A stretch of DNA of 64,000 bases. Source: Rhodanobacter sp. DHG33. GTDB taxonomy: Bacteria; Pseudomonadota; Gammaproteobacteria; Xanthomonadales; Rhodanobacteraceae. A program made the translations under genes and the position numbers. How positions within the stretch are numbered: position 1 is the stretch's first letter; each line of letters starts with the position of its first letter. Below are positions 1 to 64,000 of the stretch, one piece after another. Location: positions 124,001-188,000 of the forward strand of contig NZ_JACYXM010000002.1 of NCBI RefSeq assembly GCF_014843005.1, written 5' to 3'. The notes under the pieces are model-generated. The model saw only the letters and a list, made by a program, of their open reading frames with translations. It was not told where the DNA came from and made no database searches.

Positions 1-376
1 GCAGCACCGGCGCCATGCCTTCGCCGTACAGCGCGAAGCGGCCCTTGAGGTCGAAGCCGGTGGACTGGGCGAAGCCCTCGATGGTCTTGCCCTTGTATTC
101 CGCGGCGAAGGCGCGCACGAGGTTCGCCGCGTCGGGATCGTTGACCTGCAGGCGCGTGGCATAGGCTTCCATCTGCGCCACTTGCGCAGGCAGTTGCAGG
201 TCGGCCTGGGCGAGCAGCGCCTTGCGCGTGTCGTCGTCCAGCACGGCCAGGTTGGCGGCCACGTAGGGTGTATCCGCGGGCGCGAAGGCCAGCGGTGCGT
301 CCTTGTCCTTGTGGGCACAGGCCGCTAGCGCGACACAGGCCAGACCCAGCGCGATGAAGCGCGTCCTCGATTGCAT
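1..376 (-). CDS. Putative lipoprotein, C-terminus cut by window edge
   Basis: The frame opens at an ATG at 376 and stays open to the left edge, so only about 125 N-terminal residues are visible. The N-terminus is a lipoprotein signal: basic MQSRTR, a hydrophobic stretch, then the lipobox L-A-A-C with the acceptor Cys near residue 20, followed by a charged tether (HKDKD). The mature part is helix-like and Ala/Leu/Asp rich, with no motif I recognise. It lies downstream of pyrB on the same strand, where Pseudomonas carries a pyrC-like pseudo-dihydroorotase; this protein does not resemble one. Function unknown. The lipoprotein call is firm, the rest open. Confidence 0.7.
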   Translation of the reverse strand, partial: MQSRTRFIALGLACVALAACAHKDKDAPLAFAPADTPYVAANLAVLDDDTRKALLAQADLQLPAQVAQMEAYATRLQVNDPDAANLVRAFAAEYKGKTIEGFAQSTGFDLKGRFALYGEGMAPVL

Positions 377-403
377 GATTTTCCCCGGGTGGTGAATGCC
401 ACT

Positions 404-424
404 ACGGGCATTATGCCCGTTTTT
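404..424 (+). other. Palindrome followed by T-run between two minus-strand genes
   Basis: A perfect inverted repeat, ACGGGCA-TTA-TGCCCGT, is followed on the plus strand by four more T. It looks like a small rightward terminator, yet both flanking genes run leftward. On the minus strand the same bases read CATAAT, a good -10 box for the lipoprotein gene that starts at 376. It could therefore be an operator over that promoter, or a block to antisense transcription. Confidence 0.3.
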
Positions 425-475
425 GAAGGTCTGTTGCGGCGCAAAAAGGTGTGTGCGGCTACCGGCCGCAGGAAT

Positions 476-1402
476 TCACCGCGCCAGCAGTTCGCCCAGT
501 ACGGCCATGCGCACGAACACGCCGTTGGCGACCTGTTCGAGGATGCGCGACTGCGCGCCGTCGGCCACGTCGTCGGCGATCTCGATGCCACGGTTGAGCG
601 GGCCGGGATGCATCACCAGGCAACCCTTGGCGGCCAGGGCCAGGCGGCGCTGGTCGAGGCCGTAGTGGCGGAAATAGGCGGCCTCGTCGGGCAGGTCGGT
701 GGAGGCCATGCGCTCCTTCTGCAGCCGCAGCATGATCGCCACGTCGGCGCCCGCGATGGCGCTGTCGAAATCCTCGGTGAGGCGGCAGTGCGGCAACTCG
801 TCGGCTTCCGGCAGCAGCGCGGCCGGCCCGCACAGGCGGATTTCGCCCACGCCCAGCGCGGCCAGCGCGTGCACGTCGGAGCGCGCCACGCGCGAGTGGC
901 GGATGTCGCCGCAGATGGTCACGACCAGGTTCTCGAAATCCGGCCGGTGCTGGCGGATGGTCAGCGCGTCCAGCAGGCCCTGGGTGGGATGGGCGCGGTT
1001 GCCGTCGCCGGCGTTGATCACCGACACGCCGCTCATCGCGTGGCGCACCAGCTCGTCCGGCGTGCCCGATACCTTATGGCGCACGATGATCGCGTCGAGG
1101 TGCATGGCCTCCAGCGTGTGCAGGGTGTCGTACAGCGCCTCGCCCTTGTTGGCCGAAGAGAAGCCGATGTCGAAGTTCACCACGTCGGCGCCGAGCCGGC
1201 GCGCGGCCAGTTCGAACGAGGTGCGCGTGCGCGTGGACGGCTCGAAGAACAGGTTGAGCACGGTGCGTCCGGCCAGCGTGTCCAGCTTGCGGGTGCCGTG
1301 CGCGCAGGCGTCGCGCAGTGCGATGGCGCGGTCGAGCAGGCGCTCGATGCTGGCGCGCGGCAGGTGTTCCAGCGTGGTGAGGTGGCGCAGGCGTGGGCTC
1401 AT
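476..1402 (-). CDS. pyrB: Aspartate carbamoyltransferase catalytic subunit
   Basis: Catalyses carbamoyl phosphate + L-aspartate to N-carbamoyl-aspartate, the committed step of pyrimidine synthesis, in the cytosol. The 308-aa product has the carbamoyl-phosphate motif FFEPSTRTRTSF near residues 50-62, the HPTQ motif of the carbamoyl site (AHPTQGLLD), and the C-terminal HPGPLNRG aspartate-binding loop. The length matches bacterial PyrB (about 310). The ATG start overlaps the ruvX stop by 4 bp (ATGA), so translation is probably coupled. In Pseudomonas a pyrR regulator lies between ruvX and pyrB; it is absent here. No pyrI regulatory-subunit gene is seen beside it. Confidence 0.97.
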   Translation of the reverse strand: MSPRLRHLTTLEHLPRASIERLLDRAIALRDACAHGTRKLDTLAGRTVLNLFFEPSTRTRTSFELAARRLGADVVNFDIGFSSANKGEALYDTLHTLEAMHLDAIIVRHKVSGTPDELVRHAMSGVSVINAGDGNRAHPTQGLLDALTIRQHRPDFENLVVTICGDIRHSRVARSDVHALAALGVGEIRLCGPAALLPEADELPHCRLTEDFDSAIAGADVAIMLRLQKERMASTDLPDEAAYFRHYGLDQRRLALAAKGCLVMHPGPLNRGIEIADDVADGAQSRILEQVANGVFVRMAVLGELLAR

Positions 1403-1851
1403 GGCGAAGTGGCTTGGGTGGAAAGGTCGGAAGGGGCCTGGGCGAGCCAGCGTTCGAGGATCACGGCGGCGGCTTCGGCATCGATGGCGGCGGCGTCGCG
1501 GCGGCGCTTCAGGCCCGCGGCGCGCGCGCCGGCGAAACGGTGCGCGGCTTCCTGCGAGCTGTGGCGCTCGTCCACCAGCGCCACGGCGGTGCCGTAGCGG
1601 GCCTCGAGCTGCTCGGCGAAGCGGCGGGCGCGGCGCGTGGCAGGCTGCTCTTCGCCGTCGAGGGTGAGCGGCAGGCCCACCACCAGGGTCTCGGGCAGCC
1701 ACTGCGCGCGCAGGGCGTCGAGTGCGGGCCAGTCGGGCGCGCCGTCGCGCATCCCCACGATGCCCAGTGCACGGGCGCTGGCAGTGAAGCGGTTGCCCAC
1801 GGCGACGCCGATCACCTTGCTGCCGACGTCGAAGCCGAAGGCGCAGCTCAT
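1399..1851 (-). CDS. ruvX: RuvX/YqgF-family Holliday-junction resolvase-like nuclease
   Basis: A 150-aa RNase-H-fold protein of the YqgF family, which processes the 5' end of pre-16S rRNA and has been proposed to act as a Holliday-junction resolvase. Family landmarks are visible: an N-terminal GFDVGSKVIGVAVG strand with the first acidic residue, VVGLPLTLDG, and VDERHSS, which carries later acidic residues. Start and stop both share 4 bp with the neighbours (yqgE upstream, pyrB downstream), so the three genes form one translationally coupled unit. The yqgE-ruvX pairing is widely conserved. Confidence 0.95.
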   Translation of the reverse strand: MSCAFGFDVGSKVIGVAVGNRFTASARALGIVGMRDGAPDWPALDALRAQWLPETLVVGLPLTLDGEEQPATRRARRFAEQLEARYGTAVALVDERHSSQEAAHRFAGARAAGLKRRRDAAAIDAEAAAVILERWLAQAPSDLSTQATSP

Positions 1852-2417
1852 GCGTGGCCCGCGTAGCCGGCGAGCTGCAGCGGATCGACGCCGACCAGGC
1901 CGGCGGCGGCGCTCCAGCGCTCCTCCAGCGGGGTGTCGAAGATCACGCGCTCGCTGGCTTCGACGGTGAGCCACGCGTTGGCCATCAGCTCCTGCTCCAG
2001 CTGGCCGGCGTCCCATCCCGCGTAGCCCAGCGCCATGATCGCCTGGCGCGGGCCTTCGCCCGCGGCCATCGCCACCAGGATGTCGCGCGAGGTGGTCACC
2101 GACCAGTGCGTGTTGATGCGGTAGCTCGATTCCCAGTGTCCGGGTTCGCGGTGCAGCACGAAGCCGCGCTCCTGCTGCACCGGACCGCCGATCAGCACCG
2201 GCGCGTCGGCCAGTTCGGGGTCGCTGCATTCCAGCTTCATCTGCGCCAGCACGTCGCCGAAGCGGTAGTGCGAGAGCTGGTTCACCAGCAGGCCCACCGC
2301 GCCTTCTTCGTTGTGCTGGCAGAGCAGGGCCACGCCGCGCGAGAACGGCGGCTCGGCCAGGCCAGGCATGGCGATCAGGAAGTGGCCGGTGAGGGTGGGC
2401 GGTTCGGTGCGGCTCAT
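1848..2417 (-). CDS. yqgE: YqgE/AlgH family protein
   Basis: A 189-aa member of the YqgE/AlgH (DUF179) family; typical length is 185-190. It opens with the usual TGHFLIAMPGL and contains the family's GAVGLLVNQ and GGPVQQERGFVLH blocks. The biochemical function of the family is not settled, although AlgH was named for an alginate-regulation phenotype in Pseudomonas. It overlaps ruvX by 4 bp and lies 24 bp after tonB. A TACAAT hexamer sits only 6 nt before the ATG, so it may also have its own near-leaderless promoter. Confidence 0.93.
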   Translation of the reverse strand: MSRTEPPTLTGHFLIAMPGLAEPPFSRGVALLCQHNEEGAVGLLVNQLSHYRFGDVLAQMKLECSDPELADAPVLIGGPVQQERGFVLHREPGHWESSYRINTHWSVTTSRDILVAMAAGEGPRQAIMALGYAGWDAGQLEQELMANAWLTVEASERVIFDTPLEERWSAAAGLVGVDPLQLAGYAGHA

Positions 2418-2423
2418 GCGCGC

Positions 2424-2429
2424 ATTGTA
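2424..2429 (-). promoter_or_regulatory. Possible -10 box immediately before yqgE
   Basis: The minus strand reads TACAAT, five of six matches to the sigma-70 -10 consensus, ending 6 nt before the yqgE ATG. No convincing -35 lies at 17 nt. If used, the transcript would be nearly leaderless. The same hexamer lies just before nudE. Confidence 0.3.
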
Positions 2430-2441
2430 ATCCGCCCGGTG

Positions 2442-3302
2442 TTATTTGCTCCGCAGCACGTTGCCGGGCAGGAATTGCCAGGTGCGGGTGATGTAGAGCT
2501 GGTCGACTTTCGCCTCGGGGGGCAGCGGAGGGTAGGGCGCGGCCAGCCGCACGATGCGTTCGGCGGCGGCGTCCAGCAGCGGCTGGCCGGAACTCTGGAT
2601 CACGTTGATGCTGTTGATGCTGCCGTCGCGATTGATGCCCACGGTGAGCAGCAGGTCGCCGTGCAGTCCGCGCCGGCGGGCTTCTTCCGGGTAGTTGAGG
2701 TTGCCCACCCGCTGCACCCGATCGGACCAGCCGCGCATGTAGGCGGCGTAGACGTATTCCTTGGTGTTCGCCGAGATGTACTTCTTGCGCGGGCGCTTGG
2801 CGTAGGCCTGGGTCTGGTCGCGCACTTCGGCGGCGAGCTGGGCCATTTCCTGCTGGCGGCGCAGGTCCGCGGCGCTGGGCGCGTCCTGCGGCGGCACTTC
2901 GGTGTGCGCGGTGTCGCTGGTCACGCTGAAGCTGCTTTGCCCGCTGGTGGTCACCATGCGCTGCGGCGTGGCCTCGCGCGGCTGCGGCGTGGCGGCGTCC
3001 ACGGCCTGCATGGCGGTGCCGGGGAGCGGCTTGGGCAGGGCGCCGGAAACGGGCTGCGACGGCTGCGCGGCGTGGTCGCTCTGGCCGCCGCCGCGGTTGT
3101 TCGCCTGCGCCAGGAAGTCGGCCTGGTCAGGCGCCTCGCGGTTGGCGACGTTGACCAGGGTAATGTCCAGCGTGGGCAGGCCGGGGTCGATCTTGGCGTA
3201 ATGAAAGGTGATGCCCAGCAGCAGCACGCCGTGCAGCAGCAGCGAGAACAGCAGGGTCGCGCCGATGGGGTCGGCGGCAGGGCGTGCGGCAGTGGAACTC
3301 AC
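2442..3302 (-). CDS. TonB-like energy transducer (TonB3-type)
   Basis: A 286-aa inner-membrane protein with one N-terminal transmembrane anchor (about residues 13-35, LLFSLLLHGVLLLGITF, with the TM-embedded His typical of TonB), a long polar Pro/Gln/Ala-rich periplasmic spacer, and a C-terminal TonB domain (from about residue 190) with YPEEARRRGLHG and the SSG-x-LLD-AA pattern. TonB proteins pass the proton-motive force to outer-membrane receptors. It lies between gshB and yqgE, the position of tonB3 in Pseudomonas, where that gene is needed for twitching motility and pilus assembly. No exbB/exbD is adjacent. Its start shares 4 bp with the gshB stop. A pilus role here is inferred from position. 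Confidence 0.88.
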   Translation of the reverse strand: MSSTAARPAADPIGATLLFSLLLHGVLLLGITFHYAKIDPGLPTLDITLVNVANREAPDQADFLAQANNRGGGQSDHAAQPSQPVSGALPKPLPGTAMQAVDAATPQPREATPQRMVTTSGQSSFSVTSDTAHTEVPPQDAPSAADLRRQQEMAQLAAEVRDQTQAYAKRPRKKYISANTKEYVYAAYMRGWSDRVQRVGNLNYPEEARRRGLHGDLLLTVGINRDGSINSINVIQSSGQPLLDAAAERIVRLAAPYPPLPPEAKVDQLYITRTWQFLPGNVLRSK

Positions 3303-4261
3303 GGAGCGGCGTTCTCGATGGCGTCGAACAGCAGGCCGGCGATATTAAGGCCGAACTGCGCGTCCAGTTCGCGGGCGCAGGTCGGCGATGTGACGTTGAT
3401 CTCGGTGAGGTAGTCGCCGATCACGTCGAGGCCCACGAAGCGCAGGCCGCGCCGGCGCAGTTCCGGCGCCACCTGGGCGGCGATCCAGCGGTCGCGCTCG
3501 GACAGCGGTACGCCTTCGCCGCGGCCGCCGGCGGCGAGGTTGCCGCGGAACTCGTCGCCCTGCGGGATGCGCGCCAGCGCGTAGGGCACCGGTTCGCCGT
3601 CGATCAGCAGGATGCGCTTGTCCCCGGCGCTGATCGCCGGAATGAATTTCTGCGCGATGGCAAGCTGCCGCCCCTCGCCGTGCGGGCCGCCGGCCAGCAG
3701 GGTTTCCAGCATGGAGTTGAGGTTGCTGTCGCCGGCCTTGACCTTGAAGATGCCGCGGCCGCCCATGCCGTCCAGCGGTTTCAGCACTGCCTCGCCGTGT
3801 TCGGCCACGAAACGGCGCAGCTCGGCGGGATCCCGTGAGACCAGGGTGGGGGCGCAGCACTGCGGAAACTGCAGCGCGAACAGCTTCTCGTTGCAATCGC
3901 GCAGCGCGCGGGGATCGTTCACCACGTTCACGCCGCCGCGCTGGGCCGCTTCCAGCACCATGGTGTCGTAGATGAACTGTGCGTCCACCGGCGGATCCTT
4001 GCGCATCAGCACCACGTCCAGCTCGCGCAGGTCGCGCCATTGGGCCTCGCCCAAGGTGAACCAGTCGCGCGGGTCGTCGCGCACCTCGAGCGGGCGCAGC
4101 CGCGCCCACGGCGCGCCGTCGCGCAGCGCCAGGTCACCCTGTTCCATGTAGCGGAGGGCGTGGCCGCGCCGTTGCGCCTCCAGCAGCATGGCCAGGCTGG
4201 TGTCCTTGGCGGGTTTGATCGCGCCGATGGGATCCATCAGCACCGCGACCGAAAGTGGCAT
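3299..4261 (-). CDS. gshB: Glutathione synthetase
   Basis: Ligates glycine to gamma-glutamylcysteine with ATP, the last step of glutathione synthesis. The 320-aa length is close to E. coli GshB (316). The start MPLSVAVLMDPIGAIKPAKD is the standard family N-terminus, and a GGAG ribosome site lies upstream of this ATG; an in-frame extension upstream looks unrelated to the family. ATP-grasp landmarks include VLKPLDGMGGRGIF, KILLIDGEPVPYAL-like (here KRILLIDGEPVPYAL), and the C-terminal EINVTSPT. First gene of the leftward block, divergent from pilG across 347 bp. Confidence 0.97.
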   Translation of the reverse strand: MPLSVAVLMDPIGAIKPAKDTSLAMLLEAQRRGHALRYMEQGDLALRDGAPWARLRPLEVRDDPRDWFTLGEAQWRDLRELDVVLMRKDPPVDAQFIYDTMVLEAAQRGGVNVVNDPRALRDCNEKLFALQFPQCCAPTLVSRDPAELRRFVAEHGEAVLKPLDGMGGRGIFKVKAGDSNLNSMLETLLAGGPHGEGRQLAIAQKFIPAISAGDKRILLIDGEPVPYALARIPQGDEFRGNLAAGGRGEGVPLSERDRWIAAQVAPELRRRGLRFVGLDVIGDYLTEINVTSPTCARELDAQFGLNIAGLLFDAIENAAP

Positions 4262-4608
4262 CGTGATTCTCCAGGGAAGATTTTGCGATGTGGGGCATCG
4301 ACGGGGAGAAACGATGTTCTCCCACGCGGGCGGTCGCGACAAGCGCATCCGGCGTCGATGTGCTGTGGCAGGGCCAACATGGTCGAAGGAGGTCACATTG
4401 AGCGTCATTCCGCGCGCTTAATGCGCGATGTTGCTTGACGAGATGGCAGGCAGGCAGTAAACAGCAAGCCTTGCGCATCCTGCCGGAGAGTGGGTGTCGC
4501 GAAGTCGCAACAACAATGGTGTTTCTTGTCATGTAAGCCAGCGGCACGCTTGTTGCGTGCCTTAGCTCGGCAATCCTGGGCCCGCCGTTGGGCAACAGGG
4601 GGGGAGTG
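4262..4608. promoter_or_regulatory. 347-bp divergent control region between gshB and pilG
   Basis: No convincing gene. It holds a good sigma-70-like promoter facing pilG (listed separately), a GGCACGC-ttgtt-GCGTGCC stem-loop at 4543-4561 in the resulting leader, and a CGCGC...GCGCG inverted repeat near 4411-4427. I compared it by eye with a class-I c-di-GMP riboswitch, which would fit pilus genes, and did not see the conserved core. Confidence 0.5.
4435..4463 (+). promoter_or_regulatory. Candidate sigma-70 promoter for the pil-chp operon
   Basis: TTGACG at 4435-4440 and TAAACA at 4458-4463 are separated by exactly 17 bp and lie about 145 bp before the pilG start. The -35 matches consensus at five of six positions and the -10 at four of six. 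It is the best promoter-like pair in the gshB-pilG gap. Confidence 0.5.
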
Positions 4609-5013
4609 ATGAATTTGAACGCGAATGGTCTGGCCGGCCTGCGGGTCATGGTGATCGACGACTCCAAGACCATCCGCCGCACCGCGGAAACCCTTCTCAA
4701 GAAAGAGGGGTGCGACGTGTTGACCGCGGTGGACGGCTTCGAGGCGCTGGCCAAGATTGCGGACCAGAGGCCCGCCATCATCTTCGTCGACATCATGATG
4801 CCGCGTCTGGACGGCTACCAGACCTGCGCGCTGATCAAGAACAACCCGCAGTTCCGCGCCACGCCGGTGATCATGCTCAGCTCGAAGGACGGCCTCTTCG
4901 ACAAGGCGCGCGGCCGGGTCGTCGGTGCCGAGCAGTACCTCACCAAGCCATTCACGCGCGACGAGCTGCTTGGCGCCATCCATCATCACGTCAGCACGGT
5001 ATCGGGCGGCTGA
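4609..5013 (+). CDS. pilG: Twitching motility response regulator PilG
   Basis: A 134-aa single-domain CheY-like receiver, first gene of the Chp system that controls type IV pilus function. The receiver signature is complete: the acidic pair in MVIDDSKTIRRT, the phospho-acceptor Asp in IIFVDIMMPRLDGYQ, the Ser switch residue in VIMLSSKD, and the Lys in YLTKPF. In Pseudomonas, phospho-PilG promotes pilus extension and cAMP signalling. The ATG at 4609 follows a G-rich ribosome site; a TTG seven codons upstream is also in frame but less likely. pilH follows after 24 bp. Confidence 0.96.
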   Translation: MNLNANGLAGLRVMVIDDSKTIRRTAETLLKKEGCDVLTAVDGFEALAKIADQRPAIIFVDIMMPRLDGYQTCALIKNNPQFRATPVIMLSSKDGLFDKARGRVVGAEQYLTKPFTRDELLGAIHHHVSTVSGG

Positions 5014-5037
5014 CCGCAGATTCTTCAGGGGGAACCT

Positions 5038-5412
5038 GTGGCCGACATTCTCATCATTGACGACTCGCCGACCGACGTGCGCGTGCTGACCGCGCTGCTC
5101 GAGCGCGCGGGTCATCAGGTCGCTTCCGTCGGCAACGCCGAGGAAGGCATCGAGCGCGTGCGCAGCACGCCGCCGCCCGCGCTGGTCATCATGGACGTCA
5201 TCATGCCCGGCATGAACGGCTTCCAGGCCACCCGCACGCTCACCCGCGATCCGGCCACCGCCGAGGTGCCGATCGTGATGATCACCACCAAAGCCATGGA
5301 AACCGACCGCGTGTGGGGGCTGCGCCAGGGCGCGCGTGCCTTCATCACCAAGCCGGTGAACGAGGGCGAGCTGCTCGCCTGCATCAACCAACTGCTGTCG
5401 AGCGCGGCATGA
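5038..5412 (+). CDS. pilH: Twitching motility response regulator PilH
   Basis: A 124-aa CheY-like receiver that in Pseudomonas opposes PilG, as a phosphate sink or to favour retraction. Visible residues: the acidic pair in IIDDSPTDVRVL, acceptor Asp in LVIMDVIMPGMNGFQ, the Thr switch in IVMITTKA, and Lys in FITKPVN. It starts with GTG, preceded by a strong G-rich ribosome site. Its stop shares 4 bp with the pilI start. Confidence 0.95.
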   Translation: MADILIIDDSPTDVRVLTALLERAGHQVASVGNAEEGIERVRSTPPPALVIMDVIMPGMNGFQATRTLTRDPATAEVPIVMITTKAMETDRVWGLRQGARAFITKPVNEGELLACINQLLSSAA

Positions 5413-5954
5413 ACGCAACGTCCGGACTCACCCCGTTCGAAATACTGGCCCGCTACGAGCGGCTGTCTCTGGCGCATGCCTCGGATACCCGCGAGCGGAT
5501 GGACGCGCCCGGCCTGTGGCGCGGCATCGGCTACCGCGTGGGCTCGCGTACCCTGGTCAGCGAGATCGGCGAGATCAACGAACTGCTGGCGATGCCGACG
5601 CTCACCGCGGTGCCCGGCACGCGGCCCTGGCTGCTCGGCGTGGCGAACGTGCGCGGCAACCTGATGCCGGTGGTGGATTTCGGCCGTTTCCTGTTCGACG
5701 AGCGCACGCCGCTGACCGAACGCGCGCGCCTGCTGGTGGTGCGCCAGGGCGGCGGCAGCGTGGCTCTGCTGGTGGACGAAGTGTTCGGCCAGCGCACGGT
5801 AGACGAACAGCAGCGCCGCACGGCAGGGCAGGAAGAAGATCCGCGGCTGGCGCGCTTCGCCGAGCAGCGGGTGGGCGACGGCGAGCAGCAGATGGCGATA
5901 TTCAGCATGGGCAAGCTGGTGCGTGCCCCCGATTTCCGTCAGGCCGCGGCCTGA
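5409..5954 (+). CDS. pilI: CheW-like coupling protein PilI
   Basis: A 181-aa CheW-domain adaptor that links the receptor PilJ to the kinase ChpA. The N-terminus (FEILARYERLSLAHA) is typical of PilI. The CheW core includes LGVANVRGNLMPVVDFGRFL and LLVDEVFGQRTV. It is translationally coupled to pilH through an ATGA overlap. A 128-bp gap with an inverted repeat follows before pilJ. Confidence 0.93.
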   Translation: MNATSGLTPFEILARYERLSLAHASDTRERMDAPGLWRGIGYRVGSRTLVSEIGEINELLAMPTLTAVPGTRPWLLGVANVRGNLMPVVDFGRFLFDERTPLTERARLLVVRQGGGSVALLVDEVFGQRTVDEQQRRTAGQEEDPRLARFAEQRVGDGEQQMAIFSMGKLVRAPDFRQAAA

Positions 5955-6001
5955 TCCACTGAGTCACGACGGGCGCATGCAGCAGGTCCGGTGCCGCAAG
6001 G

Positions 6002-6038
6002 GGCCGGAAACTCCAAAGATCAAGGATCCGTTCCGGCC
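6002..6038 (+). other. Stem-loop in the pilI-pilJ gap
   Basis: GGCCGGAA (6002-6009) pairs perfectly with TTCCGGCC (6031-6038) across a 21-nt loop, about 45 nt before the pilJ start. There is no T-run, so it is not a classic terminator. It could stabilise or partly punctuate the pilGHI-J message. Confidence 0.3.
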
Positions 6039-6082
6039 GTAGTGCCGGGGCCGGTCCGGCGAAGCAGACGGGTGAGGTGAAC

Positions 6083-8113
6083 ATGAGCACTACAGGGGGC
6101 GTCGGCAAGGAGCGTGGGAATACCGCACTCATTGTCATGTTGCTGGTCGCGATCGGTTTTGCGGCCCTGGATTTCTGGCAGCTCAACGTGAAGAACGGCG
6201 AAGACCGCCAGGCCGTCGCGTTGACCACGCAGATCCAGGTGCTGTCGCAGCAGACCGCGAAATTCGCGCTGGAGTCGTCCGACGGCAACGCCGATTCGTT
6301 CAAGGAGCTGGAAAGCACCCGCAACGCGATCGACTCGGCCGTGCGCAAGCTGAACAAGGGCGATGCGACCACCGGCATGCATGCCTACGCCGACAACAAC
6401 ACGTCGCTGGTCGGCCGCGCCTACGGCTCGCTGGACGGCGCCTGGAAGCAGCTGGACGGCGACATCGGCAAGATCCTCTCGAACAAGTCCGTGGTGCTCG
6501 ACTCCGGCCAGAACGCGGCCACCGTGTCGCAGCAGATGCCGCTGCTCAACTCCAGCATGGAGCAGGTGGTCACCATCCTGCAGCAGCGCAACGGCAGCGC
6601 CGACCAGATGCTGGGCACCTCGCGCCAGATGCTGTCGGCCGACCGCATCATCCGCCGCGTGCAGGAAGTGCTGCAGGGCGGCGACAACGCCCAGGCCGCC
6701 GCCGACGGCCTGCAGCGCGATGCGCAGCAGTACGGCACGGTGCTGCAGGGCCTGATCCAGACCGACCAGAGCAGCGGCGTGAAGCCGATCGGCGACGCCA
6801 ACGCGCGCAAGATCCTCACCGACATGCAGGGCAACTGGGGCAAACTGGCCGACCCGCTGGCCAAGCTGGTGTCCGCTTCCGGCAACCTCGCCGCGGTGAA
6901 GCAGGCCGGCACCCAGGCTTCGCTGGACTCGCAGTCGGTGCTGCTGCGCGCCAACGACCTCGCCGACCAGATCGGCAAGCTGCCGCTGCGCCGCCTGTTC
7001 CCGAACGTGTGGTGGGGCCTGCTGGCCGCGATCGGCGCGGTGGCCTTCGCCCTGTTGCTGGTGGTCAGCCTGGTGCGCGACCAGCGCCGCCGTTTCGCCG
7101 AGTCCACCTCGCTCAACCAGCGCAACCAGGAGGCGATCATGCGCCTGCTGGACGAGATGGGCGCGCTGGCAGAAGGCGACCTGACGGTGAAGACCACGGT
7201 GACCGAGGAAATCACCGGCGCGATCGCCGACTCGGTGAACTACGCCATCGACGAGTTGCGCACCCTGGTGACCACGATCAACGAGACCTCCGAGCAGGTC
7301 TCTTCGTCGGCACAGGAGACGCAGACGACCGCGCGCCATCTGGCCGACGCGGCCGAGCAGCAGGCGCAGCAGATCAGCACCGCGACCAGCGCGATCAACC
7401 AGATCGCCAGCTCGATGGACCACGTGTCGAAGAACTCCGCCGAATCGGCCGACGTGGCCGAACGTTCGGTGCAGATCGCTTCGCACGGCGCCGAGGTGGT
7501 GCGCGAAACGATCTCCGGCATGGACTCGATCCGCGACCAGATCCAGGAAACCTCCAAGCGCATCAAGCGCCTGGGCGAGTCCTCGCAGGAAATCGGCTCC
7601 ATCGTGGAACTCATCAACGACATCGCCGAGCAGACCAACATCCTGGCCTTGAACGCGGCGATCCAGGCGGCCTCGGCCGGCGAGGCGGGCCGCGGTTTCG
7701 CGGTGGTGGCGGACGAAGTGCAGCGACTGGCCGAACGCTCGACCAGCGCCACGAAGCGAATCGAGACCCTGGTGCAGACCATTCAGTCCGATACCAACGA
7801 AGCGGTGAACTCGATGGAGCAGACCACCGCCGAAGTGGTGGCCGGTGCACGCAAGGCGGAGGACGCCGGCAGTGCACTGGGCGACATCGAGCGCGTGTCG
7901 CACGATCTGTCGGCACTGATTCAGAACATTTCCAGCGCGGCGCGGCAGCAATCGGCGGCGGCGACGGACATTTCGCAATCGATGAACGCGATCCGGGAAA
8001 TTACCTCGCAGACTTCGCAGGGTGCCAGCCGTACCGCCGATTCGATTGGTACGCTGGCGCAGTTGGCCAGCGACCTGCGTCGTTCGGTGGCCCACTTCAA
8101 GCTGCCGGGCTGA
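6083..8113 (+). CDS. pilJ: Type IV pilus methyl-accepting chemoreceptor PilJ
   Basis: A 676-aa membrane receptor with the PilJ layout: a TM helix near residues 15-32 ([17 protein letters not shown]), a periplasmic domain of about 270 residues, a second TM near 308-330, then a HAMP-like segment and a cytoplasmic signalling coil. The conserved hairpin tip is clear ([20 protein letters not shown], near residue 515-535). In Pseudomonas it senses pilin and surface contact. The ATG at 6083 is preceded by GAGGTGA; a GTG two codons upstream is less likely. In Pseudomonas the next gene is pilK, a methyltransferase; here only 82 bp separate pilJ from chpA. Confidence 0.95.
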
Positions 8114-8195
8114 TGCCTTGGCAGCGACATTTACTGACTGGGGGCAGTCTCGATGGTGGCGTGGCGATTCGCCGCGCAACCGCTGAGGGAAGTGC

Positions 8196-11100
8196 ATGAG
8201 ACTTCAAGACCACATCGATTTCACCACCCTCCAGTGGGTTCGTCCCGAACTGGAGCAGACCTTGTCGGACGCCCGCGAGTCGCTGGAGTCCTACGTCGAC
8301 AACCCGGCCCGCCAGGACGCCATGCGCGCCTGTGCCGACCACCTGCATCAGGTGCAAGGCACGCTGCGGATGGTCGAGTTGCCCGGGCCGGCCATGGTGG
8401 CGACCGAGATGGAGATGCTCGCCATCGCGCTGCTGGAAGGCCACGTCACGCAGCGCGAAGAGGCCTATGCCGCGCTGATGCGCGGCATGATGCAACTGCC
8501 CGACTATCTCGAGCGCCTCGCCGGCGGCCATCGCGACGTGCCGGTGGTGCTGCTGCCGCTGCTGAACGACCTGCGTGCCAGCCGTGACCAGGAAGCACTG
8601 ACCGAGGCGGCGCTGTTCCGCCCCAATCTCGACGCGTTCCTCCCCTCGCAGGCGCCGGCCGCCATGAGCGAGGCGCAGGCCGCGGAGCGCCGCGGCGAAC
8701 TCGCCGAACTGCGCCTGCAATTCCAGCAGCACATGCTGGCCTGGTTCCGTGGGCAGTCGCAGTCGTTGCCCAGCATGCGCAAGGCGCTGCAGGCGATCGC
8801 CGCGCGCTGCTATCACGTGCATGGACGGCGCCTGTGGTGGATCGCCGCCGGAGTGGTGGAAGGACTTGAGCACGGCATGCTGGGGGCGCACGCCACCGAG
8901 CTGCGCCAGCTGCTCGGCAAAGTGGATCGCCACATCCGCCAGCTGATCGAACAGGGCGAGGGCAGCCTGCGCGGCGGCGATGCCGACGACTTGTGCAACC
9001 GCCTGCTGTACATCGTGGCGCAGTCGCGCCAGCACAGCCCGCACATGGAGCTGCTGCGCCGTACCTACGCGCTGGACAGCCTGCTGCCCGACGCCGACGA
9101 ACTGGAACACGCCCGCGGCTCGATGGCCGGGCACAACCGCGCACTGCTCGATTCGGTGGCCAAGGCCCTGAAGGAAGACCTGCTGCGCGTGAAGGAAGCG
9201 CTCGACCTGTTCCAGCGCCAGCCGGGCGCCGATCCGGCTTCGCTGGCGCCGCAGTGCGAGCAGTTGGGTCGCGTGGGCGACACCCTGGGCATGCTGGCGC
9301 TCTCCGTGCCGCGCCGGGTGATCGAGGAACAGCGCCGCGTGCTCGAGGAGATCGTCGCAAAGCTGCGCCCCGTCGACGAGGAAAGCCTGCTCGACGTGGC
9401 CGGTGCGCTGCTGTACGTGGAAGCATCGCTCGACGACCACATCGAGACCCTCGGCGCGGGCGGGGAATTGCCGCACGAAGGCGATGCCGTCGCACCGGGG
9501 CTGCCGCGCAGCGAAGCGCAAAGCATCCTGAGCACCGTGATGCAGGAGGCGATCCGCAACGCCGAAAAGGTGAAGGAAGCCATCGTCGGTTTCGTCGAAT
9601 CCGGTTGGGACCACACGGGCCTGATCGAGGCGCCGGCCCGGATGAGCGAGATCGCCGGCGCCTCGCGCATGCTGTCCGCCGAGCGCCCGGCCGAGCTGGC
9701 CGAAGGCATCGGCCGCTTCATCCACAACGAGCTGCTGGTCGACCGTCGCGTGCCGAGCGGCGCGCAGATGGACCACCTGGCCGACGCGCTGGCCGCGCTG
9801 GAGTACTACCTGGAAGCGGCGCAGGAGCACCGCGGCGGCCTGGCGCACATCATCGACGTGGCCGAGCACAGCCTTGGCCAGCTCGGCTACTGGCCGTTGC
9901 CGGCCGAGCGCTCGCCGCTGCCGGGGGCATCCGCCGATGCGTCTGCGCACGACCGCGAAGGCGAAGCGCTGACCGAGTCGGTGAGCCTGTATGCCGGCAA
10001 TGACCCCAGCCATCTGTTTGTCGCACCGGAGACGCCGCGCGAAGTACCAGCGCACGACGTCGAAGGGCTGCGCTATGCGCAGACCGAACTCACTGCGCCG
10101 CCTGCCATGGCAAGCGAAGATGCGGACTGGATCGAGATCGAAGAGGAAATCGAAGAGCAGGTGCCGGCCAGCGGCGTGCTCGCCGAAGGCTTCCATTTCA
10201 ACCAGCATGCCGAGGGTATCGACGACGATATCCGCGAGATCTTCCTCGAGGAGATGCAGGAGGAGATCAACAACCTGCGCGGCGCCGAAGCCACCTGGCT
10301 GGCCGATCCCGCGCAGCTCGGAGCGCTGACACCTATCCGACGTTCCTTCCACACGCTCAAGGGTTCCGGCCGGCTGGTCGGCATCGCTGCGTTGGGCGAA
10401 TTCGCCTGGAAGGTGGAGGACATGCTCAACCGCGTGCTCGACCACACCATCGAGCCGCACGAGGGCGTGCAGGCACTGGTGCGCCATGCCATCGACGCGC
10501 TGCCGCAACTGCTGGGGTCGCTGAAGGGCGAAGGCGCGCCGCATGCGCCGGTCGAGGCGATCATGCAGACCGCCGGCAAGCTGGCCGCGGGCGACGCTAC
10601 CGCACGCATCGAGGATCACACGCCGGCCGCAACGGAAACCGTGCGCCGCATCGTGCGCCGCCGCGTGCCGCGGTTCGACGCCGCCGCCATTCCGTCCGCC
10701 GCCGTCGTCGATGCCCACAGCGTCGCCACGCCCGAGCCGGCCGAGCCGCTGGCAATGCTGGCCGTGTCGCCGCTGCCGTCGGTCGATCCGGTGCTTTTGG
10801 AAATCCTGCGCAGCGAAGTCGCGCAATACCTGCAGACCATCCGCACCGCGATCCATCGCGGCAGCGGCGAATTGCCGGTGAGCGAAGACCTGCTGCGTGC
10901 CGTGCACACCCTGCACGGCGCCATTGCGATGGTCGAGATTCCGCTGCTCACTCAGCTGCTGTCGCCGCTGGAGAGTCTGCTCAAGCGCGTGCGCCATGCC
11001 GGGCAGGCATTGCCGGTGGAAGGCGTGCGCCTGCTCGACCGTTCGGCCGACGTGGTCGACCAGACGATGGCCCAGTTCGACGTGGCCACGCCGCAGTTGC

Positions 11101-14100
11101 CCAACATCGACCAGCTCACGACGCAGCTGACCGAGCTGCGCGACCGCTATCCGGAGCCGTTGGTGGCGCATGTCGCCGCCGAGCACCATGCCGAACCCGC
11201 GTTGCCGCCGCTCGAGCATGCGGCCCATGCCGACGATGCGGCGACGAAGGAAGCTGGCGCGGACGAGCACGAGGCTGCAGCAGATCGTCCCGATCCGACG
11301 GAACAACCGGAGGAAACGGAGCGCCACGACGAGTACGCGGGGGCGCTGACGGCTGCCCTTGGCGCCTACGAGTTGCACGAGCACGAGGCGGCTCCGTCCG
11401 ATGAGGAAGCGGATCGCGCCGAGGCCGAACGTGCCGAAGCCGAGCAGCGCGCTCGCGAAGCCGCAGAGCAGGAGGCGGCTGAACGCGCCGCCGCCGAACA
11501 GGCTGCGCAGCACGCCGAACAGGAACGCCTGGAACAAGAGCGACTCGAACAGGAACGACTCGACCAAGAGCGTCTTGAGCAGGAGCGCGCCGAGCAAGAA
11601 CGTGCCGAGCAGGCGCGGCTGGCCCAGGAGCGCGCCGCTCGCGAAGCGGCGGAAGCGCAGATGCGCGCCGCGGCCGAGAAAGCGGCTGCCGAGCAGCGCG
11701 CCGCGGAAGCCGCCGCTGCCGAACAGGCGCGACAGGAAGCGGAACACGCCGCGGCCGAAGCCCGTCGCGCCGCGGCCGAAGCCGTGCGCGCCGCACCGGT
11801 CGTCGACGCCGCAGCCGCCCATTCGGACTTGCCGATCGACGCCGACCTGCTCGAGGTCTTCGTCGAGGAAGCGCGCGAAATCCTCGATCACGCCGACGGC
11901 GTGCTGGCGCAGTGGCATGCCGAGCCTGCCGCGGTCAGCCACCTCGGCGAATTGCAGCGCGACCTGCACACGCTCAAGGGCGGTGCACGCATTGCCGGCC
12001 TGATGCCGGTGGGCGATCTGTCCCACGCCATCGAGACGCTGCTGGAGAAGCCGGTGACCGGTGCGGCGCAGGCGATCCCGCTGATCGCCGTGCTGGAAAC
12101 CAACTTCGACCAGCTGCACACCATGGTGCAGCACGTGTCGCAGGGGCAGATGCCGGCTTACCCGCAGTCCGCCATCGATCACCTGCTGGCGCTGGCCGGC
12201 GAGCAGCAATTCGCCGATGACGCGACGCTGGCTGCCCGTGTGGTGACGCCGCCGGTGCAGCCTGCCACGGCCGTGCCGCTGCCTGAACTGCTGCCCGAAG
12301 AGCACGGTGCAGGCGCGTCCTCGGCGCAGGAACAGATCCGCGTCCGCGCCGAGCTGCTCGACAACCTGGTGAACCACGCCGGCGAAGTGGCGATCTACCG
12401 CTCGCGCCTGGAACAGCAGGTGTCCGGCTACCGCTTCAACCTGGTCGAACTGGACCAGACCGTGCAGCGTCTGCGCAGCCAGCTGCGCATGCTGGAAATC
12501 GAAACCGAGGCGCAGATCATCGCGCGCTTCCAGCGCGAACATCGCGAGGCCGGAAGCATCACCGCGTTCGATCCGCTCGAGCTCGACCGCTTCTCGCAGC
12601 TGCAGCAGTACTCGCGCTCGCTGGCCGAGTCGGTCTCCGACTTGGTGTCCATCCAGGGCGTGCTCGACGAATTGACCCGCCAGGCCGAAAACCTGCTGGT
12701 GCAGCAGTCGCGCGTCAGTACCGAACTGCAGGAAGGTTTGCTGCGCACGCGCATGCTGCCGTTCGACACCATGGTGCCGAACCTGCGCCGCACCCTGCGC
12801 CAGGCCGCGCAAGAGGAAGGCAAGAACGCCCAGCTCTACGTGGACGGTGCGCACGGCGAAATGGACCGCAACCTGCTCGACCGCCTCAAGGCGCCGTTCG
12901 AGCACATGCTGCGCAATGCGGTGGCGCACGGCATCGAGTCGCCGGAGGAACGCCGCAAGGCGGGCAAGCCGTCGGAAGGCGCGGTGCGCATCCGCGTGAC
13001 GCGCGAGGCCACCGAGGTGGTGGTGCGCGTGACCGACGACGGCCGCGGCCTCGACCGCGATGCCATCCGCAAGCGTGCGCTGGAACGCAGCCTCATCGCT
13101 GCCGACGCGCGCCTGAACGACGACCAGCTGCTCGGCCTCATCACCCAGCCCGGCTTCTCCACCGCCAGCACCGTCACCCAGCTCGCCGGCCGCGGCGTGG
13201 GCATGGACGTGGTGGCGAACGAGATCAAGCAACTGGGCGGTTCGCTGGCCATCGAGTCGCAACAGGGCAAGGGCACCACCTTCGTGCTGCGCCTGCCGTT
13301 CACCCTCGCGGTGACCCAGGCCATCCTGGTGCGCATCGGCGAGAACACCTTCGCGATCCCGATGACTTCGGTGCAGGGCGTGGCGCGCGTCGACGCCGAT
13401 GAACTGATCGCGCGCATGGCCGAACACGATCCCGTGTTCGATCACGCCGGCGGCCAGTACGGCATCCACGAATTGTCCGATCTGCTCGGCCTGCCGCCGG
13501 GTGCGGCGCCGGAAGGCGAACAGCCGCCACTGCTGCTCACCCGCGCGGGCGACCTGCGTGCGGCGATCCGCATCGACGCGGTGCTGGGTTCGCGCGAAAT
13601 CGTGGTGAAGTCCGTCGGCCCGCAGGTGAGTTCGGTGCCGGGCGTGCTGGGCGCCACCATCATGGGCGACGGCTCGGTGCTGGTGATTCTCGACCTGGCT
13701 CCGCTGGTCCGCCACGGCATCGCGCGTCGCGAGCAGCGCCTGGCGGACGGCATCACCGCGATCGACTTGCCGAAGGTCGAGGAACAGCGCGAACGGCCGC
13801 TGGTGATGGTGGTGGACGATTCGATCACCATGCGCAAGGTCACCGGCCGCGTGCTGGAGCGCCACGAATACGAAGTGGGCACGGCGAAGGACGGCGTGGA
13901 CGCGCTGGAGAAGCTGCACGAGCGCGTGCCCGACCTGATGCTGCTGGACATCGAGATGCCGCGCATGGACGGCTACGAGCTGGCCACCCACATGAAGGCC
14001 GACCCACGCCTGCGCGACGTGCCGATCATCATGATCACCTCGCGCACCGGCGAGAAGCACCGCCAGCGCGCATTCGACATCGGTGTGGACCGCTACCTCG

Positions 14101-14198
14101 GCAAGCCGTACCAGGAAGCCGAGCTGCTGGCGCAGATCACGGAGGTGCTGGAGCAGCGCGCCGCCGAGCAGGCTGCGCAGGAGTCGCACCATGGCTGA
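8196..14198 (+). CDS. chpA: Hybrid chemosensory histidine kinase ChpA (PilL type)
   Basis: A 2000-aa CheA-type kinase that phosphorylates PilG and PilH. Clear phosphotransfer His sites with an H-x-x-x-G core are H51, H719, H904 and H1258. Two similar segments have Tyr206 (YHVHG) and Ser484 (SEIAG) at the acceptor position, recalling the Ser/Thr transfer domains described for Pseudomonas ChpA. A Glu/Ala-rich coiled-coil linker occupies about residues 1068-1198. The kinase core follows: dimerisation helices near 1380-1540, N-box near 1568 (MLRNAVAHGIESPEER), G boxes (DDGRGLD, GRGVGMDVV), a CheW-like domain near 1705-1850, and a C-terminal receiver with acceptor Asp1918. The start follows GAGGGA. 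The stop overlaps the next gene by 8 bp. Confidence 0.96.
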   Translation: MRLQDHIDFTTLQWVRPELEQTLSDARESLESYVDNPARQDAMRACADHLHQVQGTLRMVELPGPAMVATEMEMLAIALLEGHVTQREEAYAALMRGMMQLPDYLERLAGGHRDVPVVLLPLLNDLRASRDQEALTEAALFRPNLDAFLPSQAPAAMSEAQAAERRGELAELRLQFQQHMLAWFRGQSQSLPSMRKALQAIAARCYHVHGRRLWWIAAGVVEGLEHGMLGAHATELRQLLGKVDRHIRQLIEQGEGSLRGGDADDLCNRLLYIVAQSRQHSPHMELLRRTYALDSLLPDADELEHARGSMAGHNRALLDSVAKALKEDLLRVKEALDLFQRQPGADPASLAPQCEQLGRVGDTLGMLALSVPRRVIEEQRRVLEEIVAKLRPVDEESLLDVAGALLYVEASLDDHIETLGAGGELPHEGDAVAPGLPRSEAQSILSTVMQEAIRNAEKVKEAIVGFVESGWDHTGLIEAPARMSEIAGASRMLSAERPAELAEGIGRFIHNELLVDRRVPSGAQMDHLADALAALEYYLEAAQEHRGGLAHIIDVAEHSLGQLGYWPLPAERSPLPGASADASAHDREGEALTESVSLYAGNDPSHLFVAPETPREVPAHDVEGLRYAQTELTAPPAMASEDADWIEIEEEIEEQVPASGVLAEGFHFNQHAEGIDDDIREIFLEEMQEEINNLRGAEATWLADPAQLGALTPIRRSFHTLKGSGRLVGIAALGEFAWKVEDMLNRVLDHTIEPHEGVQALVRHAIDALPQLLGSLKGEGAPHAPVEAIMQTAGKLAAGDATARIEDHTPAATETVRRIVRRRVPRFDAAAIPSAAVVDAHSVATPEPAEPLAMLAVSPLPSVDPVLLEILRSEVAQYLQTIRTAIHRGSGELPVSEDLLRAVHTLHGAIAMVEIPLLTQLLSPLESLLKRVRHAGQALPVEGVRLLDRSADVVDQTMAQFDVATPQLPNIDQLTTQLTELRDRYPEPLVAHVAAEHHAEPALPPLEHAAHADDAATKEAGADEHEAAADRPDPTEQPEETERHDEYAGALTAALGAYELHEHEAAPSDEEADRAEAERAEAEQRAREAAEQEAAERAAAEQAAQHAEQERLEQERLEQERLDQERLEQERAEQERAEQARLAQERAAREAAEAQMRAAAEKAAAEQRAAEAAAAEQARQEAEHAAAEARRAAAEAVRAAPVVDAAAAHSDLPIDADLLEVFVEEAREILDHADGVLAQWHAEPAAVSHLGELQRDLHTLKGGARIAGLMPVGDLSHAIETLLEKPVTGAAQAIPLIAVLETNFDQLHTMVQHVSQGQMPAYPQSAIDHLLALAGEQQFADDATLAARVVTPPVQPATAVPLPELLPEEHGAGASSAQEQIRVRAELLDNLVNHAGEVAIYRSRLEQQVSGYRFNLVELDQTVQRLRSQLRMLEIETEAQIIARFQREHREAGSITAFDPLELDRFSQLQQYSRSLAESVSDLVSIQGVLDELTRQAENLLVQQSRVSTELQEGLLRTRMLPFDTMVPNLRRTLRQAAQEEGKNAQLYVDGAHGEMDRNLLDRLKAPFEHMLRNAVAHGIESPEERRKAGKPSEGAVRIRVTREATEVVVRVTDDGRGLDRDAIRKRALERSLIAADARLNDDQLLGLITQPGFSTASTVTQLAGRGVGMDVVANEIKQLGGSLAIESQQGKGTTFVLRLPFTLAVTQAILVRIGENTFAIPMTSVQGVARVDADELIARMAEHDPVFDHAGGQYGIHELSDLLGLPPGAAPEGEQPPLLLTRAGDLRAAIRIDAVLGSREIVVKSVGPQVSSVPGVLGATIMGDGSVLVILDLAPLVRHGIARREQRLADGITAIDLPKVEEQRERPLVMVVDDSITMRKVTGRVLERHEYEVGTAKDGVDALEKLHERVPDLMLLDIEMPRMDGYELATHMKADPRLRDVPIIMITSRTGEKHRQRAFDIGVDRYLGKPYQEAELLAQITEVLEQRAAEQAAQESHHG
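11515..11625 (+). repeat. LEQER-type pentapeptide repeat inside chpA
   Basis: About seven imperfect 15-bp units encode LEQER-like pentapeptides within a longer Glu/Ala/Arg-rich, predicted coiled-coil linker between the N-terminal phosphotransfer domains and the last Hpt. Repeat number could vary between strains by slippage. Confidence 0.7.
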
Positions 14199-15840
14199 AG
14201 CGCTGCCCGCGGTGGCACTCCTGTTCGATGATGCCGCACTGGGCAGCCATCTGCGCGAGGCGCTGCAGGAGCGCGGCGCGCGCATCGTGCACGAGGGCAA
14301 TGTTGCGGGTTTCGACAGCGCGTTGCTGCGGCAGCTCGATCCGGACGTGCTGGTGGTGAACCTCGACGAGGACGACGACGAATCCTTCGAGCGCCTGTTC
14401 GGCATGATCGAGGGCGAGCGTCCGCGGCTGGTGCTCAACGATGCCCGTGCCAGCCATGCGCTGGCCGGTTGGGACCGTGCGCGCTGGGCGCGCCATCTGG
14501 CGATGAAGGTGCTGGCGAGCGGCGACGTGGATCCGCCGCGTCCGGCGGATGCATTGGCGGTCGAGACGGTGCCTACGGTGGCGGCTCAGGTGGCCGAACC
14601 CGTCGCGGCTTTTTCGCCGGAAGCGGGCTCCGACATGCCGCTCTCCGACGATCATCCGGATCACGCCGCTGAAGAGCCGGCAGCGCAAACCCTCGCTGCA
14701 TCGAACGACCTGGAAGCTGAGCTGGCTGCCTTGCTTGCCGAACCGGCTCCGGCGGACCCGTCGGGCGCCGAGCTGGCCGCGCATTCCGGCCCGGGCGACG
14801 AATCCGTGGCGCACCACCTCGAAGTCTCGGCCGGCCTCGAGGCGGAACTCGCCGCGCTGCTCGCCAAAGATGAATCGCTGTTGCCGGAAGAAGAGCCTGC
14901 CCCGGTTGCCGTACGCGATGAACTGCCGCTGCACGATGGCGATTTCAGTTTTGCGCTGCACACTGGCGACGAACATGCCGCTGCCCAAACCGCACCCCCG
15001 CCGGTGCGTGCCGAAACAGCCAAGGCGCCTTCGGTGCCCGACAGCTGGGCGCTGGTCGACCATGACGCGGCCGCCCACGAAAACGCCGAGCCTGAGGAAG
15101 CCGCCAACTTCGGCGTCCAGAAGCTGAGCGCCGCCGATTTCCTTGCGCCTGACGTCGAGCCCGCCGAGGCGGAATTCCAGCCGACGATGAGCCTGGAGCT
15201 GGTGTCGATGGAGGAGGCCGTGGCGCCGCGCGCCTGGGAGCAGCAATCCTCCAACGAGATGCTGCTGGACGACCTCGGCAACGCGCTCAGCCGCGTGGTG
15301 CTGCTGGGAGCGGCGGTCGATGGCCTGGATTCGGTTTGCGCATTCCTGGCGAGCCTGCCTGCTTCCGCGGGGCACACGATTCTGCTTACCCAGCATTTCG
15401 GCACGCAGCCGGCCGAGGCGGTGCTGGAGCGTCTGTCGAACCATTCCAGCTTGCCGATACAGCTGGCGAAGCACGGCAGCCGCGCGCGCCGTGGCGAAGT
15501 GCTGCTGGTGCCGGCGAGTGGCCAGGTGCAGCTGCGCCGCGACGGTCGGGTCGAATTGCGCGAACACGGCGAAGACCGCGAGCCGTCGATCGACACCAGC
15601 TTCACCATGGCGGCGAACGCCTTCGGGCGCGACGCGCTGGGCATCGTGTTCGCCGGCCGCTCCACCGACGCCGTGGCGGGTTCGCAGGCGATCCATGATC
15701 GCGGCGGCCAGGTGTGGGTGGAGTCCGCCAACGGCGAACACTACGCCGACATGGTCAGCGGCATCTTCGCCGAACGGCTGGTGAGCTATTCCGGAACGCT
15801 GCACGAACTGGCAGCGCATCTGATCGAGGTCTATCCATGA
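14191..15840 (+). CDS. chpB: CheB-like protein (ChpB position) lacking the catalytic serine
   Basis: A 549-aa protein. Residues 1-110 resemble a degenerate receiver (LVVNLDEDDDES at the usual Asp strand). About 110-360 is an acidic, Ala-rich, low-complexity linker with two copies of the motif LEAELAALLA. About 365-549 aligns along its whole length with the CheB methylesterase domain. CheB enzymes use a Ser-His-Asp triad within GASTGG, QHM and GMGxDG. Here these read GAAVDG (Ala375 at the Ser position), TQHFG (His402 kept) and GRSTDA (Asp493 kept). Methylesterase activity is therefore unlikely, and a structural or binding role is inferred. It overlaps chpA by 8 bp and chpC by 4 bp. Confidence 0.85.
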   Translation: MAEALPAVALLFDDAALGSHLREALQERGARIVHEGNVAGFDSALLRQLDPDVLVVNLDEDDDESFERLFGMIEGERPRLVLNDARASHALAGWDRARWARHLAMKVLASGDVDPPRPADALAVETVPTVAAQVAEPVAAFSPEAGSDMPLSDDHPDHAAEEPAAQTLAASNDLEAELAALLAEPAPADPSGAELAAHSGPGDESVAHHLEVSAGLEAELAALLAKDESLLPEEEPAPVAVRDELPLHDGDFSFALHTGDEHAAAQTAPPPVRAETAKAPSVPDSWALVDHDAAAHENAEPEEAANFGVQKLSAADFLAPDVEPAEAEFQPTMSLELVSMEEAVAPRAWEQQSSNEMLLDDLGNALSRVVLLGAAVDGLDSVCAFLASLPASAGHTILLTQHFGTQPAEAVLERLSNHSSLPIQLAKHGSRARRGEVLLVPASGQVQLRRDGRVELREHGEDREPSIDTSFTMAANAFGRDALGIVFAGRSTDAVAGSQAIHDRGGQVWVESANGEHYADMVSGIFAERLVSYSGTLHELAAHLIEVYP

Positions 15841-16352
15841 GTGACGAGTTGCCCCGCGAAATCCGCTGCGTGCTGGTGCCGGCCGGCAGCCTGCGCCTGC
15901 TGCTGCCCAACACGACCGTAGCCGAAGTCATCACCCAGCCCGCCCACGAATCCGTGGAGGATGCGCCCGAGTGGCTGCTTGGCCGCTTCGCCTGGCGCGG
16001 CTGGCGCGTGCCGCTGGTGTCGTTCGCGCGCCTGGCGGGTGCGGGCGAGGGCGATGCCGAACTCACCGTGCGTGTCGCCGTGCTGAAGGCGCTGGGCGGG
16101 CATCCGAAAATGCCGTTCATCGCCGTGCTCACGCAGGGTTTCCCGCGCCTGACCACGCTCAACGCCGAGCTGATCATCCCCACCCACGATGGCAACGAGC
16201 TGCCGCCGGGCGTGCGCGCGCAGGTGCTGGTGCGCGACGACGTGGCCGTGATCCCCGACCTCGAAGGCATCGAGGCGGAGCTGGTGCAACTGCTGGCGCT
16301 GGACAAGCCGGAAGAACACGGCGAGCCGGAAGCGTTGGACGGCACCGCGTGA
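15837..16352 (+). CDS. chpC: CheW-like protein ChpC
   Basis: A 171-aa CheW-domain protein, second adaptor of the Chp system; in Pseudomonas ChpC is thought to link extra receptors to ChpA. The core shows LLGRFAWRGWRVPLVSFARL, equivalent to the G-x-x-x-x-RG-x-x-x-P region of CheW. It starts in the ATGA shared with the chpB-like gene. Its stop overlaps a GTG that opens a 53-codon ORF. Confidence 0.9.
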   Translation: MSDELPREIRCVLVPAGSLRLLLPNTTVAEVITQPAHESVEDAPEWLLGRFAWRGWRVPLVSFARLAGAGEGDAELTVRVAVLKALGGHPKMPFIAVLTQGFPRLTTLNAELIIPTHDGNELPPGVRAQVLVRDDVAVIPDLEGIEAELVQLLALDKPEEHGEPEALDGTA

Positions 16353-16510
16353 CGGACCGCCGCCAGGCACGCGTCAGCAGCGTGCTGTTCGTGCTGGCCG
16401 GTGTGATGATGCTTGTGGCAGCGGTGATCGGCAGGCAGCCAGCCTTCTATGGCACGGCGGCGGCGTTCGTTGGTGTCGCGGTCGTGTTCTGGGCGCGGGC
16501 GCGGAAGTAG
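16349..16510 (+). CDS. Small two-helix membrane protein at the end of the chp operon
   Basis: A 53-aa ORF beginning at a GTG that overlaps the chpC stop (GTGA). It has a basic N-terminus (TDRRQARVS), two hydrophobic segments (VLFVLAGVMMLVAAVIG and AAAFVGVAVVFWA), a short turn between them and a basic tail. I recognise no family. The exact stop-start overlap and clean membrane pattern support a real gene. It converges on rsmE with a 15-bp gap. Confidence 0.6.
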   Translation: MTDRRQARVSSVLFVLAGVMMLVAAVIGRQPAFYGTAAAFVGVAVVFWARARK

Positions 16511-16525
16511 CTTCGCCCCCGCCGG

Positions 16526-17260
16526 TCAGAAATCCCCGTGCAGGGCCTGTAGCGCGGCCAATGCCGCCAGTCCGGCCGTTTCCGTGCGCAGGACGCGCGG
16601 TCCCAGCCGCAGATTGGTGAAGCCGGCCTCGCTCAGCAGTGCCACATCGCGCTCGCCAAGGCCGCCCTCCGGGCCGACCACCAGCAGCGCGCCATCGCGG
16701 ACCGGCTGCATTTCGCGCGCGGAAACCGCGGCCTCCGGCAGCAGCGCCAGCCGCAGGGCCGCGTCGCCATCCAGCGAGGACAGCCAGGCCTGCAGCGGCA
16801 TCGCAGGAAGAACCTCGGGCAGACAGGCGCGGCCACACTGCTCGCAAGCGCTGGCCGCCACGGCGCGCCAGTGCATCAGGCGTTTTTCCGCGCGGGCGGC
16901 GTCCAGCTTCACCTCGGAGCGTTCGGTGAGCAGCGGCACGATGCGCGCCACGCCCAGTTCGGTGGCCTTCTGCACGATCAGGTCCATTTTCTCGCCGCGC
17001 GCCACGCCCTGCGCAAGGGTGAGGCGCAGCGGCGATTCGCGATCCACGGCTTGCCGATCCAGCACCCGCACCAGCACTTCGCGCTTGCCGACGCTGGCTA
17101 TCGTTGCGGCGTAGTCGTTGCCGTCGCCGTTGAACAGCGTCAGCGGGTCGCCTGCCGCGAGGCGCAGCACGCGTGCCACGTGCTCGCCGGCCTGTGCCGG
17201 CAAGGCCGTTTCGACTCCGGCAGCCAGCGGCAGGTCGACATGGATACGGATGGTGCGCAT
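16526..17260 (-). CDS. rsmE: 16S rRNA m3U1498 methyltransferase RsmE
   Basis: Methylates U1498 of 16S rRNA using SAM. The 244-aa protein (E. coli 243) has an N-terminal PUA-like domain (HVARVLRLAAGDPLTLFNG) and a C-terminal SPOUT domain with the knot motifs LLVVGPEGGL and RLGPRVLRTETA, which identify the family. It starts 8 bp after the bioA stop on the same strand, so the two are probably co-transcribed. Confidence 0.96.
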   Translation of the reverse strand: MRTIRIHVDLPLAAGVETALPAQAGEHVARVLRLAAGDPLTLFNGDGNDYAATIASVGKREVLVRVLDRQAVDRESPLRLTLAQGVARGEKMDLIVQKATELGVARIVPLLTERSEVKLDAARAEKRLMHWRAVAASACEQCGRACLPEVLPAMPLQAWLSSLDGDAALRLALLPEAAVSAREMQPVRDGALLVVGPEGGLGERDVALLSEAGFTNLRLGPRVLRTETAGLAALAALQALHGDF

Positions 17261-17268
17261 GGGGCGGA

Positions 17269-18630
17269 TTACACCACGGCCCGTTCGATGCCGGACGTGG
17301 CCACTGCGACCAGGTGATCGATCTCCGCCTCGCTCACCACGTAGGGCGGCATGAAATAGATCACGTTGCCCAGCGGGCGCAGCAGAGCCTCGTGCTGCAG
17401 GCCATGCAGATATACGCGCAGGCCGCGGCGGTCTTCGGCGGGGAAGGGGCGGCGAATGGCCTTGTCCGCCACCAGCTCCACTGCGGCGATCATGCCGGTC
17501 TGGCGCACCTCGGCGACGTGCGGATGCGCGCGCAGCGGCTCCAGCCTGCGCGCGAGATGCGCCGCCAGCGCGCGGTTGCGCTCCAGCACCGGCTCGTCGC
17601 GGAAGATCGCCAGCGTGGCCAGCGCCGCGCTGCACGCCAGGGGGTTGCCGGTGTAGCTGTGCGAGTGCAGGAAGGCCTTGCCGGCGCTGTATTCGGCGTA
17701 GAACGCCTCGTACACGTGCTGCGTGGTGAGCACGGCGGACAGAGGCAAGGTGCCGCCCGTCAGCCCCTTCGACAGGCACATGAAGTCGGGCGACGTGCCG
17801 GCTTGCTCGCACGCGAACAGCGTGCCGGTGCGGCCGAAGCCCACCGCGATCTCGTCGGCGATGAAGTGCACGGCGAATTCGTCGCAGAGCGCGCGCAGCC
17901 CGGCGAGGTAGTCCGGGTGGTACATGCGCATGCCGCCAGCGCATTGCACCAGCGGCTCCACGATCACCGCACAGGTCTCGTGCGCATGGCGCTCCAGCAG
18001 TGTGCGCAGTTCGGCAAGACGGCGCACGGCGACCTGCGCCGGCGCCTCGCCGGGCTCGCCTTCATAGGCATCCGGCGAGGGCGCGAGGATGGGCGTGAGC
18101 AGCAGCGGGGCATAGGTCTTGCGGTACAGCGCCACGTCGCTTACCGACAGCGCGCCCAGCGTTTCGCCGTGGTAGCTGCCGGTGAGCGCGATGAAGCGGG
18201 TCTTCTCGCCGTGACCCTGGTTGAGCCAGTAGTGGAAGCTCATCTTCAGCGCCACTTCGATCGCCGCCGAGCCGTTGTCGGCGAAGAACACCTTGTCCAG
18301 CCCGGAGGGCGTGATGCGCACCAGCTCCTCGGCCAGTTCGATCGCGGGCGGGTGGGTGAAGCCGGCGAAGATCACGTGTTCCAGCGTCCGCGCCTGTTCC
18401 GCCAGTGCGGCGGCGATGCGCGGGTTGGCGTGGCCGAACAGGTTGGTCCACCACGAGCTGATGCCGTCGAGGTAGCGCCTGCCCTCGGCGTCGATCAGCC
18501 ACGCGCCTTCGCCGCGCACGATGGGCAGCATCGGGATGGTTTCGTGGTCGTGCATCTGGGTGCAGGGATGCCAGATGTGCTTCAGGTCGCGCGCGGCGAG
18601 CGCGGCGTTGCGGTCGGGGGAGTTCGTCAT
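17269..18630 (-). CDS. bioA: Adenosylmethionine-8-amino-7-oxononanoate aminotransferase
   Basis: PLP enzyme of biotin synthesis that converts KAPA to DAPA with SAM as amino donor. It is 453 aa from the ATG at 18630. Class-III aminotransferase landmarks: WHPCTQMHDHE at the N-terminus, WWTNLFGHANPRI, GSYHGETLGALSV, the cofactor Asp in FIADEIAVGFGRTG, and the Schiff-base Lys in MCLSKGLTGG. An ATG nine codons upstream is possible but would nearly meet the divergent gspN. No other bio genes are in the window. Confidence 0.95.
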   Translation of the reverse strand: MTNSPDRNAALAARDLKHIWHPCTQMHDHETIPMLPIVRGEGAWLIDAEGRRYLDGISSWWTNLFGHANPRIAAALAEQARTLEHVIFAGFTHPPAIELAEELVRITPSGLDKVFFADNGSAAIEVALKMSFHYWLNQGHGEKTRFIALTGSYHGETLGALSVSDVALYRKTYAPLLLTPILAPSPDAYEGEPGEAPAQVAVRRLAELRTLLERHAHETCAVIVEPLVQCAGGMRMYHPDYLAGLRALCDEFAVHFIADEIAVGFGRTGTLFACEQAGTSPDFMCLSKGLTGGTLPLSAVLTTQHVYEAFYAEYSAGKAFLHSHSYTGNPLACSAALATLAIFRDEPVLERNRALAAHLARRLEPLRAHPHVAEVRQTGMIAAVELVADKAIRRPFPAEDRRGLRVYLHGLQHEALLRPLGNVIYFMPPYVVSEAEIDHLVAVATSGIERAVV

Positions 18631-18695
18631 CCGGTTATGATCGACGCGTGCCGGCATGCGCTCAAGTGCGCCTGCGAAACCTGCGGAAACCCTGT

Positions 18696-19484
18696 TTGAA
18701 AATCCTCAAGAAAATTCTCCTGGCCGTGGCCGTTCTGCTGCTGGCCGTGGCGGCCCTGCTGTGGTGGCTGCCCGCGCGCTGGGCAATGCCGCTGCTGCAG
18801 CCGTCGCTACATGGCCTGTGCCTGCAGCAGGTGGGCGGCACGCTGTGGGAGGGACATGCGGACCAGGTGGTCTCGCCGGCGGGTCGCGTGCTGGGCCGCG
18901 TGCAGTGGCAATTGTCGCGTACGGCCCTGTTCGGGCAAACCGACCTGCAGCTCGATTTCGCCGGACCGCAGTTCGGCATGGACGGGCATATCCGGAAGTT
19001 GCCCGCGGGCCAGGTGGACGTGGCTGATTTGCAGGCCCACGCCGAGTTGTCGGCGTTGATCGATCCGCGCATGCGCTTGCCTCTGGGCCAGCCGCGCGGC
19101 GAAATCGTGCTGAACGCACGGCATGCCTTGCTGCAGAGCGGTTGGCCGCTGGAATTGCAGGCCGACTGGCAATGGCGGCAAGCCGCAGTGCATATGAAGA
19201 ACGATGATGTGGCCCTCGGCGATTTGCATGGCACGCTTGCCGCGCAGGGCGGCGTGATCCATGCACAATGGCAGGACGACGGCCAAGGTCCGCTGCGCAC
19301 CACCGGCGATCTCGAGTTCAGCCTGCTGGGCTGGCGACTCGAAGCCGAGTTGCAGCCGCGGCGGGCCGACCCGGCGCTGCAACGCTGGATCGCGGCACTG
19401 GGCAAGCCGGGTGCCGACGGCGCCCTCCACATCGCACGCAGCGGCGGAATGGCCGCCGCCATCAAAGGAAAAACCGCGCAATGA
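18696..19484 (+). CDS. gspN: Type II secretion system protein N (GspN)
   Basis: Bitopic inner-membrane protein of the GspN family, an accessory component of type II secretion. One N-terminal TM anchor follows the start directly (KILLAVAVLLLAVAALLWWL), then a periplasmic domain with the GspN-typical LCLQQVGGTLWEG and a middle segment of beta-strands. I chose TTG 18696 (262 aa), which follows GCGGAA and puts the anchor at the N-terminus; GTG 18648 or 18666 are alternatives. No other gsp genes are nearby. The stop shares 4 bp with the next gene. Confidence 0.85.
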   Translation: MKILKKILLAVAVLLLAVAALLWWLPARWAMPLLQPSLHGLCLQQVGGTLWEGHADQVVSPAGRVLGRVQWQLSRTALFGQTDLQLDFAGPQFGMDGHIRKLPAGQVDVADLQAHAELSALIDPRMRLPLGQPRGEIVLNARHALLQSGWPLELQADWQWRQAAVHMKNDDVALGDLHGTLAAQGGVIHAQWQDDGQGPLRTTGDLEFSLLGWRLEAELQPRRADPALQRWIAALGKPGADGALHIARSGGMAAAIKGKTAQ

Positions 19485-20275
19485 ACGCCGAAACCGCAGC
19501 GCAGGCCCTGGCCGCAGCACGCGAAGCCGCCGCCGCTGCCGCCGAGGTGATCCAGCATTACTGGAAGCGCGGCGTGGACGTGGAGATCAAGGGCGACGCC
19601 ACGCCGGTGACGGTAGCCGACCGCGAGGCCGAGCAGGCGATCCGCAAGGTGCTGCGCGCGGCGCTGCCGGAGGCGGCCATCTACGGCGAGGAGTATGGCC
19701 TCGACGGCGCGCGCGACGGGCTGCTGTGGCTGGTCGATCCGCTGGACGGCACCAAGAGTTTCGTGCGCCGCACGCCGTTCTTCTCCACCCAGATCGCGCT
19801 GATGGACCGCGGCGAGCTGGTACTGGGCGTATCGAGCGCACCGATCTATGGCGAGACGATGTGGGCCAGCGCGGGCCATGGCGCGTGGTTCGAAGGCGAG
19901 CGCGTACGCGTGGCCGGCACCGCGGATTTTTCGCAGGCATCGATCTCCACCGGCAACGTGAAGACGCTCACCGGCGATGCGCGCTGGGCCGCGCTGGGCG
20001 CGATGATCCGCGACAGCAACCGCATCCGCGGCTACGGCGATTTCTGCCACTACCACCTGCTCGCACGCGGCGCGCTGGACCTCGTGGTCGAGTCCGACGT
20101 GAACATTCTCGACATCGCCGCGCTGGCGGTGATCGTGCGCGAAGCCGGCGGTGTGTTCACCGATCTGGAAGGCCGTGCATTGACGCTGGAAACGCGCAGC
20201 GTGCTGGCCGGCACGCCCGCGATTCATGCGGAAGCATTGCGGCGGTTCTCGCGCGATCGCGTTGGAGGGGCGTAA
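19481..20275 (+). CDS. Inositol-monophosphatase-family phosphatase, probable histidinol-phosphatase
   Basis: A 264-aa Mg2+-dependent phosphatase. Metal-binding motifs: GEEYG near residue 65, DPLDGTKSF near 84, and a C-terminal NILDIAALAVIVREAGG where suhB/cysQ proteins have WD-x-AAG. The DPLDGTKSFVRRTPFF motif is closest to the HisN group, which dephosphorylates histidinol phosphate. Other his genes are absent, so the substrate is inferred. Start overlaps the gspN stop by 4 bp. A second family member, cysQ, lies 1 kb downstream. Confidence 0.8.
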   Translation: MNAETAAQALAAAREAAAAAAEVIQHYWKRGVDVEIKGDATPVTVADREAEQAIRKVLRAALPEAAIYGEEYGLDGARDGLLWLVDPLDGTKSFVRRTPFFSTQIALMDRGELVLGVSSAPIYGETMWASAGHGAWFEGERVRVAGTADFSQASISTGNVKTLTGDARWAALGAMIRDSNRIRGYGDFCHYHLLARGALDLVVESDVNILDIAALAVIVREAGGVFTDLEGRALTLETRSVLAGTPAIHAEALRRFSRDRVGGA

Positions 20276-20278
20276 CGG

Positions 20279-20635
20279 ATGGGGGCCGCGATGGTTTTCC
20301 TGATGATCCTGCTGGGGGCGAGCCCCGTGCTGTTCGCGGCGCTGATCGGCGGCGTGGTGGCCCTGGTGTTCTGGCGCCGCGCACCGCGGTCGGCGCTGTT
20401 GGTGCTGATCGCATGCGCCGTGCAATTCGCGGTGACGTCGTTCGGTGTCTGGCTGCAGGGCTGGTGGCTGCCTGCCTCCAGGGAAGCAGGCGGGACGATG
20501 GCCCATTTCGCGCAGCTCATGGGGATCTGGGGCATGTGCGGCAGCGTATTGCACGCCGTGGTGATCGGCCTGCTGGTGTGGGCGGCATTCGCCCGCCGCC
20601 CGCAGGCACGAAGCGCCCCGCCGCCCCTGACTTGA
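20279..20635 (+). CDS. Small integral membrane protein, unknown function
   Basis: A 118-aa protein with three predicted TM helices (about residues 5-28, 37-60 and 78-102). It starts 3 bp after the upstream stop, with GGAGGGG as ribosome site inside the end of that gene. No family recognised. The tail is Pro/Ala rich. It lies inside the gspN-mazG plus-strand run and is probably co-transcribed. Confidence 0.75.
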   Translation: MGAAMVFLMILLGASPVLFAALIGGVVALVFWRRAPRSALLVLIACAVQFAVTSFGVWLQGWWLPASREAGGTMAHFAQLMGIWGMCGSVLHAVVIGLLVWAAFARRPQARSAPPPLT

Positions 20636-20642
20636 GCCAAGT

Positions 20643-20648
20643 TACAAT
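20643..20648 (+). promoter_or_regulatory. Possible -10 box immediately before nudE
   Basis: TACAAT ends 6 nt before the nudE ATG, inside the 19-bp gap after the membrane-protein gene. No clear -35 is seen at the right distance. If active it would give a nearly leaderless nudE transcript. Confidence 0.3.
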
Positions 20649-20654
20649 CGGCCG

Positions 20655-21212
20655 ATGCCCAAGCTGCCCATCATCCACGCCACGCGCGATGTCACCGACA
20701 GCCGCTTCCTGCGGCTCGAGCAGGTGGACCTGGAGTTCTCCAACGGCGAGCGCCGCACCTTCGAGCGCATGAAGCCGGGCGGGCTCGGTGCGGTCATCAT
20801 CGTGCCGATGCTGGACGCGGAAACCGTGCTGCTGGTGCGCGAATACGGGGTGGGTCTGGAACGTTACGAACTGAGCCTGCCTAAGGGGCGGCTCGATCCC
20901 GGAGAATCGGTGGAAGAAGGCGCCAACCGCGAGCTGAAGGAAGAAGTGGGCTACGGCGCGCGTCGCCTGACGTCGTTGCACGCACTCTCGCTGTCGCCGT
21001 CCTACATGACCCATATGGCGCATGCGGTGCTGGCGCAGGATCTCTACCCCGAACGCCTCGATGGCGACGAGCCCGAGCCGCTGGAAGTGGTGCCGTGGAA
21101 GCTCGCCGACCTGCACACCCTGGTGGCGCGCGATGACGTCACCGAAGGCCGTTCCATCGCCGCGCTGTTCATGGCGCGCGAATACCTTGCTGGAAGGATG
21201 CAACTGAAGTGA
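20655..21212 (+). CDS. nudE: ADP-compounds hydrolase NudE (Nudix)
   Basis: Hydrolyses ADP-ribose, NADH, Ap3A and similar ADP-containing nucleotides. The 185-aa length matches E. coli NudE (186). A perfect Nudix box G-x5-E-x7-RE-x2-EE-x-G is present near residues 78-100 (KGRLDPGESVEEG followed by ANRELKEEVGYG). It begins PKLPIIHATRDVTDSRFLR, similar to other NudE proteins. Its stop overlaps the cysQ GTG start by 4 bp. nudE next to cysQ fits joint disposal of nucleotide by-products. Confidence 0.94.
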   Translation: MPKLPIIHATRDVTDSRFLRLEQVDLEFSNGERRTFERMKPGGLGAVIIVPMLDAETVLLVREYGVGLERYELSLPKGRLDPGESVEEGANRELKEEVGYGARRLTSLHALSLSPSYMTHMAHAVLAQDLYPERLDGDEPEPLEVVPWKLADLHTLVARDDVTEGRSIAALFMAREYLAGRMQLK

Positions 21213-22030
21213 GCCTGCCGTTCGACCATCCGTTGCTGCTCGACATCGCCGTGCTGGCGCGTCGCGCGGGCGAAGCCATTCTCGAGGTCTATAGCCAGGA
21301 CTTCGACGTCGAGCTGAAGGACGACCGCTCGCCGCTCACCGCCGCCGACCTCGCCGCGCAGAAGGTGATCGCGGAAGGCCTGGCGCGCATCGAGCCCGTG
21401 CTGCCGCTGGTTTCCGAAGAGGCCAGCCAGGCATCGTGGGAGCGGCGGCGCACCTGGGCGCGCCACTGGCTGGTCGATCCGCTGGACGGAACGCGCGAGT
21501 TCGTGAAGCGCAACGGCGAGTTCACCGTCAACATCGCCCTGATCGACAACCACGAACCCGTGCTGGGCGTGGTGCTGGCGCCGGTCACCGGCGACCTGTA
21601 CGCCGCCGCGCGCGGCATCGGCGCGTGGTGGCAGGCGGAAGAGGGCGGCGACTGGGAGCGCATCAGCACCCGCGCGCTGGCGCGGCCGGCCATCGCCGCC
21701 GGCAGCCGCTCGCACGGCGGATCGCAGGAGGACAGCCTGCGCCGCATGCTCGGCGAGGATTACACGCTGCAATCGCTGGGCTCCTCGCTGAAGTTCTGCC
21801 TGCTGGCACGCGGCGGCGCGGACGTCTATCTGCGCCGCGGCCCCACCAGCGAGTGGGACACCGCCGCCGCGCAATGTGTGCTGGAGGAAGCCGGCGGCGC
21901 CGTGCTCGACCTGCACGGCAAGCCGCTGCGCTACGATCGCGGCGAATCGCTGCTCAATCCCGAGTTCATCGCGGTGGGCGAAGCCGGCCTCGATTGGGCC
22001 GCAAAGCTGCGCGACGCCGGCCTGCCATGA
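21209..22030 (+). CDS. cysQ: 3'(2'),5'-bisphosphate nucleotidase CysQ
   Basis: Converts PAP, the by-product of sulfate assimilation, to AMP. The 273-aa protein starts at a GTG overlapping nudE. Motifs of the Li+-sensitive phosphatase fold: SEEAS near residue 71, WLVDPLDGTREFVKRNGEFT near 88-107 (the REF is typical of CysQ), and SEWDTAAAQCVLEEAGG near 217-233. It overlaps mazG by 4 bp. Confidence 0.94.
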   Translation: MSLPFDHPLLLDIAVLARRAGEAILEVYSQDFDVELKDDRSPLTAADLAAQKVIAEGLARIEPVLPLVSEEASQASWERRRTWARHWLVDPLDGTREFVKRNGEFTVNIALIDNHEPVLGVVLAPVTGDLYAAARGIGAWWQAEEGGDWERISTRALARPAIAAGSRSHGGSQEDSLRRMLGEDYTLQSLGSSLKFCLLARGGADVYLRRGPTSEWDTAAAQCVLEEAGGAVLDLHGKPLRYDRGESLLNPEFIAVGEAGLDWAAKLRDAGLP

Positions 22031-22833
22031 GCGACGCCCCGCGGCGCGGCATCGACGAACTGCTGGCGATCATGGCGCGTCTGCGCGACCCCGCGCAGGG
22101 TTGCCCGTGGGACGTGCAGCAGGATTTCGCCAGCATCGCGCCCTACACCATCGAGGAAGCCTACGAGGTGGCCGACGCCATCGACCGCGGCGACTTCGAC
22201 GACCTGCGCGAGGAACTGGGCGACCTGCTGCTGCAGGTGGTGTTCCACGCGCAGATGGCGGCCGAGCAGGGGCGTTTCGATTTCGACGACGTGGCGCAGG
22301 CGATCAGCGCCAAGATGATCCGCCGCCATCCGCATGTGTTCGGCGAGACGCGCTACGCGGATCTGGCTGCACAGAAGCAGGCCTGGGAAGAACTCAAGGC
22401 GGCCGAACGCGCCGCCAAGGGCGAGGCGCACGACAGCAGCGCGCTGGCCGGCGTCTCGCGCGGCCTGCCCGAGTGGAAGCGCGCGACCAAGCTGCAGCAG
22501 CGCGCCGCCACGGTGGGTTTCGACTGGCCCGATCATCGCCCGGTGCTCGACAAGCTGGCCGAGGAAATCGGCGAGGTGCGTGCCGAGTTCGACGCCGGCG
22601 CCGATCCGGCGCGGCTGGAGGACGAGATCGGCGACGTGCTGTTCGTGGTGGCCAACCTCGCCCGCCATGCCGGCGTGGATTTCTCCCGCGCCCTGCGCCA
22701 TGCCAATGCCAAGTTCGAGCGCCGCTTCCGCCGCATGGAGCAGCTGGCTGCCGGCGAGGGTGGCGTGCTGGCCGAGCGCGACCTCGTCGCGCAGGAAGCG
22801 CTGTGGCGCCGCGTCAAGCAGGACGAAGGCTGA
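22027..22833 (+). CDS. mazG: Nucleoside triphosphate pyrophosphohydrolase MazG
   Basis: Hydrolyses NTPs and dNTPs to monophosphate and PPi, cleaning aberrant nucleotides and influencing ppGpp levels. The 268-aa protein has the two tandem MazG repeats of the E. coli type: EEAYEVADAI with EELGDLLLQVVFHA in the first, and EEIGEVRAEF with DEIGDVLFVVANLARH in the second, with Glu/Asp pairs as Mg2+ ligands. Last gene of the gspN-mazG run. No mazEF toxin-antitoxin pair is next to it. Confidence 0.95.
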   Translation: MSDAPRRGIDELLAIMARLRDPAQGCPWDVQQDFASIAPYTIEEAYEVADAIDRGDFDDLREELGDLLLQVVFHAQMAAEQGRFDFDDVAQAISAKMIRRHPHVFGETRYADLAAQKQAWEELKAAERAAKGEAHDSSALAGVSRGLPEWKRATKLQQRAATVGFDWPDHRPVLDKLAEEIGEVRAEFDAGADPARLEDEIGDVLFVVANLARHAGVDFSRALRHANAKFERRFRRMEQLAAGEGGVLAERDLVAQEALWRRVKQDEG

Positions 22834-23004
22834 ATTCCTGCGATCGTCCTTGATCGTGGAATCAAACGGGCGGCCATCCTCGGCTACTCTTTCGCGGGCT
22901 TGCAGCCTTCGCCGCCCGGCTCGTTAATCGCCCTTTGCGCAGGTTTGCAACCTTTTGCCGCTCGGCTGCATCAGATCATGCGATACCCAACCTGGAGTTC
23001 CGCC

Positions 23005-23778
23005 ATGCGCCGCACCGTACTCGCCCTGTTGCTGCTTGCTCCGCTTGCCGCCTGCGCCGCCGACGAATGCCGATACCAGGCGCCGCGCAACCTGTCGCTT
23101 GACCTCGCCGGCGTGCGTGGCGTGCAGTTCGAGGTCAACAGCTACGACCTGCACGTGAACGGCGTGCCGGGCACGAAGCAGGGCGTGGTCAACGGCCGCG
23201 CCTGCGCGTCCGACCAGTCGGCGCTGGACAAGCTGCAGATCACCCAGCGCCGCGAGGGCGACCAGCTGATCGTCGAACTGGGTGGGCAGAACGGGTTCTC
23301 GTTCCATCTGTTCGGCAGCTTCTCCGCGAATCTCGAAGCCAACGTGCAGCTGCCGCCGGAACTGCCGGTGACGGTGCGCGTGGGCTCGGGCGACGCCAGC
23401 GTGAGGGGCGTGCAGCAGTTGCACAGCTCGGTGGGCTCGGGCGACCTGCACGTGTCCAGCATTTCCGGTGCGTTCGACACCAGCGTGGGCTCGGGCGACG
23501 TGGACGCCGACGACGTCGGCAGCCTGCAGGCCGGTTCGGTGGGTTCGGGCGACCTGAAGGTCAGCGGCATCCGTGGCGACGCGAAGGTCGGCAGCATCGG
23601 CTCGGGCGACGTGACCCTGCGCAACGTGGGCGGCAGCGTGCACGCCGACACGCTGGGTTCGGGCGATCTCGGCGTGCACGACGTCGGCGGCGATCTCAGC
23701 CTCGGCGCCAAGGGCAGCGGCGACGTCAACCAGAGCGGTGTGAAGGGCAAGGTCAACGTACCGCACGACGACGATTGA
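23005..23778 (+). CDS. Exported DUF4097-like protein with seven GSGD repeats
   Basis: A 257-aa protein with a short signal peptide (RRTVLALLLLAPLAACAA); the LAAC could be a lipobox. After a domain of about 110 residues come seven units of 17-19 residues, each starting (V/I/L/K)GSGD followed by a V-x-x-(V/I)-x-G pattern, as expected for a right-handed beta-helix of the DUF4097/adhesin-like kind. Function unknown; such proteins are exported or surface-linked. The ATG at 23005 has GGAG upstream. It stands alone between mazG and a strong stem-loop. Confidence 0.8.
   Translation: MRRTVLALLLLAPLAACAADECRYQAPRNLSLDLAGVRGVQFEVNSYDLHVNGVPGTKQGVVNGRACASDQSALDKLQITQRREGDQLIVELGGQNGFSFHLFGSFSANLEANVQLPPELPVTVRVGSGDASVRGVQQLHSSVGSGDLHVSSISGAFDTSVGSGDVDADDVGSLQAGSVGSGDLKVSGIRGDAKVGSIGSGDVTLRNVGGSVHADTLGSGDLGVHDVGGDLSLGAKGSGDVNQSGVKGKVNVPHDDD
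23380..23760 (+). repeat. Seven coding GSGD repeats
   Basis: Units begin at 23380, 23431, 23485, 23539, 23596, 23653 and 23710, giving periods of 51, 54, 54, 57, 57 and 57 bp. The GGC/GGT-TCG-GGC-GAC core is nearly identical in all but the last unit, while the rest varies. This fits an old protein repeat with one conserved turn per coil. Confidence 0.9.
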
Positions 23779-23841
23779 TCGCGCTCCGTTTGCCATGCTT
23801 CGCCATGGCGCATTCGTTCTTCCGCTTCGCAAGGAACCATG

Positions 23842-23873
23842 CGATTTCGGCCACCTCCCGGTGGCCGAAATCG
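23842..23873 (+). terminator. 14-bp perfect stem-loop after the GSGD-repeat gene
   Basis: CGATTTCGGCCACC pairs perfectly with GGTGGCCGAAATCG across a TCCC loop, and TTTC follows on the plus strand. It lies about 65 bp past the stop, between two converging genes. The T-run is short, so termination may be partly Rho-assisted. Confidence 0.55.
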
Positions 23874-23960
23874 TTTCATCGTTGGCGATGGGTGCCAAAA
23901 CAGTCTCGCAGCTTGCGGTGATTCCCTGGCGCCTGGGTCGGAATAGCGAAAGGGTGTCGC

Positions 23961-25091
23961 TCAGCCCATCCAGCGCCACACCAGATACACCGCCGGTGCG
24001 CTCACCAGCAGGAACGGCACCGACACGCGGTGGAACAATCGCAACCCATGCGGTTGATCCGCCAGCCGCAAGGCGATGAGATTCGCCAGCGAACCGATGG
24101 CCAGCCCCGAGCCGCCCACGTTCACCGCCACCGCCAGCGCGGTGGCGTCGTGCGCGCGATCCAGCAGCAGCACGGTCGCCGGCACGTTGCTGATGATCTG
24201 CGAGATTGCGATGCCGCTTGCGAACAGGGTCAACGGACGATCGAGCGCAAGCTGGTCGAGTCCGTGCTGCACCAGCGGCAGTTCGGCGAAATGGCCAAGC
24301 CCCAGGAAAATCGCGGCGAACGTGGCCAGCAGCAGCCAGTCGATGCGGCCAAGCACATGCCGCGCGGCCAGCGCATAGGCAGCAGCCAGTGCCAGTGCCC
24401 CCGCCAGCGCATGGCCGTGTTCCATCGCCAGCACCATCAGCACCAGGGCAAGCAGCGAAGCGATCGCCAAGGGCATGGCGACCGGGTGGCCATCCACCTG
24501 CGCGGGATGCAACTCCGCGCGGCCTTTCGGCAGCCACGCGAGCGCGAGTGCCGCCACCAGCGCGAACAGTACGGCGGCCGCGGGCAGCATCGCCAGCACG
24601 AAATGCAGGAACGGCGACTGCGAGTGCTGCCACAGCAGCAGGTTCTGCGGGTTGCCGATGGGGCTGAGCGTGCTGCCCGCGTTCACCGCCAGCGCTTCCA
24701 GTACCGCCATGCGTGCCACCGGCAGGTTGGAGATGGCGCCTATCGCCAGCGTCAGCGGCACGATCAGAAACAGGCTCACGTCGTTGGTCAGCACCGTGGC
24801 GAGCAGCGCCGTGCTGGTCACCAGCAGCAGGCCGAGTGCGCGCAGGCTGTGTACGCGCGCCACCAGCGCGCCTGCGGCATGCTGCACCAAGCCACTGTCG
24901 CGGATGCCCTGGATCGCCAGCATCAGGCCGAGCAATCCGGCCAATGTGGGAACCTGCAACCAGCGTCGATAGTTCGCCAACGGATGCGGATCGAGCAGCG
25001 CCAGCGCGAGTGCCAGAGCGGCGAACAGCAACAACAGCCATTCGGATTTCAGCTGGGCCCACCAGTCGTCCATGGCGCCTGCAAGCGTCAC
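23961..25091 (-). CDS. SLC13/ArsB-NhaD-like membrane anion or ion transporter
   Basis: A 376-aa protein with about 10-11 TM helices of the ion-transporter superfamily (ArsB, NhaD, citrate transporters). The family re-entrant motif appears twice: VNAGSTLSPIGNPQNLLLW near residue 140 and VNVGGSGLAIGSLANLIA near 325. An LTNDVSLFLIVP segment matches the usual TND motif. Substrate unknown. The GTG start at 25091 overlaps the stop of the small upstream gene (GTGA); an ATG six codons in is the alternative. No arsR or other ars gene is nearby, which argues against arsenite export. Confidence 0.8.
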   Translation of the reverse strand: MTLAGAMDDWWAQLKSEWLLLLFAALALALALLDPHPLANYRRWLQVPTLAGLLGLMLAIQGIRDSGLVQHAAGALVARVHSLRALGLLLVTSTALLATVLTNDVSLFLIVPLTLAIGAISNLPVARMAVLEALAVNAGSTLSPIGNPQNLLLWQHSQSPFLHFVLAMLPAAAVLFALVAALALAWLPKGRAELHPAQVDGHPVAMPLAIASLLALVLMVLAMEHGHALAGALALAAAYALAARHVLGRIDWLLLATFAAIFLGLGHFAELPLVQHGLDQLALDRPLTLFASGIAISQIISNVPATVLLLDRAHDATALAVAVNVGGSGLAIGSLANLIALRLADQPHGLRLFHRVSVPFLLVSAPAVYLVWRWMG

Positions 25092-25288
25092 TCGCGATCC
25101 GGTTTGTTGTTCTTGCGTCCGCCGGCGCCCATCGCGACACCAATGGCCAGGCCCAGGCCGATGCCCACTGCAAGGTTGTGTATGGCTACGCCGACACCGC
25201 TGCCGATGGCAATGCCGATGGCGATGCCTGCAGCGAGCTTGCGTTGACGCTCAGGATCGGGTTTGCCGGACGGATCTTGGTTAGCCAT
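25088..25288 (-). CDS. Glycine-zipper-like small membrane protein
   Basis: A 66-aa protein: a charged N-terminus (NQDPSGKPDPERQRK), a 40-residue Gly/Ala/Ile/Val core with alternating small residues (AAGIAIGIAIGSGVGVAI and AVGIGLGLAIGVAMGAGG), and a charged tail. Glycine zippers pack or oligomerise in membranes. It starts after GAGGA and is coupled by a 4-bp overlap to the transporter gene. A role in that transporter is inferred only from coupling. Confidence 0.65.
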   Translation of the reverse strand: MANQDPSGKPDPERQRKLAAGIAIGIAIGSGVGVAIHNLAVGIGLGLAIGVAMGAGGRKNNKPDRE

Positions 25289-25358
25289 GGAGAGTCCTCG
25301 TGAAGATGGGTACGGTACAGATGGATCTTCCGCCGTTAAGGCCTGAAGGAAACGTGCG

Positions 25359-25988
25359 TCACCATTCGCTCAGGCCTTCCAGCTCGTACAGTTTCTGCCA
25401 GCTCGGCCGCGCGCGTACCAGGTCGGCCAGCCGCTTCAGCGCAGGCCATCCGGTGGCGGGGCGGGGCATGTTGCGCGACCAGCGCATCAGCATGGTGAGC
25501 AGCAGGTCGGCGCCGGAGAACGTCGCGCCGAGCAGGTAGGGGCCGTCTTTCGCGAGCTGCGCGTCGAGCAGGTCCCACACCGCCTCGATCTTCTTCTGCA
25601 GGGCCGCGCGCGCGTCCGGCGTGTGCTCCGCCATGCCCAGGTCGGCGGGATAGAACCAGAAGCGGTAGGCGGACATCAGCGTGTTGCTGAGATAGACCAC
25701 CCACTGCATCCATGCCTCCCGCTCCGGCGTGCCCGGCGGCGGGATCAGCTTCGCCTCGGGATGGCGTTCGGCGAGCATCGCCAGCAGCGCGGCCGATTCG
25801 TTGCGCGGCCGGCCATCGATCACCAGCGTGGGCACCACGCCGCGCGGATTGAGTCGGAGGTACTCGTCGCTGTGCTGCGCATCGCGTTCGAAATCAACCA
25901 GCCGCAATTCATAGGGCGCGCCGATTTCGAGCAGAGCCAGGTGCACCACCATGCTGGCGGTGCCGGGAGAGTAGTAGAGCGTATACAT
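25359..25988 (-). CDS. Glutathione S-transferase family protein
   Basis: A 209-aa cytosolic GST. The thioredoxin-fold N-terminal domain (YTLYYSPGTASMVVHLALLE) carries the Ser/Thr region that activates glutathione and the cis-Pro motif GVVPTLVIDG, with NESAALLAMLAE at the GSH gamma-Glu site. The C-terminal all-helical domain includes FSGADLLLTMLMRW, the N-capping box and hydrophobic staple. Substrate unknown. The next gene, ybbP, stops upstream on the same strand with a 47-bp gap. Confidence 0.9.
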   Translation of the reverse strand: MYTLYYSPGTASMVVHLALLEIGAPYELRLVDFERDAQHSDEYLRLNPRGVVPTLVIDGRPRNESAALLAMLAERHPEAKLIPPPGTPEREAWMQWVVYLSNTLMSAYRFWFYPADLGMAEHTPDARAALQKKIEAVWDLLDAQLAKDGPYLLGATFSGADLLLTMLMRWSRNMPRPATGWPALKRLADLVRARPSWQKLYELEGLSEW

Positions 25989-26034
25989 GGGTTCCCCGCG
26001 TCGTGGTGCGAACCCGCCGATGGTGACGGTTGCC

Positions 26035-28518
26035 TCACCCTTCCCGCAACAGCCGCATCGGCGAAGTGCGCGCCACCTTACGCGTGCCCGCCAGCCCCAG
26101 CAGCATCACCACGAAGGCGCAGCCCAGCGCCCCCAGCATCAGCGGCGCCAGCGGCGGCACGAAGTTGTCGATGTGGAACACGGCGTGGCCCAGCCACAGG
26201 CCGGCGCCTGCGCTGCCCAGCACGGCGGTGAGCCCGGCGATCAGGCCGAGCAGGGCGAATTCGCAGGCGGCGGCCACGCGCAGCTGCGCGCGGCGCGCGC
26301 CCAGCGTACGCAGCAGCGCGGCTTCGTGGCGGCGCTCGGCGGCGCTGGCGGCCAGCGAGGCGGCCAGCACCAGGGCGCCGGCCAACAGGCTGAAGGCCAG
26401 GATCCAGCGCACCGCATCGCCTACCCGGTCGACGATCTGGCGGATGCGCGCCAGCAGGTCGTCAACGTCCACCAAGCTGAGGTTGGCGTAGTTGCGCGAC
26501 AGTTGCGCCATGGCCTGCGCGTGGCCCGGTGTCAGGTGAAAGCTGGCCAGCCAGGTATGCGGCAGCGCTCCCGCATGCGCAGGGTCGAGCAGCAGGAAGA
26601 AGTTGACGCGGAACGAACTCCAGTCCACCTGGCGGAAGCTGGCGATCCTCGCGTCGACATGGCCTTCGCCGACGTCGAAGCTCATCGTGTCGCCCAGCTT
26701 CAGCCCGAACATGTCGCGCCACATGCGGTCCACCGATACCTGGGCCTGCGCTGGCGAGGCCGCGAACCACTGGCCGGCGATCACGCGGTTGGCAGGTGGC
26801 AGCGTGTCGGCCCACGACAGGCGCAACTGGCGGTCGGCCCATTCCTTCGCACGCGGATCGGCGAAATGCAGGCTGTCCATCGGCCTGCCGTTGATCGCGG
26901 TGAGTTTGCCCACCGCCAGCGGCATCATGTTGAGCTGGTCGGCGCCGATGCGCGCGAGCGTCTGCGCGAAGCTGTCGCGCTGTTCGTCCTGCAGGTTCAG
27001 CGCGAACCAGTTCGGCGTGTCGATGGGCAGCTCGCGGCGCCAGCCGTCGAGCAGGGCAGGCGCCACCACCGACAACAGCAGCAGCGCGGTGAGGCCCAGC
27101 GCGAGCGCGGTGGCCTGCACCACGCTGAGTCCGCGCCGGCGCGCCAGCGCGGCCAGGCCCAGCCGCAAGGCGGGATGTGCGCCCGGCGCCACGTACCGCG
27201 CAATCCACAGCAGCAGGGCCGCCAGCAACGCGGCCACCAGCGCCACGCCGGCGAGGCTGGCGGCGAGGATGCCCGCGAGTTGCAGCGAACCGCTCTGGCT
27301 CCAGATCAGGGCCAATGCCACCAGGACGGGCAACAGGTACAAGGCGTCGAAGCGCCGCATGCGGCGCGCGAGGCTTTGGCGGAACACGGCGACGGGCGCC
27401 ACCTCAGCCAGCCGCAGCAGCGGCGGCAAGGCGAAACCGGCGAGCACGGCCAGCCCCATCGCTGCCGCGCCCAGCGCGGGCAGCAGCGGCAGCTCGGTGG
27501 GGATGCCGCCGAACAGGGTGCTGGCGAAGTGCCATGCCAGCTGTGCCGCGCCCAGGGTGAGCAGGCCGCCGACCAGCGCGGTCGGCAGCGCCAGGGCGGC
27601 GAGCGTGAGCAGCAGCAGGCCGAGCACGCGCCGGCGCGGCGTGCCCAGTGCGCGCAGCAGGGCCACTTCAGGCGTCTTGCGCCGCGCATAGCGCTGCGCG
27701 GAGAGCGCAATTGCCACGCCAGCCAGCAAGGCCGCCAGCAAGGCAGTGAGATGCAGGAAGGCGCCCGCGCGGTCGAATGCCGTGCGCATGCGTTCCTGGG
27801 TCTGCTCCGGCGTGATCAGTTCCGCGCCCTGCGGCAGGGTTTGCCGCTCGGCCCATGCACGCCAGCGCTGTACGGCATCCGGCGCGCCGGCCAGCAGCAG
27901 GCGATGCTGTGCGCGGCTGCCGGTACCGAGCAGCCCGGCCTGCCCGGCATCGGCCAGGCTCATCAGCGCGCGCGGCGCCAGGGCGACGAGCGAGCCGCCA
28001 TCGGGCTGCTGCACCAGCTCCGCGGCGATGCGCAGTTCCTTGCCGCCGAGTTGCAGCGTATCGCCCGGCCTGAGCGACAAAGCCACCAGGGCGCGATGGT
28101 CGAGATACACGGTGCCCGTCGCGGGGCCGTGGGCGTTGCGCTGACGGCCGCCCGCATCGGCCAGCACCAGCTTGCCGCGCAGCGGATAGGCGTCGTCGGT
28201 GGCCTCCACGTCGAGCAGCTGGCTGTGGCCGTTGGCGAAAGCCACGCTGGGGAAACCGGCGGCATGCGCGATGGCGAGGCCGTCGCGGCGCGCTTCATCG
28301 GCAAAGGCCGCCGGCACGGTCTGCGGTGCGGAGATGCCGATGTCGCCGCCGATGAGTTCCGCTGCGCTGGCAAGGATGCCGCGCTCCACCCGCGCGGCCA
28401 GCGTGGCCACCATGCCCGTCGCCAGCACCGCCAGCAGCAGGGAGCCGGCCAGGGTGCGTAGCTCCGGCAGGCGCCATTCGCGGCGCAGGTTGCGCAGGGC
28501 GAGACGCAGCAGGTTCAT
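26035..28518 (-). CDS. ABC exporter permease of the YbbP/FtsX type
   Basis: An 827-aa inner-membrane protein. It begins LLRLALRNLRREWRLPELR, typical of YbbP, with a first TM near residues 23-42, a large periplasmic domain, clusters of TM helices near 240-430 and 455-500, a second periplasmic domain and a last FtsX-type TM triplet near 710-815. This duplicated FtsX layout is family-typical. It pairs with the ATPase YbbA, whose stop overlaps its start by 4 bp. The substrate of YbbAP is not established; lipid or lysophospholipid handling has been suggested from its link with tesA. Confidence 0.9.
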   Translation of the reverse strand: MNLLRLALRNLRREWRLPELRTLAGSLLLAVLATGMVATLAARVERGILASAAELIGGDIGISAPQTVPAAFADEARRDGLAIAHAAGFPSVAFANGHSQLLDVEATDDAYPLRGKLVLADAGGRQRNAHGPATGTVYLDHRALVALSLRPGDTLQLGGKELRIAAELVQQPDGGSLVALAPRALMSLADAGQAGLLGTGSRAQHRLLLAGAPDAVQRWRAWAERQTLPQGAELITPEQTQERMRTAFDRAGAFLHLTALLAALLAGVAIALSAQRYARRKTPEVALLRALGTPRRRVLGLLLLTLAALALPTALVGGLLTLGAAQLAWHFASTLFGGIPTELPLLPALGAAAMGLAVLAGFALPPLLRLAEVAPVAVFRQSLARRMRRFDALYLLPVLVALALIWSQSGSLQLAGILAASLAGVALVAALLAALLLWIARYVAPGAHPALRLGLAALARRRGLSVVQATALALGLTALLLLSVVAPALLDGWRRELPIDTPNWFALNLQDEQRDSFAQTLARIGADQLNMMPLAVGKLTAINGRPMDSLHFADPRAKEWADRQLRLSWADTLPPANRVIAGQWFAASPAQAQVSVDRMWRDMFGLKLGDTMSFDVGEGHVDARIASFRQVDWSSFRVNFFLLLDPAHAGALPHTWLASFHLTPGHAQAMAQLSRNYANLSLVDVDDLLARIRQIVDRVGDAVRWILAFSLLAGALVLAASLAASAAERRHEAALLRTLGARRAQLRVAAACEFALLGLIAGLTAVLGSAGAGLWLGHAVFHIDNFVPPLAPLMLGALGCAFVVMLLGLAGTRKVARTSPMRLLREG

Positions 28519-29207
28519 GCCCGCGCTTCCGCGACCACGCGGCCTTCCTGCAGCTCGATGTGTCGCCCGCAGCGCGCGGCGAGTTGCGCGTCGTGGGTGA
28601 CCAGTACGAGGGTGGTGCGGTGATTGCGGTTGAGCGCGAACAGCAGGTCGGTGACGTGGTGGCCGGTGCGCTGGTCGAGGTTGCCGGTGGGTTCGTCGGC
28701 GAACAGCAGGCGCGGGGCATGGACGAAGGCGCGGGCGATGGCCACGCGCTGCTGCTCGCCGCCGGAGAGTTGCGCCGGATAGTGCCGGCGCCGGGCGGCG
28801 AGGCCCACGGCTTCCAGCGCCGCGCGTGCCTTGTCGCGCGCCTGCGCATCGCCTTCCAGTTCCAGCGGCAGCATCACGTTTTCCTCGGCGCTGAGCGCGG
28901 GCAACAGATGGAAGGACTGGAACACGAAGCCCACCAGGCGGCGGCGCAGGTCGGCGCGCGCTTCCTCGTCCATGCTCTCCAGCGCATGGCCGGCCAGGCG
29001 GATGCTGCCGGCGCTGGGCGTGTCCAGCCCGGCGAGCAGGCCGAGCAGGGTGGTCTTGCCCGAACCGGAGGCGCCGACGATGGCGAAGCTTTCGCCTTCC
29101 TCCACCTGCAGGCCGACGCCGTCGAGTATGTCCAGCCGTCCTTCGGGGCCGTGCACCGACTTGCTAACATCGCGCACATCGAGAACCAATCGGGGCGTGT
29201 CGCTCAT
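28515..29207 (-). CDS. ABC exporter ATPase of the YbbA/LolD type
   Basis: A 230-aa nucleotide-binding subunit for the YbbP permease. Walker A is GASGSGKTT, the Q-loop [11 protein letters not shown], the signature LSGGEQQR, Walker [14 protein letters not shown], and the H-loop VTHD. The start codon shares two bases with the divergent tesA start in the tetramer CATG. The ybbA/tesA divergent pairing is also found in E. coli. Confidence 0.94.
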
Positions 29208-29826
29208 GCGTCGTTTCCTGTCTTTGCTGTTGCTGCTGCTATTCGGAGTGGTTGCCACCGCGCAGGCCGCACCCGCGCGTACCGTGCTGGTGCTGGGCGA
29301 TTCGCTCTCCGCCGCGCACAACATTGCGACGGAGCAGGGCTGGGTGCATCTGCTGGAAGTCCGTCTTGGCAAGATGGTGCCGCCATGGGCGGTGGTCAAT
29401 GCCAGCATCAGCGGCGAGACGTCGCTCTCGGGGCGCAATCGCCTGCCGGCGTTGCTGGCCAAGTATCGCCCCGGCGTGGTGGTGATCGAGCTGGGCGCGA
29501 ACGACGGCCTGCAGGGGCTGCCGCTGGACCCGTTGCGCGACAACCTCGCCGCGATGGTCGATGCCGCGCAGGCGGCGCACGCCAGGGTGTTGCTGCTGGG
29601 CATCGAGCTGCCGGTGAACTACGGCCCGCAATACCGCGATGGCCTGCGCGCGGTCTATGCCGATCTCGCGAAGCAAAAGCACGCGGCGCTGCTGCCGTTC
29701 CTGCTCGATGGCGTGGCCCTGAACCCCGCGCTGATGCAGGACGACGGCCTGCATCCCACCGCCGCCGGCGAGCCCCGGGTACTGGAGAACGTATGGGGCG
29801 TGCTGCAGCCGTTGCTGAACGGTTGA
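29206..29826 (+). CDS. tesA: GDSL lysophospholipase / acyl-CoA thioesterase (TesA type)
   Basis: A 206-aa periplasmic SGNH hydrolase with a signal peptide (RRFLSLLLLLLFGVVATAQA). The four SGNH blocks are visible: GDSLSAAHN (nucleophile Ser), SISGETSLSG (Gly), ELGANDGLQG (Asn), and DGLHPT (Asp/His). E. coli TesA (208 aa) cleaves acyl-CoA, lysophospholipids and some peptides. Its start overlaps the divergent ybbA start, so its promoter must lie inside ybbA. Confidence 0.93.
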   Translation: MRRFLSLLLLLLFGVVATAQAAPARTVLVLGDSLSAAHNIATEQGWVHLLEVRLGKMVPPWAVVNASISGETSLSGRNRLPALLAKYRPGVVVIELGANDGLQGLPLDPLRDNLAAMVDAAQAAHARVLLLGIELPVNYGPQYRDGLRAVYADLAKQKHAALLPFLLDGVALNPALMQDDGLHPTAAGEPRVLENVWGVLQPLLNG

Positions 29827-29867
29827 TCGGCGCTTTCACATGATCGTCACCGTGCGCCCGGTTAGCT

Positions 29868-29883
29868 CTTCACATTTGTGAAG
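29868..29883 (+). promoter_or_regulatory. Inverted repeat upstream of the OmpR-type regulator
   Basis: CTTCACA-TT-TGTGAAG is a perfect 7+7 palindrome ending 18 bp before the regulator's ATG. A further TTCACAT lies at 29835, 34 bp upstream of the copy at 29869. The spacing and nearness to the start fit a binding site, possibly for the regulator itself. No T-run follows, so a terminator for tesA is less likely. Confidence 0.4.
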
Positions 29884-29901
29884 CCACACAGGAGTAGCGA
29901 T

Positions 29902-30630
29902 ATGAGCGGACTCGAAGAGCAGGCCGGCCTGATCCTTCTGGTGGAAGACAACCGCCAGATCGCCGAAACGGTAGGCGCAGCCCTGGAGCGCAACGGCTAC
30001 TCGGTGGACTACGCGGCGGACGGCTCCAGCGGCCTGCATCTTGCCGTCACCGGCAGCTACGACGTGCTCGTGCTGGACCTGAACCTGCCCGGCCTGGACG
30101 GCCTGGAGATATGCCGCAAACTGCGCCACGAGGCCAAGAAGGCCACGCCGGTGCTGATGCTCACTGCGCGCGGCACGCTGGAAGACAAGCTCGCCGGGCT
30201 GGAAGCCGGCGCCGACGACTACCTCGTGAAGCCGTTCGAGGTGCGCGAGCTGGAGGCGCGGTTGCACGCCCTGATCCGCCGCGATCGCCGCCAGGTTTCC
30301 GCCGAGGTGCTGACCGTGGGCGACATGACGCTGGACACCGCCACGTTGCGGCTGACCCGCGCCGGGCAGGAGCTCACCGTGTCGCCGATCGGCCTGAAAC
30401 TGCTCGCCATCCTGATGCGCGAATCGCCGCGCGTAGTGAGCAGGCGCGACATCGAGCGCGAAATCTGGGGCGACATGCTGCCCGACTCCGACACGTTGCG
30501 CTCGCATCTCTACAACCTGCGCCGCGTCATCGACAAGCCGTTCCCACGGCCGCTGCTGCACACCATCCATTCCGCAGGCTACCGGCTCGCGGATCTCGAC
30601 GCGGAAGTGGCGTCGGCGCGCACGGCGTGA
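29902..30630 (+). CDS. Orphan OmpR/PhoB-family response regulator
   Basis: A 242-aa regulator. The receiver (residues 10-125) has acidic residues in LLVEDNRQI, acceptor Asp59 in VLVLDLNLPGLDGLE, Thr in LMLTARG, and Lys in YLVKPFEV. The C-terminal winged helix (about 140-232) has the recognition region SDTLRSHLYNLRRVID and the wing LLHTIHSAGYRL. The start is ATG 29902 after GGAG. No histidine-kinase gene is adjacent: tesA precedes it, and a CoA transferase converges on it. The partner and targets cannot be read from the sequence. Confidence 0.92.
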   Translation: MSGLEEQAGLILLVEDNRQIAETVGAALERNGYSVDYAADGSSGLHLAVTGSYDVLVLDLNLPGLDGLEICRKLRHEAKKATPVLMLTARGTLEDKLAGLEAGADDYLVKPFEVRELEARLHALIRRDRRQVSAEVLTVGDMTLDTATLRLTRAGQELTVSPIGLKLLAILMRESPRVVSRRDIEREIWGDMLPDSDTLRSHLYNLRRVIDKPFPRPLLHTIHSAGYRLADLDAEVASARTA

Positions 30631-30634
30631 AGTT

Positions 30635-30662
30635 GCGCGCCGCGGGCTAACCCGCGGCGCGC
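30635..30662. terminator. GC-rich bidirectional stem-loop between converging genes
   Basis: GCGCGCCGCGGG pairs perfectly with CCCGCGGCGCGC across a CTAA loop, within the 42 bp between the OmpR-type regulator and the CoA-transferase stop. T content is modest on both sides. Position and stability support a shared terminator. Confidence 0.65.
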
Positions 30663-30672
30663 GTTGTAAAGG

Positions 30673-32031
30673 TTACTTCTGCAGCGACGGGCTCACTGCG
30701 AACGCGCAGCCCGTCTTCGCCTTCACCTCGTCCAGCGTCACGCCATCCTGCAGTTCGATCAGGGTGAGGCCCTTGCCTTTCTCCACCTCGAACACGGCCA
30801 GGTCGGTGATGACGAGGTCCACGCATTCCTTGCCGGTGACGGGCAGGTCGCACTGGTCCTTGATCTTGGGCGAGCCGTCCTTCGCGCAGTGCTCCATCAG
30901 CACCACCACGCGGCGCACGCCGCTGACCAGGTCCATCGCGCCGCCGGGGCCCTTCACCATCTTGCCCGGTACCATCCAGTTGGCGAGGTCGCCGGTGACC
31001 GAGACCTCCATGCCGCCGAGGATGGCCAGGTCGATGTGGCCGCCGCGGATCATCGCGAACGACTCCGCGCTGGAGAAGAAGCTGGAGCCGGGCAGGGTGG
31101 TGACGGTCTGCTTGCCCGCGTTGATGAGGTCGGGATCGATCTGCGCCTCGGTGGGGAAGGGGCCGATGCCGAGCAGGCCGTTCTCCGACTGCAGCACCAC
31201 GTCCATGCCTTCCGGGATGTAATTGGCCACCAGGGTCGGGATGCCGATGCCGAGGTTCACGTAGAAGCCGTCGCGCAGCTCCTTCGCGGCGCGTTGCGCC
31301 AGCGCGGTGCGCATCGGGCTTTCCTTGCCGGTGTTGGCGCCGGCGATGGTGCGGAACTCGATGCGCTTTTCGTACGACGGCCCCTGGATGATGCGATCGA
31401 CGTAGATGCCCGGCACGTGGATGTTGTTCGGGTCCAGCGTGCCCACGTCGACCAGTTCCTCGACCTCGGCCACGCAGATCTTGCCGCAGGTGGCGATCAT
31501 CGGGTTGAAGTTGCGCGCGGTCTCGCGGAACACCAGGTTGCCGAGGCGGTCGCCCTTCCAGGCCTTGACGATGGACACGTCGGCGCGGATGGCCTCCTCC
31601 AGCACGTATTCCTTGCCGTCGAACAGCTTGGTTTCCTTGCCATCGGCCAGCTGGGTGCCGAACGCGGTGCGCGTGTAGAAGCCCGGGATGCCCGCGCCGC
31701 CGGCGCGCAGCTTCTCGGCCAGCGTGCCCTGTGGCACCAGGTGCAGTTCCAGTTCGCCGGCCAGCACCTGGCGCTCGAACTCCTTGTTCTCGCCCACATA
31801 GGAGGCGTACACCCGCTTCACCTGCCGCGTCTTGAGCAGCGGACCCATGCCGAAGTCGTCCACGCCGGCATTGTTGCCCACGATGGTGAGGCCCTTGGTG
31901 CCGGCCGCGAGCAGGGCGGCGATCAGGTTCTCCGGGATGCCGCACAGGCCGAAGCCGCCGGCCGCAATCGTCATGTTGTCGAACAGCAGGCCGTCGAGCG
32001 CCTGGGCCGCCGTTGCGTGGACCTTGTTCAT
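30673..32031 (-). CDS. Fused succinyl-CoA:3-ketoacid CoA-transferase (SCOT, A+B)
   Basis: Transfers CoA between succinate or another acyl donor and acetoacetate. The 452-aa protein joins the two subunits that are separate genes (scoA/scoB or atoDA) in many bacteria. Residues 1-230 are the A part ([29 protein letters not shown]). A linker of about 15 residues follows ([10 protein letters not shown]), then the B part from about 240, with catalytic Glu283 in [13 protein letters not shown] and the [14 protein letters not shown] loop. This matches the animal SCOT order. One uninterrupted frame, so the fusion is not an assembly error in this copy. ATG 32031 gives the canonical N-terminus. Confidence 0.93.
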
Positions 32032-32116
32032 TGCCTTGCCTTCATGCAGGGGGATACCAGCCGCCAAGGATACGACGGATTGCCGGCCGGCCGTTTTGTA
32101 CGAGGTTTACGGGTGC

Positions 32117-32166
32117 TTGACATCGACAATTTACACGTGTAAACATTAATTCACTTACACGTGTAA
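32117..32166 (+). promoter_or_regulatory. blaI promoter with two palindromic operators
   Basis: A perfect -35, TTGACA, is at 32117-32122, with TAAACA 17 bp later at 32140-32145. Two palindromes follow the BlaI/MecI/CopY pattern TACA-n2-TGTA: TTTACACGTGTAAA at 32130-32143, overlapping the -10, and TTACACGTGTAA at 32155-32166, centred 24 bp downstream and 12 bp before the blaI ATG. This is the classic arrangement for autoregulation by two repressor dimers. Confidence 0.85.
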
Positions 32167-32177
32167 ACGGTGGCGTC

Positions 32178-32543
32178 ATGGCAGTCAGCGAAGCCGAAGC
32201 GGCAGTGATGGAAGTGTTGTGGCGCGCGTCGCCGCGCAGCGCCGAAGAGATCCTCGCCGAGGTCGGCCCGGCGCAGGGCTGGCAGGAAGGCACGGTGAAG
32301 TCCCTACTCAACCGCTTGCTGAAGAAGAAGGCGGTGAAGGCCGAGAAGGACGGCCGCCGTTACCTCTACACACCGCTGCTGAGCCGCGAGAAATACGTCT
32401 CGCAGGAGAGCAAGGGCCTGCTCGATCGCCTGTTCGACGGCCGCGTGGCGCCCCTGGTGGCGCACTTCTCCGAACAGCGCAAGCTCAGCAAGAAAGACAT
32501 CGCCGAGCTGCGCAAGCTGCTGAAGGAGCTGGACGATGAGTGA
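32178..32543 (+). CDS. blaI: BlaI/MecI/CopY-family transcriptional repressor
   Basis: A 121-aa winged-helix repressor. N-terminal DNA-binding domain: EAEAAVMEVLWRASPRSAEE and the recognition helix region GTVKSLLNRLLKKKAV, then a wing (AEKDGRRYLYTPL). The C-terminal helices dimerise and carry the site normally cleaved for induction. Two TACA-n2-TGTA palindromes lie directly upstream, so it very likely represses itself and the following M56 gene, which it overlaps by 8 bp. No beta-lactamase or copper gene is adjacent. Confidence 0.93.
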   Translation: MAVSEAEAAVMEVLWRASPRSAEEILAEVGPAQGWQEGTVKSLLNRLLKKKAVKAEKDGRRYLYTPLLSREKYVSQESKGLLDRLFDGRVAPLVAHFSEQRKLSKKDIAELRKLLKELDDE

Positions 32544-33825
32544 GCTTCAGATGCCGGGTCTGGAATCGCTGGCCTCCGCATGGGCCGAGCGCGGCTGGCT
32601 GGCAGGGCTGGCATTCACTGCGGCGGTGCTGGTCGTCGCCGCCTTGCGCAGGCCGGCGCGCCGCTGGTTCGGACCGGAGCGTGCGTTCCAGTTGTGGCTT
32701 CTGCCGCCGCTGGCCATGTTGGTCAGCCAGTTGCCGCATACAACGGCAACACCTGCACGCTTGCCGCCGTTGGTCTATGCGATCACTTCGGCAGTGGCCG
32801 CGCCGCTGCCGCATGCAGAAAACACCGGCAGCTTCGACTGGCGCATCGGCACCTTGCTGTTGTGGCTGGCCGGAACGGTCATCGTGTTTGCGTCCGCCGT
32901 CGCGGTGCAGCGCCGCTATCGCCGGCGGCTGCGTGGCGCCACTCCACTGCCGACATCGCTGCGCTGGCCGGTACTGCGCGCTGCCGACGCAAGCGTCGGC
33001 CCGGCACTGGTCGGCGCGTGGCGCAGCCGCATCGTGCTGCCGGCGGATTTTGCGGAGCGCTACGACGCCACCGAGCAGGCGCTGATCCTGGCCCACGAAA
33101 GCGCGCATGCGCGCCGCGGCGACGGCTGGTGGAGCCTGTTCGCGCATGCGCTGGTCGCGCTGCTGTGGTTCCACCCGCTGGCCTGGTGGGCGCTGGCCGC
33201 GCTGCGCCGCGACCAGGAACTCGCCTGCGATGCCGCCGTGCTGCGCGAATGCGGCGCGCAACGCCGCAGCTATGCGAACGCGATGTTGAAAACCCAATCG
33301 CCGGCGCTTGCGTTGCCGGTGGGGTGCGCGTGGTCCCCTCGTCATCCACTCACGGAGCGTATTGCCATGTTGAAGCAGAAGCCGGTTTCCACCCTGCGCC
33401 GTCGCGTAGGCGGTGTTGCTCTGTCGGTGTTCGCCGGCATGGCCGCGGGCGTGGCCTATGCGGCCACCGTGCCGGCCGTGGTCACGGCGGATCGCTATTC
33501 GCTGGAGCTGAGTTTGTCATTCGACGGCAAGCCCGCCCAGCAGCTCAAGAAGATGTGTCTGAAGCCGGGCGAATACGCGAGCATCAATGGCGTCGCTACG
33601 GACGTGCCGCCATGGCAGGGGCGGGTTGCCATGTTCCCTGCAGAAAAAGGTGAGATAGAAATACGCTCCGAGATCCACGGCGGAACGCTGGACAAGCCGG
33701 TGGAACCCATGGTGCGCACCATGCCGAGGCAGAACGCCACGATCGAAATAGGGCGTGATACCGCTGGCGCGGACGGCAGCTTCAAGGGCATCAAGCTGGA
33801 AATGACGCCCGGCATCGGGTGCTGA
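32536..33825 (+). CDS. M56-family membrane metallopeptidase (BlaR1-like, no penicillin sensor)
   Basis: A 429-aa integral-membrane Zn peptidase. TM helices lie near residues 22-36, 49-66, 102-125 and 283-305. The cytosolic catalytic site is HESAH (His187, Glu188, His191), with a later acidic motif DQELACD. In BlaR1 such a domain leads to BlaI cleavage after a C-terminal penicillin sensor acylates. Here the region after the last TM is only about 120 residues, without the S-x-x-K sensor layout, so the inducer is unknown. It overlaps blaI by 8 bp. Confidence 0.88.
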   Translation: MSELQMPGLESLASAWAERGWLAGLAFTAAVLVVAALRRPARRWFGPERAFQLWLLPPLAMLVSQLPHTTATPARLPPLVYAITSAVAAPLPHAENTGSFDWRIGTLLLWLAGTVIVFASAVAVQRRYRRRLRGATPLPTSLRWPVLRAADASVGPALVGAWRSRIVLPADFAERYDATEQALILAHESAHARRGDGWWSLFAHALVALLWFHPLAWWALAALRRDQELACDAAVLRECGAQRRSYANAMLKTQSPALALPVGCAWSPRHPLTERIAMLKQKPVSTLRRRVGGVALSVFAGMAAGVAYAATVPAVVTADRYSLELSLSFDGKPAQQLKKMCLKPGEYASINGVATDVPPWQGRVAMFPAEKGEIEIRSEIHGGTLDKPVEPMVRTMPRQNATIEIGRDTAGADGSFKGIKLEMTPGIGC

Positions 33826-33832
33826 ACTTCGT

Positions 33833-33863
33833 GGCCAGGGCCTCGCATGCACAGGCCCTGGCC
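33833..33863. terminator. 11-bp perfect stem-loop between converging genes
   Basis: GGCCAGGGCCT pairs with AGGCCCTGGCC across a 9-nt loop, 8 bp after the M56 stop. No T-run on either side, so it may act with Rho. Just downstream is a short direct repeat, GATGACATCCTC, twice within 28 bp. Confidence 0.45.
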
Positions 33864-33917
33864 GTTCGATGACATCCTCGATCCGATGACATCCTCAAAG
33901 AGAGCGTGAAGCCTTCT

Positions 33918-34382
33918 TCATGGAAGCTTGTCTAGCTGCGTCTCGGTGATTTCGCCGGTGATGCCCTGACGGCTCCCGTCGGCGCGAATGATCTCGGTAC
34001 GCGGCGTCTCGCCGCCCCAGCCCGGGTCGATCATGAAATCGAGGCGGCCAGGCGAGGCTTCGGCATAGGCCCGGGCCGGGTAGCCACCCATATGCGCGGC
34101 CCCGAGGCGTGCTTCGATCGCCGCGCTTTGTCCGATGTCGTCGGTCGCTACGGTAACCAGCTCGATCTCGCGCGGATGCGCGTGCTGAAGCTTCGCCAGG
34201 GCCTGCATGTTCGCTTCGCAGTACGCGCAGTCCAGCGACCAGATGGCGATGATGCGCACGCCATGCGCGGGCGGCTTGAGCAGTGCCGGCACTTCGGCGG
34301 CGGACAAGGACGTGGGCGCGCCGGCATGCGCGAAGGACGGCAGCGCCAGCGCGAGCACGGCAGCGAGCGCAGAGCACCGCAT
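33918..34382 (-). CDS. Periplasmic thioredoxin-like protein (CAYC)
   Basis: A 154-aa protein with a signal peptide (RCSALAAVLALALPSFAHA) and a thioredoxin-like fold: IIAIWSLDCAYCEANMQAL places an active-site C-x-x-C at Cys52/Cys55, and a later GYPARAYAEA segment may hold the cis-Pro region. A role in disulfide reduction or metal delivery is inferred. The start ATG shares one base with the stop of the BNR gene upstream (TGATG), so they are coupled. With regB-regA just upstream, the group looks like a redox-linked set. Confidence 0.8.
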   Translation of the reverse strand: MRCSALAAVLALALPSFAHAGAPTSLSAAEVPALLKPPAHGVRIIAIWSLDCAYCEANMQALAKLQHAHPREIELVTVATDDIGQSAAIEARLGAAHMGGYPARAYAEASPGRLDFMIDPGWGGETPRTEIIRADGSRQGITGEITETQLDKLP

Positions 34383-35551
34383 CAGCGTGCCTCGGCGGGA
34401 ATCAGGCGGAAGCCATCGGCGGCGTTCCACGCCACGTAAGCGTGGTCTTGCAGCACGAGCAGCTGGGGCGAGCCGACGGCCGCGCTGGACGATGCGATGG
34501 CGCTCGGCGCGCCGAAGTGCAGGCCACCGTCACGGGAAACGCGCAACATCAGCGAATAACCCTTGGCGTCCACCTGGTTCCATGCCAGCCATACGGTGCT
34601 GCCGTGCGCGGCCACATCGGCATGGCTGGCGCCGGGGCCGGCGAGTTTCAGCGCATGTTGCGGCGGATGGCCGGGATCGAGCTGGCCGTACCAGATCGCG
34701 GGTCCCTGGCTGGCCTCGTACCACACCGCATGGCGAGTGCCGTCGTCGCCGATGGCGAGGCCGGGGCCTTGTTCCGGACAGGCGGCGATATGCCAGTTGC
34801 TGAAGGTGGCGCGTTCGGCGTGAGGTGCGCTGCCGTCGGTAGGCAGCAGGGCATAGGCGTGGTCGCGGATGTTGTCGCCGAACACGCCGCGGAAGAATGC
34901 GGCGATTCCGCCATCCGGCGTGCGCGCCAGCGTGATGCGGCAGCACTCGCAGGAGTTGTCCATGACCTTGCGTTCGGGCACGAAGCTCTTGCCCTCGTCG
35001 TTCGACCAGCTGTAGAACACCGCGGCACCGAGGTAGGGCTGGCCCTTGGCCTTCGCCGCCTCCAGGTCGCGCTTGTCGATCCACGCGAGCACCACGCGGC
35101 CCTGGCCGTCCACCGCCAGCGTGTCGAAGCGGTGGGTGATCACCGCGAGGTCATGGTGCACGGTGATCGGTGCGGAGAAATGCGCGCCACCGTCCAGCGA
35201 GCGGGCGAAGCGCACATAGCCCGACCACGGTTTCGCCAGCGGTTGCGACCAGCTCACGTACAACTCGCCCTTGGGGCCGAACGCGATCTTCGGCCGGTTC
35301 TCGCCGGAGTCGTAGATCGGTTCGGCGACGGCGTTGACGTCCACCGGCGCGCTCAGCGTCTTGCCCAGATCGTCGGAATGACGGATGCGTACGTGGCCGT
35401 CCGCGGCGTCGACCACCCATAGGCGGCCATGGGCATCGAACGCGGCGCTGGCTCCGAGCCCGGGACCGCTGGCCATGTGCATGCCGGGCATGTCATGGGC
35501 GGCGACGGCGAAAGAGAGCAGGCAGAGCAGGGCGAGGGCGAGTTTGCGCAT
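34382..35551 (-). CDS. Exported BNR/sialidase-like beta-propeller protein
   Basis: A 389-aa protein with signal peptide; likely cleavage leaves a mature N-terminus at or next to His19 in HDMPGMHM, a His/Met cluster that could bind copper. The rest shows repeated BNR-like Asp-box strands (SDDLGKTL, SLDGGAHFS, SNDEGKSF, SRDGGLHFG), as in sialidase-fold propellers, but the Arg triad of true sialidases cannot be assigned. An unusual Cys cluster, NSCECCR (Cys201, Cys203, Cys204), lies mid-protein. It sits between regA and a coupled thioredoxin-like gene. Function unknown; a metal or redox role is inference. Confidence 0.8.
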   Translation of the reverse strand: MRKLALALLCLLSFAVAAHDMPGMHMASGPGLGASAAFDAHGRLWVVDAADGHVRIRHSDDLGKTLSAPVDVNAVAEPIYDSGENRPKIAFGPKGELYVSWSQPLAKPWSGYVRFARSLDGGAHFSAPITVHHDLAVITHRFDTLAVDGQGRVVLAWIDKRDLEAAKAKGQPYLGAAVFYSWSNDEGKSFVPERKVMDNSCECCRITLARTPDGGIAAFFRGVFGDNIRDHAYALLPTDGSAPHAERATFSNWHIAACPEQGPGLAIGDDGTRHAVWYEASQGPAIWYGQLDPGHPPQHALKLAGPGASHADVAAHGSTVWLAWNQVDAKGYSLMLRVSRDGGLHFGAPSAIASSSAAVGSPQLLVLQDHAYVAWNAADGFRLIPAEAR

Positions 35552-35583
35552 GAGGGTTCTTGAAGTTGTCACGGTCGCGGCGG

Positions 35584-36174
35584 TCAGCCGTCGCTGTGGG
35601 GACGTTCGCGCACCGGGCGCTTGCCCAGCTTGCGTTGCAAGGTGCGGCGGTGCATGCCGAGGCGGCGCGCGGTTTCGGAGATGTTGCCGTCGCACTCGGT
35701 GAGCACGCGCTGGATGTGTTCCCACTCCAGCCGACGCAGCGCCAGCGGAGCCTCGGGTGCGTCGGGCAGCTCTTCGTCCTCGCCTTCCGCGGTGCCCTCG
35801 CCGTCGAGCAGGGCGCGCACCACGGCATCGGCATCCACCGGCTTGGCAAGATAGTCGTGAGCGCCGCGTTTGATTGCCTCCACCGCGGTGGCAATGGAGG
35901 CGTAGCCGGTGAGCAGCAGGATGCACATGTCCGGGACCAGCCCGTGCAGCTCGGGAATCAGCCGCAGGCCGTTCTCGTCGCCCAGTTTCAAATCGAGCAC
36001 GCAATGGCGCGGCTGGTGGCGGCGCGCGAGTGCGAGTGCGTCGCCGGGGTTGGTGGCCGAGATCACCTCGAAACCGCGCGAGGCCAATGCACGGCCCAGC
36101 ACGCGCACGAAGGTGGCGTCGTCGTCCACCAGCAGCAAGGGGCGCGCGGTGGCGGATGGAGCGGGTTCGTTCAT
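35584..36174 (-). CDS. regA: Global redox response regulator (RegA/PrrA/ActR/RoxR type)
   Basis: A 196-aa regulator with receiver residues LLLVDDDATF, acceptor Asp61 (CVLDLKLGDENGL), Thr in LLLTGYASI and Lys in YLAKPVDA. A Pro/Glu-rich linker follows, then a Fis-type helix-turn-helix (GNISETARRLGMHRRTLQRK), which is almost invariant in RegA/PrrA/RoxR proteins. These switch respiration, fixation and redox genes in response to the quinone pool. It is transcribed after regB with a 60-bp gap and before the BNR gene with a 32-bp gap. Confidence 0.93.
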   Translation of the reverse strand: MNEPAPSATARPLLLVDDDATFVRVLGRALASRGFEVISATNPGDALALARRHQPRHCVLDLKLGDENGLRLIPELHGLVPDMCILLLTGYASIATAVEAIKRGAHDYLAKPVDADAVVRALLDGEGTAEGEDEELPDAPEAPLALRRLEWEHIQRVLTECDGNISETARRLGMHRRTLQRKLGKRPVRERPHSDG

Positions 36175-36234
36175 CCGCGTATTTTCGCCGCAGGCGGCGC
36201 GGGTTGCACGCGCCGGGGGTGCGGCTCAATGCCG

Positions 36235-37503
36235 CTAGGCAATCGCCGCCAGCGGCAGTCGCAGGCAGACCACCGCGCCATCGCCGGTATTGCGGACCAG
36301 CAGTTCGCCGTTGAGGCGTTCTGCCGTGGCTTCGGCGAGAGCCAGGCCCAGGCCCAAGCCGGTCAGCTTCTGCGTATGGCCAAGCTGGGCGTAGTCCTCG
36401 GTGCTGGCGAAGCCGGGGCCGCGGTCGATCACCACGAAGTGCAGCCAGCTGCTTTCGCGCTGGACCTGCAGCCGCACTTCGCGCGAATCGCATTGCGCCG
36501 AGGCGTCGCTGGCGTTGTGCAGCAGATTCAGCAAGGCATGGCGAAGGCCGGGCGGCACGCGCAGCGGCATGTGCGCGAGGCCTTCATCCAGGCGCAGTTC
36601 CAGTTCCGCTTCGGGGCGCAGCAATTGGAAGTGTTCGATGCAGCCGTGCAGGAATTTCGCCATGTCCAGCCGCTCGGGTTCCTGCGAAAGCTGGGTCTGG
36701 CCGAAGGCCACCATGTCGCGCAGGATGTCGCGGCAGCGGGCCACCTGGCTTTCGAGCAGGGCGAGATCCTCGGCCAACGCATGGTCGGCGGCGTGTTCGC
36801 GGCGCAGCTCCGGCAGCAGCGTACGCATGGTGGAAAGCGGCGTGTTGAGTTCGTGCGCGGCACCCGCGGCCTGCGTGGCGATCGCGAGGATGCCTTCGGC
36901 GCGCAAGGCGCGCTCGTGCACGCGCTGCATGGCGAGCTGCTGCATGCGCAACGCGTGCGCCAGCCGGTTGATGAAGAAGCCCAGCAGCAGCGCGGTGACG
37001 ACGAAGTTCACGCCCATGCCGACCACGTGCAGCCCGAAGCCGTCGTCGTGCATGCCACCCAGCATCGGCAGCGGCACGTGCCAACGTATCAGCAGCAGAT
37101 AGGTGGTGCCGGCAATGACGGCCACCGCGAGAGTGGTGCTGATGGACAGCGCCGCGGCCGACAGGGCGACAGGCACCACCAGCAGGGTGACGAAGGGGTT
37201 GCTGCCGCCGCCGGTGAAGTACAGCAGCACGCCCAGTACCAGCGTGTCCACGCAGATGTGGGCAATCGTCTCCAGCTCGCGTATCGGCCACGGTTGCTTC
37301 AGCCGCCACGCGGCCAACACCGCAAACACCGAGAGCAGGCCGATGCAGGCCAGCAGCGGCAGCAGCGGTATCGGCAGGTGCAGCCACAGCGCGCAGACCA
37401 GCACGGCGATGCTCTGTCCGCCGATGGCGCACAGGCGCAGCCAGGCCAGCGTGCGCGCCAGCGCGAAGGGGCCGATGCGGTTCTTGAGGGGACGATGCGG
37501 CAT
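36235..37503 (-). CDS. regB: Redox sensor histidine kinase (RegB/PrrB/RoxS type)
   Basis: A 422-aa kinase with six TM helices in residues 15-180. The RegB quinone-sensing heptad G-G-x-x-N-P-F is present at 98-104 (GGGSNPF). Phospho-acceptor His217 is in GAAHELNTPLSTM, and the redox-active Cys of RegB is conserved as Cys257 in VARCRDILRDM. The ATPase domain shows N (NLLHNASDAS), G1 (DRGPGF) and G2 (GLGLGLAL) boxes. With regA it forms a complete two-component pair. The start ATG 37503 is chosen because the upstream in-frame extension is Arg/Cys-rich and unlike the family. Confidence 0.93.
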   Translation of the reverse strand: MPHRPLKNRIGPFALARTLAWLRLCAIGGQSIAVLVCALWLHLPIPLLPLLACIGLLSVFAVLAAWRLKQPWPIRELETIAHICVDTLVLGVLLYFTGGGSNPFVTLLVVPVALSAAALSISTTLAVAVIAGTTYLLLIRWHVPLPMLGGMHDDGFGLHVVGMGVNFVVTALLLGFFINRLAHALRMQQLAMQRVHERALRAEGILAIATQAAGAAHELNTPLSTMRTLLPELRREHAADHALAEDLALLESQVARCRDILRDMVAFGQTQLSQEPERLDMAKFLHGCIEHFQLLRPEAELELRLDEGLAHMPLRVPPGLRHALLNLLHNASDASAQCDSREVRLQVQRESSWLHFVVIDRGPGFASTEDYAQLGHTQKLTGLGLGLALAEATAERLNGELLVRNTGDGAVVCLRLPLAAIA

Positions 37504-37558
37504 GCGCTGCCGTTCCTCGCTACGGAGCCGCCGCACGCAGCGGCTCCGTGGACTGCGG

Positions 37559-39106
37559 TCAGGGCGTGTCGAATTCCTCGCTGCGCACGGCGGGCAGCGG
37601 CTCGTCGTGCTTCGCCATGTCGGCATGGCTGGACGACAGCTTCTTCATCAGCGGCAGCATGGCCAGCGCGACGGCGGTGCAGCCGATGCCGACGAAGCCG
37701 AGGATGTTGAACAGGTGCGTGTAGATCGCGAGCGACTGCAGCGGCGAGGTGATGTTGTCCGGGATGTGCGCGATGTTGGCCAACACGCTGCCCAGGTACT
37801 GCGAGATGCCCACCGCGACGTAGTACGCGCCCATCATGAAGCCGCCCATGCGCTCGGGCACGTAGCGGGCGATCATCGCCAGGCCCAGGCCGCTCACCAG
37901 CAGTTCGCCCAGCGAGTAGAGGCCGTAGCCCCACACCATGATCCAGGACGAAACCTTGCCGTCCACCGCCCAGTTGGCGCCGAAGCCGTACATGAAGAAG
38001 CCCAGCGCCACGGCAGCGAAGCCCCACGCGAACTTGGCGGCCACCGAGGGATCCTTGCCGATGCGGCCGAGCGAGTTGTAGATGAACACCAGCACCGGAC
38101 TGAGTATCACGATCCAGATCGCATTGAGGTTCTGGTACTGCTCGGGAATCCACGTGATGTGCCAGCCGAGCAGGTTGAAATCCAGGTTCACGTTCCTCTG
38201 CGCGAACAGGTTCAGCGACGTCGCCATCTGCGCGTAGAAGATGAAGAAGAAGATGGTCTGCACCGTCAGCACCAGCGCGGCGATGAGGCCGGAGCGTTCG
38301 CTGGAATGGCTGCTGCGGATCAGGTGTACGAAGATGCCCAGGATGACCACGCCCGCGCCATACACGCACCACTTGGCCACGGTTTCGCTCTGCAGGATGA
38401 AGGCGGAGATGAACACCGTGGCCAGGCCGCCCAGCAGCACCAGGGCGAGGCGCTTGAAGTCCACCGGGCGCTGGTCGGCCGGCGAGCCGATATGCGACAG
38501 CATGCGGCGCATGAAGGTGTAGTTGATCAGGCCCGCGACCAGGCCCACGGAACACGCGCCGAACGCGGTATGCCAGCCCATCGAGTCGCCGAACGCGTTG
38601 GCGACATGATCGCGGATCCACGGCGTCGCCGTCATGGAGATCATCGAGCCGATGTTCACCGCCATGTAGTAGATGGTGAATGCGCTGTCGATGCGCGTTT
38701 CGTCGCCTTCATAGATCTTGCGGACGAGGTTGCCGGCATTGGGCTTGAAGAAGCCGTTGCCCACGACGATCACGCCGAGGGCAAAATAGGTGGCGCCGGC
38801 GCTGTCGGACGGCATCCACAGCAGGCCGTAGCCCAGCGCGAGGATCACGGCACCCATCAGCATGGTGCGGCGCGTGCCGAGCAGCTTGTCGCCCACCCAG
38901 CCGCCGATGGCCGGGGTGGCATAGATCAGCGCCGCCGCCGCACCCCATACCAGGTTCGCGCGGGTGTCGACGAAACCCAGCTTTTTCATCATGTAGGTGA
39001 CCATCAGCACCTGCATGCCGTAGAAGCCGAAGCGCTCCCACATCTCGATCAGGAAAACGGTGCTGAACGACCATGTTCGCGAAACGGGGGGATTCTGGGT
39101 TGCCAT
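37559..39106 (-). CDS. POT/PTR-family proton-dependent oligopeptide transporter
   Basis: A 515-aa inner-membrane protein with about 14 TM helices that imports di- and tripeptides with protons. The N-terminal E-x-x-ERF-x-x-x proton motif is present (IEMWERFGFYGMQ), as is the PTR2 signature region GNGFFKPNAGNLV and a FYAQMATSLNLFAQRN segment. Length is typical for bacterial DtpT. It stands 55 bp upstream of regB on the same strand. It may cooperate with the TonB receptor and S9 peptidase further along in peptide use; that is inference. Confidence 0.93.
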   Translation of the reverse strand: MATQNPPVSRTWSFSTVFLIEMWERFGFYGMQVLMVTYMMKKLGFVDTRANLVWGAAAALIYATPAIGGWVGDKLLGTRRTMLMGAVILALGYGLLWMPSDSAGATYFALGVIVVGNGFFKPNAGNLVRKIYEGDETRIDSAFTIYYMAVNIGSMISMTATPWIRDHVANAFGDSMGWHTAFGACSVGLVAGLINYTFMRRMLSHIGSPADQRPVDFKRLALVLLGGLATVFISAFILQSETVAKWCVYGAGVVILGIFVHLIRSSHSSERSGLIAALVLTVQTIFFFIFYAQMATSLNLFAQRNVNLDFNLLGWHITWIPEQYQNLNAIWIVILSPVLVFIYNSLGRIGKDPSVAAKFAWGFAAVALGFFMYGFGANWAVDGKVSSWIMVWGYGLYSLGELLVSGLGLAMIARYVPERMGGFMMGAYYVAVGISQYLGSVLANIAHIPDNITSPLQSLAIYTHLFNILGFVGIGCTAVALAMLPLMKKLSSSHADMAKHDEPLPAVRSEEFDTP

Positions 39107-39316
39107 ACAACGGTTCCGTGCTTGATGAGTACAACGGCCGCGCGAACGCGGCCGGCGAGTCGTGGCGCTGGATGGCGCCAAACCGACGAAGCGTACCCCA
39201 TCCGCCACGGCGGCCCCGCTGCAGCGCAATATGCGATGGGAGCCTGGCGGTGGCCTGTGGCATCATCACCGGCTGATCCCGCCATGCGGGCGACATGTTC
39301 CGGAGATTCGCTTCCC

Positions 39317-39685
39317 ATGCCCAGCACCGGCTTCCGCGGCAATCCGCGCCAACTCTGGAACGCCTTCCGCTGGTCGATGCTGGGCCTGCGCGCGTGCTGG
39401 CGGCACGAGGCCTCGTTCCGGCTGGAGGCCATGCTGGCGGTGGTGCTGATCCCGCTGGGCCTGTGGCTGGGGCAGGGGGCGCTGGAGAAGCTCGCCCTGG
39501 TGGCGCCGGCTTTCCTGGTGCTGTCCGCCGAACTGCTCAACTCCGCCATCGAGGCCGTGGTGGACAAGGTCAGCCCCGAATTCCACGAGCTTGCCGGCCG
39601 CGCCAAAGACATGGGCTCGGCCGCCGTGTTCCTGCTGATGGTGCTGACGGTGCTCAGCTGGGGGCTGGTGCTGGGCTTGCGCTAG
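39317..39685 (+). CDS. dgkA: Diacylglycerol kinase
   Basis: A 122-aa membrane enzyme, the same length as E. coli DgkA, that recycles diacylglycerol to phosphatidate. Three TM helices and the catalytic helix LSAELLNSAIEAVVDKV (the E-x-x-N-x-A-I-E motif) are visible, together with FRWSMLGLRACWRHEASFRLE near the N-terminus. It begins 210 bp from the divergent POT gene and precedes lemA. Confidence 0.95.
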   Translation: MPSTGFRGNPRQLWNAFRWSMLGLRACWRHEASFRLEAMLAVVLIPLGLWLGQGALEKLALVAPAFLVLSAELLNSAIEAVVDKVSPEFHELAGRAKDMGSAAVFLLMVLTVLSWGLVLGLR

Positions 39686-39749
39686 GTCGATTGCGCCGCC
39701 ATGTCCGGGGTGCTGCAATGCTTCCTCATCACCGGAACGGAGACCCGCC

Positions 39750-40370
39750 ATGAAACTGCTGCGCAATCTCGTGCTGTTGCTGCTCGCCATAGGAATCAGC
39801 GGTTGCGGCTACAACGCCATGCAGCGCCAGGACGAGGCGGTCAAGGCCGCATGGTCGGAAGTGCTCAACCAGTACCAGCGCCGCGCCGACCTGGTGCCCA
39901 ACCTGGTCGCCACGGTGAAGGGCTATGCCCAGCACGAAGAGCAGGTATTCACCCAGGTGGCCAACGCACGTGCCAAGGTGGGCAGCATCCAGGTAACCCC
40001 CGAGCTGGCTAACGACCCTGCTGCGCTGGCGAAATTCCAGGCCGCCCAAGGCGAGCTCGGCAATGCGCTGTCGCGCCTGATGGCGGTGAGCGAGAACTAT
40101 CCGACGCTCAAGGCCGACGGCCTGTTCCAGAACCTGCAGGCGCAGCTGGAAGGCACCGAGAACCGCATCACCGTGGCGCGCCAGCGTTACGTCCAGTCGG
40201 TGCAGGATTACAACTCGATGATCCGCACCTTCCCGAACAACCTCACCGCCAAGATGTTCGGCTACACCGTGAAGCCGAACTTCAGTGTGCAGAACGAGCA
40301 GGCGATTTCCAGCGCGCCCAAGGTCGACTTCGGCGGTGCCGCGCCGGCACCTGCCGCCTCGGCGCATTGA
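39750..40370 (+). CDS. LemA family lipoprotein
   Basis: A 206-aa protein with a lipoprotein signal (LVLLLLAIGISGCGYN; lipobox I-S-G-C) and the LemA helical domain: QDEAVKAAWSEVLNQYQRRA, DLVPNLVATVKGYAQHE and the C-terminal FPNNLTAKMFGY. LemA proteins are exported or membrane-anchored coiled-coil proteins of unknown biochemical role, often next to TPM-domain genes as here. ATG 39750 follows ACGGAGA. The TPM gene starts 1 bp after its stop. Confidence 0.93.
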   Translation: MKLLRNLVLLLLAIGISGCGYNAMQRQDEAVKAAWSEVLNQYQRRADLVPNLVATVKGYAQHEEQVFTQVANARAKVGSIQVTPELANDPAALAKFQAAQGELGNALSRLMAVSENYPTLKADGLFQNLQAQLEGTENRITVARQRYVQSVQDYNSMIRTFPNNLTAKMFGYTVKPNFSVQNEQAISSAPKVDFGGAAPAPAASAH

Positions 40371-40371
40371 G

Positions 40372-41271
40372 ATGACCTCGCGCCGTCCGTGGGCCTGGAG
40401 GGCGTGGCTGCTGGCAGCGGTACTGCTGCTGCCGGCCTTGCTGCATGCCGATGTGGCCGTGCCGAAATTGGCGCGGCACGTCACCGACCTTACCGGCACG
40501 CTGAGCGCGCAGCAGGTGGATCAGCTCGACGAGCAACTGGCGGCGCTGGAGAAATCCAAGGGCGCGCAGCTCGTGGTGCTGATGGTGGGAAGCACCCAGC
40601 CGCAGGACATCGATGCCTATTCTCTGGACGTGTCGATGACGAACAAGGTGGGCCGCAAGGGCATCGACGACGGCGTGCTGCTGCTGGTCGCCAAGGACGA
40701 CCGCCAGGTGCGCATCGAGGTGGGAGCGGGGCTGGAAGGGGCGATTCCCGACGCGGCCAGCGCGCGCATCATCCGCGAGTACATCGCGCCGAAGTTCCGC
40801 AGTGGCGACTACTACGGCGGCATCACCGATGCGGTGGGCGCGCTGACGCTGCTCATCGATGGCGAGTCGCTGCCGCCGCCCGTGCAAGGCGCGCCACACG
40901 AGCAGCGCGGGTTGGACCTGCAGGGCCTGCTTACCGTGGGATTCTTCGCGTGGCTCTTCCTGCGCGGCATGCTGGGGCGCGCGCATGCCATCGTGCGCGC
41001 ACCGCTTGGCGCACTCGTCATCGGCGGCCTGTTCTGGCTGATGGCCTCCGTCGGCATGGGGATCTTCGGCGGCATCGTGGGCGGCCTGCTGATGTTGCTG
41101 CCAGCCGGCGCCGGGCGTTCCATCGGTGGCGGCGGCTGGGGCGGTTTCGGAGGCTGGGGCGGCGGCGGTTTTGGAGGCGGCGGCTTCGGCGGCGGCGGTT
41201 TCGGTGGAGGCGGCGGCTTCAGCGGTGGCGGCGGCAGCTTCAACGGCGGCGGCGCTTCGGGGAGCTGGTGA
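40372..41271 (+). CDS. TPM-domain membrane protein with Gly-rich tail
   Basis: A 299-aa protein: signal peptide to about residue 26 (ending LLHADVAVP), TPM domain to about 165 (VTDLTGTLSAQQVDQLDEQL, DIDAYSLDVSMTNKVG, GAGLEGAIPDAASARII), TM helices near 185-240, and a tail of nearly pure Gly with Phe/Trp/Ser ending GGGASGSW. This is the YgcG/BA42560 arrangement often coupled to lemA. TPM domains have been linked to photosystem repair in plants, but the bacterial role is unclear. The next TPM gene begins 1 bp after the stop. Confidence 0.88.
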   Translation: MTSRRPWAWRAWLLAAVLLLPALLHADVAVPKLARHVTDLTGTLSAQQVDQLDEQLAALEKSKGAQLVVLMVGSTQPQDIDAYSLDVSMTNKVGRKGIDDGVLLLVAKDDRQVRIEVGAGLEGAIPDAASARIIREYIAPKFRSGDYYGGITDAVGALTLLIDGESLPPPVQGAPHEQRGLDLQGLLTVGFFAWLFLRGMLGRAHAIVRAPLGALVIGGLFWLMASVGMGIFGGIVGGLLMLLPAGAGRSIGGGGWGGFGGWGGGGFGGGGFGGGGFGGGGGFSGGGGSFNGGGASGSW

Positions 41272-41272
41272 C

Positions 41273-41776
41273 ATGGCCGGACTGCAGCGCCTGTTGATGA
41301 ATCTCGGCGAAGGCTGGTTCCAGATGCACCGGCGTTTCCCCGCCGGTTTGCTCGACGAAATCGCCACTGTGGTTGCGGCGGGCGAACGCCGTCACTTGGG
41401 CGAGGTTCGCGTTGCCGTGGAAGCGCGCCTGTCGCCGCTGGCCGTGCTTGCCGGACTCGATGCCCCCGCGCGCGCCAGGCAGGTGTTCGATCACCTGCAC
41501 GTGTGGGATACCGAACACAACAACGGCGTGCTGATCTACGTGCTGCTGGCCGAGCGCCGCATCGAGATCGTTGCCGACCGGGGCATCGCCCGTCACGTGT
41601 CGCCCGGCGAGTGGGCTGCCGTCTGCGGCCACATGCGCGAAGCCTATGCGCGCGGCCAGTGGCGCGAAGGCAGCCTGCGCGGCATCGAGGCTGTGCATGA
41701 CTTGCTCGAACGCCACTTTCCCGCCGATGGCACGCCGCGGCAGGACGAGCTGCCGGATCGGCCAGTACTGCTCTGA
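41273..41776 (+). CDS. Second TPM-domain protein, cytosolic form
   Basis: A 167-aa protein without signal peptide or TM segment. The TPM-type core is seen in VFDHLHVWDTEHNNGVLIYV, ADRGIARHVSPGEWAAVC and a final helix (GIEAVHDLLERHFPAD). Small TPM proteins like this regularly follow lemA and a membrane TPM gene. Cytosolic location is inferred from the missing signal. Function unknown. Confidence 0.85.
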   Translation: MAGLQRLLMNLGEGWFQMHRRFPAGLLDEIATVVAAGERRHLGEVRVAVEARLSPLAVLAGLDAPARARQVFDHLHVWDTEHNNGVLIYVLLAERRIEIVADRGIARHVSPGEWAAVCGHMREAYARGQWREGSLRGIEAVHDLLERHFPADGTPRQDELPDRPVLL

Positions 41777-41877
41777 TCCGACATCTCGTATCCGAATGTA
41801 TCCGACGCTCGCTGCCTGATCATGTCAGGGCTTTGGCGCATCGCCGCCGGACGGTCGGCTTCTTGAGGACAAGCACC

Positions 41878-41912
41878 AAAAAAATGGCGCCGGGATCGCT
41901 CCCAGCGCCATT
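41878..41912 (-). terminator. Intrinsic terminator of the TonB receptor gene
   Basis: On the minus strand, AATGGCGC and GCGCCATT form an outer stem around an inner GGGA/TCCC stem, and seven T follow (A-run 41878-41884 on the plus strand). It lies 24 bp after the receptor stop. Confidence 0.85.
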
Positions 41913-41935
41913 GCTTTCACTAGCTAGAACTGTAG

Positions 41936-44926
41936 TTAGAAGTCGTACGTGACGCCAAGCCGCACGTAACGCGGCGTGGTGTAACCGCGGACACGGCCGA
42001 ACTGACCCGCATTCTGGTACTCGTAGATGTAGGTCGGCTGCTGCGAGTTGAACACGTTGAACACATCGGCGTTGAAGGCCAGCTTGTTGCCGGCAAACGC
42101 TGGGCGATATTCCACGTTGAACGATACGACCTTCTGCCAAGGCAGTCGGCCCGCCGAGCCGGCTGGCACCGGCTTGCCACTGCACCAGTGGTAGTACGGA
42201 CCTGCATAGGCCGGATAGGTACCGTTCGGGCCATAGGCGCCCAGGCAATCATACGGCGCACCCGAGACCATCGAGATGACGCCCGACACATTCCACTCCG
42301 GCGTGATTTGGTAGCCGCCGAGCACCTTAAGCTGGTGCTTGTGGTCGTTGTGCAGGAGGCCATTCGCATATTCCATCAGCGACGGATAATCCCAGTCCTG
42401 CGTTGCCGAGATATCGGCCTGACCGGTGTCCGACTTCACCTGGCCTTCGGTGTTGCCGTAGCTGCGCGAGAACGTGTAGTCGACGCGGCCCCACCATTTC
42501 CCGTCAAACGGGTGGTTGAGGTAGAGATTGAGGGCGTAGTAGTTGCGCTTTGCGTGCTGGAAGCCCAGTTCGTCGTTGCTCAGGTGGATTTCACCGTAGC
42601 CGCCCTTGCCATCAGGAATGGTGAAGGTGGCCGCGCGGCCTGGATTGAAGAAATAGCAGCCACGCAAGTTCGAGGGATCAAGCCCGGCAGCCAGAGCTTT
42701 CTCCGTGAACAGCTCGATCTGGCAGGTGTCGTCGATCTCGTTCTTCAGGCTGCGATAGACCGCCTTGGCGCCGTAGGTCCACTCGCTGGTGAGCTGTTTG
42801 TCGAAGCCCAGGATGTATTCGTCCTGATACTGCGCGGTGAGCGACTTGGCGGTGACCGTCTTCGGGTCCGGCGATTGGCCGTATTCGAGATTCTCGGAAT
42901 ACGGCTGCCCCGGTCCGTTGACCGTATTGATCGGGGTCAGACCCGTCGGATAGCCGCTCGCATTGATGCCGGTGTAGGTGTAGTAGGTACGGGTGAACAG
43001 CGAACCCGATGCGCCACGCAGGGCCACGCTGGTCGGCAGCGCAAGGTAGTAGCGGCCGGCATTGCCGTAGACACGGAAGGTGGAGTCGCCATTCACGTCC
43101 CAGCTGAAACCGAGGCGAGGGGCCCATTGCGGCTTGGTCTGCCGGATATAGGGCTGGCCGTTGCTGTTGAAGTTGGTGAACTGGTCGTTGCGCAGGCCCA
43201 GCTTCAGCAGCCAGCGATCATTGACCTGCCAGGAGTCCTCGATGTACTGGGCGCGCTGCTCCACACGGACCGAGGCCGCGGTCTTGTACTCGTAACGATC
43301 CACGTAATAGCCCTGGGCGCCGCCGGGATAGTTGGACGGCGTGTCCACCTGCATCTCGCCCGACGGGGTCTGGCTGATATTCGAGCCCGGGGCGACTTTG
43401 CCGTATTCCCAGTTGTAGCCGGCAGGGATGTAGTCACCGTCATGCAGATCCTGGGTACGCTGGTTGTCGATACCCGCCGTGATCGTGTGATCGCCCAGCA
43501 CATAGGTCAGGTCGACGCGGTAATTCGCGCCCTTGGTCTGGTGTGCGGGATCGCCGATGGTGCCCGAGATCTGCGAATTGGTGATGGGTGTGCCGCCCGT
43601 GTATGCCGGATTTTCACTATCCGCACCCGCGATCGGAATGATCGAAGGATCGATGCTGGCGCCAGCCGAAGTGAACAGCTGAGTCTTCTGTTTGCCGTAC
43701 TGGGCAGAAAGCGTCAGGTTATCGGTGATATAACTGGTGTACTTCGCAATCCACATCTGGGCCGACGTCTTGGTGCCCGTGTCGGTGCCTTCAAGGTCAC
43801 CCATGGTGGTGGTGCGGGTGTTGTAGGCGTAGACGTCGCCGTTGTACTGATGCTTGGTGGAGGCAGCCGTCAATTCGACGATGTTGCTCTCGTTGATGTT
43901 CCAGTCAAGCTTCGTGTACCACTTCGGATCGTGGAAGCTGCGCTTGTATGCAGTGTTGGACGAGGCCGTGGAAACGAGCGTGTCCTTCGACTTCGAAGCT
44001 TCCAGCGAGGCGAACAGGAACAGCTTGTCCTGGATCAGCGGGCCGCCGATGTAAGCGTCGTAGGTGGTGTTCCAACCCTTGTTGTCGTTGCGGTACTGGT
44101 AGATCTTGCCGGTGGCCGGGTTGTAGATGCTCTTGGGATCGGAGCGTAGGCTGGTGGGCGTCCACAAGGCTTGGGCACCGAAATGCCATTCGTTGGTGCC
44201 GCGTTTGCCGACCTGGCTGATGACGCCACCATCGGAACGACCATAGGCCGCGCTGTAACCGCCCGTCAGGGTTTCCTGCTGCTCGATCGAGCCGTATGGC
44301 AGATCAATGCCACCCTCACCGTTCAGCGGGTCGGTAACGTTCATGCCGTTGATGTAGTAGGCGTTCTCCGTAACCGATGCGCCACCGAAAGACACCAGTG
44401 CATTGCCGGTCGGTCCGGTAAAGAAGCTGCTGCCCTGGGTCGCACCCGGCGCCAGCAGGGCAATGGCTTCCGCCGAACGGGCCACTGGCAGGGTCTTGAG
44501 CTGTTGAGCGGTAATCACCGTGCGCGAGTCGACGCTGGTGACGTCGATCGCCGGCAGCGCATTGGCGGTAACGGTGACGCTCTCGAGGCTTTTAGCGGAA
44601 GAGAAGGAGACATCGGTGCCTGCGCTTACCTGGATCGTGACATCCGTGCGCGAGCTGACCTCGTGGCCATCCTTTTGCAGCGATACCGAGTAGCTGCCGA
44701 CCGGCAGGCTGTTGATGGTGTAGCGACCGTCTGCACCCACCGTGACGGAACGTTGTACGCCAGTTGCACTTGTCGCTACCACGGTATCGCCCGCAGGCGC
44801 CTGGCCGAAAATGTTACCCGTGGTGGCCTGGCCGAAAGCCAGACCGCTGAAGCCCATGCCTAGTGCCAGAGCAAGGGTGGTTCGGCGGTAGGTGGTCCCG
44901 TGCCGAGTGTGATTGTTGATCATCAT
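41936..44926 (-). CDS. Oar-like TonB-dependent outer-membrane receptor
   Basis: A 996-aa receptor: signal peptide (TTLALALGMGFSGLAFGQA), a carboxypeptidase-regulatory-like beta domain about residues 30-100 (VTVGADGRYTINSLPVGSYS), a plug about 105-240 (NAYYINGMNVTDPLNGEG, GGYSAAYGRSDGGVISQV), then a large beta-barrel ending VRLGVTYDF with the terminal Phe required for insertion. Oar-type receptors import large or peptide-like substrates; the ligand here is unknown. ATG 44926 has GGGGAGC upstream. It follows an S9 peptidase gene on the same strand but has its own terminator and promoter signals between. Confidence 0.93.
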   Translation of the reverse strand: MMINNHTRHGTTYRRTTLALALGMGFSGLAFGQATTGNIFGQAPAGDTVVATSATGVQRSVTVGADGRYTINSLPVGSYSVSLQKDGHEVSSRTDVTIQVSAGTDVSFSSAKSLESVTVTANALPAIDVTSVDSRTVITAQQLKTLPVARSAEAIALLAPGATQGSSFFTGPTGNALVSFGGASVTENAYYINGMNVTDPLNGEGGIDLPYGSIEQQETLTGGYSAAYGRSDGGVISQVGKRGTNEWHFGAQALWTPTSLRSDPKSIYNPATGKIYQYRNDNKGWNTTYDAYIGGPLIQDKLFLFASLEASKSKDTLVSTASSNTAYKRSFHDPKWYTKLDWNINESNIVELTAASTKHQYNGDVYAYNTRTTTMGDLEGTDTGTKTSAQMWIAKYTSYITDNLTLSAQYGKQKTQLFTSAGASIDPSIIPIAGADSENPAYTGGTPITNSQISGTIGDPAHQTKGANYRVDLTYVLGDHTITAGIDNQRTQDLHDGDYIPAGYNWEYGKVAPGSNISQTPSGEMQVDTPSNYPGGAQGYYVDRYEYKTAASVRVEQRAQYIEDSWQVNDRWLLKLGLRNDQFTNFNSNGQPYIRQTKPQWAPRLGFSWDVNGDSTFRVYGNAGRYYLALPTSVALRGASGSLFTRTYYTYTGINASGYPTGLTPINTVNGPGQPYSENLEYGQSPDPKTVTAKSLTAQYQDEYILGFDKQLTSEWTYGAKAVYRSLKNEIDDTCQIELFTEKALAAGLDPSNLRGCYFFNPGRAATFTIPDGKGGYGEIHLSNDELGFQHAKRNYYALNLYLNHPFDGKWWGRVDYTFSRSYGNTEGQVKSDTGQADISATQDWDYPSLMEYANGLLHNDHKHQLKVLGGYQITPEWNVSGVISMVSGAPYDCLGAYGPNGTYPAYAGPYYHWCSGKPVPAGSAGRLPWQKVVSFNVEYRPAFAGNKLAFNADVFNVFNSQQPTYIYEYQNAGQFGRVRGYTTPRYVRLGVTYDF

Positions 44927-45078
44927 CAAGCTCCCCAAATGATGGTTGCGCGAAAGTTGTTGATTCGATCATTTGTTCTTTGAAAACAGTGATCTATGAA
45001 GAAAACGGAAGACGTTCAAGTTCTCTTGCTAGTGGCGGGTGCCGGAGGGCAAGGCTCTTGCAGAACCCAATCCGTCTC

Positions 45079-45125
45079 GCAAGAAATTGTGAAGCTATAG
45101 CAAGAAATTATGACAGTCAACAATT
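45079..45125 (-). promoter_or_regulatory. Candidate promoter and operator repeats of the TonB receptor gene
   Basis: In the AT-rich 272-bp gap, the minus strand shows TATAGC (plus 45094-45099) as a possible -10, with TTGACT (45115-45120) 15 bp or TTGTTG (45118-45123) 18 bp upstream. The plus strand carries GCAAGAAATT twice, at 45079 and 45100, exactly 21 bp apart and flanking the -10. AATTTCATAA at 45122-45131 is an inverted partial copy. Confidence 0.4.
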
Positions 45126-45144
45126 TCATAACGCCTTATTTCGC

Positions 45145-45175
45145 AAAAAAAAGCGGACCCTTGAGGGGTCCGCTT
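45145..45175 (-). terminator. Intrinsic terminator of the S9 peptidase gene
   Basis: On the minus strand, AAGCGGACCC pairs with GGGTCCGCTT across a 5-nt loop and is followed by a T-run (A 45145-45150 on the plus strand). It lies 24 bp after the peptidase stop. Confidence 0.9.
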
Positions 45176-45198
45176 CAGTTCCAAATGAGGCTTGTAGG

Positions 45199-47157
45199 TC
45201 AGGGTGTTGCCGTTCCTTTGCCGATGTATTTGTCCAGAAACGTCTGCATGAGGTTCAGGCGATCCACGTTGTTGGCCTCCGTATAGAAGCCGTGGCCTTC
45301 GCCAGACTTGCTCATCCATTCGTAGGGCTTGTGGGCGGCGTCCAGCGCGGCGCGCATGGCCTTGGCCTGGGCGAACGGCACGCGCTCGTCGGCCTCGCCG
45401 TGGATCAGCAGTACGGGCACGTCGATCTGGTCGGCCAGCTTGTCGGGCGAGTTGGCCGCGAGTGCGGCGTCGTCCTTGCCGATTACGGCGGTGAGGTAGT
45501 TCTTGCCCAAGGTGTCCGCGCCGATGCTGCCTTTCTTGTACATCATCGCCAGGTCGTAGACGCCGGCGTAGCCGATCGCGCACTTGAACAGCTTGGGCGC
45601 GCGGATCACCGACATCAGCGCGGAGTAGCCGCCGAAGCTCCCGCCGTACACGCAGACGCGGTTGGGATCGGCGTATTGCTGTTGCTCGGCCCACTTCACG
45701 CCGTCGATCAGATCCTGTTGGATGCGGGTGCCCCACTTGAGGTAACCCGCCTGCACGAAATCGGAGCCCCGACTGCCTGAGCCGCGGTAGTTCACCTGCA
45801 ACACGAGATAGCCGCGGCTGGCGAGGAACTGCGCGTCGCCGTCGAAGAACCAGCCGTCGCTGACGCCGTGCGGACCGCCGTGCGGCAGCAGCACCATCGG
45901 CAGGTTGTTCATCGACCCGCCGTTCGGCACGGTGAGGATGGCCTCCAGCTCCGTGCCGTCACTGGCCTTGAAGCGCATCGGTACGCGCTCGGCCATCTTG
46001 GCCGGATCGATCCATGGCGCGCTTTGGAAGAGCCTGACCACTTTGTAGTGTTCGGTGTCGATCAGGTAATAGGTTCCCGGGTCGCGGTCGCTGCGCACGC
46101 TGAACAGCAGTTCGTGGCCGTCTTCGCTGAAATTGATGAAGTCAACGAACTCGCCGGGAAATTTCTGGCTGATCGCCATGTAAAGCTTGGCCGCCGGGAG
46201 GTTGGGGTCCACATAGATCGCGCGTGGCGTGCCAGTGGCCGTGATCACCGCGAACGGCTGCAGTGGCGGGGCGGTCCACTGCACATTGTGGACGCTGCCG
46301 AAATCGTCCTGGGCCAGCACCTTGCGGTCGGCGCCATCGAGGCTTTGCTCGATCAACTGGTCGGGGCCGCCGTGGGCGCTGTAAAAGGCGTAGACGTGCT
46401 GGCGATCAGATGCGGTGGCGAACGGAGCGAAGTATTTGCCGGCCTGCAATTGAGCCCAGCGCCCGGCAATGAACCGGTAAGCCACGTAATCGAAGTTGTT
46501 GTCGGTGCCGTAGGCGAAACCCACCTTGCCATCAGGGTCTACCAGGAAGCTCATTTGGCCCACGCCGATATCGCCAATCAGGTGACGCACGTTTTTCACT
46601 GCATCGATGTCGTAAATCTGGCTGCGGTCGCGGTTGTCGTCATTCCACGGATGGGCGCCCAGGTAGAAGTGGTTGTTGGCCTTGTCGGGCAAGCCGTCCA
46701 CTTCGCCCCAGCCATCGTCCCCCTGGCGGGTGTCGCTGCGGGTGCCGTAGCCGGACTGGTAACCGAACAGGTAGTCCTGGTGTCTTCCATCGACGTCAGT
46801 GGCGAGGATTTCGCCAGTGCGCTGGGGTTCGTCGATGGAGCCGAACTGTTTGCCCTTTTCCACGACCAGGCGGGTCGAGCTGACCCAATACATGTCGGCC
46901 GGCACTTCATTGACGGGCATGCGCAGCATGCTGAGCGGATGGCTCATGTCGTCCACCGCGTAGACCACCAGCGCATGGTCGCTGCCGTCGTCCACGCGCA
47001 ACGCAATGTGCTTGCCGTCGGGCGACAGCCGTGGCATCGACATATTGGCGTGGCGGGCGAAGGTTTCCACCGGAATCAGATCCGCCGTGGCCGCGGCGGC
47101 CGGCAGACACAGGCACGCCGCGACCAGCGCGACATGCAACTTGCGCATCGACATCAT
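45199..47157 (-). CDS. Secreted S9-family prolyl-oligopeptidase-like peptidase
   Basis: A 652-aa protein with signal peptide (LHVALVAACLCLPAAAATA), an N-terminal beta-propeller domain (about 30-390) and a C-terminal alpha/beta-hydrolase domain. Catalytic triad: Ser507 in GGSFGGYSAL, Asp590 in HGEADERVP, His622 in GEGHGFYTE. HGGPHG near residue 430 is the oxyanion region. It is likely a dipeptidyl- or acylaminoacyl-peptidase acting in the periplasm. ATG 47157 follows GGGGAGAG; ATGs at 47154 and 47148 are in frame too. The TonB receptor lies downstream. Confidence 0.92.
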   Translation of the reverse strand: MMSMRKLHVALVAACLCLPAAAATADLIPVETFARHANMSMPRLSPDGKHIALRVDDGSDHALVVYAVDDMSHPLSMLRMPVNEVPADMYWVSSTRLVVEKGKQFGSIDEPQRTGEILATDVDGRHQDYLFGYQSGYGTRSDTRQGDDGWGEVDGLPDKANNHFYLGAHPWNDDNRDRSQIYDIDAVKNVRHLIGDIGVGQMSFLVDPDGKVGFAYGTDNNFDYVAYRFIAGRWAQLQAGKYFAPFATASDRQHVYAFYSAHGGPDQLIEQSLDGADRKVLAQDDFGSVHNVQWTAPPLQPFAVITATGTPRAIYVDPNLPAAKLYMAISQKFPGEFVDFINFSEDGHELLFSVRSDRDPGTYYLIDTEHYKVVRLFQSAPWIDPAKMAERVPMRFKASDGTELEAILTVPNGGSMNNLPMVLLPHGGPHGVSDGWFFDGDAQFLASRGYLVLQVNYRGSGSRGSDFVQAGYLKWGTRIQQDLIDGVKWAEQQQYADPNRVCVYGGSFGGYSALMSVIRAPKLFKCAIGYAGVYDLAMMYKKGSIGADTLGKNYLTAVIGKDDAALAANSPDKLADQIDVPVLLIHGEADERVPFAQAKAMRAALDAAHKPYEWMSKSGEGHGFYTEANNVDRLNLMQTFLDKYIGKGTATP

Positions 47158-47226
47158 CCTTGCTCTCCCCTGATTGTGTGTCCCGCTGCGGTGGCGCCCC
47201 TGCACCATCGCTGACCGGGTGGCTGG

Positions 47227-47265
47227 CAGTGTAGCCGGCGGAGCGGGGCGTGTCCCGCTACACTG
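47227..47265. promoter_or_regulatory. Divergent TACACT boxes in a 9-bp inverted repeat
   Basis: CAGTGTAGC (47227-47235) and GCTACACTG (47257-47265) are a perfect inverted repeat with a 21-bp spacer, between the S9 peptidase (minus) and lgt (plus) starts. Each arm contains TACACT, a fair -10, reading outward toward its gene. It could be a pair of divergent promoters, a shared operator, or both. No -35 consensus is obvious. Confidence 0.4.
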
Positions 47266-47297
47266 GCGGGCATCGTTTGCCTGAAAAATCGCACCGC

Positions 47298-48200
47298 ATG
47301 ACGCTTCCTTTCGTCGTCGAGATCAACCCCGTCGCCTTCCACCTCGGACCGGTGCAGGTGCACTGGTACGGACTGATGTACCTGGTCGGTTTCTTCAGCG
47401 GCGCACTGCTGGGCGAGTACCGGCGGCGGCGGGGACGCCTGCCGGTGACGCGGGAGGCGCTGAGCGACCTGTTCTTCTACGCCATGATGGGCGTGATCGT
47501 GGGCGGGCGCGTGGGCTACATGCTGTTCTATTACGCGGGCGGTCCGCGCTGGATCTGGACCGATCCGCTGGCGCTGTTCCGCGTATGGGACGGCGGCATG
47601 AGCTTCCACGGCGGCCTGCTCGGCGTGCTGGTGGCGGGGCTGTGGTGGTCGCGCAGGCAGCAGCTGCACTTCTTCGACACGGTGGATTTCGTGGCGCCGC
47701 TGGTGCCGATCGGCCTGGGTTTGGGGCGGCTGGGCAACTTCATCAACGGCGAACTGTGGGGCAAGCCCACGCAGTTGCCGTGGGGCATGATCTTTCCCAA
47801 CGCCCATGCCGACGACGTGACCTATGTCGCCACGCACCCGGCGTGGCAGGCGCAGTTGCAGCAGTTTGGCGGACTCGTGCGTCAGCCGTCGCAGCTGTAC
47901 GAACTGGCGCTGGAAGGCGTGGTGATGTTCGCCGTGCTGTGGCTGGTGTCGATGAAGCCGCGGCCGCGTTACCTCGTTTCCGGCTTGTTCGCGCTGATGT
48001 ACGGCTGCTTCCGTTTCGCGGTGGAGTTCGTGCGCCTGCCCGACATCCAGCTCGGCTATCTTGCCTTCGGCTGGCTCACGATGGGGCAGATCCTCTCGCT
48101 GCCGCTGATCGCCGTGGGCCTGTGGCTGCTGTGGCTGTCGCGCAAGGCGCCCACACTGCGGCTGTACGACGTGGCGATGCCTGCGAAGGACGCCAAATGA
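47298..48200 (+). CDS. lgt: Phosphatidylglycerol:prolipoprotein diacylglyceryl transferase
   Basis: Adds diacylglycerol to the lipobox Cys of prolipoproteins, the first step of lipoprotein maturation, in the inner membrane. 300 aa, seven TM helices. Family motifs: [12 protein letters not shown] with the essential His-x-x-Gly, [15 protein letters not shown], and the Lgt signature [17 protein letters not shown]. The ATG at 47298 gives the normal N-terminus. thyA overlaps its stop by 4 bp, a common lgt-thyA pairing. Confidence 0.96.
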
Positions 48201-48991
48201 AGGCCTACCTCGATCTGCTGCGCCACGTTCTCGAGCACGGCACCGAGAAGGCCGACCGCACCGGCACCGGTACGCGCAGCGTGTTCGGCTGGCAGATGCG
48301 CTTCGATCTCGCGGAAGGTTTTCCGCTGGTCACCACCAAGAAGCTGCACCTCAAATCCATCATCCACGAATTGATCTGGTTCCTGAAAGGCGACACCAAC
48401 ATCGCCTACCTCAAGGAACACGGCGTCAGCATCTGGGACGAATGGGCCGATGCCGACGGCGACCTCGGCCCGGTCTACGGCAAGCAGTGGCGCGCATGGC
48501 CTGCCGCCGACGGCGAAGCGGTGGACCAGATCCGCTGGGTGGTGGACGAGATCAGGCGCAACCCGGATTCGCGCCGGCTGATCGTCAGCGCATGGAACGT
48601 GGGCGAGCTGCCGAAGATGGCGCTGATGCCCTGCCATTCGCTGTTCCAGTTCTACGTGGCGGACGGCAAGCTGAGCTGCCAGCTCTACCAGCGCTCCGGC
48701 GACATCTTCCTCGGCGTGCCGTTCAACATCGCCAGCTATGCGCTGCTCACCCACATGGTGGCGCAGGTCTGCGGGCTGGGCGTGGGTGACTTCGTGCATA
48801 CGCTGGGCGACGCGCATCTGTACAGCAACCACGTCGAGCAGGCGCGGCTGCAGCTGACCCGCAAACCGCGCCCTTTGCCGCGCCTGGTGCTGACCCCTGG
48901 GGTGCGTGCGCTGGAGGATTTCCGCTACGAGGACATCGCCATCGAGGAGTACGACCCGTACCCGGCGATCAAGGCGCCGGTGGCGGTGTAG
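48197..48991 (+). CDS. thyA: Thymidylate synthase
   Basis: Converts dUMP to dTMP using methylene-tetrahydrofolate. 264 aa, identical in length to the E. coli enzyme. Catalytic Cys146 is in [12 protein letters not shown], with [10 protein letters not shown] (Arg contacting phosphate), [17 protein letters not shown] and the C-terminal AVAV-type end (here APVAV). Coupled to lgt by ATGA. Its 3' end overlaps the convergent aspartic-protease-like gene by 23 bp. folA, which regenerates the folate it oxidises, is 1.1 kb downstream. Confidence 0.97.
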
Positions 48992-50000
48992 CGGCGGGTT
49001 TGCAGCCGGTCGCGCAGCGGAACCAAGCTTTCTCGCCCGGATAGTCCAGCGTCATCACGAAGTGCTGGAAGACATTGGCGCCGACAGAGCCCTCGACTTG
49101 CTTGTCCATCAAGCTTGACATCATTCCATGAAAGGGAGCGTCGGGGCGTTCGGTGAACCAAACCGGCCCCACCGACCACCCGGCGATTTCCACCTTGGGC
49201 ACTTCGATCAAGCGCATGGGATGTTTGGGCCCGAAGTAATCGTCGCCATTCGTCACGACGCGCCAGTTGGCGTGTGCCTGGTGCCAACGGTTGAATACGC
49301 TGGTGGTGATGTAGCTGGTCACGCCGATGCCGTTGACCGTGGGTGTGTCGGTGGCTTGCTCGCCTTCGGCGGTTGGATGGGCAGTGGCGCCAGTATCGAG
49401 CAGCATGTCCAGCGGCTGGCCATCGACATGGATGACGATGCGGGGATAGCCGAGGGTCGCACGCCCCTGATCGTCGCGTTGGAATCCAAGGTGTGTCGCA
49501 TGGGCTTCAGAATCGGGGCGCCATGGTTGGCCTTGCAGCACAAGGCGCCGCTGAGGATAGTCGAAGGTCCAGATGCCTTGTGAATACATGTAGCTGCCGC
49601 TGAATTGGCCGCTGTCGTGGGCATTCCAAGAAGGATTTCTGGAAACGTCCTGGACCATTAGCCCCTTGCCGCAAGGGCCCGATGTTGGCGGTGGCAGACC
49701 CAGGTTCGGTTTGTATTCGGGCAACTCGGCTACCGTGGCGGAGCCGTCGTCGAGCTTGCACGTATGGGTTTTCAGATGCAGCCGATCTGCAGTCTCGGCG
49801 GTGACCCAGTACAGGCGGATCGCGCCGCCGCCACCGCCGGTATCCACTATCAGCCTCAGTTTCTGCCCATCCACCGTCTCCGGCACCGCGTAAAAGTGCC
49901 CCGCTTCGTACACCGTAGGCAGCACCCGTGCAGTGGCGGACGGTGCAGCCGCCGGTGTCGTGGCCAGTGCGGTGGCCAGAATTCCCATGATGATCGCCAT
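48969..50000 (-). CDS. Exported aspartic-protease-like protein with two DTG motifs
   Basis: A 343-aa protein with an N-terminal hydrophobic signal ([18 protein letters not shown]). Two retropepsin/pepsin-like catalytic motifs occur in one chain: [10 protein letters not shown] near residue 50 and [10 protein letters not shown] near 200. This suggests two retropepsin-like lobes in one polypeptide, or one functional and one degenerate lobe. C-terminal half: [14 protein letters not shown] and [20 protein letters not shown], the latter like the hydrophobic-Gly strand of retropepsins. Function unknown. Overlaps thyA tail-to-tail by 23 bp. Confidence 0.75.
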
Positions 50001-50102
50001 GCTCCTCGTCCCCCCAAATGGCTACAATGTGCGGTCAGCATGGGCAGCGCGCCGCGCCGCCCATGTGTCACCCAATCTGCCACATTTGCCCCTGGAGCAC
50101 CG

Positions 50103-50591
50103 ATGGCCATTTCGCTGATCGCCGCGCTGGACGAGAACTTCGCCATTGGACGCAAGGGGCAACTGCCGTGGCATCTGCCCGACGACCTGCGCTGGTTCAA
50201 GCAGCTCACCGTGGGCAAGAACATCCTGATGGGCTACAACACCGCGCTGTCGGTGGGGCGTGCATTGCCGGAGCGCACCAACTACGTGTTGTCGCGTCGC
50301 CACGAGGCGCCGTTCCCCGGCCAGATCACCGTGCGCTCGATCGACGAGGCGCTGGCCCGCTGCAATGGCACCGGCCTGATGGTGATCGGTGGCGGACAGG
50401 TGTATCGCGAGGCCCTGCCGCTCGCGCGTCGGCTGTACCTGACCTGGGTCGGCGCGGCCGTGGATGGCGCCGATACTTTCTTCCCCGGCGTGCATTTCAG
50501 CGACTGGACCGAGGTCTCGCGCGTGCATCACAAGAAAGATGCCGAGCACGCCCACGATTTCGACATGGTCGAGTACGTCCGCGGCAGTTGA
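50103..50591 (+). CDS. folA: Dihydrofolate reductase
   Basis: Reduces dihydrofolate to tetrahydrofolate with NADPH. 162 aa (E. coli 159). Family landmarks: SLIAALDENFAIGRKGQLPW with the Met20-loop Trp, the catalytic acidic residue in LPDDLRWF, NILMGYNTALSVGRALP (a variant of the usual MGR-x-T, with Tyr-Asn instead of Arg-x), NYVLSRR and MVIGGGQVY for NADPH binding. GGAG lies upstream of the ATG. The Nudix/TPS gene starts 8 bp after its stop. Confidence 0.94.
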   Translation: MAISLIAALDENFAIGRKGQLPWHLPDDLRWFKQLTVGKNILMGYNTALSVGRALPERTNYVLSRRHEAPFPGQITVRSIDEALARCNGTGLMVIGGGQVYREALPLARRLYLTWVGAAVDGADTFFPGVHFSDWTEVSRVHHKKDAEHAHDFDMVEYVRGS

Positions 50592-50599
50592 GCGCGTTC

Positions 50600-51553
50600 A
50601 TGAGCGCCGCGCCGCTGCATGTGCTGGCCGGCGCGCTGTGCGACCGCGAGGGTCGCGTGCTGCTGGCCGAACGCCCCGCCGGCAAGCATCTGGCGGGGTT
50701 GTGGGAATTTCCCGGAGGCAAGCGTGAACCCGGCGAAACGCCGCTGGCGGCGCTTGCGCGCGAACTGGACGAGGAACTCGGCATCGCGCTGGTCGAAGCC
50801 GCGCCGCTGATCCGCGTGCCATGGCGCTATCACGAACGTGGGCTGTTGCTGGATGCGTGGCGCGTGACGCGATGGCGCGGCGAGCCGCGTTCGCTGGAAG
50901 GGCAGGGCCTGCAGTGGTGCCTGCCATCGCAGGTCGACCTGGCGACATTGGCGCCCGCCGACCGCGCGATCCTGCAGGCGCTGCGCCTGCCGCCGCATTA
51001 CCTCCTCACGCCGGCCGATGTACCGCAACAAGAGCGCGATGCCTGGTTCGAACGCATCGCCCATGCCATCGAATCCGGCGAACGCCTGGTGCAATTGCGC
51101 CTGCCGCTCTGGTCGAAGGATGCCGTCCGCGAACTCGCCGGAGCGTTGTTGCCTCTGGCGCGCAGATGCGGAACCCAACTGTTGCTCAATTCGGACATCG
51201 AAGGTGCCCGGTTGCTGGACGTAGGCGTGCATTTGACAGGTGCACAACTGGCCGAGCTCGACGCGCGCCCGCTGCCGCTGCGGCAAGCCGTCGGCGCGAG
51301 TTGCCACGATGCCGCGCAGTTGGCGATGGCACTGGAGCTGGGCGCGGATTTCGCCACGCTGTCGCCGGTAATGGCCACTGCTAGCCACCCGGATGCGACA
51401 CCGCTGGGCTGGGGCTGTTTCGAAGCGTTGGCCGAAGTTGCTGCGATGCCGGTCTATGCGCTTGGCGGTATGTCGCCGGCGCTGTTGCCGCAGGCTCGTG
51501 CTTCAGGCGCGCAGGGCGTGGCGGGGATACGCGGTTTTTGGCCTGGACCATAG
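50600..51553 (+). CDS. Nudix hydrolase fused to a thiamine-phosphate-synthase-like domain
   Basis: 317 aa. Residues 1-130 are a MutT-type Nudix domain with a complete box (GGKREPGETPL then ARELDEELGI) and LWEFPGGK, as in 8-oxo-dGTP hydrolases. Residues 135-317 resemble ThiE/TenI: LLNSDIEGARLLDVGVHLTG, GASCHDAAQLAMALELGADF, TLSPVMATASHPDATPLGW and YALGGMSP. The same fusion exists in other gammaproteobacteria, where the C-terminal role is unproven. No thi genes are nearby, so a housekeeping mutation-avoidance role seems likelier than thiamine synthesis. Confidence 0.88.
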   Translation: MSAAPLHVLAGALCDREGRVLLAERPAGKHLAGLWEFPGGKREPGETPLAALARELDEELGIALVEAAPLIRVPWRYHERGLLLDAWRVTRWRGEPRSLEGQGLQWCLPSQVDLATLAPADRAILQALRLPPHYLLTPADVPQQERDAWFERIAHAIESGERLVQLRLPLWSKDAVRELAGALLPLARRCGTQLLLNSDIEGARLLDVGVHLTGAQLAELDARPLPLRQAVGASCHDAAQLAMALELGADFATLSPVMATASHPDATPLGWGCFEALAEVAAMPVYALGGMSPALLPQARASGAQGVAGIRGFWPGP

Positions 51554-51646
51554 GCACGCACCGCGTGCGGGATGATCCCCAACGTGTGCGAGGGCTGAAG
51601 GCCCAGAGGCCCAGAGGCCCGGACCCGCGCACGCTGAGTGCGCTGT

Positions 51647-52180
51647 TTAAGCCTCGCTGTCCTGCAGGGATTTGAGCAACTGGAACAATTCGCGGAACGC
51701 GCGCGGCGGCTTGTTCGGCGTGGCCTTCTCGACGCGCGCCTGGCGGATCAGCGCGCGCAGGTGCTGGCGGTCCACGTCGGGATGCTGCTCGATCAGTTCG
51801 GAAGCCGCCGTGTCGCCGTCGTCGCCCAGCAGGCGATCGCGCAGCGCTTCCATGCGGTGCATCGCGGCGGTTTCCTGCCGCTGGCGGTCGCGGTTTTCGC
51901 CCAGTGCGGCGCGTACCGAGTCGAAGGCCTCGTTGTCGTGGCGACGCATCACCTTGGCGAGGAAGGCCAGCTGGCGCTTGCGTGCGATGTGCGAGGTGAT
52001 GCGGCGCACGTGGGCGATCTCGTCGCGCACGTCGTCGGGCAGTTCCAGCTTGGCCAACCGCGTCGGCGGCAGCTCGACCAGTTGGTTGGCCAGTTCCAGC
52101 ACGGCCAGGGCGTCGCGCCGCTGCTGGGTGCGGGTAGGGCCGTAGTCGTGGTCGGGGTCGTCGGTGTAGTTGCGGTTCAT
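51647..52180 (-). CDS. darP: Ribosome biogenesis factor DarP (YjgA, DUF615)
   Basis: A 177-aa, all-helical, highly charged protein that helps late 50S subunit assembly. Family features: SRTQQRR-type start (here TRTQQRRDALAVLELANQLV), LPDDVRDEI, RRITSHIARKRQLAFLAKVM, and the C-terminal RQARVEKATPNKPPRAFREL. Its start overlaps the DUF1653 stop by 4 bp. In many gammaproteobacteria darP is next to pmbA, as here (divergent). Confidence 0.94.
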   Translation of the reverse strand: MNRNYTDDPDHDYGPTRTQQRRDALAVLELANQLVELPPTRLAKLELPDDVRDEIAHVRRITSHIARKRQLAFLAKVMRRHDNEAFDSVRAALGENRDRQRQETAAMHRMEALRDRLLGDDGDTAASELIEQHPDVDRQHLRALIRQARVEKATPNKPPRAFRELFQLLKSLQDSEA

Positions 52181-52428
52181 CGGTTTTCCAGCAGGCCCGG
52201 TTTTTCGGGTAGGCCCGGTTCGGCCCGTTCCAGCGCGAAGCGGGGCACGCTCGCGCCGTCCACGATCACGGTTTCGGCGAACATCCCCGCAGGGCGCACC
52301 CACAGGCCGTGTTCGCCGTACAGCGCCTGGTACACCACCAGCGATTCTTGCGTCTCGCTGTGGCGGGCAGTGCCGAGCACGCGGTAGTGCTGGCCCTTGT
52401 AGTGGCGGTAGAGGCCCGGGACGACCAT
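52177..52428 (-). CDS. DUF1653 domain protein
   Basis: An 83-aa protein with the DUF1653 pattern: PGLYRHYKGQHYRVLGTARH, SLVVYQALYGEHGLWVRPAGMF, and ETVIVDGASVPRF. The domain is a small beta-barrel of unknown function found alone or fused in many bacteria. Divergent from pmbA (118 bp) and coupled to darP by ATGA. Confidence 0.88.
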   Translation of the reverse strand: MVVPGLYRHYKGQHYRVLGTARHSETQESLVVYQALYGEHGLWVRPAGMFAETVIVDGASVPRFALERAEPGLPEKPGLLENR

Positions 52429-52546
52429 GGGTGGCTTCGCGATGCGTTGCGGTTGGGCCGCAGCGCCCCCATGTGGAGACGGCACGGCGCGGATCGTGCA
52501 TTCTACCTGTTTGAATCCAGCCCGTTGACCTGCCTGAGAGCTTCCC

Positions 52547-53914
52547 GTGAGCGAGATCGCCACCCGTAACGACCGCAGCCTTGAGGAACTGGACCGCCTC
52601 GCCAACCTTGCCGAGGACGTGATCCGCCGTGCCCGCGCGGCCGGCGCCAGCGCTGCCGAGGTGGCCGCCAGCATCGATACCGGGCTCAACTTGAACGTGC
52701 GCCTCGGCGAGGTCGAAACGGTGGAGCACACCCGCGATCGCGGCTTCGGCCTCACCGTGTACTTCGGCCAGCGCAAGGGCTCGGCCAGTACGGCCGACCT
52801 CAACACCGACTCGATCCAGGCCACGCTGGACCAGGCTTGCGCCATCGCGAAATTCACCGAGGAAGATTCCGCTGCGGGCCTGGCCGACGCCGCGCGCATG
52901 GCCAAGGATTTTCCCGATCTCGACCTGTGGCATCCCTGGGCCCTCGATACCGCGGGCGCCATCGAGCTGGGCCAGCGCATCGAGGATGCCGGCCGCGCGC
53001 ACGCGGGCATCGCCAATTCCGATGGCGCCGGCGTGCAGGCGGGCGAAAGCCTGGCCGTCTATGCGAACTCGCACGGGTTCCTCGGCCGCGAGCGCGGCAC
53101 GCGGCATTCGCTGTCGCTGTCGCTGATCGCCGGCGAGGGCGATCGCATGCAGCGCGACTACTGGTACGACAGCGTGCGCGACGCCGGCGACTTCATGAGC
53201 GCGAAGGCGTTGGGCGACAAGGCTGCCGAACGCACGCTGGCACGGCTGGACGCGCGCGGGCTCACGACGCGCGAAACCCCGGTGCTGTTCGCGCCGGAGA
53301 TCGCGCGCGGCCTCATCGGCCACCTGGTCGGCGCGGTGAGCGGCGGCGCGCTGTACCGCCGTGCCAGCTTCCTGCTCGACCACGCCGGCAAGACGATCAT
53401 GCCGGCGTGGCTGCGTATCGACGAGAAGCCGCACTTGAAGCGCGGCCATGCCTCGGGCAACTTCGACGGGGAAGGCGTGGCCACGCGCGACAGCACCCTG
53501 GTGGATGGCGGTGTGCTGGCGCGCTATGTGCTGGGCAGCTATTCGGCGCGCAAGCTCGGCCTGCAATCCACCGGCAACGCCGGCGGCATCCACAATCTTC
53601 AGGTAGCGCCCGGCGCGGAGGACGGCGAAGCCAGCGATTTCGCCGGCATGCTGCGTCGGCTGGGCACGGGCCTGCTGGTCACCGAGGTGATGGGGCAGGG
53701 CGTCAACACGATCACCGGCGATTACTCGCGGGGGGCGGCAGGTTTCTGGGTGGAGAACGGCGTGATCGCCTATCCGGTCGAGGAGATCACCATTGCCGCG
53801 AATCTGCGCGACATGTACGCCGGCATCCGCGCCGTCGGTGCGGACGTCGATCCGCGCTCGCACATCCTCTGCGGCTCCATGCTCGTGGGACGGATGACAG
53901 TGGCGGGCGGCTGA
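52547..53914 (+). CDS. pmbA: Metalloprotease-like PmbA/TldE
   Basis: 455-aa subunit of the TldD/TldE protease that matures microcins and degrades CcdA in E. coli. Landmarks: AGASAAEVAASIDTGLNLNV, RDRGFGLTVYFGQRKGSAST, and the C-terminal GLLVTEVMGQGVNTITGDYS and AAGFWVENGVIAYPVEEITI. PmbA/TldE lacks the catalytic HExxxH of TldD; tldD is not in the window. GTG start; darP lies divergent upstream, a conserved neighbour. Confidence 0.95.
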   Translation: MSEIATRNDRSLEELDRLANLAEDVIRRARAAGASAAEVAASIDTGLNLNVRLGEVETVEHTRDRGFGLTVYFGQRKGSASTADLNTDSIQATLDQACAIAKFTEEDSAAGLADAARMAKDFPDLDLWHPWALDTAGAIELGQRIEDAGRAHAGIANSDGAGVQAGESLAVYANSHGFLGRERGTRHSLSLSLIAGEGDRMQRDYWYDSVRDAGDFMSAKALGDKAAERTLARLDARGLTTRETPVLFAPEIARGLIGHLVGAVSGGALYRRASFLLDHAGKTIMPAWLRIDEKPHLKRGHASGNFDGEGVATRDSTLVDGGVLARYVLGSYSARKLGLQSTGNAGGIHNLQVAPGAEDGEASDFAGMLRRLGTGLLVTEVMGQGVNTITGDYSRGAAGFWVENGVIAYPVEEITIAANLRDMYAGIRAVGADVDPRSHILCGSMLVGRMTVAGG

Positions 53915-53986
53915 TTCCTGCGGCATGCTGCACGGGCGTTTGACCCATGCGCGATGCGCGCATTTCACTCACCGGGAGGATTGCTC

Positions 53987-54364
53987 ATGAGTACGCCGTC
54001 GGATCAGATGCCACCGCCGCCACCTGCCACCACCGAAGGCAGCAGCGACGACCGCAACCTTGCCATGATCACCCACTTGTCGGGTTTCCTGCTCAGCGTG
54101 ATCGTGCCGTTGATCGTGTGGCTGGTGCACAAGGATCGCGCCGACAAGGCCTACCTCGTCAGGGAAGCCAAGGAAGCGTTGAATTTCCAGATCACCGTGC
54201 TGATCGGCTACGTCGTCTGCGGCGTGCTGGCGGTCATCCTGATCGGCGCGCTGCTGGGCTGGCTGCTGTGGATCGCCAACCTCGTGCTTTGCATCATCGC
54301 CGCCGTCAGGGTCAGCTCGGAGGGCAGCTACCGCTATCCGTTCGCGTTGCGCTTGGTGAGCTGA
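53987..54364 (+). CDS. DUF4870 membrane protein
   Basis: 125 aa. A Pro-rich cytosolic N-terminus (SDQMPPPPPATTEG) is followed by three TM segments with the DUF4870 signature: NLAMITHLSGFLLSVIVPLI, REAKEALNFQITVLIGY, and a last helix ending SSEGSYRYPFALRLV. Function unknown. ATG 53987 has an excellent GGGAGGA ribosome site. An in-frame upstream start exists but lacks one. Confidence 0.9.
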   Translation: MSTPSDQMPPPPPATTEGSSDDRNLAMITHLSGFLLSVIVPLIVWLVHKDRADKAYLVREAKEALNFQITVLIGYVVCGVLAVILIGALLGWLLWIANLVLCIIAAVRVSSEGSYRYPFALRLVS

Positions 54365-54373
54365 GCCAGCAAG

Positions 54374-54412
54374 GATTCCTCCGTGCATAGGTACGCCACG
54401 CACGGAGGAATC
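54374..54412 (+). terminator. 13-bp stem-loop after the DUF4870 gene
   Basis: GATTCCTCCGTGC pairs perfectly with GCACGGAGGAATC across a 13-nt loop, 10 bp past the stop. The following bases (GGGTTGC) are not T-rich. It is likely a terminator or 3'-end stabiliser between two small membrane-protein genes. Confidence 0.45.
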
Positions 54413-54455
54413 GGGTTGCAGAAATGCCTAGCGTCAATTCACCGAAAGGCGCGCC

Positions 54456-54818
54456 ATGAATTTCTTTGATTGGTACCTGAACTGCATCAAAGGGCATTAC
54501 GCGGATTTCGAGGGGCGCGCGCGACGCGAGGAATTCTGGATGTTTTCCCTGGTCGATCTGATCGTCACCGTGGTGGCGGAGGCGATTGGCCAGGCGGTCC
54601 ACGTGCCCATGTTGAGCGGCGTCTACTGTCTGGTCACGTTGCTGCCGTGCATCGCGGTGGGTGTGCGTCGGTTGCACGATACGGGACGCAGTGGCTGGTG
54701 GATGCTGATCCAGTTGATCCCGTTGATTGGCGGAATCTGGCTCATCGTATTGTTCGCGACTGCCGGCGATTCCGGCGGCAATCGGTATGGTCCGGATCCG
54801 AAGGCCGGAGTGATCTGA
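54456..54818 (+). CDS. DUF805 membrane protein
   Basis: 120 aa, four hydrophobic segments. The DUF805 pattern is clear: FDWYLNCIKGHYADFEGRAR, REEFWMFSL, AVGVRRLHDTGRSGWWMLI, and IVLFATAGDSGGNRYGPDP. Function unknown; the family is widespread as small inner-membrane proteins. It stands alone, ending at a strong bidirectional terminator. Confidence 0.92.
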   Translation: MNFFDWYLNCIKGHYADFEGRARREEFWMFSLVDLIVTVVAEAIGQAVHVPMLSGVYCLVTLLPCIAVGVRRLHDTGRSGWWMLIQLIPLIGGIWLIVLFATAGDSGGNRYGPDPKAGVI

Positions 54819-54838
54819 GCGGCGCAACCGTGTCGAAC

Positions 54839-54864
54839 AAAAGAGCGGCATCGGCCGCTCTTTT
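54839..54864. terminator. Bidirectional intrinsic terminator between DUF805 gene and ispA
   Basis: AAAAGAGCGGC pairs perfectly with GCCGCTCTTTT across an ATCG loop. A/T arms supply a T-run in both directions, and the converging genes end 20 and 4 bp away. Confidence 0.9.
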
Positions 54865-54868
54865 GATT

Positions 54869-55765
54869 TCAGTGGTTGCGATGAGCGGCGTATAGCGCCA
54901 GTTCTGCCAGCAACCCGGCGTGCGTGCCGAAAGGCTCGATTGCATCGAGCGCGATCGTCGTGAGTTCGGCCAGCCGCGCACGCGAGGCGTCGAGGCCGAT
55001 GATCGAAGGGAAGGTGGGCTTGTCGGCGGAAGCGTCCTTGCCGGCGGTCTTGCCGATCACTGCGGATTCGCCTTCGACGTCGAGGATGTCGTCGCGCACC
55101 TGGAAGGCCAGGCCCACGGCAGAGGCGTAGCGGTCGAGCGCGGCGAGGGCGGCTTCGTCGGCGCCGGCCGCGAGCGCGCCGAGCTGCACCGAGGCGCGGA
55201 TCAGCGCACCGGTCTTGCAGGCGTGCATGTGTTCTAGCTCGGCCAGCGTGAGCTTTCTGCCCACCGCGGCGAGATCCAGTGCCTGGCCGCCGGCCATGCC
55301 TTCGGCGCCGCAGGCGCGGCCCAGAGCGTGCAGCATGCGCATGCCGGTCTGGGTGTCGGGCGCCGCACCGGGTGCGGCGAGCAGCTCGAAGGCCAGTGCC
55401 TGCAGCGCGTCGCCGGCGAGTATCGCCATCGCCTCGCCGAACTCGATGTGGCAGGTGGGGCGGCCGCGGCGCAGGTCATCGTCGTCCATCGCGGGCAGGT
55501 CGTCGTGCACCAGCGAATAGGCGTGAATCAGCTCCACCGCACAGGCCGAGGCATCGAGCGCGCCGTTGTCGCAAGCCAGTGCGTGGGCAGCGGCATAGAC
55601 CAGCAGGGGACGCAGGCGCTTGCCGCCGCCGAGCACGGCGTAGCGCATGGCGCGGTGCAGTTCGACGGGCGGCTGTTCGGCGTCGGGCAGGTGGGCGTCC
55701 AGCGCCTGTTCGGCGCGGCGGATCAGCGCTTGCAGTGCCGGTCCCAGTTCAATGTTCGGGTTCAA
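54869..55765 (-). CDS. ispA: (2E,6E)-farnesyl diphosphate synthase
   Basis: Condenses IPP with DMAPP and then GPP to give FPP for quinones and undecaprenyl phosphate. 298 aa (E. coli 299). Prenyltransferase motifs: [12 protein letters not shown], the first Asp-rich motif [35 protein letters not shown], and the second motif [12 protein letters not shown]. The best start is a TTG at 55765, 17 bp inside the end of xseB; no ATG or GTG gives a family-like N-terminus. dxs, usually the next gene, is not seen. Confidence 0.93.
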
Positions 55766-56006
55766 ACGGTTCGGCGCTGTCGGGGGCTTCGGGGTCGAGC
55801 AGCAGGCGCACGCGCAATTCGGCTTGCTCCAGAGCCTGCTGGCAGTGGCGGTACAGGCCGATGCCGCGCTCGAAGGAGGCCAGCGATTCGTCCAGGCTCT
55901 GCTGGCCGCCTTCCATCTTCGCTACCAGCTGTTCCAGCTCGTCCAGCGAGTGCTCGAAATCGGCAGCTGGCGGCGTCTTGGCGGCGGTGGAAACGGTCTT
56001 GGCCAT
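55749..56006 (-). CDS. xseB: Exodeoxyribonuclease VII small subunit
   Basis: 85 aa, helical. Matches Xse[40 protein letters not shown], and a tail of acidic residues. Binds XseA (not in the window) to form the ssDNA exonuclease. ATG 56006 is preferred over an in-frame TTG at 56015. Overlaps ispA by 17 bp, an arrangement common in gammaproteobacteria. Confidence 0.94.
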
Positions 56007-56119
56007 GGGCCGCAAAACTAACGCAGCGCAGGCCCTGAATCAATCGCCGGCACCGTGCTTCGTGATGCAGCGTCCAGGTGGCAGAAGCCTGCGATTCAGC
56101 ATCGTGACTCTGGGTAGGC

Positions 56120-56190
56120 TTGATTTCGATATATCTAAATACTATCTTATGTCCATCCTGCAAACGGCCCGGACCACGGACGTGGTCCGG
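56120..56190 (+). promoter_or_regulatory. Leader of the MFS gene: AT-rich promoter and perfect hairpin
   Basis: TTGATT (56120-56125) and TATCTT (56143-56148) are 17 bp apart in an unusually AT-rich patch that also holds the palindrome GATATATC. The expected transcript then contains CCGGACCAC-GGAC-GTGGTCCGG (56169-56190), a 9-bp perfect stem that ends only 2 nt before the GGAG ribosome site region. It could be an operator or an RNA switch limiting translation. Confidence 0.4.
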
Positions 56191-56203
56191 CAACGGAGTT
56201 TTT

Positions 56204-57496
56204 GTGCCCAATCCATCCGCTTCGCCTGCCGCCGACACGGCCGGCATGGGCTTTTCCGGCTACCAGAAATTCGTGGTGGCCGTGCTGGCCTTCCTGCAAT
56301 TCACCATCGTGCTGGACTTCATGCTGCTGGCGCCGCTGGGTGCCATCGTCACCCCGGCGCTCAAGATCACCCCGGGCCAATTCGGCGATGTCGTGTCGGC
56401 TTATGCCTTTGCCGCGGGCGTTTCGGGTATCGCCGCTGCGGGATTCGCCGACCGTTTCGACCGGAAAAAGCTGCTGCTGGTTTTCTATACGGGATTCATG
56501 ATCGGTACGCTGTGCTGCGCTTTGTCGCACAGCTACGTCGCGCTGCTGCTGGCGCGCATGGTGACCGGACTGTTCGCCGGCGTGGTCGGTGCCGCTTCGA
56601 TGGCGATCGTCACCGACCTGTTCCCCTTGTCGATGCGCGGCCGCGTGATGGGCTTCATACAGTCGGCCTTTGCAGCCAGCACTGTGCTTGGCCTGCCGCT
56701 AGCGCTGGTACTCTCCAGCCACTGGGGTTGGAACTCGCCTTTCTTCATGGTCGTGGCGGTGTGCTCGGTGGTCGGCGTAGCGATCTTCAGCCGCTTGCGT
56801 CCCGTCAATGCGCATCTGGCGTTGCAGCCGGACCGCCACCCGCTGCATCACTTGTCGCACACGCTGCGCGAGCGCTCGTACCTGATCGGCTTCGTCACCA
56901 CGGCCATGCTGACGATCGGCGGTTTCCTGCTGATGCCGTATTCCACGCTGTTCATCGTGCACAACATCGGCATTCCGGTAGAACAGTTGTCGGTGGTGTA
57001 CCTGATCACGGGTCTGGTGTCGGCGATCATGGGGCCGCTGATCGGGCGGGCCAGCGACGCATTCGGCAAGTTCCGCGTGTTCGTCTTCGGCTGCGCGGCG
57101 ACCATCGTGATGGTGCTGATCTATACGCGCCTCTCCAACGTCGGTCTGTGGATGCTGATCGTGGTGAGCGCGCTGCTGCAGATCGGCATCTTCTCGCGCA
57201 TGATTTCCTCGTCGGCGCTGATGTCCGCTTTGCCGAAGCCGGCCGATCGCGGCGCCTACATGTCGATCAGCTCGTCGTTGCAGCAGATGTCGGGCGGCCT
57301 CGCGGCCATGCTCGGCGGCATGGTGGTGATGCAAGCCAGTGACGGCCGCCTGCTGCACTTCGATGTGCTGGGTGACGTGCTGGTATGCACCACGCTGCTG
57401 TCGCTGGTGCTGATGTATTTCGTCAACCGCCGGGTAGGTGGTGCGATGGTGTCGTCTGCGTCGGATTTGAACGGTAAGGCTGGCCAGGAGTCGTAA
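56204..57496 (+). CDS. MFS transporter (AraJ/Bcr-like drug or sugar efflux)
   Basis: 430 aa, 12 predicted TM helices. MFS motif A between TM2 and TM3 is seen as AAAGFADRFDRKKLLLVFY, and the corresponding motif in the second half as GPLIGRASDAFGKFRVFVFG. N-terminus VPNPSASPAADTAGMGFSGY. The GTG at 56204 has GGAG 7 nt upstream. It resembles predicted arabinose-efflux permeases, so the substrate is unknown. No regulator gene is adjacent. Converges on tilS with a 27-bp gap. Confidence 0.88.
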   Translation: MPNPSASPAADTAGMGFSGYQKFVVAVLAFLQFTIVLDFMLLAPLGAIVTPALKITPGQFGDVVSAYAFAAGVSGIAAAGFADRFDRKKLLLVFYTGFMIGTLCCALSHSYVALLLARMVTGLFAGVVGAASMAIVTDLFPLSMRGRVMGFIQSAFAASTVLGLPLALVLSSHWGWNSPFFMVVAVCSVVGVAIFSRLRPVNAHLALQPDRHPLHHLSHTLRERSYLIGFVTTAMLTIGGFLLMPYSTLFIVHNIGIPVEQLSVVYLITGLVSAIMGPLIGRASDAFGKFRVFVFGCAATIVMVLIYTRLSNVGLWMLIVVSALLQIGIFSRMISSSALMSALPKPADRGAYMSISSSLQQMSGGLAAMLGGMVVMQASDGRLLHFDVLGDVLVCTTLLSLVLMYFVNRRVGGAMVSSASDLNGKAGQES

Positions 57497-57523
57497 TGGC
57501 CACGTTGGCCTGGATTGCCGGAT

Positions 57524-58825
57524 CTATTCGGCCGGCTGCCAGTGCGGGCGTGCGCCGATCTGGGCGAAGAGGGTATCGGCGCGGTCGTCAAACCAGCGAT
57601 CGGCTACGGCAATCAGCTTTTCGCCTTCGTAGAGCAGGGGGCAGGCATCGCGCTGCCATGGCGGGATCATGCCGGACTGAAACAGCGCACGCAGCTCGCG
57701 GGTATGGCGATCACCAGCAGGCTTGATGCGTTCGCCACCGCTGCGCATGCGCACGTTCAGAGCGAAAGGAAGCCGGGCAGCCGGTTCGAGGCTCAACCGT
57801 CCGCCGTCGGGCAGCGCGAGCGGTTCGCCGTGCCAGGTGGCCTGCCAGCCCGCAGCGATGGCTGGACGCGGCGAATGTGCCCAGAGCCGTGCTTTCCAGA
57901 CATGCAGTTCCGCACCGGGCCAACGGATGCAGGGCAGCTGGCCGGCGCGTGCGCCGCATTGCCGCTCGATCTGCGCGCGTTGCGCCGTGGTGGGAGCGGT
58001 CAGGCTGCGTGCGTGCAGCCAGTGGGCCAGCAGCGGTTCGCGCAAAGCGGGCGCGAGTGCCAGCCAGCCGTCCGCATCGAGGCTGCCATCGGCTACGTCA
58101 TGCAATGCCGTGAAGGCAGCGAACCATTCCGCGCGCAATGCGTCGGCGGCGGCGCGGCTGAGCTTGGCGCTGTGCAGAATGGAATCCACCGCCTGCGGCC
58201 AGTGTGCTGCGAGGCGAGGCAGGATGTCGTGGCGCAGGTGGTTGCGCGCCAGCCGGGTGTCCGCGTTCGAGGGATCGTCGATGCACGCGAGGTCATGCAG
58301 AGCGATGTAGTCGCGCAGTTGCGCACGCGTGACGGTTTGCAGCAGCGGCCGCCACAATTGGCCGCGCCCCAGCGGGCGGCGCTCGCGCATGCCTCCCAGG
58401 CCTTCCGGGCCTGCGCCGCGCAACAGTTTCAGCAGCACGGTCTCGGCCTGGTCGTCGCGGTGATGCGCCAACGCGAGGATCTCGCCGGTACGGAGATGCG
58501 CCACGAAGGCGGCGTAGCGCGCATGGCGCGCGGCCGCTTCCGTGCCCTCGCCGCGCTGCGTTTCGACCTGCACGCGCACTACCTCGCAGTCCAGGCCGAG
58601 AGCGGCACAGAAGTGCCGGCAGTGTCCGGTCCATGCCGCGCTGTCGGGATGCAGACCATGATCGATGTGCAGCGCGCGCAGGCCGCGCGCGCGTGCCGCG
58701 GGCAGCTGCGCCAGGGCATGCAGCAGGGCGGTCGAGTCGGGGCCGCCGCTGAAGGCCACGCAGAGCGCGGCTTCGGGCATCTCCGCCAGTGCGTCGTCGA
58801 GTTGGCTGGACAGCGATGGCTTCAC
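57524..58825 (-). CDS. tilS: tRNA(Ile)-lysidine synthase
   Basis: Modifies C34 of the tRNA-Ile (CAU) anticodon to lysidine, essential for AUA decoding. 433 aa (E. coli 432). N-type PP-loop SGGPDSTALLHAL near residue 24, ALHIDHGLHPDSAAW, LALAHHRDDQAETVLLKLLR, and the DPSNADTRLARNHLRHDILP motif; C-terminal tRNA-binding domains follow. It starts at a GTG sharing 4 bp with the stop of the upstream NYN gene (GTGA). Confidence 0.95.
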   Translation of the reverse strand: MKPSLSSQLDDALAEMPEAALCVAFSGGPDSTALLHALAQLPAARARGLRALHIDHGLHPDSAAWTGHCRHFCAALGLDCEVVRVQVETQRGEGTEAAARHARYAAFVAHLRTGEILALAHHRDDQAETVLLKLLRGAGPEGLGGMRERRPLGRGQLWRPLLQTVTRAQLRDYIALHDLACIDDPSNADTRLARNHLRHDILPRLAAHWPQAVDSILHSAKLSRAAADALRAEWFAAFTALHDVADGSLDADGWLALAPALREPLLAHWLHARSLTAPTTAQRAQIERQCGARAGQLPCIRWPGAELHVWKARLWAHSPRPAIAAGWQATWHGEPLALPDGGRLSLEPAARLPFALNVRMRSGGERIKPAGDRHTRELRALFQSGMIPPWQRDACPLLYEGEKLIAVADRWFDDRADTLFAQIGARPHWQPAE

Positions 58826-59556
58826 TTCTTGCCGCTTTTGGGCCGCACGTAGATGTGCTTGCCGTTGCCGATGTGCCGTTCCTCGGTCTCGAACAGGCCA
58901 ATGCCCTTGATGAGCCCGCTGAGCTTGGCGTAGCCGTAGTTGCGCGAATCGAAATCGGGCGACTGCTTGTTGAGGATGCTGCCGACAGGGCCGAGGCCGG
59001 CCCAGCCGGACTCGTCGGAACCGGCTTCGATGGCGTTGCGCAGCAGGTTCATCAGACGCGTATCGCCGCGCAGCTCCTTGGCCGAACGCGGTTTGGGCGC
59101 AGCCTCCGTTTCGCCTTCGTCGACGCGCACCAGCACATCGGTGTAGATGAACTTGTCGCAGGCGGTACGGAACGGCTCGGGCGTCTTGCGCTCGCCGAAG
59201 CCGTACACGGTGAGCCCGGATTCGCGGATGCGCGAGGCGAGGCGGGTGAAGTCGCTGTCGCTGGAGACGATGCAGAAGCCGTCGAAGCGGCCGGCGTAGA
59301 GCAGATCCATCGCGTCGATGATCATCGCCGAGTCGGTGGCGTTCTTGCCCACGGTGTAGCGGAACTGCTGGATGGGCTGGATCGAGTGGCGCAGCAGCGC
59401 ATCCTTCCAGCCGTTGAGGTCCGGCTTGGTCCAGTCGCCGTAGATGCGCTTGACGTGCGCGGTACCGTATTTGGCGATTTCGGCGAGCAGCCCCTCGACG
59501 ATGGCCGGGCGGGCGTTGTCGGCGTCGATCAGTACGGCGAGCTTGTCGTGGGCCAT
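58822..59556 (-). CDS. NYN-domain (PIN-like) nuclease with OST-HTH/LOTUS domain
   Basis: 244 aa. An N-terminal NYN domain (LabA/DUF88): LAVLIDADNARPAIVEGLL, DWTKPDLNGWKDALLRH, KNATDSAMIIDAMDLLY and FCIVSSDSDFTRLA, with Asp residues placed as in PIN-fold RNases. From about 165 an OST-HTH/LOTUS-like RNA-binding domain (GWAGLGPVGSILNKQSPDFD, YGYAKLSGLIKGIGLFETEE). It probably binds and cuts or surveys structured RNA; this is family-based. The 4-bp coupling to tilS suggests a tRNA link. Confidence 0.88.
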   Translation of the reverse strand: MAHDKLAVLIDADNARPAIVEGLLAEIAKYGTAHVKRIYGDWTKPDLNGWKDALLRHSIQPIQQFRYTVGKNATDSAMIIDAMDLLYAGRFDGFCIVSSDSDFTRLASRIRESGLTVYGFGERKTPEPFRTACDKFIYTDVLVRVDEGETEAAPKPRSAKELRGDTRLMNLLRNAIEAGSDESGWAGLGPVGSILNKQSPDFDSRNYGYAKLSGLIKGIGLFETEERHIGNGKHIYVRPKSGKK

Positions 59557-59606
59557 GGCGGATTTCCGGCAGCCTGATGGTGCTACCGATGGTAGCGCCA
59601 GCGCAG

Positions 59607-60887
59607 CTACAGCGCGCCGGCCTCGTGCAGGGATTGCTTGAATTTCTTGACGTCACCCCAGCCCAGGAATTTCTTGATCAACACTCCGTCCTGAAAGACG
59701 TAGAACGCCGGCAACGCTCCCCACGCATCACTGCCAAGCATCGGCCATTCTGAGTTCTGCCAGGCGATGTGCATGGGCTGTTCGGGAAACAGGTGGTCCC
59801 ACGTCTTGGCATATTCGAAACCGTCTCCCTGGCTGGCCAGCCACATCGCGTGATGCGCGAATAGCGGGCGCAGTTGCGCGTCCGTTTCAACGGCATGTGC
59901 GGCTTCATCGCAGAAATGGCATCCGTCGCCGCTGAGAGCCACGATGTGCATCGCATGTGAAATATCAAACGATTCGCGAGTCATGCCGCCGTGCTTGTCG
60001 ATGATCAGTGCGGTGGTCGCTAGGTGATTGGAGTCGTTGGTACGGTCACGGACGGTCGGCATGGCGCTTTCTCCCAAGCCGGGATGCTCGTGTAGCAGTG
60101 CAGCAGCCTTGGTGAATTGACGGTCTGACAGTAGCAGTCTGTACAAGTGGGCGTAGTCGTGATCCTCAATCATGCCGCGTCGCTGCATTTCGGCCAGGTC
60201 GATCTGCAACTGGGCGATATGAATCGCACTCGGCGGGCCAAACATCGGCAGTGCGTACTCGGTTGCGCGCATGAGAAGCCGCAGATCTGGACTGCTGGTC
60301 GCGCGCAATCGCTCCGGCGTTTGGTATTCAGAGAACAGCCGGTCGTAGCGTTGGCGATCGAGAACAACGCGTTTTGCAGTCGGAACGGAAAAGGGGGATG
60401 CCTGCAGAATCAGATCGTCATAACGTCGTTCGATCTCACTTTCGGGACAGCTTTCCGGGGCGCAGTTGCGCGCCTTGGCGTCCTCAGCGCGTTCCTGTGC
60501 GATGCGGGATTGTTCGGCCGGCGTCAGACCGATATCCATGCCTTGGGCAAGCTTTTCCTGCTCGTTTCCGAACAGGGCGAAGACCTGGACGATTTGCGGA
60601 TGGGTCAATTCGGCCATGGGCTCGCCGAAATTGATATTCGTGGCTCCGCGCGAGCCAAATTCCACCTGAGCAAGGAACCGTCTGCGCGACCACGGCGGTA
60701 GTTTGTCCAGCGGCGAAGTTCCGGCCGGTGTATCGCGCAGGTAATGCGTCAGATCCGTCTTGGACTTTATCGGGAGCAGTGAGTGCGCGGTCGCCTGGTC
60801 AGCAGCAACAACTGCCGGTACGACCATGATGAACATCAAGGAAACGAAAAGAAGCATCTTCGGCGCGTGGCGCAAGAGAGTCTTCAC
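59607..60887 (-). CDS. Exported protein with C-terminal thioredoxin-like domain (CHFC)
   Basis: 426 aa. The GTG at 60887 is chosen because GGAGG lies 6 nt upstream and the protein then opens with a clean signal peptide (KTLLRHAPKMLLFVSLMF then IMVVPAVVAA). Residues about 30-300 are a polar helical region with no family I recognise, containing one Cys pair (NCAPESC). The C-terminal ~125 residues look thioredoxin-like: IVALSGDGCHFCDEAAHAV has a C-x-x-C, followed by WGALPAFYVFQDGVLIKKFLG with the cis-Pro. Base composition looks lower in GC than the neighbours (not computed). Function unknown. Confidence 0.75.
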   Translation of the reverse strand: MKTLLRHAPKMLLFVSLMFIMVVPAVVAADQATAHSLLPIKSKTDLTHYLRDTPAGTSPLDKLPPWSRRRFLAQVEFGSRGATNINFGEPMAELTHPQIVQVFALFGNEQEKLAQGMDIGLTPAEQSRIAQERAEDAKARNCAPESCPESEIERRYDDLILQASPFSVPTAKRVVLDRQRYDRLFSEYQTPERLRATSSPDLRLLMRATEYALPMFGPPSAIHIAQLQIDLAEMQRRGMIEDHDYAHLYRLLLSDRQFTKAAALLHEHPGLGESAMPTVRDRTNDSNHLATTALIIDKHGGMTRESFDISHAMHIVALSGDGCHFCDEAAHAVETDAQLRPLFAHHAMWLASQGDGFEYAKTWDHLFPEQPMHIAWQNSEWPMLGSDAWGALPAFYVFQDGVLIKKFLGWGDVKKFKQSLHEAGAL

Positions 60888-60917
60888 CGAAACCTCCATG
60901 CGCTGGCCGGCGCAGTT

Positions 60918-61874
60918 CTATTCCTGATATGCGCCATAGCTGCGCAGCCGCCGGTAGCGCTGCTCCAGCAGGGTGTCGACCGGCAATGGCGTGAGTTCGT
61001 CGAGCTGGTTCATCAGCACGGCCTTCAAGCGGATCGCCATAGAGTGCGGGTTGCGATGGGCGCCCCCCAGCGGTTCGCGGATCACCTTGTCGACCAAGCC
61101 CAGCTCCAGCAGGCGCGGCGCGGTGAGGCCCAGCGCCTCGGCGGCGTCCTTGGCGCGTTCGGCGCTGCGCCAGAGAATGGTGGCGCAGCCTTCCGGGGTG
61201 ATCACGGAATAGGTGGAGTACTGCAGCATGTTGACGCGGTCGCCCACGCCGATCGCCAGCGCGCCGCCGGAGCCGCCCTCGCCGATCACGGTGCAGATGA
61301 TCGGCGTCTTGAGATCGGCCATTTCCAGCAGATTGCGGGCGATGGCTTCGCTCTGGCCGCGCTCTTCGGCGCCGATGCCGGGATAGGCGCCCATGGTGTC
61401 GATCAGGGTGAGCACGGGCAGGCCGAAACGCTCGGCCATCTTCAACAGGCGCAGCGCCTTGCGGTAGCCCTCGGGACGCGGCATGCCGAAGTTGCGCTTG
61501 AGCTTGCCCTTGGTGTCGCGCGCCTTCTGGTGGCCGATGATCATCACCGAACGGCCGTTGATGCGGCCGAGGCCGCCCACGATGGCGCCGTCGTCGGCAT
61601 ACATGCGGTCGCCGGCCAGCTCATGGAACTCCTCGCACATCACGCCGATGTAATCCAGCGTGTAGGGCCGCGCCGGGTGGCGCGACATCTGGGCGATCTG
61701 CCACGAGCTGAGGTTCTTGAAGATGTCGTTGGTCTTGAGCTTGAGCTTTTCGCGCAGCCGTCCGACTTCCTCGTCGATATCGAGTGCCTGGCCGTCGCTG
61801 GTGCGGCGCAGCTCCTCGATCTTCGCCTCCAGCTCGGCAATGGGTTGTTCGAAATCGAGGAAGTTGGGATTCAT
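60918..61874 (-). CDS. accA: Acetyl-CoA carboxylase carboxyltransferase subunit alpha
   Basis: 318 aa (E. coli 319). With AccD it transfers CO2 from biotin to acetyl-CoA, the first step of fatty-acid synthesis. Landmarks: [71 protein letters not shown], and the oxyanion Gly pair in [15 protein letters not shown]. Monocistronic-looking: a TATACT box lies 27 bp upstream of the ATG on the minus strand. accD is not in the window. Confidence 0.97.
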
Positions 61875-62108
61875 TCGCCGAGGTTCATCGCATGAAAGGG
61901 CGGGAGTATAGCGGGCACGCGGAAAGTGGGAGAACGGGGGCGTATGGCGAGCCATGCCTGCCGGGGGAAGCTCCTTTGCTGCCTTTCGCAAGCGGCAGGG
62001 CGGTTTCGCCCATCCGCCAGCGCCCGGAACCGCTTCGTACCTTGCGAACAGAAGGGGCGACGATCAAAACATCGTGCCCGTGAAAGCGGGCGTCACTAAG
62101 CGCCGAGG

Positions 62109-62127
62109 AAAAGCCCGATCAGGGCTT
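62109..62127 (-). terminator. Stem-loop overlapping the HlyD stop codon
   Basis: On the minus strand AAGCCC-TGATC-GGGCTT is followed by TTCC. The TGA stop of the HlyD gene lies in the loop. Compact and T-tailed, it fits an intrinsic terminator for the exporter operon. The rest of the 244-bp gap to accA holds nothing I can assign. Confidence 0.5.
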
Positions 62128-63033
62128 GCCGTCCGGCATGAACCGCACGATCACCCGCTGCCCGATCCGCAGTTGCTGCTCCGCCTGGTCGAAAGCCAGC
62201 ACACATTCCACCGTGCGCGCGTTGGCGCGGGTCTGCGGATCGTTTTCCAGCGTGGCCGGGCCGTAGACCTGGCCGATGCGCAGCACGTGGGCGTTCCATT
62301 TGCCGTTCTCGGCGTCGTCGTTGGCGACCACCTCGGCACGCATGCCGGGATGCACGGTGCCCACGAAGCTCTCGTTGAGCTCGGCGCGCACGATGCGCGG
62401 CTTGTCCGGCAGCAGGGTGAACAGCGCATCGGCGGAGGACACGCTGGCACCGGGCTGGGCGGTCACGTGCACCACGGTGGCATCGAAGGGGGCATGCAGG
62501 CTGCGTTGCGCCAGTTCGTATTTCGCTTCGGCCAGCTTCTGCGCAGCCATGTCGCTGGCGGCTTGGTCGGCGGCCTGTTCGGCGTCGAGTTGCGCACTGG
62601 CTTCGTGGGCGTCATCGGCGCTCTGGCCGTCGCCGGCACCGGCGGCGGCGGCGGCGGCGAGGCGTTGCGCGCGCAGCTTGGCGGCGGCCTGCTTGACGGC
62701 CAGCAGCTTGAGTTGTGCCTGTGCCTGTTCGAGTTGCGCTTGCGCGGAATCCACGGCGAGCTGGGCAGGGCGGGTATCCAGTGCGGCCAGCAACTGCCCT
62801 TGCTTGACGGTATCGCCTTCGTGCACCGCCACGTTGGCGAGCACGCCTTCGCGCGGCATGTTGAGCGTGAGCAGGCCGCCTTCGATGTCGACGCGGCCAC
62901 GCGCCACTGCGGCATACGGACTGGCGGCGGCGGTTGCAGCCGGCTCCGCGCTCTTCGAGCAGGCGGCGAGCGATAGCGTGGCGGCCAGCGCGCACGCGGC
63001 GAAACACGGCAAGCGAAGGGCGGTCGGCGTCAT
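62119..63033 (-). CDS. HlyD/DevB-type periplasmic adaptor, lipoprotein
   Basis: 304 aa. Signal with lipobox L-A-A-C (ATLSLAACSKS), so probably lipid-anchored. Membrane-fusion layout: beta-barrel/lipoyl half (LTLNMPREGVLANVAVHEGD then TVKQGQLLAALDTRPA), a coiled-coil hairpin about 85-170 rich in Ala/Gln (AQAQLEQAQAQLKLLAVKQA), the second lipoyl half (LHAPFDATVVHVTAQPGASV) and a beta-barrel. It would link the ABC exporter below to an outer-membrane channel such as TolC. The start overlaps the ATPase stop by 4 bp. Confidence 0.9.
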   Translation of the reverse strand: MTPTALRLPCFAACALAATLSLAACSKSAEPAATAAASPYAAVARGRVDIEGGLLTLNMPREGVLANVAVHEGDTVKQGQLLAALDTRPAQLAVDSAQAQLEQAQAQLKLLAVKQAAAKLRAQRLAAAAAAGAGDGQSADDAHEASAQLDAEQAADQAASDMAAQKLAEAKYELAQRSLHAPFDATVVHVTAQPGASVSSADALFTLLPDKPRIVRAELNESFVGTVHPGMRAEVVANDDAENGKWNAHVLRIGQVYGPATLENDPQTRANARTVECVLAFDQAEQQLRIGQRVIVRFMPDGKP

Positions 63034-63782
63034 GGCGGGGTTTCCTTGGAAGCGCTGGCGTCGGGACGCCTGTCGCTGAGAATGCGGCCATCCTCCATCG
63101 CCAGCACGCGGTCGGCGTGGGCGACCAGGCGCGGGTCGTGGCTCACGCACAGCACGGTGGTGCCGTGCGTGCGGGCGATGGTGTGCAGGATGTCGATGAT
63201 GGTTTGGCCGTTGGCGGCGTCCAGCGCGCTGGTGGGTTCGTCGGCGAACAACAGCTCCGGTTCCTTGGCCAAGGCGCGCGCGATCGCCACGCGCTGCTTC
63301 TCGCCGCCGGAGAGTTCGGAGGGCCGCAGCTTGATGCGGTGGGCCAGGCCCACTTCTTCCAGCGAGCGGCGGGCGCGGGCGCGGGCTTCCTGCTTCGACA
63401 GGCCCATGTGGTTGAGCGGCAGCTCCACTTGTTCCAGCGCGGTGAGCGCGGGGAACAGGTTGAAGCCCTGGAACACGAAGCCGGTGTGCTGCAGCCGGAA
63501 GTGCTCCAGCGCGCGCAGGTCGAGCTGGCCCAGTTCGCTGCCGAGGGCGTGCACGTGGCCGCTGTCCACCTTCTGCAGGCCGCTGAGCACGGCCAGCAGG
63601 GTGCTCTTGCCGCAGCCGGAAGGGCCGGAGATCAGGGTGAGTTCGCCCGGGTCGATGCTCAGCGACAGGCCGTTCAGCACCTGCGTGTGCAGCTTGCCGG
63701 AGGCGAAGGCCTTGCACACATGGTCGGCCCGCAGGATGGGGGCGCGCGGCGTCGCGGCAGCGGTGGGCATCGTGGCGTTCAT
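63030..63782 (-). CDS. ABC exporter ATPase (DevA/MacB-N type)
   Basis: 250 aa. Walker A GPSGCGKST, Q-loop VFQGFNLFPALTALE, signature LSGGEKQR, Walker [15 protein letters not shown]-loop VSHD. Closest by pattern to LolD/MacB/DevA ATPases that energise FtsX-type permeases. Coupled by 4-bp overlaps to the permease upstream and the adaptor downstream. Confidence 0.93.
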   Translation of the reverse strand: MNATMPTAAATPRAPILRADHVCKAFASGKLHTQVLNGLSLSIDPGELTLISGPSGCGKSTLLAVLSGLQKVDSGHVHALGSELGQLDLRALEHFRLQHTGFVFQGFNLFPALTALEQVELPLNHMGLSKQEARARARRSLEEVGLAHRIKLRPSELSGGEKQRVAIARALAKEPELLFADEPTSALDAANGQTIIDILHTIARTHGTTVLCVSHDPRLVAHADRVLAMEDGRILSDRRPDASASKETPP

Positions 63783-64000
63783 CGCAGCAGGGTCGCCGGA
63801 TCGATGCGGCGCATGCTGCGCATCGCGGCCATGCCGGACACTGCAGCCTGGCCCATCACCAGCGCGATGCACGCCAGCGCGGCGATCGGGCCGAGCGTGA
63901 CCGGCACGTCTTCGGCGCGAGCCGCGAGCAGCAGCAGCACGCCCAACACAGTGGCGCCGACAAGGCCCAGCGCACCCACCCAGAACGCTTGTTCCAGTAC
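63779..64000 (-). CDS. FtsX-type ABC permease, C-terminal fragment at window edge
   Basis: Only the last 73 codons are visible. They contain two TM helices (GALGLVGATVLGVLLLLAA and PIAALACIALVMGQAAVSG) and end AAMRSMRRIDPATLLR, the usual C-terminus of DevC/MacB permeases after the last helix. The N-terminal part lies beyond position 64000. With the ATPase and adaptor it forms a DevBCA-like three-part exporter of unknown substrate. Confidence 0.85.
   Translation of the reverse strand, partial: VLEQAFWVGALGLVGATVLGVLLLLAARAEDVPVTLGPIAALACIALVMGQAAVSGMAAMRSMRRIDPATLLR

Follow-up and report, generated by a model that had tools for sequence, protein, structure and literature searches.

What does a CheB-like protein do in a chemosensory operon that has neither the catalytic serine of the esterase nor the gene for the opposing methyltransferase? 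The Pil-Chp system is commonly presented as a chemotaxis system with a methylation memory, and this question is raised by the chpB gene in the window analysed here, a stretch of 64,000 nucleotides from Rhodanobacter sp. DHG33. chpB lies between pilL/chpA and chpC in a pilGHIJ-chpA operon, sharing 8 bases with the 3' end of pilL/chpA and 4 with the start of chpC.

4588..5013, + strand: pilG (Response_reg match and gene order)
5038..5412, + strand: pilH (Response_reg match and gene order)
5409..5954, + strand: pilI, CheW-like (Pfam)
6077..8113, + strand: pilJ, sole methyl-accepting receptor found in the genome (Pfam MCPsignal and PilJ)
8114..8195, + strand: gap between pilJ and pilL, the site of pilK in PilK-bearing relatives and too short for pilK here
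8196..14198, + strand: pilL/chpA, sole CheA-type kinase found in the genome (Pfam)
14191..15840, + strand: chpB, predicted pseudo-methylesterase of the Pil-Chp operon, 549 amino acids (open frame, Pfam CheB_methylest and gene order)
15837..16352, + strand: chpC, CheW-like (Pfam)

The operon contains no pilK: only 77 bases lie between the last pilJ codon and the point where the open frame of pilL begins, and no CheR-type frame is present at the pil-chp locus, leaving ChpB without a same-operon counterpart. The single genomic matches to PF00015 (PilJ) and PF02895 (PilL/ChpA) identify the only MCP and the only CheA-type kinase found. The one CheR match in the genome lies on another contig (G000:C11), as part of a separate CheR-CheB pair whose CheB retains the serine.

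The CheB domain of ChpB lacks its nucleophile

15289..15837, + strand: CheB-fold domain without nucleophile, residues 367-549 (Pfam, phmmer and structure matches)
15307..15324, + strand: GAAVDG replacing GxSxGG, with gcg (Ala) as codon 375 (15313-15315; sequence and alignments)
15394..15396, + strand: His402, retained triad histidine (alignment)
15667..15669, + strand: Asp493, retained triad aspartate (alignment)

An earlier note on this DNA had proposed that the C-terminal domain resembles CheB over its full length, that Ala375 of G-A-A-V-D-G occupies the serine position and that His402 and Asp493 of the triad are kept. All three points stand. Pfam CheB_methylest covers residues 370-544 (E 4.5e-27) and is matched over positions 1-174 of its 174; phmmer against PDB sequences aligns the GASTGG of CheB (1chd) to G373-A374-A375-V376-D377-G378; and the HMM alignment, which agrees on Ala375, places His402 and Asp493 in the triad His and Asp columns. 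The structure prediction that the note had called for gave the fold of CheB, with matches to 3sft (Z 21.5) and 1chd (Z 20.0), and in this AF2 model residue 375 is flanked by strand 369-374 and helix 376-388. No alternative Ser at the nucleophile position was found by phmmer, the HMM alignment, the AF2 model or the structure matches, and a misaligned nucleophile was rejected on the same four grounds.

The note had also allowed for a base error at codon 375, which we reject because congeners share the broken motif. The seven same-genus loci, window included, read GAAV, GAAT, GATS, GASA, GAAA, GATT and GATT at the site, followed by D-G or E-G in place of G-G; GxSxGG occurs in none of the seven, and the Ser alone is retained in one. 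From its sequence, the CheB domain of ChpB is predicted to be inactive as a methylesterase, and this prediction is well supported.

Site loss accompanies the absence of PilK

Loss of the site spans the lineage and accompanies the absence of the methyltransferase PilK. The earlier note had seen the loss itself; it had missed both this tie and the spread across the order. In a survey of 220 loci (two of them counted twice), the ChpB site was intact in 29 of 30 PilK-bearing loci, the 30th (L134, outside the order) having a frame break at the site, and the 16 PilK-bearing loci read outside the order whose ChpB is unbroken all keep Ser-His-Asp. Among the PilK-less loci of the order that keep chpB, the site is broken or the CheB domain missing in 149/160; the other 11 are intact, nine of them belonging to two genera within the window's family and two to a third family. 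Ser is replaced by Gly in all 80 named Xanthomonadaceae loci, in which the Gly-Gly-Pro loop survives and His and Asp have mostly disappeared. The residues left behind therefore differ with the loss, the window's clade retaining His and Asp and Xanthomonadaceae the Gly-Gly loop. The CheB domain is missing altogether from L154 and L167, two genomes of a single genus in which chpC comes after the pseudo-receiver and linker, and the chpB gene is absent from L172 and L173. The identification of one surveyed genus (g53; G054 and G353) as Xylella was rejected, its two ChpB being only 38% identical to each other and its loci having 62-66% G+C.

The same pattern was seen on a ChpA tree from which 10 of 112 rows (near duplicates and long outgroup rows) had been left out by hand. 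None of its 19 PilK-bearing rows has a broken site, compared with 72 of the 83 rows scored PilK-less, two of these 72 ending before the place of pilK. The tree requires at least six changes of PilK and five of the motif, which suggests five separate site losses across the order, and the decay in Xanthomonadaceae is apparently separate from that in the window's clade. A sign test on independent pairs was not significant (2-3 of 4 pairs in agreement, none opposite, median p 0.25), the sample being too small; significance would take six or more pairs that differ at the site.

The remaining protein is conserved

The CheB domain gave dN/dS values of 0.07-0.33 in 16 broken pairs from the window's family, 0.08-0.34 in five Xanthomonadaceae pairs and 0.19-0.24 in three intact pairs. 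Judged by these ratios, the dead domain is under purifying selection and not a relic, and according to the model it keeps the CheB fold. Together with the clade-wide loss of the site, this agrees with the earlier description of a conserved, full-length but inactive esterase.

14191..14526, + strand: pseudo-receiver, about residues 1-112, with Asn57 in the phospho-acceptor column (AF2 pLDDT 83, pTM 0.77)
14467..14508, + strand: helix patch GWDRARWARHLAMK, residues 93-106, the best-conserved stretch of the N-terminal half in the order
14527..15288, + strand: long linker rich in Ala, Glu, Asp and Pro, pLDDT mostly <50 (AF2 model)

The N-terminal model has a receiver-like fold, with 4b09 as its best match (Z 12.3) and CheB receivers among the others (6ymz, Z 10.8; 3t8y, Z 9.9), which gives ChpB the two-domain architecture of CheB; this receiver assignment is model-based, and flavodoxins, Piwi and other unrelated proteins match at similar scores (Z 9.4-10.1). 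The domain is degenerate, as had been noted from the sequence, since it has no match to Pfam Response_reg, carries Asn57 in the phospho-acceptor column and is modelled without a fifth strand. This degeneracy is not specific to the present case, because it is common to PilK-bearing ChpB proteins; the phospho-acceptor column of the 16 PilK-bearing rows outside the order holds Asp in nine and Asn in six. Within the helix patch, R98, W99, R101, H102 and K106 are each found in 58/59 rows of family f1 (the remaining one being a gap) and in 101/101 rows of family f2 not scored as PilK-bearing; W99 and K106 are also present in 14/16 and 15/16, respectively, of the PilK-bearing rows outside the order. 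The linker has dN/dS values of 0.12-0.36 (24 pairs).

Discussion

We consider it likely, from these sequence comparisons, that ChpB is a pseudo-methylesterase which, after the loss of PilK, persisted as a component of the PilJ-ChpA array without catalytic function. The ancestral ChpB would have demethylated, and perhaps deamidated, PilJ in opposition to PilK. PilK would have been lost first, since 11 PilK-less loci are still intact and no PilK-bearing site has decayed save for the frame break in L134; the esterase site, released from selection, would then have degenerated independently in several branches of the order. ChpB itself would have been retained for a task in the PilJ-ChpA-ChpC array that needs no catalysis, and probably became a structural part of the system. 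This task may fall mainly to the pseudo-receiver and its helix patch (R98, W99, R101, H102, K106); in the window's clade the dead CheB domain may act as a further binding module. It could be a positional or structural task, for example at the leading pole. We infer that PilJ is unmethylated in this organism. Weighing against this overall reading are the non-significant sign test, the three methylation-consensus matches that PilJ of the window still has, the additional CheR-CheB pair of the genome and the existence of nine CheR-less genomes with an intact ChpB.

It is unlikely that the esterase domain is instead dead weight, a decaying remnant held in place by gene coupling or by too little elapsed time. 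The overlap of chpB with its neighbours would fit such a reading, as would decay in several lineages and the missing domain (L154/L167) or gene (L172/L173), but dN/dS is low in the dead domain, which is retained across many genera, and R450, D451, Q499, A500, D503 and E528 are invariant in the window's clade and variable in intact relatives, themselves a more diverse set. Continued catalysis by an unusual nucleophile or a shifted Ser is highly improbable: the triad His persists in 41/42 and the Asp in 42/42 compared members of the window's clade, but the nucleophile column across f1 is occupied variously by Ala, Thr, Ser, Gly or Glu, the broken f1 members have lost the Gly-Gly of the loop, and even close sisters differ (Thr in L036, Ser in L037).

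Quite unlikely, too, is that the other CheR (G000:C11) methylates PilJ and that methyl-glutamate is bound, but not cleaved, by the dead domain. The presence of the CheR-CheB pair, the retention of His402 and Asp493 in the window's clade and the persistence of consensus sites in PilJ all speak for this possibility. Against it, 15 of 80 genomes tested combine a broken ChpB (in one case without the CheB domain) with no CheR match, so that methyl-glutamate could not be produced in them by any known CheR-type enzyme; Xanthomonadaceae have mostly lost the His and Asp too; and three positions that are invariant among intact relatives (Gly377, Pro379 and Gln414) are variable in the window's clade. Counts of methylation-consensus matches in PilJ show no clear pattern: they are one in 13/13 PilJ of PilK-bearing loci and zero in 79 of the 162 PilJ from loci of the order not scored as PilK-bearing, but the latter set holds many close relatives, and the window's PilJ has three. 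Of the two roles suggested in the earlier note, a scaffold-type function would fit our data, but methyl-glutamate binding is less likely, because the operon has no pilK and because of the 15 CheR-less genomes with a broken ChpB; in this genome, with its one CheR, it retains some plausibility. Nine genomes have an intact ChpB despite zero CheR matches, and the absence of PilK thus does not force decay; CheR matches are present in L088 and L089.

Retention of ChpB as a non-catalytic component would have consequences beyond this locus. A large bacterial group including Xanthomonas and Stenotrophomonas appears to use Pil-Chp without an operon PilK and with a dead ChpB, and matches to the CheB-methylesterase family in Pil-Chp genes of the order are unlikely to be esterases in most of the loci read. 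It becomes possible to ask by experiment what ChpB does beyond demethylation, and whether twitching requires adaptation at all. More tentatively, and somewhat short of an even chance, much of the order may repeatedly have come to run Pil-Chp without methylation, with ChpB as a structural or polarity part built on a pseudo-receiver core and R450/D451/Q499/A500/D503/E528 as a clade-specific binding surface. No publication on a ChpB without the catalytic Ser was found among titles and abstract openings.

The closest known counterpart is the P. aeruginosa ChpB, response regulator and methylesterase of the same Pil-Chp system, which likewise follows chpA in its operon; P. aeruginosa has PilK, whereas the window's locus lacks both PilK and the nucleophilic Ser. 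According to a review, the P. aeruginosa ChpB receiver is thought to be unphosphorylated, PilJ methylation is described as needing PilK and ChpB, and ChpB is reported to be denser at the leading pole in a PilG-dependent manner (PMC12632253). Deletion of chpB is reported to leave twitching in P. aeruginosa but to spoil its direction (PMC10896506), and to lower twitching in X. fastidiosa (PMC9956873), a species whose ChpB sequence lies outside the set compared here.

The flagellar CheB proteins (1a2o, 1chd, 3sft, 6ymz) share the C-terminal fold and a receiver-like N-terminal domain with the window's ChpB, which differs in lacking the nucleophilic Ser, the Gly-Gly loop and the Asp of the phospho-acceptor column, and in its long linker of low model confidence. 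The FrzS pseudo-receiver of Myxococcus xanthus, involved in social motility, has a receiver fold that matches the N-terminal model at Z 9.4-9.6, as one among many matches of equal Z that include unrelated folds; FrzS is reported to function without phosphorylation and is not known to have a CheB domain. The ChpB proteins of Xanthomonadaceae (Xanthomonas, Stenotrophomonas, Pseudoxanthomonas) likewise have no operon PilK, have lost the Ser and carry the GW..RW.RH patch, but there the Ser has become Gly, the Gly-Gly-Pro loop is kept and it is the His and Asp that have mostly gone.

Loss of the catalytic serine in the window's ChpB

Our analysis indicates that ChpB, the CheB homologue of the window's Pil-Chp operon, has lost its catalytic site in a locus without the partner methyltransferase PilK. 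The operon runs pilG-pilH-pilI-pilJ-pilL-chpB-chpC, and chpB shares 8 bases with pilL and 4 with chpC:

14191-15840, + strand: chpB, 549 aa

Residues 370-544 match the entire CheB_methylest profile of Pfam. In a PDB sequence search G373-A-A-V-D-G378 pairs with GASTGG of CheB, with Ala375 at the nucleophile position, and the triad residues His402 and Asp493 are both at their expected columns. The observation of the earlier note, which had described this replacement, is right. The CheB fold is kept in an AF2 model of full ChpB (pTM 0.43) whose input was the window protein plus 35 of 80 named relatives: ten-residue means are 60-95 across the CheB part and mostly below 50 in the linker, and the best structural matches are CheB domains, 3sft with Z 21.5 across 178 residues and 1chd with Z 20.0 across 181, at Foldseek TM-scores (normalised to the target's length) of 0.81 and 0.74. 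The N-terminal domain, folded separately with 31 of these 80 relatives, gives a receiver-like model (pTM 0.77) that comes closest to the receiver protein 4b09 (Z 12.3); the CheB receivers 6ymz and 3t8y reach Z 10.8 and 9.9, and flavodoxins, Piwi proteins and others also reach Z 9.4-10.1. Pfam gives no receiver match in this domain, and its phospho-acceptor column holds Asn57.

Decay of the site and absence of PilK

An order-wide protein search had matches in 304 of 398 genomes. The loci read number 60 in the window's family (f1, which we take to be the Rhodanobacter-Dyella-Luteibacter family), 20 in Xanthomonadaceae (f2), 20 others in the order picked by family or genus, and 40 outside it. ChpA had matches in 140 of 274 genomes of the class (three of the 140 belong to the order), and the 40 were taken from those with the better scores; loci were picked by hand for spread and contig room, so the sample is not random. 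A scan of named genomes added the best 80 of 361 loci, almost all of them from records with Xanthomonas, Stenotrophomonas or Pseudoxanthomonas in the title; f2 is the family of the named Xanthomonas and Stenotrophomonas loci. The 220 loci are 218 distinct ones (L108 = L204, L111 = L246). L219 (JAHREJ010000001.1), titled Bacillus subtilis, bears a Stenotrophomonas-like pil-chp locus and is probably mislabelled or contaminated. In several loci, among them L073-L075, L085, L091, L097, L098, L103, L112 and L156-L158, pilH was not detected between pilG and pilI and may be lost or too divergent; in L076 (3745-10439) pilL/chpA is in two overlapping frames.

A site was scored intact if it read GxSxGG, the first two positions being allowed some variation, and also had the His and Asp. 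It is intact in 29 of 30 PilK-bearing loci, the remaining one (L134) having a frame break across the site. PilK is absent, with the pilJ-pilL interval in view, from 185 loci, 162 in the order and 23 outside. Those of the order comprise 147 with a broken site, 11 intact, 2 whose ChpB lacks the CheB domain and 2 without chpB, so chpB is mostly retained and decaying there. Outside the order chpB is also missing from 22 of the 23, so that in the loci read there the two genes are retained or missing as a pair, except in L153, where an intact chpB adjoins a pilK-like frame just 161 aa long (6878-7360, 50 bits to PilK), probably a broken pilK. In five further loci the pilK place is out of view (four broken, one intact). 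The 22 loci lacking both genes, out of 40 read outside the order, keep chpC in 21 cases:

L122, L125-L127, L129, L130, L133, L135, L136, L139-L148, L150-L152

On a ChpA-kinase tree (102 rows, quick search, support by SH-aLRT only), broken sites fall in five places.

Places of broken sites on the ChpA tree
f2 clade; its sisters L159-L161 carry PilK and are intact at the site
L163 (f6)
L164 (genus g14)
genus g23, domain gone; its neighbour L162 carries PilK and is intact at the site (SH-aLRT 80)
large clade including the window

The parsimony minimum is 5 changes for the motif, with the rows of genus g6 in or out, and 6 for PilK; g6 (f1; two genomes read, L172 and L173) lacks both chpB and pilK in the locus and keeps chpC. 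The residues surviving decay differ: the window's clade keeps His and Asp, f2 keeps Gly-Gly-Pro, and L163 and L164 retain the Ser alone. Sites are broken in 0 of 19 tree rows with PilK (L134 is not in the tree) and in 72 of 83 scored PilK-less, or 70 of 81 minus L078 and L096, both broken, which end before the pilK place. An independent-pairs test, with too few pairs, was not significant (median p 0.25). Judged from these sequences, decay of the ChpB site is repeated through the order and associated with the absence of PilK. PilK would have gone first, since 11 PilK-less loci of the order are intact and no decayed site stands beside an intact PilK, the frame break in L134 excepted.

The window's genome has a single MCP match (PilJ), a single CheA-type match and one CheR match, on a different contig and adjoining a second CheB that keeps its Ser. 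This CheR-CheB pair lies at G000:C11:358701-359863 (L001, L003), and its CheB reads GCSAGG. No CheR match (E 0.001) was found in 27 of 80 genomes tested. ChpB was read in 26 of them, all except G342: it is broken in 15 (in G382 the CheB domain is missing), intact in 9 and absent from 2. As the nine show, lack of any CheR does not preclude an intact site, which can persist, for example, through deamidase use or because too little time has elapsed.

Selection on ChpB

By Nei-Gojobori counting, dN/dS of the CheB domain (taken as the last 185 codons) is 0.07-0.33 in 16 broken f1 pairs, 0.08-0.34 in 5 broken f2 pairs and 0.19-0.24 in 3 intact pairs, and that of the linker 0.12-0.36 in all 24, values indicative of purifying selection. 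Across the window's clade (42 members compared) Gly377, Pro379 and Gln414 are now variable, Ser488 has become Ala in 41 and Gln511 Glu in 42. R450, D451, Q499, A500, D503 and E528 are invariant in these 42 and variable in 42 intact relatives, a list that may overstate the gain because the intact relatives span a wider range and six loci whose sites diverge (L069, L078, L079, L081, L083, L084) had been removed before the comparison.

In the N-terminal half R98, W99, R101, H102 and K106 each occur in 58 of 59 f1 rows, with a gap in the 59th, and, like W94 (57 of 59), in 101 of 101 f2 rows not scored as PilK-bearing; in PilK-bearing rows outside the order W99 occurs in 14 of 16 and K106 in 15. 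Two loci of genus g23 have a ChpB of pseudo-receiver and linker only:

L154, 13255-14367: ChpB without CheB domain
L167, 13278-14606: ChpB without CheB domain

A CheB HMM run over frames of at least 60 aa in both gave one chance-level match, at E 9.5 in another part of L154, and in each locus the end of chpB is overlapped by the frame of chpC. These two are the best single hint that a retained job lies in the N-terminal half.

Discussion

Loss of the site, purifying selection and the fold kept in the model support reading ChpB as inactive yet retained, as the earlier note proposed. The window's ChpB would be without enzymatic activity, PilJ would not be methylated, and ChpB would serve the array without catalysis, possibly at the pole. 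A retained job of this kind fits the suggested scaffold role; the scaffold mechanism itself we infer. Pil-Chp systems free of methylation may be common, given the 22 of 40 loci outside the order without pilK and chpB.

In P. aeruginosa a chpB mutant is reported to keep twitching and lose direction (PMC10896506). In X. fastidiosa deletion of chpB is reported to reduce twitching, in a paper whose main text does not contain the word 'pilK' (PMC9956873). If the Xylella ChpB resembles the 80 named relatives of its family, that twitching phenotype would be the phenotype of a dead ChpB.
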